The position numbers and the translations under genes were made by a program. From positions 1-34,446 of IMG/VR virus record IMGVR_UViG_3300046515_000119: 34,446 bases of DNA, one strand, 5' to 3'. The notes beneath the pieces are model-generated. The model worked only from the letters and a program-made list of their open reading frames with translations. It was not told the DNA's origin and ran no database searches. Shown piece after piece: positions 1 to 34,446 of the stretch (its first letter is position 1; the number at the start of each line of letters is the position of its first letter). Source of the stretch: a virus.

Positions 1-2
1 AG

Positions 3-191
3 CACGTCCGCGACTCGACGGGGGCCGTCGTCGTCTCCACCGCGCAGATTTACGCGGGCCCCGACCTCGATTGCCCCGTCGGGTCCCGCGTGATCCTCCC
101 CGACGGGCGGATCACCAGGGCCCTCACTGTCGCCGCCCACACCGCGCCGGGGCTCCCCGTCCCGGAATCAACGGAGGTGTATTGCGAGTGA
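3..191 (+). CDS. Head-tail connector protein, 3' part only
   Basis: This reading frame is open from the left edge and ends at TGA 189-191; about 62 C-terminal residues are visible, rich in beta-prone stretches (VVVSTAQIYAGPD, GSRVILPDGR, ending STEVYCE). The stop overlaps the GTG of the next gene, as in the rest of this operon. Its place, directly before two neck-type genes and the tail tube gene, fits the first minor capsid or head-completion protein of A118/TP901-like head modules, which plugs the portal side of the neck. That role rests on gene order more than on the short visible sequence. The 5' part lies outside the window. Confidence 0.6.
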   Translation, partial: HVRDSTGAVVVSTAQIYAGPDLDCPVGSRVILPDGRITRALTVAAHTAPGLPVPESTEVYCE

Positions 192-535
192 GCCGCGCGC
201 AGATCAGATGGGACGGAGACGCCGCCCTCGCCCACATACGGGCCGCAGCCGTACGGGGCGTACGCGTGGGAGGCGAGCACCTGTTGCAGGTCTCCCGCGA
301 ACGCGTGCCCATCGAGGAAGCCACGCTAGAGCGTTCCGGAGTCGTGTCCGTCGACGAGTCGTCCATGACGTCCGTCGTCAGCTACGACACCCCGTATGCC
401 GTGCGCCAACACGAGGAACTCAGCTACCGCCACGACCCCGGCAGGTCAGCGAAGTACCTCGAACGCCCGTTGCGCGAGGAGAAAGACACGATCCTCGCCA
501 TCATCGCCGCGCAGGTACGGAGGGCGCTCCGGTGA
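188..535 (+). CDS. Minor capsid / neck protein (HK97 gp10-like or Minor_capsid_2-like)
   Basis: A 115-residue protein starting at a GTG that overlaps the upstream stop. The C-terminal half carries the pattern typical of phage neck proteins: TPYAVRQHEELSYRH, then GRSAKYLERPL, then a basic end. These proteins join the filled head to the tail and act in virion assembly in the cytoplasm. The upstream in-frame extension to an ATG at 71 is rejected because it would lie inside the previous gene in another frame. The order (connector, this, tail terminator, tail tube) supports the call; the exact Pfam family is inferred from memory. Confidence 0.7.
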   Translation: MSRAQIRWDGDAALAHIRAAAVRGVRVGGEHLLQVSRERVPIEEATLERSGVVSVDESSMTSVVSYDTPYAVRQHEELSYRHDPGRSAKYLERPLREEKDTILAIIAAQVRRALR

Positions 536-966
536 CGTTCCTTGTCGATTTGGTCGACGGCATCGCCCGCCTGCTCGACACCGCCAGCGTCGCCACCTAC
601 CGGCCCACCGGCATCTACACCGCCACCGAGACAGCGATCACGGACACCGTGATGCCCGACAGTCCAGACCGCGCCGTCGTCCTCACCGCGTACGACACCG
701 CCGACGATCCCGCCCTCACCGACTGCACCGTGTTCCTACAGGTACGCATCCGCGCCAGACAGGATCCGCGCGAGGCTGCCGACCTCGACGAGGCCGTGTT
801 CGCCGCGCTGCACGGCCTACGTGACCAGCAGTTCGGCGCCGCCCATGTGCAGCTCATCAAGCGCGAGAACACCGCGCCGCTCGGCGCCGACGCCAACGGC
901 CGCCACGAGCGCACCAGCAATTACACGCTACGGGCGCAACGCCCGCAGTCCGACCGCCTCGAATAG
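532..966 (+). CDS. Minor capsid / tail terminator-like protein
   Basis: A 144-residue protein starting at GTG 532, which overlaps the TGA of the upstream gene. It begins with a helical stretch (FLVDLVDGIARLLD), has a beta-rich middle and ends in charged sequence. Size, composition and position immediately before the tail tube gene fit the Minor_capsid_3/tail-terminator group that caps the tail where it meets the neck. No catalytic motif is expected or seen. The role comes mainly from position in a well-ordered module. Confidence 0.6.
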   Translation: MTFLVDLVDGIARLLDTASVATYRPTGIYTATETAITDTVMPDSPDRAVVLTAYDTADDPALTDCTVFLQVRIRARQDPREAADLDEAVFAALHGLRDQQFGAAHVQLIKRENTAPLGADANGRHERTSNYTLRAQRPQSDRLE

Positions 967-978
967 GAGGGCCCCACC

Positions 979-1455
979 ATGTCGACCCCCGTCGAAACTG
1001 AGACCGCGCTCGCGCGTCGGTACCGGCTCGAACTGGACACCAGCACCAACGGCACGCCCGCATGGGCGATCGTCCCCGGCATCAACGACTTTGCGCCCAA
1101 GGTCGACCAGACGCAGCAGGACAGCACCACGTACGAGGACGACGGTTGGGCCGACCAGACGGCGACCGCGTACGCGTGGAGCATCGAGGCGACGATGTTG
1201 CACCGGTGCCACCCCACGACCAAGGCTTTCAACGCCGCTCAGGAACAGCTCAGGCTCGCCGCGGAGAACTTCGGCGACGCGGGCAAGGTCCACGTTCGTT
1301 GGTACGACCGCGAGGGCCGTGACGAGGCGTACGAGGGGTACGCCCTGGTCCAGTGGGAGCAGGACGGCACCGCTACCGACGACCTCGACTCGGTCAAGGT
1401 GACGCTTACCGGCAAGGGCAAGCGTACGAAGATCACCAACCCGCTCGCGCCGTAG
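979..1455 (+). CDS. Major tail tube protein
   Basis: A 158-residue protein with a strong ribosome-binding site (AGGAGG at about 966-971) before ATG 979, as expected for an abundant structural protein. It is rich in beta-strand and acidic turns, with no membrane or catalytic motif, and sits between the tail terminator and the overlapping chaperone pair. That is the invariant position of the tail tube gene in siphoviruses. The protein should polymerise as stacked rings around the tape measure. The C-terminal stretch ending KRTKITNPLAP may be the flexible end. Confidence 0.8.
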   Translation: MSTPVETETALARRYRLELDTSTNGTPAWAIVPGINDFAPKVDQTQQDSTTYEDDGWADQTATAYAWSIEATMLHRCHPTTKAFNAAQEQLRLAAENFGDAGKVHVRWYDREGRDEAYEGYALVQWEQDGTATDDLDSVKVTLTGKGKRTKITNPLAP

Positions 1456-1467
1456 GAAGGCTGATCA

Positions 1468-1953
1468 ATGGCCTTTCAGGCACTGGGGGAGTTGCTCGAC
1501 GAAACGCTCGCGCTCCCCATCAAGGGCAAGACGTACACCGTGCCGCCGCCGTCCGCGGCGACCGGTCTCCGCGTGCAGGCCATCATGCAGGCCGCCGCGG
1601 TCGCCGCAGACGGCGGGCAGGTCGACGATGCCGTCCTCGCCGACGCCGCCGAGCGCGACATGTACCGCGATGTCCTCGGCACCGCACACGCCGAGATGGT
1701 CGCCGATGACGTCGCATGGCCGACGCTCAAACACTGCGCGGTGACCGCGATGGTGTGGATTGTGCAGAACAAGGACGCCGCCGAACGCTACTGGAATTCC
1801 GGCGGCGACCCTTCTCGACTGGCCCCGAACCGGCAGCAGCGCCGCAGCTCATCGGATGCGGCGAACAAGACCCGGTCTCGGGGCTCTTCGAGTGGTACGA
1901 AGCCCCGCCAGGGCAACCGCGCCGGCGGAAAGAAGCCCGCGCCCCGGAAGTGA
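1468..1953 (+). CDS. Tail assembly chaperone, short form (gpG-like)
   Basis: A 161-residue product read in the unshifted frame. The N-terminal about 115 residues form the folded chaperone part (PIKGKTYTVPPPS, then a helical region with MVWIVQNKDAAERYW). The tail from about residue 118 is low-complexity Ser/Arg/Lys (AANKTRSRGSSSGTKPRQG). These chaperones coat the tape measure during tail assembly and are absent from virions. A second frame, open to 2150, overlaps its 3' end, so a fraction of ribosomes should shift to make the longer form. Confidence 0.8.
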   Translation: MAFQALGELLDETLALPIKGKTYTVPPPSAATGLRVQAIMQAAAVAADGGQVDDAVLADAAERDMYRDVLGTAHAEMVADDVAWPTLKHCAVTAMVWIVQNKDAAERYWNSGGDPSRLAPNRQQRRSSSDAANKTRSRGSSSGTKPRQGNRAGGKKPAPRK

Positions 1954-2150
1954 AGTGGTCGCAGATCCTCGACGAGTGGCCGCTCGTCGAGGCCGACCTA
2001 CAGGAGTTCTACGGCCTCGACGTCGGGGCGCCGGGCCTGCTCGCCGCCCGTTCGTGGCGGTGGCTACGCGTCCGCATCCTCGGCCTGCTCTCCGCGGACT
2101 CCCGCATCAACCGCCTGTTGTACCCGCCGCCCGACGCCCCCAAGGGCTGA
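1468..2150 (+). CDS. Tail assembly chaperone, long frameshifted form (gpGT-like)
   Basis: The frame one base back from gpG (-1) stays open to TGA 2148-2150, 198 bases beyond the gpG stop. It adds a conserved-looking domain (VKWSQILDEWPLVEADLQEF, then SWRWLRVRILGLLSADSR) typical of actinophage gpT parts. No separate start or ribosome-binding site is apparent for it. The best slippery heptamer is CGGAAAG at 1926-1932, with GGA and AAG as zero-frame codons. This is lambda's GGGAAAG with the first base changed. The true shift site is not proven. Confidence 0.7.
1926..1932 (+). promoter_or_regulatory. Candidate -1 ribosomal slippery site CGGAAAG
   Basis: The heptamer lies 19 bases before the gpG stop codon, in the phase needed for a -1 shift (zero-frame GGA AAG). 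It sits just before the point where the second frame begins to resemble gpT domains. The A-site AAG to AAA re-pairing is good; the P-site GGA to CGG re-pairing is imperfect. That is why confidence is moderate. Confidence 0.45.
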
Positions 2151-2201
2151 TAACTCCACACCGCGCCACCGCGCGCCCCCTACCCGAGAGGAGGCCCGCA
2201 C

Positions 2202-4421
2202 ATGGCGCTCACCGTGGGCGAGCTCGCCGCCACCATCACCGTGGACGACACCGAGGCCGAACAAGGCCTGAACGGCTTTCAGACCCGGTTGCGGGCCGCA
2301 CTCACCCGCATCACCCAGCGGGCCCGCACCGGCGGGCAGGACGCAGGAGGCGCCCTCGGCGAGGGCCTCGACGAGGGAGCCAGCGACGGCGCCGCCACGG
2401 CCGGACAGAGCATCACCGGCAAGCTCAAAGGCCTCGCCCTAGGTGCGGTCGGAGCAGGTCTCGGCGCCGCCCTCATGGGTGGCATCGCCTCAGCGATGGA
2501 ACAGCAGCAGATCACCGGCAAACTCGCCGCGCAACTCGGCTCCACCCCGGCCGAGGCGCAGAAATACGGCAAGGCCGCCGGCCACCTGTTCGCGAACGCC
2601 GTCACTGAGGACTTCCAGGGCGCCGCGGACGCCATTAAGGCAACCATGAGTTCCGGTCTGCTCCCGCCGGACGCCACCAACGCACAGATCGAGTCGATAT
2701 CGACGAAGGTGTCCGACCTCGCGAGCACGTTCGATCAGGATCTCGGGGGCGTCACCAACGCCGTTTCGCAGATGCTCCGCACGGGCCTCGCGTCCAGTGC
2801 GCAAGAAGCGTTCGACGTTCTTACGGTCGGATTCCAGTCCTCGGCAAATAAGGCCGGCGACCTTGTCGATACGTTCAACGAGTACGGCGTCCAGTTCAAG
2901 AAGGCCGGTATTGACGGCGCCACCGCCGTTGGCCTTATGAACCAGGCGATTCAAGCGGGCGCCCGCGACTCGGACCTCGCCGCGGACGCCATCAAGGAAT
3001 TCTCGATTCGCGCCGTAGATGGCTCAGCCACCACCGCGCAGGGTTTCCAAGCCCTCGGCTTGAACGCCGACGACATGGCGAAGAAGTTCGGCGCCGGCGG
3101 AAAGTCCGCCTCGGCCGCACTCGACACCACCCTCGACCGCCTACGGAACATCAAGGACCCCCTTAAGCAATCGGCCGCCGCAACGGCCCTGTTCGGCACG
3201 CAAGCCGAAGACCTCGGCGCCGCCCTGTTCGCGATGGACCCGAGCAGCGCCGCGCAGGGCCTCGGCAAGGTCGGAGGCGCCGCCGACCGCGTGGGCAACA
3301 GTCTGCGCGACAACGCCGCAACGCAGGTCGAGCAGTTCAAGCGGAAAGCCACACAGGCATTCGTCGACGTGCTCGCAACCAAGGTACTTCCCATCCTGAC
3401 CACGTTCGGAAATTGGTTCCAGGAACATTCCGGGGTGGCGAAAGTCCTCGCCATAGGCATTACCGCGCTCGGTGTGGCGTTCGGTATCGCAGCGGTCGCC
3501 GTGTGGGCGATGAATTCCGCGATGCTCGCCAACCCGATTTTCTGGATTGTCGCCGGGGCAGCAGTCGCCGTAGCGGGCCTCGTCTATCTCATCGTCACGT
3601 ACTGGGATCAGATCAAGTCCGCCACGCTCGCCGCATGGGATTGGGTGGTTCAAAAAATACTGTGGGTGAAGGACGCGATAGTTTTCGCGTTCCTGCATTT
3701 CACACTGCCCGGACTGCTCATCAACTATTGGTCCACCATTCAGAGCACCGCCGTTTCCTGGTGGAACGCCATTGTTGGTTGGGTAAAGGGAATCCCCGGA
3801 AAGATCTATAACGCGTTTCTCAACTGGACCGCAACCGGCCTGATCGTCAAGCACTGGTCGGCGATCAAAACCGCGACGGCCGTCAAGGCACTGGAAATGG
3901 TCGCGTGGGTCCGCGGTCTGCCCGGCCGGATCACCAACGCCCTCGGCAACATGGGCAGCCTGCTCGTCGGCAAGGGCCGCGACCTGGTGCGCGGTCTGTT
4001 CGATGGCGTCGCGGGCATGGGCGGGTGGCTGCGCTCGCAGCTCATCAGCTTCGCCAAGAACATGATCCCCGGGCCCATCGCCAGAGCCCTCGGCATCCAC
4101 TCGCCCTCGCGTGTGATGCGCGACCAGATCGGCCGTTGGATTCCCGCGGGCATCGTCGAGGGCGTCGAGGACGGGGCCGGCGCGGTCGATTCGACGATGC
4201 GCAACCTGGTCTCGGTACCCACCGGCGGGCAGGCCACCGCGGCGAACGTCGCCGCCTCGACCGCGTCCGGCGCGGTCGCAGGCCGAGGCAGCTCGCCCGA
4301 CGTCGTGCGCATCGGCTCGGACGGAAGCGCGTTCGGCGATCTCATCATCGCCACCCTGCGGCAGAAGGTCGCCGCGCGTGGCGGAAACGTCCAGTTCGTC
4401 ATCACAGGAAAGGCGGCGTGA
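2202..4421 (+). CDS. Tape measure protein
   Basis: A 739-residue protein with a strong ribosome-binding site (GAGAGGAGG) before ATG 2202. It follows the chaperone pair and precedes the tail-tip genes. The N-terminal 350 residues are helical and Ala/Gly-rich. Around residues 412-470 lie two hydrophobic segments (AIGITALGVAFGIAAVAVWA and IFWIVAGAAVAVAGLVYLIV). Trp-rich repeats follow (NYWSTIQSTAVSWWNAIVGW, KHWSAIKTATAVKALEMVAW) and then the usual end motif IHSPSRVMRDQIGRWIPAG. It sets tail length and may help DNA cross the membrane. At about 0.15 nm per residue the tail would be near 110 nm. Confidence 0.92.
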   Translation: MALTVGELAATITVDDTEAEQGLNGFQTRLRAALTRITQRARTGGQDAGGALGEGLDEGASDGAATAGQSITGKLKGLALGAVGAGLGAALMGGIASAMEQQQITGKLAAQLGSTPAEAQKYGKAAGHLFANAVTEDFQGAADAIKATMSSGLLPPDATNAQIESISTKVSDLASTFDQDLGGVTNAVSQMLRTGLASSAQEAFDVLTVGFQSSANKAGDLVDTFNEYGVQFKKAGIDGATAVGLMNQAIQAGARDSDLAADAIKEFSIRAVDGSATTAQGFQALGLNADDMAKKFGAGGKSASAALDTTLDRLRNIKDPLKQSAAATALFGTQAEDLGAALFAMDPSSAAQGLGKVGGAADRVGNSLRDNAATQVEQFKRKATQAFVDVLATKVLPILTTFGNWFQEHSGVAKVLAIGITALGVAFGIAAVAVWAMNSAMLANPIFWIVAGAAVAVAGLVYLIVTYWDQIKSATLAAWDWVVQKILWVKDAIVFAFLHFTLPGLLINYWSTIQSTAVSWWNAIVGWVKGIPGKIYNAFLNWTATGLIVKHWSAIKTATAVKALEMVAWVRGLPGRITNALGNMGSLLVGKGRDLVRGLFDGVAGMGGWLRSQLISFAKNMIPGPIARALGIHSPSRVMRDQIGRWIPAGIVEGVEDGAGAVDSTMRNLVSVPTGGQATAANVAASTASGAVAGRGSSPDVVRIGSDGSAFGDLIIATLRQKVAARGGNVQFVITGKAA

Positions 4422-7400
4422 CCGTGGCATTCCCGCAGACACCCCTTGGACTGCGCGGCGAGCTCAGGATCGGGCAGGTGTGGCAGAACATCACCACCGA
4501 CCTCTACACCCGCGCCCCGATCACTCACACGCGGGGCCGCCCGTACCGCTCCAACGCTGCCGACCCCGCGCAGTGCGCGGCGACAATCCGCAACCTCGAC
4601 GGGAAGTACACCCCGCGCAACGCCGAGAGCCCGTTCTATGGGCTCATCGGCCGCGGAACCCCGTTCCGTATCCGGGTCCCGGGCGCGACCCCATCCCTTG
4701 CAGTGCCCCCCGGACACGACCTCTCAGGCGCCACCACACCGGACATCACACCGCTGGACATCACCGGTGACCTTGACGTCCGAGTCGAGATCTACCTCAA
4801 CGACTGGCAGGCCAGCTCCGCGCCGCAAGTGCTGATGTCGAAATGGGCCGAGTCGACCAACCAACGAAGCTGGATCATGTTCGTCTACCAAAACGAACTG
4901 TGGCTCTACACCAGCATTGACGGCACGGCCGAGCACCAGACCCGGTCGACCGCCAAACTCGGCACTTCACCATCCAGAACGCTCGCACTGCGCGCGACGC
5001 TCGACGTCGACAACGGGGCGGGCGGCAAGACGAACCGGTTCTACACCGCGCCGTCGCTCGACGGGCCGTGGACCCTGATAAACACCACCACGACAACCGG
5101 CACCACCGGCGTTTTCGCCTCGACGTCGCCCGTCGTCATCGGTGGCAGCGGAACGTCCCGCTTCACCAACGCGGCAGGCAAGGTCTACCGCGCCGAGGTC
5201 CGAAACGGTATCGACGGGCCGGCGGTTGCGGCGCCGAACTTCACCGTGCAGCCGTCCGACACCACCTCCTTCACCGACAGCGCGGGCCGCGCGTGGACGG
5301 TTGGCCAAGGCTCCGAGATCACCGGCCTTATGACCCGCTTCGAGGGCGAGGTGCCCGAGTGGCCGCCGAAGTGGTCAGAATCCGAACAGGATGCATGGAC
5401 GCCGATCCAGGCCGCGGGCATTCTGCGCCGCCTCTCCCAGGGCCAAAAGACGCTCGCCTCGACACTGCGCCGCCGCATTCCGAGCTTCCAGCCGCTTGCG
5501 TATTGGCCGATGGAGGAAGGCGCCAACGCCGTACAGGCGTACTCGCCGATCCCCGGCGTAAGCCCGCTGAAACTGACAGCCGCTCAGTGGGCGCAGGCCA
5601 ACACCCTCGCATCATCTGCCCCCTTGCCCACCATCCAGCCGACGAGTAACCAGGTGTGCTACATGCTCGGCAGAGTTCCGGCCCCGCCCAACACGCTGAG
5701 CAGTTGGAGCGTGCGTTGGCTGTACCGGCTCGACCAGGCCAACGCGACGCAACGCACCTTCCTGCGGATCCAGTCGACCGGCACCGTTGCAGACTGGTAC
5801 GTCCAAAGCGGCGCCACCGGGTCGACGATCATCGCCAAGAACAGCGACGGCGACACCCTGTTCACCCGGAACATCGGCACCGGTAGCGACCTGTTCGGCG
5901 CGTGGATTTACGTGCGCCTCACCGCCACACAGTCAGGGTCCGACGTGGCATGGCGCGTCGACTGGCAGGACGTCGGCGGCGACGCCGGCGGATTCGGCAC
6001 CACCTACGCGGGCACCGTAGGCCGCCCGACGAGCATCGGATCCCCGCCCGACGGATTCAGCACCGACCTCGCCGGAATGGCCATCGGCCACATCTCCGCA
6101 TGGGCATCGGACTCCACGGCCGCCTACAACGGCGCCATCACCGCATGGGCGGGGGAGACCGCCGCCGACCGCATGATCCGCCTATGCGGCGAGGAAGCCG
6201 TCCCGCTCACCGTCACCGGCGACATCACCACCAGCGCGCCCGTGGGCCCGCAGACACCGGCGCCCCTGCTCGACCTGCTGCGCGATTGCGCCGAGGCCGA
6301 CGGCGGCCTGTTCGGCGAGTCCTCCGACCGACGACAGCTCACGTACCGGACACGCACCGACCTCTACAACCAGCCCGCGAAACTCGTCCTGGACTACAGC
6401 TCCGGGCACATCGCGCCGCCGTTCGAACCGGTCGAGGACGACCAGGTTCGCAACAGTTGGGAGGTACAGCGCGCCGGCGGATCATCGGGCACAGCAAGCC
6501 TCGACACCGGCCCCCTGTCCACCCAGGATCCGCCCGCCGGTATCGGTGTCTACGCGGACAGTGCAACGCTCAACCTCGCCACGGACGACCAGGCGCAACC
6601 CATGGCGAACTGGCTGCTACACCTGTCCACATGGGACGAAAACCGATACCCGTCGGTCACGATCCTGCTGCACAAGGCGCCCGAGCTCATCCCGGCCGTA
6701 ATGGCACTGCGCGAGGGCGACAAGATCCTCATCACGGGACTGCCCAAGCAGTTCACCGGATCCGGCACCACCGAGCTACTCGTCGACGGCTGGAGCGAAA
6801 CACTCCTACCGCGCACATGGGCGATCACGTTCAACTGCTCGCCCGCAGGCCCGTGGAACGTCGCCGCCGCGGCGATCGTCGAGGACTTCGAGGACACCAC
6901 CTATGCGGTGACCATCGCAAGCGGTGGAAACCTGCCGTGGGTCCGCAGCCAAGTCCACTACAACACCGGCACCTGGTCGCTTCGGTCCGGGGCGATCACG
7001 AACAACCAGACCAGCGACGCCGTGATCACGGTACCGACCGGGGCGACCGAGCTCACGTTCGCGTACTTCACCTCGTCGGAAGATGCGGGCCCTGGCTTTG
7101 AAGGTGACCGCTTGACGGTCCTCGTCGACGGCGTGCAGGTACTCAGGGCACAGGGCATAACCCCGTGGACGTCGACCACTGTCAACGTCACCGGCGCCTC
7201 GGCTGTGACATTCCGCTACACCAAAGACAACTCCTCGGCCGGCGGCGAGGACGGCGCGTGGATCGACGACCTACTATTCACCCTCGGCCCTCCGCCGAAG
7301 GCCGACGCCGACAGCAGCAGCCTCGCCACCCCGGCCAGCGCCAGCGCCACCACGTTGGCCGTGGCGACTGACGGCCCGCTGTGGACCACCGACCCCCGCG

Positions 7401-8011
7401 ACCTCCCCATCGACATCCGTGTCGCGGGCGAGGTCATGACCGTGACCGCCATCGGTGACCGCGTCCTGAACGCAAACCCCGACTTCGAGACGGGCATCAC
7501 CGGATGGACCGCGTTCGGCGCGGGCACGCTGACGTGGTCGACCGCCCGAGCCAAGGGCGGCACGCACTCAGCACTACTGACGACCGGTACCGCGGTATCT
7601 CCAAGGTTCGAGGCGCAACAGGTTCCCGTCACCCCCGGACAGCAGTACCGCGCCGCAGGCTGGATCTACGCCGCCCAAGCGTTCGCGCTGGGTATCACCG
7701 TCGGCGTCAACTGGTACACCGCGTCGGGCGCCTACCTGACGACGTCAACGAACCCCATCGTTCCCGCCGTCGGCGCGTGGGAGTACCGAGACAGCACGTT
7801 CACGGCGCCGGCGAACGCCGCCACCGGCGGACTGCTCGTGACATGTGAAGGCACACCCGGCACGGGACTCCAGTTGTACGGCGACCTGCTCACGCTCGGC
7901 GCGGTGGGGCAGCAGGCATTCACCGTTCAGCGCTCTGTCAACGGCGTCTCCAAGGCACAGGCCGCGGGCACAGACGTCGTCCTCGCTTATCCCACCATCG
8001 TCGCTTTGTAA
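4418..8011 (+). CDS. Large tail-tip/minor tail protein with sugar-binding-like domains
   Basis: A 1197-residue protein, GTG 4418 overlapping the tape measure stop (GTG 4424 is an alternative). It opens with RGELRIGQVWQNIT, a start common in actinophage distal-tail proteins. A LamG/concanavalin-like region follows at roughly residues 105-300. The central part (about 650-810) resembles baseplate hub proteins. Residues about 825-950 form a CBM/MAM-like jelly roll (VEDFEDTTYAVTIASGG to GAWIDDLLFTLG). About 1010-1150 form a CBM4/9-like module (NPDFETGITGWTAFGAG). That module splits a conserved C-terminal domain: IDIRVAGEVMTVTAI lies before it and GQQAFTVQRSVNGV after it. A receptor-binding role at the host envelope is inferred. 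Confidence 0.8.
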   Translation: MTVAFPQTPLGLRGELRIGQVWQNITTDLYTRAPITHTRGRPYRSNAADPAQCAATIRNLDGKYTPRNAESPFYGLIGRGTPFRIRVPGATPSLAVPPGHDLSGATTPDITPLDITGDLDVRVEIYLNDWQASSAPQVLMSKWAESTNQRSWIMFVYQNELWLYTSIDGTAEHQTRSTAKLGTSPSRTLALRATLDVDNGAGGKTNRFYTAPSLDGPWTLINTTTTTGTTGVFASTSPVVIGGSGTSRFTNAAGKVYRAEVRNGIDGPAVAAPNFTVQPSDTTSFTDSAGRAWTVGQGSEITGLMTRFEGEVPEWPPKWSESEQDAWTPIQAAGILRRLSQGQKTLASTLRRRIPSFQPLAYWPMEEGANAVQAYSPIPGVSPLKLTAAQWAQANTLASSAPLPTIQPTSNQVCYMLGRVPAPPNTLSSWSVRWLYRLDQANATQRTFLRIQSTGTVADWYVQSGATGSTIIAKNSDGDTLFTRNIGTGSDLFGAWIYVRLTATQSGSDVAWRVDWQDVGGDAGGFGTTYAGTVGRPTSIGSPPDGFSTDLAGMAIGHISAWASDSTAAYNGAITAWAGETAADRMIRLCGEEAVPLTVTGDITTSAPVGPQTPAPLLDLLRDCAEADGGLFGESSDRRQLTYRTRTDLYNQPAKLVLDYSSGHIAPPFEPVEDDQVRNSWEVQRAGGSSGTASLDTGPLSTQDPPAGIGVYADSATLNLATDDQAQPMANWLLHLSTWDENRYPSVTILLHKAPELIPAVMALREGDKILITGLPKQFTGSGTTELLVDGWSETLLPRTWAITFNCSPAGPWNVAAAAIVEDFEDTTYAVTIASGGNLPWVRSQVHYNTGTWSLRSGAITNNQTSDAVITVPTGATELTFAYFTSSEDAGPGFEGDRLTVLVDGVQVLRAQGITPWTSTTVNVTGASAVTFRYTKDNSSAGGEDGAWIDDLLFTLGPPPKADADSSSLATPASASATTLAVATDGPLWTTDPRDLPIDIRVAGEVMTVTAIGDRVLNANPDFETGITGWTAFGAGTLTWSTARAKGGTHSALLTTGTAVSPRFEAQQVPVTPGQQYRAAGWIYAAQAFALGITVGVNWYTASGAYLTTSTNPIVPAVGAWEYRDSTFTAPANAATGGLLVTCEGTPGTGLQLYGDLLTLGAVGQQAFTVQRSVNGVSKAQAAGTDVVLAYPTIVAL

Positions 8012-8022
8012 GGAGACCCGCT

Positions 8023-8475
8023 GTGACTCTGTGGCAACCGGGCATGACCATAACCGCCGCGCGGCTCAATGACGGGTTGGACCCCGTCACCACCGCGTCC
8101 GGCGCCACCGCAGCAACCAACTTCACCCTGGTGAGCTTCTCCGGTCGCAGGGCGGGGCGCCAAGTCACGATCAACTTTTCAGCCGCCCTGTCCCTCGCGG
8201 ACGTCTACACCAACGACATTCACGCCGACGTCCGGGGCAACCTCGCCGATATCGCGATCGGCACGCTTCCCGTGGGGTGGCGGCCTCCCGAGCTGGTCTA
8301 TTGCGTGATCGGCGACGGTTTCGGCAGCGGCGAGTGTTTCATCTCCACCACCGGAGTGATCACCGTCCGCTCTTGGAACAACGACGACGGCTCGACACCA
8401 TCGGCCGCCAACCGGCGCGGCATCGTCGTCGGCCGCAACCTCCGCGTCACCGCGGCGTGGCTCGCCGACTCCTGA
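8023..8475 (+). CDS. Small tail-tip/fibre-associated protein
   Basis: A 150-residue protein from GTG 8023 with ribosome-binding site AGGAG at 8011-8015. It begins MTLWQPGMTITAARLND, a start often seen in Streptomyces phage and prophage proteins that follow the minor tail protein. The rest is beta-rich with no transmembrane segment or enzyme motif. It is the last gene before a strong terminator, closing the tail operon. A role as a fibre tip or adaptor is inferred from position only. Confidence 0.6.
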   Translation: MTLWQPGMTITAARLNDGLDPVTTASGATAATNFTLVSFSGRRAGRQVTINFSAALSLADVYTNDIHADVRGNLADIAIGTLPVGWRPPELVYCVIGDGFGSGECFISTTGVITVRSWNNDDGSTPSAANRRGIVVGRNLRVTAAWLADS

Positions 8476-8496
8476 CCTTTCCTCCTCTCGCCCTGT

Positions 8497-8526
8497 ACGC
8501 CCCGCGCACCGCGCCGGGCGTTTTTT
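8497..8526 (+). terminator. Rho-independent terminator after the tail genes
   Basis: ACGCCC-C-GCGC, loop ACC, then GCGC-C-GGGCGT forms a 10-bp stem with one C-C mismatch, followed by six T residues (8521-8526). It lies between the last tail gene and the endolysin ribosome-binding site (GGAGG near 8535-8539). Lysis genes are therefore reached only by read-through or by a separate promoter. Confidence 0.85.
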
Positions 8527-8543
8527 CATGCCCTGGAGGCACC

Positions 8544-9470
8544 ATGACCAGCACTTCCCGCGGTATCGACGTATCCGCCTACCAGCCCGCCCAGGACTGG
8601 GCCGCCCACAAGCGCTCTGGCCTCGCTTTCGCGTTCGCCAAGGCGAGCGAGGGACAGACCTCGCGCGACCCGAAGTTCGCCACCCACGTGAAGGGCATCA
8701 AGGCCGCCGGACTGGTCGCGGGCGCGTACCACTTCGCGTGGCCCAACCAGAACGCCGCGAAGGAGGCCGCGAACTACATCGCCGCCGTCAAGCCGTACGC
8801 GGGTGCCAGATTCCTGCACTGGCTCGACCTGGAGGCGTACAGCGACCGCCGCAACTACCGAGGGCGTACCGCGGAGCAGATCCGGGCGTACGCCGTCGCG
8901 TGGATCGCCGCCGTGCAGAAGGCGTTCCCCGGGCAGCGTGTCGGCGTCTACACCAGCGCCGACGACATCGCCCACGGCCACGTTCCCGCGGGCGTCACCC
9001 TGTGGTACCCGGCGTACCCGGGCAATCGCGTCGACACGTTCGCCGAGGCCGAGGCCGCCGCACGGCCCGCCCCGTCCGGCCGTAAGCCGCTCATCTGGCA
9101 GTTCACATCGACCCCGGGCAGCGGGCCGCGCGTCGACTCGAACATCTGCTACCTGTCTCCGTCCGCGCTGCGCGCGTGGGCCGAGGGCGACACCGCGCCG
9201 AGCAAGCCGTACACCCCGCCGTCGTTCCCGACCGGCCTCGCCCCGGGCAAGTCGAGGCCGTCCGCCGTGGCCCTACAGCGCGCGCTCAAGGCCGCCGGAT
9301 TCATGCCCAAGGGCGTGAAGGAGTCCCCGAACTACGGGCCCGCCACGCAGGCCGCCACCGCCCGTTTCCACGACGCCCACCCGCAGTACCGCGCCGCGGG
9401 CACCACGCACGACGTCAAGATCGGCCCGCGCGGCTGGGCCGCCCTGTTCCGCCTCGCCTACGGCAAGTAG
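8544..9470 (+). CDS. Endolysin: GH25 muramidase with peptidoglycan-binding domain
   Basis: A 308-residue protein from ATG 8544; the longer open frame upstream is not used because it overlaps the terminator and the previous gene. The N-terminal domain is a GH25 lysozyme: GIDVSAYQ at residues 7-14, WLDLEAY with the acidic pair near D95/E97, and a closing IWQFTST near 190. It should hydrolyse N-acetylmuramic acid to N-acetylglucosamine bonds in the cell wall. From about residue 225 a peptidoglycan-binding type 1 domain follows (SAVALQRALKAAGFM, GPATQAATARFH). No signal peptide is visible, so export depends on the holin downstream. Confidence 0.93.
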   Translation: MTSTSRGIDVSAYQPAQDWAAHKRSGLAFAFAKASEGQTSRDPKFATHVKGIKAAGLVAGAYHFAWPNQNAAKEAANYIAAVKPYAGARFLHWLDLEAYSDRRNYRGRTAEQIRAYAVAWIAAVQKAFPGQRVGVYTSADDIAHGHVPAGVTLWYPAYPGNRVDTFAEAEAAARPAPSGRKPLIWQFTSTPGSGPRVDSNICYLSPSALRAWAEGDTAPSKPYTPPSFPTGLAPGKSRPSAVALQRALKAAGFMPKGVKESPNYGPATQAATARFHDAHPQYRAAGTTHDVKIGPRGWAALFRLAYGK

Positions 9471-9524
9471 GCCACCGCAAAACCTCGAGTTTTCTCGTCA
9501 CTCCGACGCTAATGCTCGAGCGCC

Positions 9525-9551
9525 GCCCGCCCGGCACCGCGCCGGGCGGGC
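9525..9551. terminator. Perfect GC hairpin between endolysin and holin
   Basis: An 11-bp perfect inverted repeat (GCCCGCCCGGC at 9525-9535 with its complement at 9541-9551) around the loop ACCGC. No T-tract follows, so it may be a weak terminator, a pause site or an mRNA-stabilising hairpin rather than a full stop. Confidence 0.5.
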
Positions 9552-9581
9552 CCACCCCCCACAACCCCCGGAGCGCCCCTC

Positions 9582-9845
9582 ATGAGCCCCGCCGCCAAGC
9601 GCAGTATTCGCACCGTCCTGCAAACGACAGTTGCCCTCGCCGCCGTCCTGCCCACCCTCGCCGCCGTCCTCGCCAATGCGCACGGCGTAACCGACTTGCT
9701 GCCGTGGCTCGTTGGCGGTCTCGCCACCGCGGCCGCCGTCGCTGGCGGCCTCGCCCGCTTCATGGCCCTGCCGAGCGTCGAGGCCGTACTCGACCGGTTC
9801 GGCCTCGGCCTGGTCGACGACGACCCGGGCGAGGGTGCGCAGTGA
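9582..9845 (+). CDS. Holin-like small membrane protein
   Basis: An 87-residue protein with a short basic N-terminus and two hydrophobic segments (about residues 13-33, TVALAAVLPTLAAVLA, and 41-63, LPWLVGGLATAAAVAGGLA). A charged C-terminus ends DDDPGEGAQ. It lies directly after the endolysin and overlaps the next small membrane protein. That is the usual holin arrangement: pores in the cytoplasmic membrane release the leaderless endolysin. Sequence identity to a named holin family is not claimed. Confidence 0.75.
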   Translation: MSPAAKRSIRTVLQTTVALAAVLPTLAAVLANAHGVTDLLPWLVGGLATAAAVAGGLARFMALPSVEAVLDRFGLGLVDDDPGEGAQ

Positions 9846-10099
9846 CCGAGCCGACCGACACGGCCGCAATAGCGGTCGCCCTCGCCGAGCTCCGCGGGAC
9901 GATGGCCGAAGGGTTCGCCACCGTCAACGGATCATTGGCCCTGCTCGCGCAGCGCCACGACCAGACCGACAAGACCATCGACGACCACGGAAAGCGGCTC
10001 GACGCGCTCGAACGCAACCGGTGGCCGCTGCCGAGCATTGCCGCCCTCGGAGGGCTCGCAGGGCTCGGCGTATCCGTGTGGCAGATGACCGCACACTGA
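9842..10099 (+). CDS. Second lysis-cassette membrane protein (coiled coil plus one transmembrane segment)
   Basis: An 85-residue protein from GTG 9842, overlapping the holin stop by four bases. The first 60 residues look like an amphipathic helix or coiled coil (LAELRGTMAEGFATVNGSLA, DHGKRLDALERN). A single C-terminal hydrophobic segment follows (PSIAALGGLAGLGVSVWQM). Such tail-anchored partners often accompany actinophage holins and may act as a second holin or a regulator of lysis timing. The function is inferred from position and topology. Confidence 0.6.
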   Translation: MTEPTDTAAIAVALAELRGTMAEGFATVNGSLALLAQRHDQTDKTIDDHGKRLDALERNRWPLPSIAALGGLAGLGVSVWQMTAH

Positions 10100-10106
10100 A
10101 GGCGAA

Positions 10107-10149
10107 CGCCCCCCGCACGGCCACGAACGGCCGTTGCGGGGGGCGCCTT
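10107..10149. terminator. Convergent terminator between lysis and GntR genes
   Basis: A long inverted repeat (CGCCCCCCGCA, then CGGCC, a short loop, CGGCCG and TGCGGGGGGCG) ends in a short run CCTTT. It lies between the rightward lysis operon and the leftward GntR-type gene, so it can end transcription from both sides. Confidence 0.75.
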
Positions 10150-10156
10150 TGTGCGT

Positions 10157-10915
10157 TCACGCGCTCGGCGACGGGGCCCGCCCGTACACCGCAACCCACC
10201 GGTCACCGCGCATGACGACGTCCGCAGTCTCGACCGGCCGCCCGTTCTTCTGGTCGTAGTAGGTCCGCTCGACGAACATCACGGGCGCCGAGGGGTTGAT
10301 GCCGAGCGCCGTCGCCTCGGCCCGCGTCGCACCGCGCGCCCTCACTCGCTCGACCGCCTCGCCCACCTCGATACCGAGTACGCGCATGCGCGCCGAGACG
10401 CCGATACCGGCGTACGGGCCCGCCTCGGGAAGCACAATCATCGACTGTCCCGTTACCGCAACGGGCTCCCACGACGTGGCGAGCTGCACCGGGACGTCGT
10501 CGGCGAGGTAGACGTATTCGGTCCGCATCACGGGCTCGCCCTCGCGGATGGCCAGACGCTCGGCCGTGCGCGCATCGGCCACCGCCGTAGCCGACTCGTG
10601 CCGCCACGTACCGGCCGCGCCCTGCTCGGCGACGCCCTGCGCAAACGGCGAGTCTTCCGGCCGCTTCCGGTGCTGCCGCACGAGCAGCTCAGGAGACTCG
10701 GGCCCGCGGACGTAGTGGCCGGCCCCGTGCCGGGAGATCACCAACCCGTCCTCGACGAGGACGGCATAGGCGCGCGCTCCGACCGAGGGCGACACCCCAT
10801 GTTCGCGGCCGAGCTCGGCCACTGACGGCAGCCGATCGCCGGGCGCAAACTCGCCGCCGACGATCCGCCCGCGTAGGTCCTCGGCGATGACGAGGTACGG
10901 CGCCGGGTCCGACAC
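10157..10915 (-). CDS. GntR-family (HutC-like) transcriptional regulator
   Basis: A 252-residue regulator. The start is taken as GTG 10915 because GGAGG (10921-10925, complement) sits 5 bases upstream; the open frame continues to an ATG at 10969 without such a site. Residues about 5-75 are a winged-helix domain (YLVIAEDLRGRIVGGEFAPG, LPSVAELGREHGVS). The rest is a UTRA ligand-binding domain ending near RTYYDQKNGRPVETADVVMR. HutC-type proteins are dimeric repressors released by a small ligand. It is divergent from the small genes at 11026 and may control them; the ligand is unknown. It lies outside the core phage modules, so it may be a lysogeny-expressed accessory gene. Confidence 0.88.
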   Translation of the reverse strand: MSDPAPYLVIAEDLRGRIVGGEFAPGDRLPSVAELGREHGVSPSVGARAYAVLVEDGLVISRHGAGHYVRGPESPELLVRQHRKRPEDSPFAQGVAEQGAAGTWRHESATAVADARTAERLAIREGEPVMRTEYVYLADDVPVQLATSWEPVAVTGQSMIVLPEAGPYAGIGVSARMRVLGIEVGEAVERVRARGATRAEATALGINPSAPVMFVERTYYDQKNGRPVETADVVMRGDRWVAVYGRAPSPSA

Positions 10916-10950
10916 GGGGCCCTCCAATGCATGTTTCGGGAGTGACGCAC

Positions 10951-10980
10951 CTGACAGACTACGACCCATCGGGCTACTCT
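10951..10980 (+). promoter_or_regulatory. Candidate promoter for the 11026 gene cluster
   Basis: CTGACA at 10951-10956 and TACTCT at 10975-10980 are separated by 18 bases in the 110-base divergent gap between the GntR gene and the small rightward genes. Dyad-like pieces (ACTC-GCA-GAGT near 11000) lie just downstream and could bind a regulator. No experimental support. Confidence 0.4.
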
Positions 10981-11025
10981 TCGAGATGAGTTCGGCTCTA
11001 CTCGCAGAGTTCGGGGGACCCCGTC

Positions 11026-11262
11026 ATGCCTGCACGCTTAGACGCCGTCGCGCTGCGCACCGCTATGGAGCAGGCGACCGGCACAACGGCGACCGTGAGC
11101 GGCCGAGGCCCGTACGTCCGCGTATCCGTGTCCGCGCCCCAGGACGATGCGACATTCCGCGCCCTGCTCGACGTCCTGCTCGCCGCGGACGCATGGGGCA
11201 GTAGCGACGGCACGGGCGAGCTGCGCATGTGGGCCTCGGTCGTAGTCGGGGGCGAGTCATGA
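11026..11262 (+). CDS. Small conserved-looking hypothetical protein
   Basis: A 78-residue protein with GGGGGA upstream of ATG 11026. It has an alpha/beta pattern (LRTAMEQATGTTATVSG, VRVSVSAPQDDATFRALLDV) without recognisable active residues or membrane segment. It overlaps the next gene by the ATGA at 11259-11262, so the three small genes form one operon divergent from the GntR gene. Function unknown. My impression is that similar small genes occur next to GntR regulators in Streptomyces mobile elements, but this was not searched. Confidence 0.6.
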   Translation: MPARLDAVALRTAMEQATGTTATVSGRGPYVRVSVSAPQDDATFRALLDVLLAADAWGSSDGTGELRMWASVVVGGES

Positions 11263-11465
11263 CCGCCCGTCTACAAATCCCGTCGGCCGCCGAGTTGACG
11301 TTCCCGCAGTACCAGGGGTGGGCCTGCGTGTTCTGTGGCGCCTCGTTCATGCAGGGGCGCCGCGCGCAAAGCGTCGGCAGGACCCGCGACCGGTTCGGCG
11401 AGCCCGACGTCGAGGTCTACGCCTGCGCCGGCCGCTGCAATCAGAAGAAAGGACGGACGAAGTGA
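11259..11465 (+). CDS. Small zinc-finger-like protein
   Basis: A 68-residue protein starting at ATG 11259, overlapping the previous stop. Two paired cysteine motifs (ACVFCGASF at about residues 22-30 and YACAGRCNQ near the end) could bind one zinc ion. The C-terminus is basic (KKGRTK). It resembles small treble-clef or HNH-like zinc modules without the His-Asn-His residues, so DNA binding is possible. Function is not established. Confidence 0.6.
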   Translation: MTARLQIPSAAELTFPQYQGWACVFCGASFMQGRRAQSVGRTRDRFGEPDVEVYACAGRCNQKKGRTK

Positions 11466-11614
11466 TCTGCTGTCGATGCCAGCAAGGAATCCGCCCCGAC
11501 GAGCCGTCACAACGACACGTCCATGACCGACCAACCAGCGCCCCTCTGGTGAACTACAGCCACCGCGGCGACTGCCCACCGGCCCCCCGCACCCGTGTTG
11601 CGCCACGCGGGTAG
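11462..11614 (+). CDS. Very small Cys/His-rich protein
   Basis: A 50-residue protein from GTG 11462, overlapping the stop before it. CCRCQQG at the N-terminus and HRGDC in the middle give a possible C2HC zinc site. The remaining C-terminus is Pro/Arg-rich. It closes the small operon; a strong hairpin follows at 11666. Coding potential rests on the overlap and on the cysteine pattern, not on known homologues. Confidence 0.45.
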   Translation: MICCRCQQGIRPDEPSQRHVHDRPTSAPLVNYSHRGDCPPAPRTRVAPRG

Positions 11615-11665
11615 CGGGATGGACCCGCCGCGGGTACCCCGTCCGGCGGTGGGTTGCTCATAGGG

Positions 11666-11699
11666 ACGGCCCCGGTACCTTCACTGGTACTGGGGCCGT
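11666..11699. terminator. Long hairpin terminator beside attP
   Basis: ACGGCCCC-GGTACC (11666-11679), loop TTCACT, and GGTACT-GGGGCCGT (11686-11699) make a 14-bp stem with one G-U pair, followed by TTCTGTT. It ends the small rightward operon. In a lysogen it would also lie between the attachment junction and the phage genes, shielding them from host transcription. Confidence 0.75.
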
Positions 11700-11727
11700 T
11701 CTGTTGCCTGTGCCGCGTTTCCGCAGG

Positions 11728-11976
11728 TCATGCCGCGAGTGTTTTACCGTGACTGTCGCACATCAACGTGCCCAAAACACTTCCCTCGGTTACTCCAAGG
11801 TCATCGCGTAGGGCGTGGGCGAGCTGCGCGGCGCGGTCGCCTATCTCGGCGAACGTACGGCGCTGCGGCTCGCCCTCACCGGTCCATGTGATCACTTGCG
11901 AGGTGCCGTGGGCGGTCCGGCCGTGCTGAAGAATCCGGCTGATCAGAAGCGGTACGTCCTGCATGGTTCCCTGCAC
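11728..11976 (-). pseudogene. Captured 5' fragment of a host long-chain fatty acid-CoA ligase gene
   Basis: The 82-residue frame starts at GTG 11976 with ribosome-binding site AGGAGG six bases upstream (11983-11988, complement). Its first about 72 residues match the N-terminus I know from Streptomyces fatty acid-CoA ligases (MQDVPLLISRILQHG, ITWTGEGEPQRRTFAEIG, AAQLAHALRDDLGV, then GTLM). The match ends at the centre of the predicted attP, where host proteins continue W-N-N-A-E-H; here ten unrelated residues and a stop follow. AMP-binding and catalytic motifs lie further downstream in the full enzyme, so this piece cannot be active. It should restore the host reading frame after integration. 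The reading-frame start at 12030 is less likely. Confidence 0.85.
11738..11781. other. Predicted attP of the serine integrase
   Basis: Perfect 8-bp inverted arms AGTGTTTT (11738-11745) and AAAACACT (11774-11781) are centred between 11759 and 11760. This is about 15-22 bases from the centre on each side, the zone where the zinc domain of large serine integrases contacts attP. The centre lies in GCACATCAACG (CACATCA on the plus strand, TGATGTG in the gene), exactly where similarity to the host ligase gene stops. It lies about 290 bases from the integrase stop codon. Attachment sites of this class are usually near 50 bp, so flanks of a few bases more are likely. Confidence 0.72.
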
Positions 11977-12028
11977 GGCTGTCCTCCTGGTAGCTCGCCA
12001 CGTTGCGACGCGTGCACAGATTCTGCGC

Positions 12029-12046
12029 ACATACCAAGCGGTATGT
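12029..12046. promoter_or_regulatory. TetR-type operator-like palindrome ahead of the ligase fragment
   Basis: ACATACC-AAGC-GGTATGT is a perfect 7-bp inverted repeat three bases beyond the integrase stop codon and 53 bases upstream of the ligase GTG. This arm sequence is typical of operators of TetR-family regulators in Streptomyces, including fatty-acid genes. It may be the host gene's own operator, captured with the 5' end. Which protein binds it is not known. Confidence 0.5.
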
Positions 12047-12048
12047 CA

Positions 12049-13665
12049 CTACTTCTCGGTAGCGTTTTGGGCCACGTCCCACGGGTCCGGTTTCCACAAG
12101 GGATGAACCACGATCTCTACGTCCTCCGACCGTGACCCGTGCCGGGTGAGCGCCACGCGCCGAATGAGCTTGCGATACATCATGTTTCGCTCGCCGTCGT
12201 CGAGCGTCGGCCACTCCTCGACTGTGCCGACGACAAGCGGTATGAACTCGGCGCGGTCGGGCAGCGGGGCGGTTTCCGGGATGCTGTCGAGGGTGGCTTG
12301 TGCCTCTGCCCGCTTGCGTCGGATCACGTTTGCCGCTTCCTCGTACTCCCCTTCCTCCCACTCGTCCGGGTCGGCCGCGTGTTCAGCCCGGAGCCGCGCG
12401 AGGGCCTGGCGCTGCTTGTCGACTTCGGCCTGTGCCCGTGCGCGGGCCCGCATATTGGCGGCCTCTTCCTCGGCGGGGTTCCGCTCGGGGGTGTGCTCGG
12501 TGGGCGGGGCGTTGTCGATGCCTTCGGCGGCCTCGCGTTTGAGCCAGCGGAATACCTCGCGCTCGACGATGTGGCGCGGTACGAGTACGCCCTCGCACGC
12601 GGTGGCTCCGCTCTTGGCGCGGAGGCTGCACCGGTAGGCCCAACCGGGCACGTTGGCGCCGTCACGGCGTGCGGCGTTAAGGCTCGTACCGAGGCGGCAC
12701 GCTGAGCATTTGGCAAGTCCGGTGAGTTCGTAGATGCCGACCCGGGAGCGCGGCGCGGTCGCGCGTACCTCTTTGCGCCGCTGCTGGTAGGCCTGCCACA
12801 GGTCGTAGTCGATGAGCTCTTTTTGGGCGCCCTGGATGTGGACGCGGTTGCGGCACTTGCCGTCAGTCTTGCGGCATCGGCACTCAGGGTTGTGGACGAT
12901 GAGCAGACCCGCGGGGAAGCCTGAGTCCATGTAGCGGGTGAGTGTCTCGCTCCGCCACAAGCTTCCCTGCGTGGTGCGGTGTCCGGCGCGGTTCAACTCG
13001 CCGCACAGAGCGGTGAATCCGGAGCCTGTGATGTACGCGCGGTACAGGTCGGCGACGACTGGGCCTATGTCTTCCTGGGGCTCGTACCGCTCTTTCTGTA
13101 GCGTCCCCGTCGTCTCGTCGTAGCGGCGGTGCCACTCGTACCCGAAACGCTTCCGGCCCTGCGCGGGCAGGTGCAGTTTGTACTTGCGGTGGTCGTGCGT
13201 CTCTCGCCACTGCTCGCCGGCGCGGTCGCTCTCGAACGCCCCGAATTCGAGGATCATGCCGCGCTGGAACCGGCCGATGGCGGTCGAGGCGTCGACGGGT
13301 TCTGTCGCGGATTCCAGCTCTCCGCCTGCCTCTTGGAGGCGGGCGAGGTTCATCGCGTTGCCGGTGCGGTCGCGGCCGAACCGGGAGTAGCGCCATACGG
13401 CGACGCCGCGGACTTCGCCGCCCTCGACGCGCTCGATGCACTGCATGATCTTGCGTTTGAAGTGTCGGCCGGACACGTCGAGGTCTTCGACCCATCCGAC
13501 GATCCGGCGGCCCGTGCGGCGGGCCCATTGGGTGATCGCGTCCCGCTGTAGCTCGGGACTGATCTTTTCTTCTTTCCACGTGCTGACACGGATGTAACCG
13601 AGCCACGGCTCGCCCTCAGTGTCGGGCGAGCCGTGGAAGGTGTCTGGCAGTTGTGGTGTGGTCAC
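12049..13665 (-). CDS. int: Large serine integrase
   Basis: A 538-residue serine recombinase. The start is GTG 13665, overlapping the stop of the upstream membrane gene; the longer open frame runs through that gene and is rejected. The resolvase domain spans about residues 20-165: GYIRVST with nucleophile Ser28, and YSRFGRDR with catalytic arginines. The recombinase domain follows (KRFGYEWHR). Next comes a zinc ribbon (GLAKCSACRLG and YRCSLRAKSGATACEG). A coiled coil (residues about 395-470; DKQRQALARLRAEHA) precedes the C-terminus. It joins attP to attB through a Ser-DNA intermediate and needs a directionality factor for excision. The predicted attP is immediately downstream. Confidence 0.95.
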   Translation of the reverse strand: MTTPQLPDTFHGSPDTEGEPWLGYIRVSTWKEEKISPELQRDAITQWARRTGRRIVGWVEDLDVSGRHFKRKIMQCIERVEGGEVRGVAVWRYSRFGRDRTGNAMNLARLQEAGGELESATEPVDASTAIGRFQRGMILEFGAFESDRAGEQWRETHDHRKYKLHLPAQGRKRFGYEWHRRYDETTGTLQKERYEPQEDIGPVVADLYRAYITGSGFTALCGELNRAGHRTTQGSLWRSETLTRYMDSGFPAGLLIVHNPECRCRKTDGKCRNRVHIQGAQKELIDYDLWQAYQQRRKEVRATAPRSRVGIYELTGLAKCSACRLGTSLNAARRDGANVPGWAYRCSLRAKSGATACEGVLVPRHIVEREVFRWLKREAAEGIDNAPPTEHTPERNPAEEEAANMRARARAQAEVDKQRQALARLRAEHAADPDEWEEGEYEEAANVIRRKRAEAQATLDSIPETAPLPDRAEFIPLVVGTVEEWPTLDDGERNMMYRKLIRRVALTRHGSRSEDVEIVVHPLWKPDPWDVAQNATEK

Positions 13666-14030
13666 AACGCTTTCCGTTCCGGTAGTTCGCTGATCGGGAA
13701 CAGGGGGATGACGTTGACCGGCTCCTCCTCGGGGGTGTCGGCGCGGTGGCCAGGACCGGTCGGCGTGGTACTGGCCGGGTCGAGCAGGCCGAGGGCTACG
13801 TGTTCGAGGGCGAGGCGGTAGCCGGCGGTGTGTGAGGCGGAGCGTTGGTCGTCGAGAAAGCGTCGTTCGGCGCGGAGTGCGTTGATGACGACGAGGGGGG
13901 CGGCAACAACCGTGAGAAGAATTCCGCACCTCATGACGTCATCGTTCCGCCCGAGGACGCCGAGGACGCCGAGGACGAGCCCGAGTATGAGCAGGCCGTA
14001 GGCGAGGTGGGGGGCGTAATGCTGCTTCAC
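13662..14030 (-). CDS. Two-transmembrane protein upstream of the integrase
   Basis: A 122-residue protein whose stop overlaps the integrase GTG, so the two are co-expressed. Residues about 8-27 (LAYGLLILGLVLGVLGVLG) and 33-52 (MRCGILLTVVAAPLVVINAL) are membrane segments. A soluble cytoplasmic tail of about 70 residues ends FPISELPERKAL. Genes of this shape commonly sit between repressor and integrase in Streptomyces phages. A role in lysogeny, such as superinfection exclusion, is possible but not shown. Confidence 0.65.
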   Translation of the reverse strand: MKQHYAPHLAYGLLILGLVLGVLGVLGRNDDVMRCGILLTVVAAPLVVINALRAERRFLDDQRSASHTAGYRLALEHVALGLLDPASTTPTGPGHRADTPEEEPVNVIPLFPISELPERKAL

Positions 14031-14057
14031 GGGTGCGATCCCTCCGCTTTTTGGGCG

Positions 14058-14504
14058 TTACTGATCAGCGGCCGTCTGGCCGCCTGTTTCGGGGGGTGGC
14101 TGCCGTTGCAGCGTTTCGGCCATGGACACGAACAGGCGTAGGGACTGTGTGTCTGTGATGCCGAGTGCTGCGGCGGCTTCTTGCGGTGTTATCCGGCGGG
14201 GTCCGGGCTGTGGGTCCTGGACGGCGCGTAGTTCAGATGAGTCGATGACACCTACACGTACAAGGATATCGCCGAGCGGATGCTGTAGTGACTCAGCGAG
14301 CTGGGTGAGGATGCCGATGTCGGTGATGCTTCGGCCGGCTGGGTCGAGCATCCGACTGATGCTGGGGCGGCTGATGCCCGAATCGTTCGCAAAGTTCCCC
14401 TTGCCCCCGCTGCGGGGGCCTGAGAGGTCATAGCCGCGGCGCACCAGTTCGGATCGCAGCCAGTCGGCGAACGCTGCGTTCTCTCTAGAGCGGTCATTTT
14501 TCAC
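14058..14504 (-). CDS. Phage repressor (XRE-type helix-turn-helix)
   Basis: A 148-residue protein from GTG 14504; the open frame extends upstream to an ATG at 14582, but that stretch (Pro/Cys-rich) does not resemble the domain. Residues about 10-75 form an XRE-type helix-turn-helix (GNFANDSGISRPSISRML, TDIGILTQLAESL), and the C-terminal part is helical (ITPQEAAAALGITDTQSLRL). No clear ribosome-binding site precedes it; a TACATT box seven bases upstream suggests a leaderless transcript. It is divergent from the early operon and next to palindromes found again at 14712 and 20733. It is therefore the best candidate for the immunity repressor. Confidence 0.75.
   Translation of the reverse strand: MKNDRSRENAAFADWLRSELVRRGYDLSGPRSGGKGNFANDSGISRPSISRMLDPAGRSITDIGILTQLAESLQHPLGDILVRVGVIDSSELRAVQDPQPGPRRITPQEAAAALGITDTQSLRLFVSMAETLQRQPPPETGGQTAADQ
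14477..14492. promoter_or_regulatory. Operator O1 (imperfect) inside the repressor 5' end
   Basis: CGTTCT-CTCT-AGAGCG matches the palindrome found at 14712 and 20733 except for one base in the second arm. It covers roughly codons 5-9 of the repressor gene, which would suit autorepression by roadblock. Confidence 0.5.
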
Positions 14505-14510
14505 CCCTGA

Positions 14511-14535
14511 AATGTAGCGCGGAGGAGTGCACTCC
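14511..14535 (-). promoter_or_regulatory. Leaderless repressor promoter with a 12-bp palindrome
   Basis: On the minus strand TACATT (14516-14511) lies seven bases before GTG 14504, placing the transcript start at or next to the start codon. The perfect palindrome GGAGTGCACTCC (14524-14535) occupies the spacer and -35 zone. No good -35 hexamer is visible, so activation or an extended contact may be needed. Inferred only. Confidence 0.4.
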
Positions 14536-14686
14536 GGGGGTGAAGGTTTCGGGCATATCTTCGCTTGCCTGCACGGTGGCACCTACGAGCGCTTATCTGC
14601 GGGTTTGCTTCGAACAGACATCCGATTGTGGTCGCGCAATCGCTCTGTGTCAACGGCATATGCGGTGACCACACGAGCACACAACT

Positions 14687-14737
14687 TTCACAACAGAAAC
14701 TTAGGTGATAGCGTTCTCTCCAGAACGAACACAGTTC
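14687..14737 (+). promoter_or_regulatory. Early rightward control region with operator O2
   Basis: The perfect palindrome CGTTCT-CTCC-AGAACG (14712-14727) sits in a 30-base block (14708-14737) that recurs at 20729-20758 with one mismatch. The block also contains the small dyad GAAC-ACA-GTTC. TTCACA (14687-14692) and TAGCGT (14709-14714), 16 bases apart, are a weak candidate promoter. Position just upstream of the first early gene fits the lytic promoter held by the repressor. Confidence 0.6.
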
Positions 14738-14759
14738 CGTTCGGAAAGGACCGCACCTC

Positions 14760-14981
14760 ATGTACGACCGCACAACCCTGCGTGCAGCCGCCGGAGCCAT
14801 AGGCGACGACCGGTACCTAGACCTCGCGACGCGGCTGAAAGTTGCCCCCGCGACGGCATGGCGCTTGTGGACGGGCAAGACCGCGCCGTCGTCCCACATA
14901 GCTGCGAAGGTCGAGGCCGCCTACGGCCTCCCCGCGTCCCGCCTGCTCGTCCCCGCCGCGACCGCACCGGCCGCACTGTGA
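14760..14981 (+). CDS. Cro/excisionase-like helix-turn-helix protein
   Basis: A 73-residue protein, first gene rightward of the divergent control region, with AAAGGA upstream of ATG 14760. The sequence ATRLKVAPATAWRLWTGKTA followed by SSHIAAKVEAAYGL (about residues 22-57) forms a helix-turn-helix of the XRE type. Position suggests a Cro-like antirepressor or a control protein of excision. No known directionality factor was recognised in the window, so this gene is one candidate. The two options cannot be separated from sequence. Confidence 0.7.
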   Translation: MYDRTTLRAAAGAIGDDRYLDLATRLKVAPATAWRLWTGKTAPSSHIAAKVEAAYGLPASRLLVPAATAPAAL

Positions 14982-15160
14982 ACGCCCCCGTGATCAGCCG
15001 CGAGCAGGCCTACGCCGACGCCCGCGCCGTCCTCGACCGGGCCCGAGCCCGCCGCGACCGCGACCGCGCCGCCGGCCGCCTCGCCCCCGAAATCGAACTG
15101 GTGTGCCGCCGCCTCGACCGCGCCGCCCGCACCACCGCGCCCCACCGCGCCGCCGCCTGA
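14978..15160 (+). CDS. Small basic hypothetical protein
   Basis: A 60-residue Arg/Ala-rich protein from GTG 14978, overlapping the previous stop. It looks like a single charged helix pair (QAYADARAVLDRARARRDRD, then LAPEIELVCRRLDRAARTT). No motif is recognised. The overlap and reading-frame continuity support coding. A hairpin-like sequence (GGGCCG to CGGCCC, 15170-15200) separates it from the next gene. Confidence 0.55.
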   Translation: MNAPVISREQAYADARAVLDRARARRDRDRAAGRLAPEIELVCRRLDRAARTTAPHRAAA

Positions 15161-15228
15161 AACACAGCAGGGCCGCCCCGGATGCGACCCGGAACGGCCC
15201 ACACGCCCACCACAGAAAGGAACTGGAC

Positions 15229-15612
15229 GTGACCCCCGACTCTATCGCCCCGCAACTCTCCGCCGACGGGACCGCCGTACGCCTCCCCCTCACGGACCGC
15301 GTGGCCCCCCTGCTCGACGAGCTCGCCCTCGCCTACGCCGAGGACCCCGCCACGGTCGGAACGCTGCTGCTCGCCCACGCCGCCGCCGTCGTCTGCCTCG
15401 ACTACGCGGTGTGCAGCGACGACGCACCCGACTACGTCCGCGCCATGCGTGCCGCCGAGGCCGACGGCACCCGCGACGCCCTCACCGAGGGACTCCCGGC
15501 CGCCGTCCACGTCGACCCGCTCATGTCCCCGCACGACGCGATCACCCTCGGCACGCGCCTTACGAAATCGGCCGCCGCCATCCGCAACTCGCAGAACAGG
15601 AACCGCGCATGA
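15229..15612 (+). CDS. Hypothetical early protein upstream of ERF
   Basis: A 127-residue protein from GTG 15229 with ribosome-binding sequence AGAAAGGA. It is mostly helical with one hydrophobic stretch (TLLLAHAAAVVCLDYAV, about residues 45-61) that may be buried rather than membrane-spanning. It ends in an ATGA overlap with the ERF gene, so it is translationally coupled to the recombination genes. No family recognised. Confidence 0.6.
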   Translation: MTPDSIAPQLSADGTAVRLPLTDRVAPLLDELALAYAEDPATVGTLLLAHAAAVVCLDYAVCSDDAPDYVRAMRAAEADGTRDALTEGLPAAVHVDPLMSPHDAITLGTRLTKSAAAIRNSQNRNRA

Positions 15613-16676
15613 ACGCCGCCCCCGTCATGTCAATGGCCGACGCCGTCGCCGCAGTCGAACTGACGTACGAGCCCGCCCCGGCCGGCGCCGCGCCCGCGGA
15701 CACCCCGCGCCTCTTCGCGGCGATCAACTCCGTGATGCGCGACACGATGCCCGTCGGCAAGAACCAGCAGAACACCCAACAGAACTACAAGTTCCGCGGC
15801 ATCGACGACGTCATGTCCGCCATGGCCGGCCCGATGCGCACGCACGGCGTGTTCATCCTGCCGAACGTCGCCTCCCACCGGCAGGAACGCCGCGGCGAGA
15901 AGATGACGCACACCACGATCAAGATGCGGTATCGCATCTACGGGCCCGCGGGTGACTGCCTCGTTGCGGAAGTCCCGGGCGAGGCATCCGACTTCGCGGA
16001 CAAGAGCACCAACAAGGCCCAGTCCGCGGCCCTCAAGTACCTGCTCTTCACTCTGTTCATGCTGCCCGTGGACGGCCGCAGCATCGACGACGGCGACCGC
16101 GATCACCCCGTCGAGCCGCCCGCCGAGCACCGCGCCGAGCGCCAGCAGCGCCAGCAGCAGCGCCGCCAGCAGGGACAGCAGCGCCAGCAGCAGCCGCGCC
16201 GCAGCGACCGCGCCGAGCCCGGCCCGTGGGAGCAGCAGCCGCAGCAGCAGACGCCGCGCCGTGACTTCCTCGCCGAGGCGATGAAGGCGCCGGACCGCGC
16301 CACGTTCGACCAGGTACGCGCCGCCGCCGTCAAGGCCGGCGCCCCCGCCGACTACCTCGACCGCATCGACGCCGTGGCACGGCAGAAGGCCAACGCCGCC
16401 AACCAGCCGCAGCGCCAGCGCGACCCCGAGCCGGGCGACCAGCCGCAGCAGGACGAGCAGCAGGCGCCGCCGAGCACCGCGCAGGCCGCCGCCGAGCGCT
16501 CCGCCGCACTGAGCGAGATGTACGCCGCGGGCAAGACCGCCGGATGCCGCAACCGCGCCGAGGTCGACACGCTGCTCGCCAGCAAGTACCAGGTCACCCC
16601 GAAGGACGCCACCCCCGACCAGATAGCCGCCATGACCGGCGACCTGCTCGACGTCGCGAGGAGCGCCGCCGCATGA
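15609..16676 (+). CDS. ERF-family single-strand DNA annealing protein
   Basis: A 355-residue protein from ATG 15609 (ATGA overlap). The N-terminal about 165 residues carry the ERF domain: LFAAINSVMRDTMPVGKN, QQNYKFRGIDDVMSAMAGPM, a beta-rich middle with YRIYGPAGD, and TNKAQSAALKYLLFTLFMLP. A long Gln/Arg/Ala-rich linker follows (about 180-240, RQQRQQQRRQQGQQRQQQ). A helical C-terminal region comes after it, unusual in length for ERF proteins. It anneals complementary single strands in phage recombination and possibly genome circularisation, working with the SSB at 21286. The repetitive linker is a probable hot spot for slippage. Confidence 0.9.
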   Translation: MNAAPVMSMADAVAAVELTYEPAPAGAAPADTPRLFAAINSVMRDTMPVGKNQQNTQQNYKFRGIDDVMSAMAGPMRTHGVFILPNVASHRQERRGEKMTHTTIKMRYRIYGPAGDCLVAEVPGEASDFADKSTNKAQSAALKYLLFTLFMLPVDGRSIDDGDRDHPVEPPAEHRAERQQRQQQRRQQGQQRQQQPRRSDRAEPGPWEQQPQQQTPRRDFLAEAMKAPDRATFDQVRAAAVKAGAPADYLDRIDAVARQKANAANQPQRQRDPEPGDQPQQDEQQAPPSTAQAAAERSAALSEMYAAGKTAGCRNRAEVDTLLASKYQVTPKDATPDQIAAMTGDLLDVARSAAA

Positions 16677-17296
16677 CGACCACCAACGACGCCCCCGCCG
16701 CCGAGCAGCCGACCGCACCGGACCCCGGAGCAGTCCGCGCCGCCCTCACCCGCGAGGCCGTCCTCGCCGCCCTCGCCGACACCATCAAGGCCGAGCTCGC
16801 AGACGCCCGCACCGACACACAGCACCTGCTCGACCAGCAGGCCAAGGCAACCGGCTCGACCAAGTTCGACGCCACGTTGCCGGACGGCGTGAAGGTGGGA
16901 AGCGTCAGCGTCACCGGCGGCGAGGCCGAGGCCAAGATCGTTGACGAGGAAGCGTTCACCGATTGGGTGCGCGAGACGTACCCGAGCGAAGCCGTCACAC
17001 AGATTGTGCGGAGCGTCCGGGCGACGTTCACCGCGCAGATCCTCGCCGAGATGACCGCCGCCCGCGTGGCCCGGATCGTCGACAAGGGCACGGGCGAGAT
17101 GCACGACGTACCCGGCGTGGCCATCAAGCCGAGCCGAGCCCGCTCCCACCGGCTCACATTCGCCCGCAAGAGCAAGGCGCAGCCCCTCGACGGCCGCGAC
17201 CTGATCGCGCAGTCGTGGCGTACAGGCGACCTCGCGTCGATCGTCCTGCCCGCCCTCGCCCCCGCGCCCGCGACCGCCGAGGAGGCGACCCCGTGA
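16673..17296 (+). CDS. Conserved-looking partner of the ERF gene, function unknown
   Basis: A 207-residue protein from ATG 16673, overlapping the ERF stop by four bases. It is predicted soluble: helical N-terminus (AALADTIKAELADAR), a middle with GVKVGSVSVTGGEAEAKIVD, and SVRATFTAQILAEMTAARVA leading to a basic C-terminal domain. Proteins of this layout often sit beside recombination genes in actinophages. I do not recognise a catalytic motif, so no nuclease activity is claimed. Confidence 0.6.
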   Translation: MTTTNDAPAAEQPTAPDPGAVRAALTREAVLAALADTIKAELADARTDTQHLLDQQAKATGSTKFDATLPDGVKVGSVSVTGGEAEAKIVDEEAFTDWVRETYPSEAVTQIVRSVRATFTAQILAEMTAARVARIVDKGTGEMHDVPGVAIKPSRARSHRLTFARKSKAQPLDGRDLIAQSWRTGDLASIVLPALAPAPATAEEATP

Positions 17297-17412
17297 TCGT
17301 CGTCATCCTCGCCGACACCGCCGCCGTCGCCGCCCTCGCCATCGGCGCATGGGCCATCGAGACCCGCCTCGCCGCCCTGCACCGCGCCGCCCGCGCCAAG
17401 CACCGCCGGTAA
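17293..17412 (+). CDS. 39-residue single-transmembrane peptide
   Basis: Starts at GTG 17293, overlapping the previous stop. One hydrophobic segment (VIVVILADTAAVAALAIGAW) is followed by a positively charged end (LHRAARAKHRR), giving an N-out, C-in topology. It is below usual gene-calling limits, but the overlap and the membrane pattern support it. Function unknown. Confidence 0.5.
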   Translation: MIVVILADTAAVAALAIGAWAIETRLAALHRAARAKHRR

Positions 17413-17422
17413 CCACGCCACC

Positions 17423-17447
17423 GCCCGCCCCGCACCCCGGGGCGGGC
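17423..17447. terminator. Perfect GC hairpin upstream of the WhiB-fusion gene
   Basis: GCCCGCCCCG (17423-17432) and CGGGGCGGGC (17438-17447) form a 10-bp stem around a 5-base loop. There is no T-tract. It lies in the 55-base gap before the gene at 17468. Confidence 0.45.
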
Positions 17448-17467
17448 CCCCCGCACCGGAGCACCCA

Positions 17468-18058
17468 ATGGCAAAAATCGAACTGACGCCCGACGTGATC
17501 GTGACGTTCGCCCGGAACCTCGCCGCGAACACCCGCACCACCAGCGGTGGCCACACCGAATGGACCGGCAGCCCGAAAACGCGACTCAAGTGCAGCGGAG
17601 TCAGGCTCACGCCCCGACAGGCCGCCTACACCGTCCGCGCCGGCCACACGCCGACCAGCCCCCTTCGTACGCGCTGCGGAAACTCCGCGTGCATCGAGCC
17701 CGCGCACCACACCACCCAAGCACCCGCCCCCGCCGCCCCCGCGAGCGCCGCCGCCCAGCCGGCCGCGCCGCCCACCACCGGCCCGTGGGAGGACCGCGCC
17801 GCGTGCAAGGGCGAGGACACCGAGCTCTGGTATTCGACGAACCCCTCGGAGCGGGCCCGCGCCAAGGGGATCTGTGTGGTGTGCCCCGTCCGCGCCGCAT
17901 GCCTCGACGCCGCGCTCGCCGAGGAGCGCGGGCAGTCCAAGGACTACCGGGACGGTATCCGCGGCGGCCTGCTCGCCGAGGAGCGGATATCGGAGCGCCG
18001 CCGCCGCACCGAGGCCGCGAAGCGGGCCCGCCGCGCCGCGGACCGGGCCGCCGCATGA
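17468..18058 (+). CDS. WhiB-like protein with an N-terminal degenerate HNH-like domain
   Basis: A 196-residue protein from ATG 17468 (GGAG upstream). Residues about 30-78 resemble the zinc core of HNH_3-type nucleases (HTEWTGSPKTRL, AAYTVRAGHTP, RCGNSACIEPAHH) but lack the expected catalytic Asp-His pair. An Ala/Pro linker follows (79-103). Residues 106-180 are a WhiB domain: WEDRAACKGED, then CVVCPVRAAC, giving the four cysteines for a 4Fe-4S cluster, and GIRGGL in place of the usual G-V/I-W-G-G turn, and a basic tail. WhiB proteins bind the principal sigma factor and steer host transcription. This fusion may target promoters of host or phage. I do not know another with this layout. Confidence 0.82.
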   Translation: MAKIELTPDVIVTFARNLAANTRTTSGGHTEWTGSPKTRLKCSGVRLTPRQAAYTVRAGHTPTSPLRTRCGNSACIEPAHHTTQAPAPAAPASAAAQPAAPPTTGPWEDRAACKGEDTELWYSTNPSERARAKGICVVCPVRAACLDAALAEERGQSKDYRDGIRGGLLAEERISERRRRTEAAKRARRAADRAAA

Positions 18059-18231
18059 CGCCAACCGCGCGCCTACTCGACCGCGCCGCCCGCCTGCTCG
18101 ACGCCCCGCCGCCGACCGTGCCCGGACAGATCGCCGCCGACGACGTCGAGGCCGAGCAGCAGCCCGCCGCACAGTTGCCGATCTTCGATGTGGCAGGCGG
18201 AACCTACTGGAAAGCGTGGCGTACGACGTGA
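18055..18231 (+). CDS. Small acidic hypothetical protein
   Basis: A 58-residue protein from ATG 18055 (ATGA overlap with the WhiB-fusion gene). It starts with an amphipathic helix (TARLLDRAARLLDAPP), has an acidic Gln-rich centre and ends FDVAGGTYWKAWRTT. Translational coupling suggests co-function with the WhiB fusion. No family recognised. Confidence 0.5.
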   Translation: MTPTARLLDRAARLLDAPPPTVPGQIAADDVEAEQQPAAQLPIFDVAGGTYWKAWRTT

Positions 18232-18374
18232 CCGCGCCGACCGAGGACCAGCCGCCGAAGGTCTGCGAGTACGGCCGCCCCCGGTGCGGAGCCGTCCCCG
18301 TCCGCCCCTACCCCTGCGGCTGGAAGTGCGACGAGCACCAGCCCGCCAACACCAGCCGCCGCCCCACCCCCTGA
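18228..18374 (+). CDS. Tiny Cys-rich protein
   Basis: A 48-residue protein from GTG 18228, overlapping the previous stop. Four cysteines and a histidine (VCEYGRPRCGAVPVRPYPCG and KCDEHQP) could form one zinc site. Too short for the usual gene cut-offs; supported by overlap and by cysteine spacing. Function unknown. Confidence 0.45.
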   Translation: MTAPTEDQPPKVCEYGRPRCGAVPVRPYPCGWKCDEHQPANTSRRPTP

Positions 18375-18379
18375 AACGC

Positions 18380-18417
18380 CCCGGGGCGAGGACGAGCCGC
18401 GAGCCCCTCGCCCCGGG
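18380..18417. terminator. Perfect 12-bp GC hairpin before the initiator gene
   Basis: CCCGGGGCGAGG (18380-18391) and CCTCGCCCCGGG (18406-18417) form a stem with a 14-base loop in the gap before the replication gene. No T-tract follows; a transcript-processing or attenuating role is possible. Confidence 0.45.
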
Positions 18418-18459
18418 CGCACCCCCCGAACCGGTACCACCAGAAAGGAGGCACCCGCC

Positions 18460-19332
18460 GTGCCATGGGTCCGCCTCGACGACCGATTCCCCACCCACCG
18501 CAAGGTCGCCCTACTGTCCGACCGGGCGTTCCGCCTGTACGTATCCGCCCTGTGCTGGAGTTCCGAGAACCTCACCGAGGGACACATCAGCGACCGCGAA
18601 CTGACACTAGTGGCGCGCGTTCGCGGCACGAAGACGGCAGCAACGGAGCTCGTAACCGCGCAGCTTTGGGAGCGCGAAGACGACGGTTACGTGATCCATG
18701 ACTTCCTGGAGTACAACCCCAGCCGCGCCCGTGTGAAAGAGGACCGGGAACGCAACTCCGCACGTCAGCAGGCATTCCGAGACCGGAAGCGCGCGGCCCG
18801 CGAGGGCGACGAGCAGGCCGACGACGACGAAAGTAACGCCCCCCGTAACGCCGTTACGGACCCCCCTCGTAACGCCCCCAGTAACGCCGCCCCGTCCCCT
18901 ACCCGTCCCCTACCCCCTACTACTTCCTACGGAAGTAGAGACGTCGTCGAAGCCCCGGAGCGTCGAGACGTCGAGGAGTTGTGCGCCCACCTCGCCGACC
19001 GCATCGCAGCGAACGGCAGCAAGCGGCCCACGATCACGAAGGCATGGCGAAACGCCGCCCGCCTCATGCTCGACAAGGACGGCCGCACCGAGCAGCAGGT
19101 ACACACCGCGATCGATTGGTGCCAGGACTCCGAGTTTTGGCGCGCCAACGTCCTCTCGATGCCGAAGCTCCGCGACAAGTACGACCAACTGCGCTTGCAG
19201 GCCTCCCGCCAGACGCCGGCCGCCCCCGGCGGGAACGTCGTACCCATCGGCACCGCCCAGCCCGGCCGCGTAGCCCGCGCCGCAAGCCTGTTCGCCGCCG
19301 CACTCAACGACCCCCAGGAGCACGCCCAGTGA
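18460..19332 (+). CDS. Replication initiator / replisome organiser
   Basis: A 290-residue protein from GTG 18460 with ribosome-binding sequence AGAAAGGAG. Residues 1-95 are a winged-helix domain of the phage replisome-organiser type (MPWVRLDDRFPTHRKVALLS, LYVSALCWSSENLTEGHIS, YVIHDFLEYNPSR). A basic then disordered linker spans about 96-165. The C-terminal domain (ITKAWRNAARLMLDKDGRT, QVHTAIDWCQDSEFWRANVL) resembles DnaT/loader-contact regions. The linker is encoded by DNA carrying iteron-like repeats, so the origin probably lies inside the gene, as in lambda O. The helicase-loader-like gene follows with overlap. Confidence 0.75.
   Translation: MPWVRLDDRFPTHRKVALLSDRAFRLYVSALCWSSENLTEGHISDRELTLVARVRGTKTAATELVTAQLWEREDDGYVIHDFLEYNPSRARVKEDRERNSARQQAFRDRKRAAREGDEQADDDESNAPRNAVTDPPRNAPSNAAPSPTRPLPPTTSYGSRDVVEAPERRDVEELCAHLADRIAANGSKRPTITKAWRNAARLMLDKDGRTEQQVHTAIDWCQDSEFWRANVLSMPKLRDKYDQLRLQASRQTPAAPGGNVVPIGTAQPGRVARAASLFAAALNDPQEHAQ
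18833..18938. other. Putative replication origin: GTAACGCC iterons and a hairpin
   Basis: Four direct copies of GTAACGCC start at 18833, 18845, 18869 and 18881 (spacings 12, 24, 12), with an inverted CCGTTACGG between the second and third. A pyrimidine tract with the repeat CCGTCCCCTAC follows. A perfect 8-bp hairpin CTACTTCC-TAC-GGAAGTAG (18920-18938) closes the region. All of it lies in the linker-coding part of the initiator gene. Origin function is inferred by analogy with phages whose initiator binds iterons within its own gene. Confidence 0.55.
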
Positions 19333-20027
19333 ACCGCCGCGAAGTGGCCGCCCTGCTCGCCTACGCCGTACGCCTCGACCCCCGCAGCGCGCCCACCGAC
19401 CAGGCCGCCGCCGAGGAAACCCTCGACCAGTGGGCCGACCTGCTCGACGACGTCCCGCCGACCGCACCACACCCCGAAAACCGGCACTGGGACGCCGCGC
19501 AGGTCGTACGGCACCACATCGCCACCTCGCCGTACCCGATCAAGCCGAGCGACGTATCCCGCCCGTGGCACACGTTCAAGGCCGACGTCCTCGGCCGCCA
19601 CACCGACCCCGTCCCGCCCGTCGACCCCGACAACGCCGCCGCCTACCGCGCCCAGCTCGCCGCCACCCGCCACGCCATCGCCACCGGCCAGGCCGCCCCC
19701 ACCGTCTACCGCGAGTTGACCGGAGGCAGCACCCGCGACGAACGCAACGAGTTCGCCGCCGCACGCCTCGCCGCGCTCGGCGAGTACATGCCCCGCACCG
19801 TCGCCGCCGCCCTCGCCGCCCACCGCCCCCGCCGCGCCGAACGCGAGCGCCGCGCGGCCGCCAATCTGCCCGACGCCCTCGACGTCGCGTGCCCGTACGA
19901 CCAGTGCCGCGCGAGCAGCGGCGAGCCGTGCCGCAACCGCCACCGCGTACCCCGCGCCACCCCGCACCCGACCCGCCTCGACGCCGCCACCGCCCACCAC
20001 AACACCCGCCAGGAGCAGCCCGCGTGA
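19329..20027 (+). CDS. Helicase-loader-like replication protein
   Basis: A 232-residue protein from GTG 19329, overlapping the initiator stop. The first about 75 residues (NRREVAALLAYAVRLDPR, TLDQWADLLDDVP, AQVVRHHIATSPYPIKPSDV) match the pattern of G39P-like loader/inhibitor proteins that deliver the host DnaB helicase. The C-terminal part carries a Cys motif (VACPYDQCRASSGEPCRNRH) usual in actinobacterial zinc modules. With no phage helicase or primase in the window, loading of host enzymes is the logical role. Confidence 0.65.
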   Translation: MNRREVAALLAYAVRLDPRSAPTDQAAAEETLDQWADLLDDVPPTAPHPENRHWDAAQVVRHHIATSPYPIKPSDVSRPWHTFKADVLGRHTDPVPPVDPDNAAAYRAQLAATRHAIATGQAAPTVYRELTGGSTRDERNEFAAARLAALGEYMPRTVAAALAAHRPRRAERERRAAANLPDALDVACPYDQCRASSGEPCRNRHRVPRATPHPTRLDAATAHHNTRQEQPA

Positions 20028-20518
20028 ACCGCAACAAGCACGCCGACCGGCCCGGATACAAGCGGCAGAACCGCGACGGAGACAAGACCCGCAACAGCAC
20101 CAACTTCCGCATCACCGCGTCATGGGACAAGCGCCCCGACCGGCCCGCCATCCGCACCACCACCGACAAACGAGCCCGCGACCGCATAGCCCGCCAATTC
20201 GCCGCCCAGGGCGCCTATGTCGTCGTCGAGAAGCACCGCGGACACGAGGAATGGCGCACCCTGTACGAGCTCGACGGGCCCACCGAGGCCGCCGCGGAGC
20301 GCACCGCCCGCCGCCGCGCCCTCACCGAGCAGCGCGAGCAGCCCGCCCCCCTCGACCTCGACGACGCCGCCGAGCCGGCCACCGCCGACGACGAGGCCCG
20401 CGCCCACGACCACACCCGCCGCGTCGCCGAACGCCTCGCCGCCCGCGGACTCATGACCCCGCCCAGCCACTACCGCACCGACCGTGCCGCCCGGCACATC
20501 ACCGGGGCCCAGCGTTGA
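20024..20518 (+). CDS. Hypothetical basic early protein
   Basis: A 164-residue protein from GTG 20024 with a four-base overlap to the loader gene. The N-terminus is strongly basic (NRNKHADRPGYKRQNRDGDK) and an alpha/beta core follows (DRIARQFAAQGAYVVVEKH, EEWRTLYELDGPTEAAAERT). The C-terminal half is acidic then helical. It could bind nucleic acid, but no family is recognised. Confidence 0.55.
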   Translation: MNRNKHADRPGYKRQNRDGDKTRNSTNFRITASWDKRPDRPAIRTTTDKRARDRIARQFAAQGAYVVVEKHRGHEEWRTLYELDGPTEAAAERTARRRALTEQREQPAPLDLDDAAEPATADDEARAHDHTRRVAERLAARGLMTPPSHYRTDRAARHITGAQR

Positions 20519-20679
20519 TCCCCGCCGCCGCACGGGCCGCCATCCGCGCCGCAGCGTGGGACGCGCATCAACTCGCGGTCGACCACCCCGAGGACGTCGC
20601 CGACCACATCGCCGACCAACTCGCCGCCGCCGGCTGGACCATCAGCCCCGCCGCCGAGCCGAGCATCACGAACCCGTAA
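20515..20679 (+). CDS. Small hypothetical protein from a TTG start
   Basis: A 54-residue protein starting at TTG 20515, which overlaps the previous stop as TTGA; no ATG or GTG fits in this frame after the upstream stop. It is helical and acidic (AAWDAHQLAVDHPEDVADHI, then ADQLAAAGWTISP). It is the last gene of the first early operon. Function unknown. Confidence 0.5.
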   Translation: MIPAAARAAIRAAAWDAHQLAVDHPEDVADHIADQLAAAGWTISPAAEPSITNP

Positions 20680-20688
20680 CACCCCCCA

Positions 20689-20722
20689 GGGGAGGGCCCG
20701 CAAACCCCCAAGGGCCCTCCCC
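20689..20722. terminator. Hairpin closing the first early operon
   Basis: GGGGAGGGCCC (20689-20699) and GGGCCCTCCCC (20712-20722) form a perfect 11-bp stem with a 12-base loop. No T-tract follows. It lies just before operator block O3, so the next operon has its own start. Confidence 0.6.
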
Positions 20723-20728
20723 GCAGGA

Positions 20729-20758
20729 ATAGCGTTCTCTCTAGAACGAACACAGTTC
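20729..20758 (+). promoter_or_regulatory. Operator block O3 of the second early operon
   Basis: This 30-base block is identical to 14708-14737 except for one base in the palindrome spacer. It contains the perfect palindrome CGTTCT-CTCT-AGAACG (20733-20748) and the dyad GAAC-ACA-GTTC. Placed between a terminator hairpin and the HNH gene, it should put the second early operon under the same repressor. Confidence 0.65.
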
Positions 20759-20806
20759 ACTCAAGACCGAACCGGGCGCGTAGGCGCAGACGAAGGGAAC
20801 CGCGAC

Positions 20807-21286
20807 ATGGCACGGCCAACACCAGCCGAACGGTTCGCCTCATTCGTCAACCCCGCCGGCCCCGTCCCGCTCATCCGCGGCGTACACGGCAACTGCCACC
20901 AGTGGACCGGCAGCACCGACCAAGACGACTACGCCCGTTTCTGGCTCAACGGCCGCAACACCCGCGCCTACCACTACGCGTACGAGCAGGCCCACGGCCC
21001 CCGCCCCGACGGACACGACGTCGACCACCGATGCCGCAACCGCGCATGCGTCAACCCCGACCACCTGCGGGCCCTCACGCACCGCGAAAACGTCCTTGCG
21101 TCCTCGAACGTCGCCGCCTACCGCGCCGCACAAACGCACTGCCACCGAGGCCACGAGTTCGACGAGGCCAACACCCGCCGCCGCAAGAACGGCACCCGAG
21201 CGTGCCGCGCATGCGCCCGCCGCCCCCCGCAGGACGCCACCGTCACCACCCTCCCCACCCTCAACAAGCAGAGGAGCGCCGCGTAA
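20807..21286 (+). CDS. HNH endonuclease
   Basis: A 159-residue protein, first gene after operator block O3. The core HNH motif is clear: [20 protein letters not shown], then [11 protein letters not shown] and [20 protein letters not shown] (residues about 30-90), with the catalytic Asp-His, Asn and His in place. A C-terminal zinc finger follows ([19 protein letters not shown]). It probably nicks or cuts DNA in a metal-dependent way; a homing or replication/packaging role is open. The N-terminal fold is the intact version of the degenerate domain fused to WhiB at 17468. Confidence 0.88.
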
Positions 21287-21780
21287 TGGCAGGCGAAACC
21301 GTCATCACCGTGCAAGGCAATCTCGTCGACGACCCCGAGCTCAAGTACACCCCCGCCGGGCACGCCGTCGCCAAATTCCGCATCGCCTCGACCCCCCGCA
21401 CATTCGACAAGAGCACCAACGAATGGAAGGACGGGGAAACCCTGTTCCTCACCGTGAGCGCGTGGCGCAAGCTCGGCGAGCACGTCGCCGAAAGCCTGCA
21501 CCGCGGCGACCGCGCCGTATGCGTCGGCGCCCTCAAGCAGCGCTCATACGAGGACCGCGAGGGCGTGAAGCGGACCGTTTACGAGCTCGACGCCGAGGAC
21601 GTCGCCGCGTCGCTCAAGACCGCCACCGCCCAGATCACCAAGAGCAGCGGACGCAACGGCGCCCAGCAGTCCGGCGGATACGGCCAGCAGCAGCCCACAC
21701 AGGGCGGATACGGCGCCCAGCAGCCCCAGAACGACCCATGGGCCACCAACGGCGGATACAGCGCCGAACCCGCTTTCTAA
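21286..21780 (+). CDS. ssb: Single-stranded DNA-binding protein
   Basis: A 164-residue SSB; ATG 21286 shares its A with the previous stop. The OB fold spans residues 1-112 ([71 protein letters not shown]). A Gly/Gln-rich linker follows ([17 protein letters not shown]). The tip ends SAEPAF, a reduced form of the acidic D-D-x-P-F tip that recruits host repair and replication proteins. It protects phage single strands and should work with the ERF annealing protein. Confidence 0.95.
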
Positions 21781-21861
21781 CCCCACGCGCCCGCGTCCGG
21801 ACGCCGCCGCGTCCGCGCGCGCGTGCCCGCCTCGACCACACCGAGACAGGAGCCCCACCCC

Positions 21862-22506
21862 ATGAGCACCGCCCCGCAGCCCGACCGCCCCGCCGCCCTC
21901 GACGCCCTGCTCGACCACGTTGCCGCCCACCTCGACGGAGAGGCCCCGCGCCTCGCTTTGCTCGACGGCCGCGACGCCCTCGCATTCGTCGTCATCCGCC
22001 CCGCCGACGACGCCCCCGACAACGTCACCGTTGAGGCCGGATCCCGCGGAATGAGCAAGGCCGCCGCTGCCTACGTGCTGCGTACCGTTGCCGACACGTT
22101 CGACGAGGCCGCCCGCGCCGAGGACGACGAGCCGATCCCCTACACGCTCGCCGAGCCGACCGCCGCCGAGGAGCCCGCCCCCGTCCTCGCCGAGGACCCG
22201 CGCCGCATCCTCACCGAGCCCGAGTTCGACGCCGCGTACCAGGCCGCGCGCGCCGAGCTCGGCTTGCACGGCCCCCGGATCGGCAGCGCCACCCTCACCG
22301 AAGCCGTCGCCGCCGCCCTCGCCACGGTCGGCATCCTCACGCCCGCGCCCGAGGCCGAGCCCGACACCTGCCCCGCGATGTTCGCCGACCCCGACGGCGG
22401 ATGGTGGCAGTGCCAGCAGGACACCGGACACGACCCCGCCGACGGACACGACGCCGGCGAGTGGTCATGGCCGGACGCCGCGACGGCCGCCGAGGCGCAG
22501 CAGTGA
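21862..22506 (+). CDS. Hypothetical protein with a Cys/His C-terminal motif
   Basis: A 214-residue acidic protein from ATG 21862 (ACAGGAG upstream). The N-terminal part has an alpha/beta pattern (LDALLDHVAAHLDGEAPRLA, ALAFVVIRPADDAPDNVTVE). The C-terminal 45 residues contain CPAMFADPDGGWWQCQ and TGHDPADGHDAGEWSW, a Cys-His-Trp motif I associate with actinophage small proteins. Function unknown; zinc binding is likely. Confidence 0.6.
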   Translation: MSTAPQPDRPAALDALLDHVAAHLDGEAPRLALLDGRDALAFVVIRPADDAPDNVTVEAGSRGMSKAAAAYVLRTVADTFDEAARAEDDEPIPYTLAEPTAAEEPAPVLAEDPRRILTEPEFDAAYQAARAELGLHGPRIGSATLTEAVAAALATVGILTPAPEAEPDTCPAMFADPDGGWWQCQQDTGHDPADGHDAGEWSWPDAATAAEAQQ

Positions 22507-22727
22507 GGACGCTTCCCGCCGAGCCCGGCATCTACGCCATCGCCGCACTCTGCTGCGTCCTGGCAGGCCTGCTCTGCCTGCTCGCCTCCGCCGTCACCGC
22601 CATGGCCGAGCACCGAAGGGCCCCCGCCGTGACGCCCGGCCCGCTCGCCGCCACCGAGGACGAGCAGCGCGACCCCGATTACTGCTGGACCTGCGGCCGC
22701 AAGTGCGGCAGCCAGGCCCACCGCTGA
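22503..22727 (+). CDS. Single-transmembrane protein with a CxxC tail
   Basis: A 74-residue protein from GTG 22503 (overlap with the previous stop). One membrane segment (IYAIAALCCVLAGLLCLLA, about residues 10-28) is followed by a cytoplasmic tail ending YCWTCGRKCGSQAHR, a compact zinc-site candidate. It is part of the chain of overlapping small genes. Function unknown. Confidence 0.5.
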   Translation: MRTLPAEPGIYAIAALCCVLAGLLCLLASAVTAMAEHRRAPAVTPGPLAATEDEQRDPDYCWTCGRKCGSQAHR

Positions 22728-22870
22728 TGAGCCCCCGCAGGCCGCTGTGGCGCTACCTCGCCCACCGCGGCGGCCTGCTCTGCTCTCCGTCCCTGCTCTA
22801 TCTCGGCGTGCCGTTCAGCACCGCGCGCCACCGCGCCCGCATCCTCGCCCGCAAGGAGAACGCCCAGTGA
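22727..22870 (+). CDS. Small basic hypothetical peptide
   Basis: A 47-residue protein from ATG 22727, whose A is the last base of the previous stop (TGATGA). It is strongly basic with one short hydrophobic stretch (GGLLCSPSLLYLGVP). The overlap on both sides (next GTG 22867) supports translation. No family recognised. Confidence 0.45.
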   Translation: MSPRRPLWRYLAHRGGLLCSPSLLYLGVPFSTARHRARILARKENAQ

Positions 22871-24486
22871 CCCGCCGCACCATGGCCGAGCGCAAGCGCC
22901 GCGCCGCCGAACGCGCCACCCGCCGCGAGAGCCTGCTCGTCCTGCTCTCGCGCGCCCGCCGCGGCGTACCGCTCACCCCCGCCGAGGCCGGACTCATGTT
23001 CGCCCACGTCGAGGTGGAGCTCGCCGAGGCCGACGAGCTACGCCGCACCGTGCAGGGACAGCAGACCGCCATACAGGCCGCCCACGACCGCACGACCGCC
23101 GCCGAGGCCGCCATACGCGAGGCCGAGGACGAGGCCGAGCGCTTCAAGGCCGACTACCTCAGCGCGTGCCAGACGATCGCTACCATGCACGAGGCCGCCA
23201 CCGGCCGCACCGGCATGGGCCCCCTGCTCGGAGTCGTCGAGGACGTCGCCAGCACCCGCGACGCGTTCCTCGCCCAGCAGGCCCGCGCCGACACCCTCGA
23301 CCGCCTGTGCCGCGAGCAACGGAAACGCGCCGACGACGCCGAGGAGCACCTCGCCGCGTACGTCGACATATTCGGCCCCGACGCCGTCGACGACTTCCAC
23401 AAGATGCAGCACCGGGCCGTAACCGCCGAGGCCGTAACCGCCGAGACGAAACGACTCATGGAGCGCCGCACAACAACGCTCCGCGAGCGCGCCGAGCAGG
23501 CCGAGCGCCGCGCCCTACAACTGGAGAAGGACGCCCGCGACAACGGAGCCGATGCCCACGCCGAGCACCAGCGCGCCAAGGCCGCCGAACGCGCCCTACA
23601 ACGCGTCCGCGACGCCGACTCCCTCGGCGCAGCCCTCGCCGTCGTCGCCGAACACGACGGACTCACCCCCGACGCCGCCCGCCAGTTCGCCGCCGTCGCC
23701 GAGGCCGCCGAGTCCCCCCGCGCACTCCTCGACGAGCAGGCCCGCGCCCACGCAATCGAGTTGGCCGAGTGGAAGCGTCGCAACGCCAACCAGGGCGAGA
23801 CCATCCGCGACATGGGCCGCGCCAATTGGGAGGCACACGAACGCGTCCGCGTTGCCGAGTTCCACGCCGCCGACGCCAAGGAACGCGCCCGAGTGGCCAC
23901 CGTCGCAGCCCTCGCACTCCGCGCCCAGACCCCGGACGCCGCGCAAGCGACCCTCGCCCGCATCCGCGCCGCCCGCACGTGGGGCGAGGTATGGACGCCC
24001 CTCGGCATGTACTACGGCATGACGCCCGAGCAGGCCGGCACCGAGGCCCGCAACCGGCGCACCGAGGCCGAGCGGACCGCCGAGCAGCGCATCGAGGCGT
24101 ACCGCGGTGAAGTCGAGTCCGCCGACGAGCACACCGTGCGCGCCATGGCCGCCCGCGACCGGTACCGGGCAGCGTGGCGCAGCGCCCGCCGCAGGGCCCA
24201 CGCCCACGCCGCCGAGGAGCAGCGCGTACGCGGATGGTTGGAGCACTGGGCCGACCGCGCCCGCACCGCCGAGGGCGACCTCGCCACCATCCGCAACCGC
24301 GACCAGCTCGCCGCCGCCCTGCTCACCATCCGCGACCGAGCGTTCCGCTACCGGGCCGCATGGCACAGCGCCCGCCGTGGCCGCGCTGCCGCCGAGGCCG
24401 CCCTCGCCGCCGAGTTGCCCGACGTCATCGCCGGACAGCAGGCCCGCGCCGCCGACGAAGCCCGCGCCCAGCTCGCCCGCCCGTAG
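22867..24486 (+). CDS. Long coiled-coil protein
   Basis: A 539-residue protein from GTG 22867. Nearly all of it is charged Ala/Arg/Glu-rich helix with heptad-like spacing (AEADELRRTVQGQQTAIQAA, REQRKRADDAEEHLAAY, RAEQAERRALQLEKDARD). No signal peptide, membrane segment or enzymatic motif is seen. Two copies of a short unit (RYRAAWRSARRR at 432, RYRAAWHSARRG at 494) show an internal duplication of 62 residues. It is far longer than the other non-essential-looking genes nearby. It could be a structural scaffold, a condensin-like DNA organiser or a host-cytoskeleton partner; none of these is shown. Confidence 0.7.
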   Translation: MTRRTMAERKRRAAERATRRESLLVLLSRARRGVPLTPAEAGLMFAHVEVELAEADELRRTVQGQQTAIQAAHDRTTAAEAAIREAEDEAERFKADYLSACQTIATMHEAATGRTGMGPLLGVVEDVASTRDAFLAQQARADTLDRLCREQRKRADDAEEHLAAYVDIFGPDAVDDFHKMQHRAVTAEAVTAETKRLMERRTTTLRERAEQAERRALQLEKDARDNGADAHAEHQRAKAAERALQRVRDADSLGAALAVVAEHDGLTPDAARQFAAVAEAAESPRALLDEQARAHAIELAEWKRRNANQGETIRDMGRANWEAHERVRVAEFHAADAKERARVATVAALALRAQTPDAAQATLARIRAARTWGEVWTPLGMYYGMTPEQAGTEARNRRTEAERTAEQRIEAYRGEVESADEHTVRAMAARDRYRAAWRSARRRAHAHAAEEQRVRGWLEHWADRARTAEGDLATIRNRDQLAAALLTIRDRAFRYRAAWHSARRGRAAAEAALAAELPDVIAGQQARAADEARAQLARP

Positions 24487-24493
24487 CCGCCAC

Positions 24494-24519
24494 GGCGCCC
24501 CGCCCCACCGCGGGGCGCC
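24494..24519. terminator. Perfect GC hairpin after the coiled-coil gene
   Basis: GGCGCCCCGC (24494-24503) and GCGGGGCGCC (24510-24519) form a 10-bp stem with a 6-base loop. No T-tract follows; the next gene starts 30 bases later. Confidence 0.5.
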
Positions 24520-24549
24520 CCACCCCTCGACCGCCAGGAGCAGCCGCCC

Positions 24550-25383
24550 ATGAACACCCCGCCCACCGGACACCGCGCCGCCGTCGACCTCGCCGCCATC
24601 CGCGAACAGTGGGGCGACCTGCTCGCCGCCATCGAGCAGCCCCCCGCCGCCGAATGGCCCCCGCGCGAGGCCCGCGGATTCCTCGACCACGCCGCCGCCA
24701 AGCACACCGAGCCCGACCCCCTCGCCCACATAGGCCGGACACCGCTCGTACTCCGCGAGCACCCCGCCCCGCTCAACCTCGACGCCCTCGACGCCGCCGT
24801 ATCCGTCGAGCGCGCCCTGTTCGAGGCGTGCGACGCCGTCGCCTCCCGCATACAGCGCCCCGTACGCCGCCGCCCGTCCCTCAACATCCACAGCTACAGC
24901 AGCCGGACGGCACCCGCGCACCACCCGCGTATGAAGGTCGACCAGGCCGACCGCGACAACCCGGCACGATGGCACTACGCCGCGCCCACCTCGCCCGGAT
25001 CCCGCGCGTACGGCCTGCACTGGGCCGCCGTATGGCTGGAGGGCCGCGCCCTCGACGAGCCCGCCGGCGACCTGTTCACGCCCGTACCGGTGCTCATCCT
25101 CGACGACCTCGCCGCCGTCGCCCACCGCGCCCGGCAGCGCGTCGAGAAAGCGCTCGGCCGCGACGGACGGACGACGACGCTCGCCGAGCCGTGCCCGTGG
25201 TGCAAGGGCGAGTTGACCGCGTCCACGCGGAAGGGGGGCGAGCCGTTCGTGTCCTGCTCGACCGGCGAGGCGTGCGGCGCGCCCGTCCTGCTCGACGCGG
25301 GCCGCCGAACGTGGCGGCATGCCGACCTTGTTGGGTTGTGGGTGGCGCTCGATGCACGCCGACGGGCCGCGGTCGAGGCGTAG
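24550..25383 (+). CDS. Zinc-ribbon protein of unknown function
   Basis: A 277-residue protein from ATG 24550. The first 200 residues are helical (HRAAVDLAAIREQWGDLLAA, AVSVERALFEACDAVASRIQ; later PVLILDDLAAVAHRARQRVE). Residues about 215-245 form a zinc ribbon (CPWCKGELTA, SCSTGEACGA). Proteins of this plan are widespread in actinophage early regions under DUF names (DUF7341-type by my memory). A DNA- or RNA-binding role is possible, but there is no catalytic signature. It ends the second early operon before a strong terminator. Confidence 0.6.
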   Translation: MNTPPTGHRAAVDLAAIREQWGDLLAAIEQPPAAEWPPREARGFLDHAAAKHTEPDPLAHIGRTPLVLREHPAPLNLDALDAAVSVERALFEACDAVASRIQRPVRRRPSLNIHSYSSRTAPAHHPRMKVDQADRDNPARWHYAAPTSPGSRAYGLHWAAVWLEGRALDEPAGDLFTPVPVLILDDLAAVAHRARQRVEKALGRDGRTTTLAEPCPWCKGELTASTRKGGEPFVSCSTGEACGAPVLLDAGRRTWRHADLVGLWVALDARRRAAVEA

Positions 25384-25401
25384 CCGAACCCAACTTGCCG
25401 A

Positions 25402-25432
25402 GGGGCGCCGGAAGTTGACCGGCGCCCCTTTG
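25402..25432 (+). terminator. Terminator closing the second early operon
   Basis: GGGGCGCCGG (25402-25411), loop AAGTTGA, and CCGGCGCCCC (25419-25428) form a perfect 10-bp stem followed by TTTG. Confidence 0.75.
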
Positions 25433-25442
25433 CCCGACCCCC

Positions 25443-25472
25443 TTGTGTACTCAGTACAGGACTAAGTACAGT
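25443..25472 (+). promoter_or_regulatory. Promoter/operator with tandem ACTNAGTACA repeats
   Basis: Two adjoining 12-base units, ACTCAGTACAGG (25449-25460) and ACTAAGTACAGT (25461-25472), match at 10 positions. The first is also part of the near-palindrome TGTACTCAGTACA (25446-25458). TTGTGT at 25443-25448 could be a -35 box. The region follows a terminator and precedes the gene at 25517, so it is a likely regulated promoter. GntR/HutC-type operators often contain GT-N-TA-N-AC cores, so the regulator at 10157 is one suspect. Confidence 0.45.
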
Positions 25473-25516
25473 GGCGGAGCCGGACCACACCCGGCACCCC
25501 GAAGGGAGCACCCCCT

Positions 25517-25846
25517 ATGGACACTTACACCAACGGCCGCAGCATGACCGGCCACTACCGCCGCCCCGGCACCCACACGACCTACTGCGGACGCCACGCA
25601 ATGGCCCGCACGACCGTGCACACCCGCATGTGCCGACCCTGCGTCAAGGCCGAGGCCGCCGACCGTGCCGCCGCGACCGCCACCGCCGAATCGTGGCTCG
25701 ACGCCCCGACCGCCTCGCCCCTCGCCGCCGAGCGCGAGACCGCCGGCACGTGGCGCGCCGAGTGGATCGGCGCCCGCACGCGCGCCACCGCGCCGACCCT
25801 GTTCGACGTCGACCCCGACACCGAACAGGGCGCACTGTTCGCCTGA
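25517..25846 (+). CDS. Small Cys/His-rich hypothetical protein
   Basis: A 109-residue protein from ATG 25517 with AGGGAG upstream. Residues 15-45 contain HYRRPGTHTTYCGRHAMART and RMCRPCVKAE, a possible zinc site. The C-terminus LFDVDPDTEQGALFA is acidic and Phe-containing, like a peptide that docks on a partner such as a sliding clamp or an SSB-interacting protein. It has its own promoter region. Function unknown. Confidence 0.6.
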   Translation: MDTYTNGRSMTGHYRRPGTHTTYCGRHAMARTTVHTRMCRPCVKAEAADRAAATATAESWLDAPTASPLAAERETAGTWRAEWIGARTRATAPTLFDVDPDTEQGALFA

Positions 25847-25892
25847 CACCACCGCCCCGCCGCCCCCGCGACACCGACTAGGAAGACGAGCC

Positions 25893-26291
25893 ATGAACGC
25901 CAACGCCGAGCAGCAGCCCACCGCAACCGAACGGTTCGTCGAGGAGCTACTCGCACTTACGCAGCGGTTCGAGCGAGAACAGGCCGCCGCTCGACGGCAG
26001 AGCGAACCGGCGCCCACAGTGCGCGACCGCCTCAACGACGCCGGACGGAAGCGCCGAGCATGGAAGGCCATCGAGCCCGAGTTGCCCGCCCTTTTCGCCG
26101 AGGCGTCCACGAACGGCCTCGGCAACGGCCGCGGGCTCGGCCCCGAGAGCATCGCCGGAATCGTCGGCGTCACACCGTCCTACGTCTACCGAAAGTTGCG
26201 CGAGCACCGCGCCGCCGAGGCGGACGCCCCGATCACCGGAGACGCTCCGCCCGTCGACGAGCACCGGCTCACCACCCGCGACGACCAGTAG
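25893..26291 (+). CDS. Helix-turn-helix protein
   Basis: A 132-residue protein from ATG 25893 (AGGAAG upstream). An N-terminal helical region (TERFVEELLALTQRFEREQ) is followed by a helix-turn-helix at about 85-110 (GPESIAGIVGVTPSYVYRKL). The Ser/Thr-Pro-Ser-Tyr-Val-Tyr recognition helix is like that of small phage regulators. It may control the late genes downstream or be a terminase-associated DNA binder. Neither is shown. Confidence 0.6.
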   Translation: MNANAEQQPTATERFVEELLALTQRFEREQAAARRQSEPAPTVRDRLNDAGRKRRAWKAIEPELPALFAEASTNGLGNGRGLGPESIAGIVGVTPSYVYRKLREHRAAEADAPITGDAPPVDEHRLTTRDDQ

Positions 26292-26373
26292 CAGCACCGC
26301 AACGAGCGCGGGCCCGTACTGGGGACCACACCCCCGCACGGGCCCGACTAACCACGATGGGAGAACCCCCACC

Positions 26374-26769
26374 ATGGCCACCACCAAGCCTACCGGCGCC
26401 ATGCCGCAGGCCGAACGGCGCCGCCGCGTGCGCCAGCTCGCCGAGCAGCACGTATCCAACCGCGAGATTGCGCGCCGCCTCGGTATCCACCACCGCACCG
26501 TGGCGCGCGACCTCGCCGCGCCGCCCGCGCCAGCCGAGGCGCCACAGACCGCGCCACCCGCCCCGACCAGCGGCGCACGCCCCGCGCCACGCCTCCTTCA
26601 CGACCTCGACCCGCGGCTCATCCAGGACATCAACGTCCTCGCCGACCCCCACACCGGCGCACTCCCCGCGCCACTCGTCCGCGCCATCCGCGCCGCCGCC
26701 GACCACCGCCGCGCCACATGGAACGCCATGGCGCAGCATGGAACGCCGTGGCGCAGCGCCGCACCGTAG
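26374..26769 (+). CDS. Second helix-turn-helix protein (resolvase/LuxR-like motif)
   Basis: A 131-residue protein from ATG 26374. Residues 12-47 hold a Hin/LuxR-like helix-turn-helix (RRRVRQLAEQHVSNREIARR, LGIHHRTVARDL). A Pro/Ala linker and a helical C-terminal domain follow. The last residues are encoded by a 20-base tandem duplication (26718-26757), giving WNAMAQHGTPWRSAAP. It resembles small regulators placed before late genes in Streptomyces phages. A role as late-gene activator is a guess. Confidence 0.6.
   Translation: MATTKPTGAMPQAERRRRVRQLAEQHVSNREIARRLGIHHRTVARDLAAPPAPAEAPQTAPPAPTSGARPAPRLLHDLDPRLIQDINVLADPHTGALPAPLVRAIRAAADHRRATWNAMAQHGTPWRSAAP
26718..26757 (+). repeat. 20-bp tandem duplication at a gene end
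   Basis: Two adjoining copies, 26718-26737 and 26738-26757, differ at one base (CCATGG versus CCGTGG). Because 20 is not a multiple of three, the duplication changed the reading frame at the 3' end of the gene at 26374. Confidence 0.85.
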
Positions 26770-26808
26770 CCGCCGACCGGACGCCGCGCCGCCCGCGCGC
26801 GTACGCAC

Positions 26809-26838
26809 TTGCACCGTGACCATTCCGTGATCTACAGT
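26809..26838 (+). promoter_or_regulatory. Candidate housekeeping promoter for the lipoprotein gene
   Basis: TTGCAC (26809-26814) and TACAGT (26833-26838) are 18 bases apart, a fair match to HrdB-type promoters. They lie in the 231-base gap before the lipoprotein gene. Nothing else coding was seen in this gap apart from the hairpin at 26887. Confidence 0.5.
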
Positions 26839-26886
26839 TGGCCGCGTCTCCGCCGTGCCCGCATACCGGCCGGACGCATGCAGACC

Positions 26887-26923
26887 GAACGCCCCGCCGA
26901 CCACCCCCCACGGCGGGGCGTTC
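26887..26923. terminator. 13-bp hairpin in the lipoprotein leader region
   Basis: GAACGCCCCGCCG (26887-26899) and CGGCGGGGCGTTC (26911-26923) are a perfect inverted repeat with an 11-base loop. It lies between the candidate promoter and the lipoprotein start. It could stop upstream read-through or act as an attenuator. The arm AACGCCCCG returns in the terminator at 27401. Confidence 0.6.
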
Positions 26924-27000
26924 GCATGCACTGTGCAACCATCACGCCCCCCTCACACGTCCCCCTTACCAAACGCTTACCACCCGTGGGGGGAACCACC

Positions 27001-27387
27001 GTGAAGCACCGCGCCACCGCCGCACTCGCCGCCGTCGCCGCGCTCGCAGCGCTCACCGCGTGCAGCAGCAACGACGACAAGCCCGCGCCCGCCAAGTCGA
27101 GCGCCTCGGCCACGCCCGACGCCCTCAAGGCCGCCGGCATCCCGCCGAAGCCCACCGGCCAGGCGCGCACCGCCCTGATTGCCGCACTCCGCAAGGTGAG
27201 CCCCGCCCTGGTCACCGACGAGGCCGACGCCGTCGACAACGCCCGCAACCAGTGCTCGACCGTCAACGGCGGAGGCAACGCCGACAGCAGCGCGCAGGCC
27301 CGATTCACCAGCAGCGCGCACACCGTGAGCGCCGCCGAGGCCAAGCAGATCAACGCTGCGTTGGCCGCGTACTGCGCGACCGCGTAA
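27001..27387 (+). CDS. Phage-encoded lipoprotein (candidate moron)
   Basis: A 128-residue protein from GTG 27001, preceded by GGGGGGAA. The N-terminus KHRATAALAAVAALAALTAC ends in lipobox L-T-A-C, so the mature protein should be lipid-anchored on the outer face of the membrane. A short Ser/Pro/Lys linker leads to a small globular domain with two cysteines (NARNQCSTVNGG and LAAYCATA) that may form a disulphide. Similar secreted domains are familiar in Streptomyces chromosomes. It has its own promoter and terminator hairpins, suggesting expression from the prophage. Superinfection exclusion is a reasonable but untested role. Confidence 0.8.
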   Translation: MKHRATAALAAVAALAALTACSSNDDKPAPAKSSASATPDALKAAGIPPKPTGQARTALIAALRKVSPALVTDEADAVDNARNQCSTVNGGGNADSSAQARFTSSAHTVSAAEAKQINAALAAYCATA

Positions 27388-27400
27388 CGCCCTCGACCAC

Positions 27401-27433
27401 AACGCCCCGTCGCACACCGCGGCGGGGCGTTTC
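27401..27433 (+). terminator. Terminator after the lipoprotein gene
   Basis: AACGCCCCG (27401-27409) pairs with CGGGGCGTT (27423-27431), with an additional inner CG pairing, followed by TTC. It insulates the lipoprotein gene from the genes downstream. Confidence 0.7.
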
Positions 27434-27460
27434 GCATGCCCGCCGACGAAAGGCCCGCCC

Positions 27461-27673
27461 ATGCAGCCCGAAGACATCGAGCACCGGTTCGCGTTCCACG
27501 CGGCGACCACCGCCGAGAAGCGCGACGCGCACACATCCGTACGCCAGGAGTGCCGCCGCCTCGCCGACCACATCAACGAGACGTGCCCCGACGGCCGCGA
27601 GAAGTCCCTCGCGATCACGGCCATCGAAGAGGCGATGTTCTGGGGTAACGCCGCCCTCGCCTGCCAGCAGTAG
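27461..27673 (+). CDS. Acb2/Tad1-like small protein (candidate anti-defence sponge)
   Basis: A 70-residue protein from ATG 27461 with CGAAAGG upstream. It has an N-terminal IEHRFAFHAATTAEKRDAH, a central RRLADHINETCPDGREK and the hallmark SLAITAIEEAMFWGNAALA. The pattern R-E-x-S-L-A-x-T-x-x-E-E-A-M-F-W-x-N-A-A-x-A is the one I know from small phage proteins now named Acb2/Tad1-domain proteins. Members bind cyclic nucleotide signals and so block CBASS or Thoeris defence. It lies after the lipoprotein and just before the terminase genes. The family is fairly confident; ligand and activity are inferred. Confidence 0.72.
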   Translation: MQPEDIEHRFAFHAATTAEKRDAHTSVRQECRRLADHINETCPDGREKSLAITAIEEAMFWGNAALACQQ

Positions 27674-27710
27674 CAGCGGGCCCCCTTGACCGTGCAGGAG
27701 GTGACACCCC

Positions 27711-28235
27711 ATGGCGCGCCCCATCACTGACAGAGACCGCACCGCGGTGCGCCGCCTGCACGGCCAGGGCATGAGTCGCAACGACATCGCCCGCAAGTTG
27801 AAGCGCTCGCCGTCCACCGTGTCGAAGATCGCCGCAGCATTCGAGCCGCCGCTCACGTTCGACCGCGCCGCGGAAGTCGCCGTGGCCACCGAGGTACGGC
27901 GCGCCGACCTCGCCGAACGTCGGACCCGCCTCGCCGTCGACCTCACCGGCGACGCCGAGAAACTCCGCGCCCAACTGTGGGAGCCGTGCACTTACGGCGA
28001 GTTCGCCGGCAAAGACGGCAACTGGCAAGAGACGCACCTCGACCGCCCCAGGTTCGGCGACCAACGGCAGATCATCGCCGCCACCGGAACCGCCATCCAG
28101 CAATCGCTACGCCTCGCACCCGCCGAGGGCAGCGAGGGAGCCGAGCAGGTCAAGAGCATGCTCGGAGCGCTCGGCGAGGCCTTGACCCGCGCAGCCGCCG
28201 ACGAGGACGACGACGGGAGCGCCGACGGGGGGTGA
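27711..28235 (+). CDS. Terminase small subunit
   Basis: A 174-residue protein from ATG 27711 with GGAGGTG upstream. Residues 5-45 are a helix-turn-helix (DRDRTAVRRLHGQGMSRNDI, ARKLKRSPSTVSKI), followed by helical oligomerisation sequence and an acidic Asp-rich end (ADEDDDGSADGG). It should recognise the packaging site on the concatemer and hand the DNA to the large subunit encoded directly downstream. It is the first gene of the packaging-head operon. Confidence 0.8.
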   Translation: MARPITDRDRTAVRRLHGQGMSRNDIARKLKRSPSTVSKIAAAFEPPLTFDRAAEVAVATEVRRADLAERRTRLAVDLTGDAEKLRAQLWEPCTYGEFAGKDGNWQETHLDRPRFGDQRQIIAATGTAIQQSLRLAPAEGSEGAEQVKSMLGALGEALTRAAADEDDDGSADGG

Positions 28236-28239
28236 GCCA

Positions 28240-29520
28240 GTGCTCGACCTCGACGCGCTACCTCTCTCGCGTAAGCAGCTCCGATCGATCGGCCGCGCAA
28301 CGGCGCGCATCAACCTGTGGCACGGCAGCGTCCGTAGCGGCAAGACGATTGCGAGCCTGCTCGCGTTCGTGATCGCCGTCGCGACTGCGGGCCCGTCCGG
28401 ACTCATCCTGATCTGTGGCCGCAGCTTGCAGACCATCGAGCGGAACGTGTTCGAGCCCCTGCAAGACGAGGCCCTGTTCGGCCCCCTCGCCCGGCACATC
28501 CACCACACCCGCGGCGCGACCACCGCAACGATCCTCGGCCGCACCGTCCACCTGATCGGCGCCGCAGACACCCGCGCCGAAGGCCGGTTGCGAGGACTCA
28601 CCGCGCAGCTCGCGTACGTCGACGAGGCCACCCTCGTGCCCGAAGGGTTCTGGACGCAGCTACTCGCGCGTCTCAGCGTCCCGGGCGCGCGCCTGTACGC
28701 GACGACGAACCCCGATTCCCCGCGGCACTGGCTCAAGACCGGATACCTCGACCGCGCCGGCGAGCTGAACCTCAGGGCGTGGCACTTCCGCCTCGCCGAC
28801 AACCCGTCACTCTCGCCCGAGTACGTCGCCGACCTCTCCGCCGAGTACGTCGGTCTGTGGCGCCGCCGCATGATCGATGGGGCGTGGGTTGTCGCCGAGG
28901 GCGCCGTCTACGACATGTGGGACGAGTCCCGCCACGTCGTGACCGCACTGCCCGAGCAGCGCCGCTACTGGCTCGGAGTCGACTACGGCACCACCAACGC
29001 GACGTCCGCGATCCTGCTTGGCGAGGGCGTAGACGACCGCCTGTACGTGTGCGCCGAGTGGCGCCACGACTCCCGCGCCGTCCACCGGCAGATGACCGAT
29101 GCGCAGTACTCCGCAGCGATACGGGCATGGCTCGCCGCATGGCAGCACCCGGACAGCAGCAGCCCGCCCGGCATCGCCCCCGAGTGGACGTTCGTCGACC
29201 CGTCCGCGGCGAGCTTTTCCACCCAGCTTTGGCACGACGGACACCCGGGCCTCGCCCGCGCCAACAACGAGGTACGCGACGGCATCCGATCCGTGGCCGC
29301 CGCCCTCGCCGCCGGCCGCCTACTCGTCCACGAATCGTGTACGGGCCTGCTCTCCGAACTCCCCGGATATTCCTGGGACCCGAAAGCGACCGAGCGCGGC
29401 GAGGACGCCCCGCTGAAGGTCGACGACCACTCCTGTGACGCGCTCCGGTACGCCGTCCATTCCACGGCGCACGAGTGGCGCCACCTACTCACCGCGCCGA
29501 AGGAGGCGACCGACGAATGA
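28240..29520 (+). CDS. terL: Terminase large subunit
   Basis: A 426-residue protein from GTG 28240. The ATPase domain has Walker A GSVRSGKT (residues 29-36), and Walker B LAYVDEA (about 125-131); YATTNPDSPRHW lies beyond. The C-terminal RNase H-like nuclease begins LGVDYGTTN (about 246-254), with further acidic residues (TFVDPSAAS, KVDDHSCDALRY). It pumps DNA into the prohead through the portal and cuts the concatemer. It overlaps the portal gene by four bases. The length is normal for the PBSX/SPP1-type family. Confidence 0.95.
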   Translation: MLDLDALPLSRKQLRSIGRATARINLWHGSVRSGKTIASLLAFVIAVATAGPSGLILICGRSLQTIERNVFEPLQDEALFGPLARHIHHTRGATTATILGRTVHLIGAADTRAEGRLRGLTAQLAYVDEATLVPEGFWTQLLARLSVPGARLYATTNPDSPRHWLKTGYLDRAGELNLRAWHFRLADNPSLSPEYVADLSAEYVGLWRRRMIDGAWVVAEGAVYDMWDESRHVVTALPEQRRYWLGVDYGTTNATSAILLGEGVDDRLYVCAEWRHDSRAVHRQMTDAQYSAAIRAWLAAWQHPDSSSPPGIAPEWTFVDPSAASFSTQLWHDGHPGLARANNEVRDGIRSVAAALAAGRLLVHESCTGLLSELPGYSWDPKATERGEDAPLKVDDHSCDALRYAVHSTAHEWRHLLTAPKEATDE

Positions 29521-31016
29521 GTCTGCCCGAGAACGGCGCAGCATGGCCGCCCCCGCACATGGCCCGCGCCTACCGCGAGATGCGCCTCGACGATGCTTGG
29601 TACGCCGGCGACTCCCGCCGCCTCGCCCGCCTGTACCGGCCCACCACGACCACGCCCCGCGCCAAGCCCGGTTTTTGGGGGCGCCACCGCGTCGAGGACC
29701 AGCTCAGCCCCGGACCGCACGAGCGCCGCCTACACGTCCCGCTCCCCGGTGACATCGCCTCAACGTCCGCCGACCTGCTGTTTGCGGACATGCCGACGAT
29801 CACCATCCCGGACGCCGCCACGGACAAGGCGACAGCCGACAGACTCGCCAGCCTGCTCGACGCGACGCGGATGCATCACATCCTGTTGTCAGCCGCCGAG
29901 CAGGCCGCCGCCCTCTCCGGGATCTACCTCGCGATCACGTGGGACAAGGCCGTATCCCCGGACCGGCCGATCATCTACGCCATCCAGCCCGACAACGCCA
30001 TCCCCGAGTTCCGGTTCGGCATGCTCCGCGCCGTCAACTTCTGGGAGCAGCTCGACAGCGACGACCACACCGTGTGGCGCCGCATCGAGCGGCACGAGCC
30101 GGGCCACATCGTCCACGCCCTGTACGAGGGCACCACGGACAGCATCGGCCGCGCCGTGCCGCTCACCGAGCACCCGGCAACCCGCGATCTTGCCGACAGT
30201 CTCAGCGCCGACGGAGTCAGCATCGAGACGGGCATCCCCGCACTCACCGCCGTCTACGTGCCGAACATGCTGCCCAACCGGCTGCACCGCAACTCACCGA
30301 TGGGCCGCAGCGACTACGCCGCGCCCCTTCACGGCCTGTTCGACGCCCTCGACGAGACATGGACGTCATGGATGCGAGACGTACGCCTCGCCCGCGGCCG
30401 GCTGATCGTCCCGGACGCCTACCTACAGAACCTCGGCCCCGGCAAGGGCGCCATGTTCGACGAGGACCGCGACATCTGGGCAGGGCTGAAGATCCCGCCG
30501 ACCGAGCAGGGCGCAGGAATCACCCTCGCCCAGTTCGCCATCCGGGTCGACGAGCACCAGCGGACGGCCGAAGCGATCACCCGTGAGGCCGCCCAGTCCG
30601 CCGGATACTCCGCGCAGACGTTCGGCCTCGACGGTGGCGGACAGCCCATCACGGCCACCGAATCCGACTCCCGCGACCAGCGGTCCATGGTCACCCGGAA
30701 GAAGAAGGCCGGATATTGGCGGGGCGCCCTCGCCGACTTCCTGCACGCCCTGTTGCTCCTCGACGCGAAGCAGTTCGGGAGCCGGATCACACCGGCCCGC
30801 CCAAGCGTCGAGTTCGGCGATGGTGTGGCCGAGTCGGAGCAGCAGACCGCAACGACCCTCGACCTGCTCAACCGCGCCGGCGCTGTCTCCGCGGCGACCA
30901 AGGTCAAGATCCTGCACCCCGAATGGGACGACACCGCCGTTACGACCGAGGTCGCAGCGATCCTCGCGGAGACCGGGGCCGCCGCACCGGACCCCGTGGG
31001 CAACTTCCCGATGTAA
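29517..31016 (+). CDS. Portal protein
   Basis: A 499-residue protein from ATG 29517, overlapping the terminase stop. The sequence follows SPP1 gp6-type portals: RRLHVPLPGDIASTSADLLF (membrane- and ring-facing start), YLAITWDKAVSPDRPIIYAI, TWTSWMRDVRLARGRLIVPD, and a C-terminal helical crown region (SRDQRSMVTRKKKAGYWRGA, LADFLHALLLLDAKQFG). Twelve copies form the ring at one vertex through which DNA is packaged and released. The partner terminase lies upstream and the minor capsid gene downstream. Confidence 0.92.
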   Translation: MSLPENGAAWPPPHMARAYREMRLDDAWYAGDSRRLARLYRPTTTTPRAKPGFWGRHRVEDQLSPGPHERRLHVPLPGDIASTSADLLFADMPTITIPDAATDKATADRLASLLDATRMHHILLSAAEQAAALSGIYLAITWDKAVSPDRPIIYAIQPDNAIPEFRFGMLRAVNFWEQLDSDDHTVWRRIERHEPGHIVHALYEGTTDSIGRAVPLTEHPATRDLADSLSADGVSIETGIPALTAVYVPNMLPNRLHRNSPMGRSDYAAPLHGLFDALDETWTSWMRDVRLARGRLIVPDAYLQNLGPGKGAMFDEDRDIWAGLKIPPTEQGAGITLAQFAIRVDEHQRTAEAITREAAQSAGYSAQTFGLDGGGQPITATESDSRDQRSMVTRKKKAGYWRGALADFLHALLLLDAKQFGSRITPARPSVEFGDGVAESEQQTATTLDLLNRAGAVSAATKVKILHPEWDDTAVTTEVAAILAETGAAAPDPVGNFPM

Positions 31017-31031
31017 CCGAGGGGGCGTGCC

Positions 31032-33251
31032 GTGGCGATCCATCCGGGCATGGTCGAGGACCTCGCCGGGCGTACCCGCGATCTGTACGCGCAGACCGAG
31101 GAACGCCTACTCGGCATCATTGCCCGCCAGTTGGCCGACGGCCTCGACGCCCCAGGGTGGGTCGAGCGGAAACTCGCCGCCGTGCAGCGGGTACGCCGCG
31201 CATCCGGGGCCGTCGTCGACGAGCTCGGCAAGGCCACGTCGTTGGAAGTGTTCGACGCCGTGGCCGAGGCGTACAACACCGGGCACCGCGCCGCCGTCGC
31301 CGAGCTCGGCGTCCTCGACCCCCACGGAGTGCGCCACCTCGACGACGTGTTGCCGAACGCGCAGGCAGTCGACCGCCTCGCCGCCGAAACCGTCGACCTA
31401 CTCACCGAGCGGCACCGGTCGATTCTGCGCGCCGTCGACGACGGATACCGCGCCATCGTCGCCGAGGTGACCGCCACGCCCCTACTCGGCACCGGCACCC
31501 GCCGCCAGGCCACCCAAGACGCCATGACCCGTTTCGCGGACCGCGGCATCAGCAGTTTCACGGACCGCGCCGGCCGCCGTTGGCAGCTCACCTCTTACGC
31601 CGAAATGGCCGTCCGTACGTCCGTGGGGCGTGCGGCGACCGAGGCGCACATGCGCACCCTCGCAGACGCGGGCGTAGACCTGGTGATCGTGTCCAACGCC
31701 CCGCGCGAGTGCCCGCTCTGCCGCCCGTGGGAAGGGAAGATCCTCTCGATTGGCGGGGGCGGGGCGCGCACGGTCGAGGTCGAGCACGCCATCGACGACG
31801 GCCGCATGATCCGCGTGGACGTCGCCGGAAGCCTCGACGAGGCCCGCCGCTCAGGGTTGCAACACCCCAACTGCCGTCACTCCGTATCCGCGTACACGCC
31901 CGGTATCACCCGCGCCGACCAGGCCGAGCCGGACCCCGAAGGGTACGAGGCAGGACAGCGGCAACGCGCCATCGAGCGGAACATCCGCAAGCACAAGAAC
32001 CGCGCCGCCGCAGCCGTCACCCCCGAAGCCAAGCAGGCCGCGAACGCCAAGGTGCGCCAGTGGCAAGGCGCCATGCGCGACCACCTGAACGCGCACCCCG
32101 ACTTGCGCCGCAACCCCAAGCGCGAGCAGCCCGGAGCATCGAACCTCCCCGCACCGGCCCGCACAATCCCCGACGAGGCGCAGCAGGCCGCACGCATCCG
32201 TTCCGGCGACCACCTCACCCCGAGCGAGATGACCGACGACCAGCTCAGCGCCGCAATGCGGCACGGCGAGTTGACCGAACGCGACCGCGCCCGCATCGAG
32301 ACCGAGGCGGACCGCCGCGACCGACAGGCCCTGTTGGACCGCGCCGCCCCGGGCGGACGCCTCACAGACGACCTGCTCGGACTGTCGGACGACGAGCTCG
32401 GCCGCGTGTTCAACGCGCTCGACGACCGCGACGCACTGCGCGTCATGTCCGAGCTGGACCGCCGCGACCGCGCCGGACAACTCCCCGGCGTACGCCGCGA
32501 CCTTGTGGGCCTCTCAGACGACGAGCTCGCCACCCGCTACCGCAACGCGCCCAACGACCGTGCAGGGCTCACCGAGGAGGCAGCACGGCGCGACCTGCTC
32601 GCCGAACACTTCCCCGGCGGACAGCTCGCCGCCGACCTCACCCAGACGTCAGACGACGCGCTCGCATGGTGCATGCAGTACGCCGACAGCGGCGAAATCC
32701 TCCGCATCGCCGACGAGATGGACCGCCGCGACGCCGTGCCCATGCCCGCGCCCGCGGCGACCGGAGACGCCGTCCTCGACCTGCTCGCCGACCGGAACGC
32801 CCTCGCCGAGGCGATGGACCCCGCCCCCGATCCGGACGGGTGGGGCGCCCTCGCCGACGATGCCGCATTCGCCACCCAGTTGGCCGAGGCAGTCGCCCGC
32901 CAGTCCGCCCGCGATACCGCCATGGCCGAGGGCGCAGCGCCCCTGATCACCCGCGCCGCCGCCCGCGCCATGTACGACGAATACGTGTACCGGCAGTGGC
33001 TCCAGGCCGAGGACGACCTACGGGGCGTGCTCCTCAACAAGCGGGCCGAGGTCGCGGGCAGGTCGCCTATCACCCTGTTCAGCGGTCCCGCGCGTATCGC
33101 CCATGCGCACGCGTCGGACGAGTTGAAGGAATGGTGGGCCGAACACGGCCGGTTGACTCAGGCCGAGTTCATCGAGAAAGCCACCGGCCAAGAGCAGCGT
33201 TGGGCATCCGGGGCCCGTAAGAATGAGTCGGACCAGCAGAACCGACGCTGA
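31032..33251 (+). CDS. Minor capsid protein (Phage_min_cap2/MuF-like) with C-terminal repeats
   Basis: A 739-residue protein from GTG 31032. Residues 1-300 match the MuF/min_cap2 plan: a helical portal-contacting part, WQLTSYAEMAVRTSVGRAAT, then CPLCRPWEGKILS (about 226-240) and HPNCRHSVSAYTPG (about 279-292), the Cys/His signature of this family. Residues about 395-570 hold four degenerate units, each with a D-D-(x)-L motif and ending in A/D-R-R-D (SDDELGRVFNALDDRD, SDDELATRYRNAPNDR, TSDDALAWCMQYADSG). The protein is in the capsid, sometimes ejected with DNA. The repeat extension is unusual and may be a cargo or effector part. Confidence 0.85.
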   Translation: MAIHPGMVEDLAGRTRDLYAQTEERLLGIIARQLADGLDAPGWVERKLAAVQRVRRASGAVVDELGKATSLEVFDAVAEAYNTGHRAAVAELGVLDPHGVRHLDDVLPNAQAVDRLAAETVDLLTERHRSILRAVDDGYRAIVAEVTATPLLGTGTRRQATQDAMTRFADRGISSFTDRAGRRWQLTSYAEMAVRTSVGRAATEAHMRTLADAGVDLVIVSNAPRECPLCRPWEGKILSIGGGGARTVEVEHAIDDGRMIRVDVAGSLDEARRSGLQHPNCRHSVSAYTPGITRADQAEPDPEGYEAGQRQRAIERNIRKHKNRAAAAVTPEAKQAANAKVRQWQGAMRDHLNAHPDLRRNPKREQPGASNLPAPARTIPDEAQQAARIRSGDHLTPSEMTDDQLSAAMRHGELTERDRARIETEADRRDRQALLDRAAPGGRLTDDLLGLSDDELGRVFNALDDRDALRVMSELDRRDRAGQLPGVRRDLVGLSDDELATRYRNAPNDRAGLTEEAARRDLLAEHFPGGQLAADLTQTSDDALAWCMQYADSGEILRIADEMDRRDAVPMPAPAATGDAVLDLLADRNALAEAMDPAPDPDGWGALADDAAFATQLAEAVARQSARDTAMAEGAAPLITRAAARAMYDEYVYRQWLQAEDDLRGVLLNKRAEVAGRSPITLFSGPARIAHAHASDELKEWWAEHGRLTQAEFIEKATGQEQRWASGARKNESDQQNRR

Positions 33252-33268
33252 GACACGGGGGCGACCGC

Positions 33269-33442
33269 ATGGGTACACGGCAGGACATCGCGCAAGCGAT
33301 CCAGCAAGGGCAGGAAGCCGGCAGGACCGGCGAGCCGGCCACCGTGTGCCCGTACGGCGCCGCCGACATTCTGCGCACCGCATGGATACGCGGGTACGCG
33401 CAGACCGCGCCGAGCCCGGTACAGGGCGACACCGCGTCGTAA
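33269..33442 (+). CDS. Rmf/CrpP-like small protein
   Basis: A 57-residue protein from ATG 33269 to TAA 33440-33442, too short for common cut-offs. The pattern QDIAQAIQQGQEAGRTGEPA, then CPYGAADILRTAWIRGYAQT fits the Rmf/CrpP family: G-x-x-A-G-x-x-G-x-P before a Cys-Pro-Tyr and a final R-x-A-W-x-R-G-Y. Founding members hibernate ribosomes (Rmf) or were linked to fluoroquinolone resistance (CrpP). In phages their role is unknown. It lies between the minor capsid and scaffold genes, before a strong terminator, so it is expressed with head genes. Confidence 0.7.
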   Translation: MGTRQDIAQAIQQGQEAGRTGEPATVCPYGAADILRTAWIRGYAQTAPSPVQGDTAS

Positions 33443-33463
33443 CACCCGCTCCACCACACACCG

Positions 33464-33491
33464 AAGGGCCCGCCAGGTGCGGGCCCTTTTT
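33464..33491 (+). terminator. Rho-independent terminator before the scaffold gene
   Basis: AAGGGCCCGC (33464-33473), loop CAGGT, and GCGGGCCCTT (33479-33488) form a 10-bp stem followed by a run of T (to 33491). It may reduce transcription from the packaging genes into scaffold and capsid genes. Confidence 0.85.
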
Positions 33492-33553
33492 CGTGTGCCC
33501 GTTTCCGGTCTGCCAGGTGCGGACCGGCCGAGTCTCCCCAGGAGGGCGACACC

Positions 33554-34267
33554 ATGAGCGACACCGCTACCCCCGCCGCCGGAACCGGCACGGAAGGCGC
33601 CCCCGCCGGCGCCCCCGCCACGCCGGCCGCACCGGTGACCCCCGCCGTACCGGCCACGCCCGCAACCCCCGCGGCCCCCGCCGTCCCCGCGACGCCGACC
33701 GCGCCGCAGGGCGAGGACACCGCCGCGCAGATCGCGCGACTTACCTCCGAGCTCGCCGCCGCGCGTGCCGAGGCCGGTAAGACGCGCGTGACCGCCAAGC
33801 AGACGGCCGCCGACGAAGCCCGCGCCGACCTCGCCAAGCAGGTCATGAGCCTGCTCGACCCGAACGCGGCACAGGAAGAGGCCACCCCCGAGCAGCTCGT
33901 CGAGCGGCTCACCGAGCAGCAGGCCCGCGCCCGCAACGCCGAGATGCGCCTCGCCGTATTCGGCGCCGCCGCCGCGGCCGGCGCCGACCCGCAGGCCCTC
34001 AACGACTCGGTCACTTTCCGCGACTCCCTCGCCAACATCGACCCGACCGACACCGCAGCCGTCACGGCCGCCATCACGGCCGCCGTCGCCGCGAACCCGC
34101 GCCTTGCCGCACAGCTCCCCACCGGGCCCGCCCGGGGCGGAGTCGAGTTCGGAGGCACCCCCGGTGGCGAGGTCACCCGCGAGCAGTTCGCCGCCATGGA
34201 CTACCGCGCGCGCACCGAACTGTTCCAGCGCGACCCCGACACCTACCGGCGCCTCGCCGGTTCGTAA
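33554..34267 (+). CDS. Capsid scaffolding protein
   Basis: A 237-residue protein from ATG 33554 with AGGAGG upstream. The first 50 residues are a Pro/Ala/Thr-rich low-complexity tail (PATPAAPVTPAVPATPATPA). A coiled coil follows (IARLTSELAAARAEAGK to TPEQLVERLTEQQARARNAE). The C-terminal end is folded (PARGGVEFGGTP, FAAMDYRARTELFQRDPDTY), where scaffolds usually touch the capsid protein. It directs prohead assembly and is removed before packaging is complete. Its place directly before the capsid gene supports the call. Confidence 0.85.
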   Translation: MSDTATPAAGTGTEGAPAGAPATPAAPVTPAVPATPATPAAPAVPATPTAPQGEDTAAQIARLTSELAAARAEAGKTRVTAKQTAADEARADLAKQVMSLLDPNAAQEEATPEQLVERLTEQQARARNAEMRLAVFGAAAAAGADPQALNDSVTFRDSLANIDPTDTAAVTAAITAAVAANPRLAAQLPTGPARGGVEFGGTPGGEVTREQFAAMDYRARTELFQRDPDTYRRLAGS

Positions 34268-34297
34268 CCCCGGCGCCCGCCGGGCCCCCTCAAACGC

Positions 34298-34312
34298 CCG
34301 GCACCGCGCCGG
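34298..34312. repeat. Small hairpin with recurrent ACCGC loop
   Basis: CCGGC-ACCGC-GCCGG lies between scaffold and capsid genes. The same loop and stem core occur at 9533-9543 in the endolysin-holin gap. Possible weak terminator or mRNA-stability element ahead of the capsid gene. Confidence 0.45.
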
Positions 34313-34330
34313 CAGAAACGGAGTACCGCC

Positions 34331-34446
34331 ATGGCCGAGACCAAGGCCTCTAACCTCATCGTCCCCGAAGTGTGGGCGGACATGTCGCAGGCGAAGTTCG
34401 TCGGAGCCGTCCGCGTCGCGGGCAGCGCCGCCGTGCAGGAAGACGA
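34331..34446 (+). CDS. Major capsid protein, 5' part only
   Basis: The frame starts at ATG 34331, with GAAACGGAG upstream, and runs off the right edge after 38 complete codons. The visible part, MAETKASNLIVPEVWADMSQ then FVGAVRVAGSAAVQ, matches the usual N-terminus of HK97-fold capsid proteins in phages with this head module. Most of the gene is missing. The rest, plus the start of the connector at position 3, should bridge the two ends of the window. Confidence 0.75.
   Translation, partial: MAETKASNLIVPEVWADMSQAKFVGAVRVAGSAAVQED

Follow-up and report, generated by a model that had tools for sequence, protein, structure and literature searches.

Evidence for a Streptomyces phage attP-integrase module that cuts an acyl-CoA ligase gene at codon 73 and rebuilds it on integration

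The window analysed here is a linear IMG/VR virus record of 34,446 nucleotides (IMGVR_UViG_3300046515_000119) from a temperate Streptomyces siphophage, with genes for the tape measure protein (2202-4421), terminase (28240-29520), portal (29475-31016) and head morphogenesis (31032-33251). Positions 12049-13665 (minus strand) encode a large serine integrase of 538 amino acids, in which a Resolvase domain at the N-terminus (PF00239, residues 22-161) is followed by a Recombinase domain (PF07508, residues 202-299), the arrangement and approximate size (450-700 aa) by which such integrases were recognised. Its best matches among named phages were the integrases of Vondra, Darolandstone, Raleigh and SV1, which are just 46-49% identical to it (47% for SV1). 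A search of Rfam gave no match; ARAGORN predicted a tRNA-Ala (GGC) in the early region (23191-23283, minus strand), but Rfam has no match for this candidate at the gathering threshold, and it may be false.

We found that the integrase gene (int) is followed, on the same strand, by a promoter/operator box, a ribosome-binding site (RBS), the first 72 codons of an acyl-CoA ligase gene of the AMP-binding family, a TG core, a short tail and a stop codon. The box (TGACATACCGCTTGGTATG; 12030-12048) abuts the integrase stop codon; the RBS is AGGAGG (11983-11988), with an equivalent GGAGG in host genes; and the ligase codons (11761-11976) run from a GTG start to G-T-L-M, so that the minus-strand frame 11976-11761 reads VQGTMQDVPLLISRILQHG...EGSVLGTLM and then continues through TGC into ...DSHGKTLAA and a stop. 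A preliminary description of this DNA had placed the ligase 5' end (about 72 codons) and a good RBS beside the integrase; both are present, but the start of the captured piece had been underestimated, as the promoter box is included too.

The ligase codons end in a dyad (11738-11781) that represents the phage attachment site, attP, the arms of which, AGTGTTTT (11738-11745) and AAAACACT (11774-11781), are 8 nt each, 100% complementary, 28 nt apart and centred on 11759/11760. This attP is short, lies beside int and has its 2-bp crossover flanked by an imperfect dyad. Alignment of attP, attL, attR and attB placed the crossover inside ATGTG, the only sequence that attP and attB have in common around the core, and the symmetry of the dyad points to TG (11759-11760, minus strand), at the dyad centre, as the exact crossover dinucleotide. 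These two bases are the first and second of codon 73, which is TGC in the phage and TGG (Trp) after integration. The phage-coded tail, CDSHGKTLAA (11728-11760, minus strand), has 10 codons and ends in TGA at 11728. We rejected the possibility that this site is not attP but attL, at one end of a prophage, because phage sequence lies on both sides, with a GntR-like gene and tail genes at the left and int at the right, and related contigs agree. The stop codon of the tail sits in a TGACCTG motif, which is also found 3' of attP in L012 and L015, two relatives without a ligase piece. The end of the tail (KTLAA, 11728-11745) resembles an ssrA tag, which may only reflect the attP arm; we do not claim a degradation tag (KTLAA*) on the displaced fragment, since the motif is shared with those two relatives and the similar endings in other lysogens vary (LAA, LVA, LTA, LPA and GA).

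The blastn comparison with Streptomyces genomes that had been proposed for the phage piece matched the ligase gene (best E 9e-56) in 278 of the 296 genomes used, which were taken from the genus group of one Streptomyces lysogen. When compared with 19 uninterrupted host genes, the phage sequence was 81% identical as far as 30 nt short of the core, 45% identical over the remaining 30 nt (the attP arm) and 100% identical at the core TG; past the core, identity fell to 27%, the value also obtained with a shuffled control. No similarity past the core was found with these 19 genes, and none of the host matches runs on, in agreement with the prediction that homology would stop at the dyad centre. The attP arm turns the host sequence GD(D/E)RVATLM into EGSVLGTLM, altering four or five ligase residues just before the crossover, with the frame kept and no insertion or deletion. 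Upstream of the coding sequence, the same box (CTAGTGACATACCNNNNGGTATGTGCGCAGAATC) and an RBS precede every uninterrupted host ligase gene that was read. With one mismatch allowed, the 20-nt form of the box has a single copy in each of four host genomes (G252, G098, G141 and G232), inside or adjoining the ligase match, and two copies in the lysogen G024, one of the host and one of the phage. The box (TGACATACCNNNNGGTATG) is therefore a promoter element that is specific to the ligase gene and was taken along by the phage; for TGACATACCGCTTGGTATG, zero chance occurrences are expected in the window. The operator box is not intact throughout: L030 has a degraded copy, L020 an altered one and L025 none.

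The same order of int, box, RBS, 72 codons, dyad, tail and stop was found in seven free-phage contigs besides the window, representing at least five distinct phages, with conserved dyad arms and with integrases 74-97% identical to that of the window; one of these lineages has 71 ligase codons, not 72. In the more distant relatives L012 and L015, the attP dyad comes directly after int and there is no ligase piece. None of the named phages searched carries a ligase 5' piece. Plasmid matches to the piece were ordinary ligases with identity below 60%.

A whole-genome search revealed six lysogens with both prophage ends readable (G001-G005 and G024), the ends being on a single contig and 35-39 kb apart in G003, G004 and G024, and read from two contigs each in G001, G002 and G005; of a seventh prophage, only the chimera end was seen. 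At the integrase end, all six contain a chimeric ligase gene made up of the phage promoter and 5' end and the host 3' end, the length of which equals, in 6/6 cases, that of the gene obtained when the host flanks are joined (549, 586, 556, 552, 553 and 553 aa). At the other end, the displaced host 5' end retains its own promoter and is closed by a phage-derived extension of about 10 codons plus a stop, giving an ORF of 81-87 aa that runs as ATLM(W/C)N... into the phage tail; tails equivalent to CDSHGKTLAA are present in the six attR sites. In two prophages, L020 (sp. 8L) and L021 (S. sabulosicollis), int is followed by the promoter and 5' end of the phage copy, which continue in frame at T-L-M-W into a host ligase. 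The L021 prophage is the near-identical partner of the free phage L007 (pN 0 and pS 0.10 for the piece), with TGC in the L007 attP versus TGG in the L021 attL. Both the anatomy of the module and the products of integration are thus seen directly in lysogens, and the in-frame T-L-M-W chimeras and the displaced 5' ends closed by a short phage tail are those that the preliminary description had foreseen for related prophages.

Selection constrains the coding sequence of the phage 5' pieces: for nine main-clade phage copies (codons 2 to 63), pN/pS was 0.30, versus 0.35 for hosts, and variable sites were found at 53/60 third positions, 23/60 first positions and 23/60 second positions. Alternatively, the 82-aa ORF might itself encode a phage protein, expressed from its own promoter during infection, with the chimera as a by-product; the promoter box, RBS and stop are all there, and a short peptide may arise from free phage DNA. 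The constrained part, however, is exactly the 5' end of the host gene, the operator is the host gene's own, and the residues after the core differ between phages (CDSHG, CSNVG, CDNMG, WNNVG and CNSAS), and we consider a phage protein of this kind very improbable.

In the integrase tree, all 13 carriers of a ligase piece, together with five integrases on contigs that break off at the site, formed one supported clade. No readable member of this clade lacks the ligase 5' piece, and none is integrated in another gene, the case that would have spoken against the proposed target. In the tree of 5' ends, 11 of the 13 phage pieces fell into one supported clade apart from the hosts, and all displaced copies grouped with hosts. 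The piece of G024 was on the host side, and that of L025 (G004:C1:3983905-3984129), the integrase of which is only 53% identical to that of the window, was sister to the 5' end of its own host (100/100); these two pieces are evidence of recapture of host sequence by the phage. Homologous exchange with hosts, of which the L025 piece is an example, would also suit a passive remnant, that is, host DNA picked up once by imprecise excision or recombination and without any role. However, the piece is conserved across integrases only about 53% identical and is fixed in the integrase clade, its frame is open up to the crossover in 13/13 cases, and both the low pN/pS and the equal-length chimeras of the six lysogens argue against such a remnant, which we regard as extremely improbable.

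We consider it very likely, instead, that the attP-int module cuts the ligase gene at codon 73 and rebuilds it on integration. On this reading, integration splits a conserved acyl-CoA ligase gene within codon 73, and the damage is repaired in the same step: the copy next to int, comprising the promoter/operator, the RBS and the first 72 codons of the gene and ending at the attP crossover, is fused in frame by recombination to the remaining codons of the host. The lysogen thus keeps a full-length ligase, unchanged in length, for which the phage supplies its own copy of the native promoter, and the phage-coded tail and stop close the displaced host 5' end. From selection and anatomy, we infer that the chimera is an active enzyme; it probably keeps the native regulation as well, and selection may act to spare the lysogen. 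With attP inside a reading frame and the gene's own promoter supplied, integration is expected to have almost no effect on host fitness.

Unexpectedly, sister integrases, 42-50% identical to that of the window, split this ligase too, but near codon 238 (..VVPQFHVNAWGLPHATF); the preliminary description had not foreseen their phages, which carry a whole spare ligase. The free phage L074 carries a complete 553-aa ligase gene directly after attP (L074:6852-8513), and a full phage-borne ligase, 88-95% identical to the L074 copy, is present in 4/4 lysogens examined (G171:C319:25444-27102; G300:C475:930-2591; G301:C201:96406-98067; and G302:C3:158458-160116). In these four lysogens, the spare ligase directly follows the truncated host gene, and the host 3' remnant lies at the other prophage end. 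The attB stretch is FHCNSWGLPHAAF in 5/5 spare copies, versus FHVNAWGLPHATF in the host, an alteration that may shield the spare copy from the integrase. Two other phages of the sister clade, L073 and L062, had no ligase within 500 bases after int, and a scan with the spare ligase gave L074 as the sole close match. It seems reasonably probable that two sister integrase lineages with one target ligase have each evolved their own remedy for the damage, one being a 5' rebuild with promoter and operator through an in-frame attP and the other a spare gene with an altered attB. If this is true, the ligase matters to the lysogen, and phages evolve insurance for the target gene and self-immunised copies. 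Through the sister phages, with their altered but complete spare, two answers to a single problem can be compared in nature.

The phage promoter and N-terminus may alternatively be meant to change the fatty-acid metabolism of the lysogen by gene swapping, not to preserve the ligase, a view with which the separate clade of the phage pieces and the differences of their promoter-proximal sequence and attP arm from host 5' ends are consistent. The operator core, however, is kept in most copies, the pN/pS of the pieces matches that of the hosts, and the whole, native-like spare in the sister phages fits preservation better; swapping as the explanation is thus unlikely, and preservation and gene swapping could both be true.

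In rebuilding the ligase, the phage follows a known principle, gene completion; what appears to be new is that the 5' portion of a protein gene is replaced, promoter included, by a serine integrase. Gene-completing elements, among them prophages and islands by which the invaded tRNA or protein gene is made whole again, have been described in general terms (PMC12884075). As in those elements, attP here holds the missing part of the target (72 codons plus promoter), a complete gene is left after integration, and the chimera and the displaced part lie at opposite ends; unlike in those elements, recombination relies on a large serine integrase, what is restored is a protein gene's 5' end together with its promoter and operator, and the core common to phage and host is only about 5 bp. 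The attB of SV1 is in SCO4383 (4-coumarate-CoA ligase), which SV1 reportedly interrupts without containing any fragment of it (PMC4068962). The window phage resembles SV1 in having a related integrase, an attP just downstream of int and an attB in a CoA-ligase gene, but SV1 interrupts its target without carrying a fragment, whereas the window phage carries the 5' piece and its chimeras are full length, the target being rebuilt and not left split. In M. abscessus, three serine-integrase sites all disrupt an ORF, and one tyrosine-integrase phage group rebuilds a tRNA 5' end (PMC8092301). Those prophages differ from ours in that the rebuilt gene is a tRNA gene and that a tyrosine integrase is used. 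Actinophage R4, like the window phage, combines a serine integrase with a ligase-type target, its attB reportedly lying in an acyl-CoA synthetase gene. The R4 attB has a terminal chromosomal position (PMC12924846), whereas the ligase targeted here appears mid-chromosome in most large single contigs and is therefore probably another paralogue, set apart by its chromosomal position. In the literature covered, which includes few subscription journals, we found no account of a serine integrase by which a protein gene has its 5' end and promoter rebuilt. Phages with serine integrases are usually said to break the protein genes that they enter, and vectors derived from them inherit this flaw. The phage offers an int-attP module for Streptomyces engineering that keeps the target gene whole; it also makes testable why lysogens need the acyl-CoA ligase, and is relevant to the toxicity, so far unexplained, that SV1-derived vectors show in S. 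venezuelae (PMC4068962).

Phage arms were also found in ligase genes of genomes in which a search revealed no integrase match. For example, the ligase gene of G033 (G033:C655:4854-5154, L134) has the phage arm TEGSVLGTLMW together with a host-type promoter and upstream flank, and similar, partly decayed arms are present in G229, G028, G125 and G271. The likeliest origin of these scars would be loss of a prophage by recombination between the two flanking 5' copies, which form direct repeats.

Other target genes were seen with related integrases. In L024, L026 and L056, int lies right at the beginning of a gene resembling that for exodeoxyribonuclease III, and the RBS, start codon and a few initial codons of this gene seem to come from the phage side, within attP. 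In L032 and L035, relatives join a 4-coumarate-CoA-ligase-like gene (..HIYGLTALMNAP..) after int, resembling the SV1 target.
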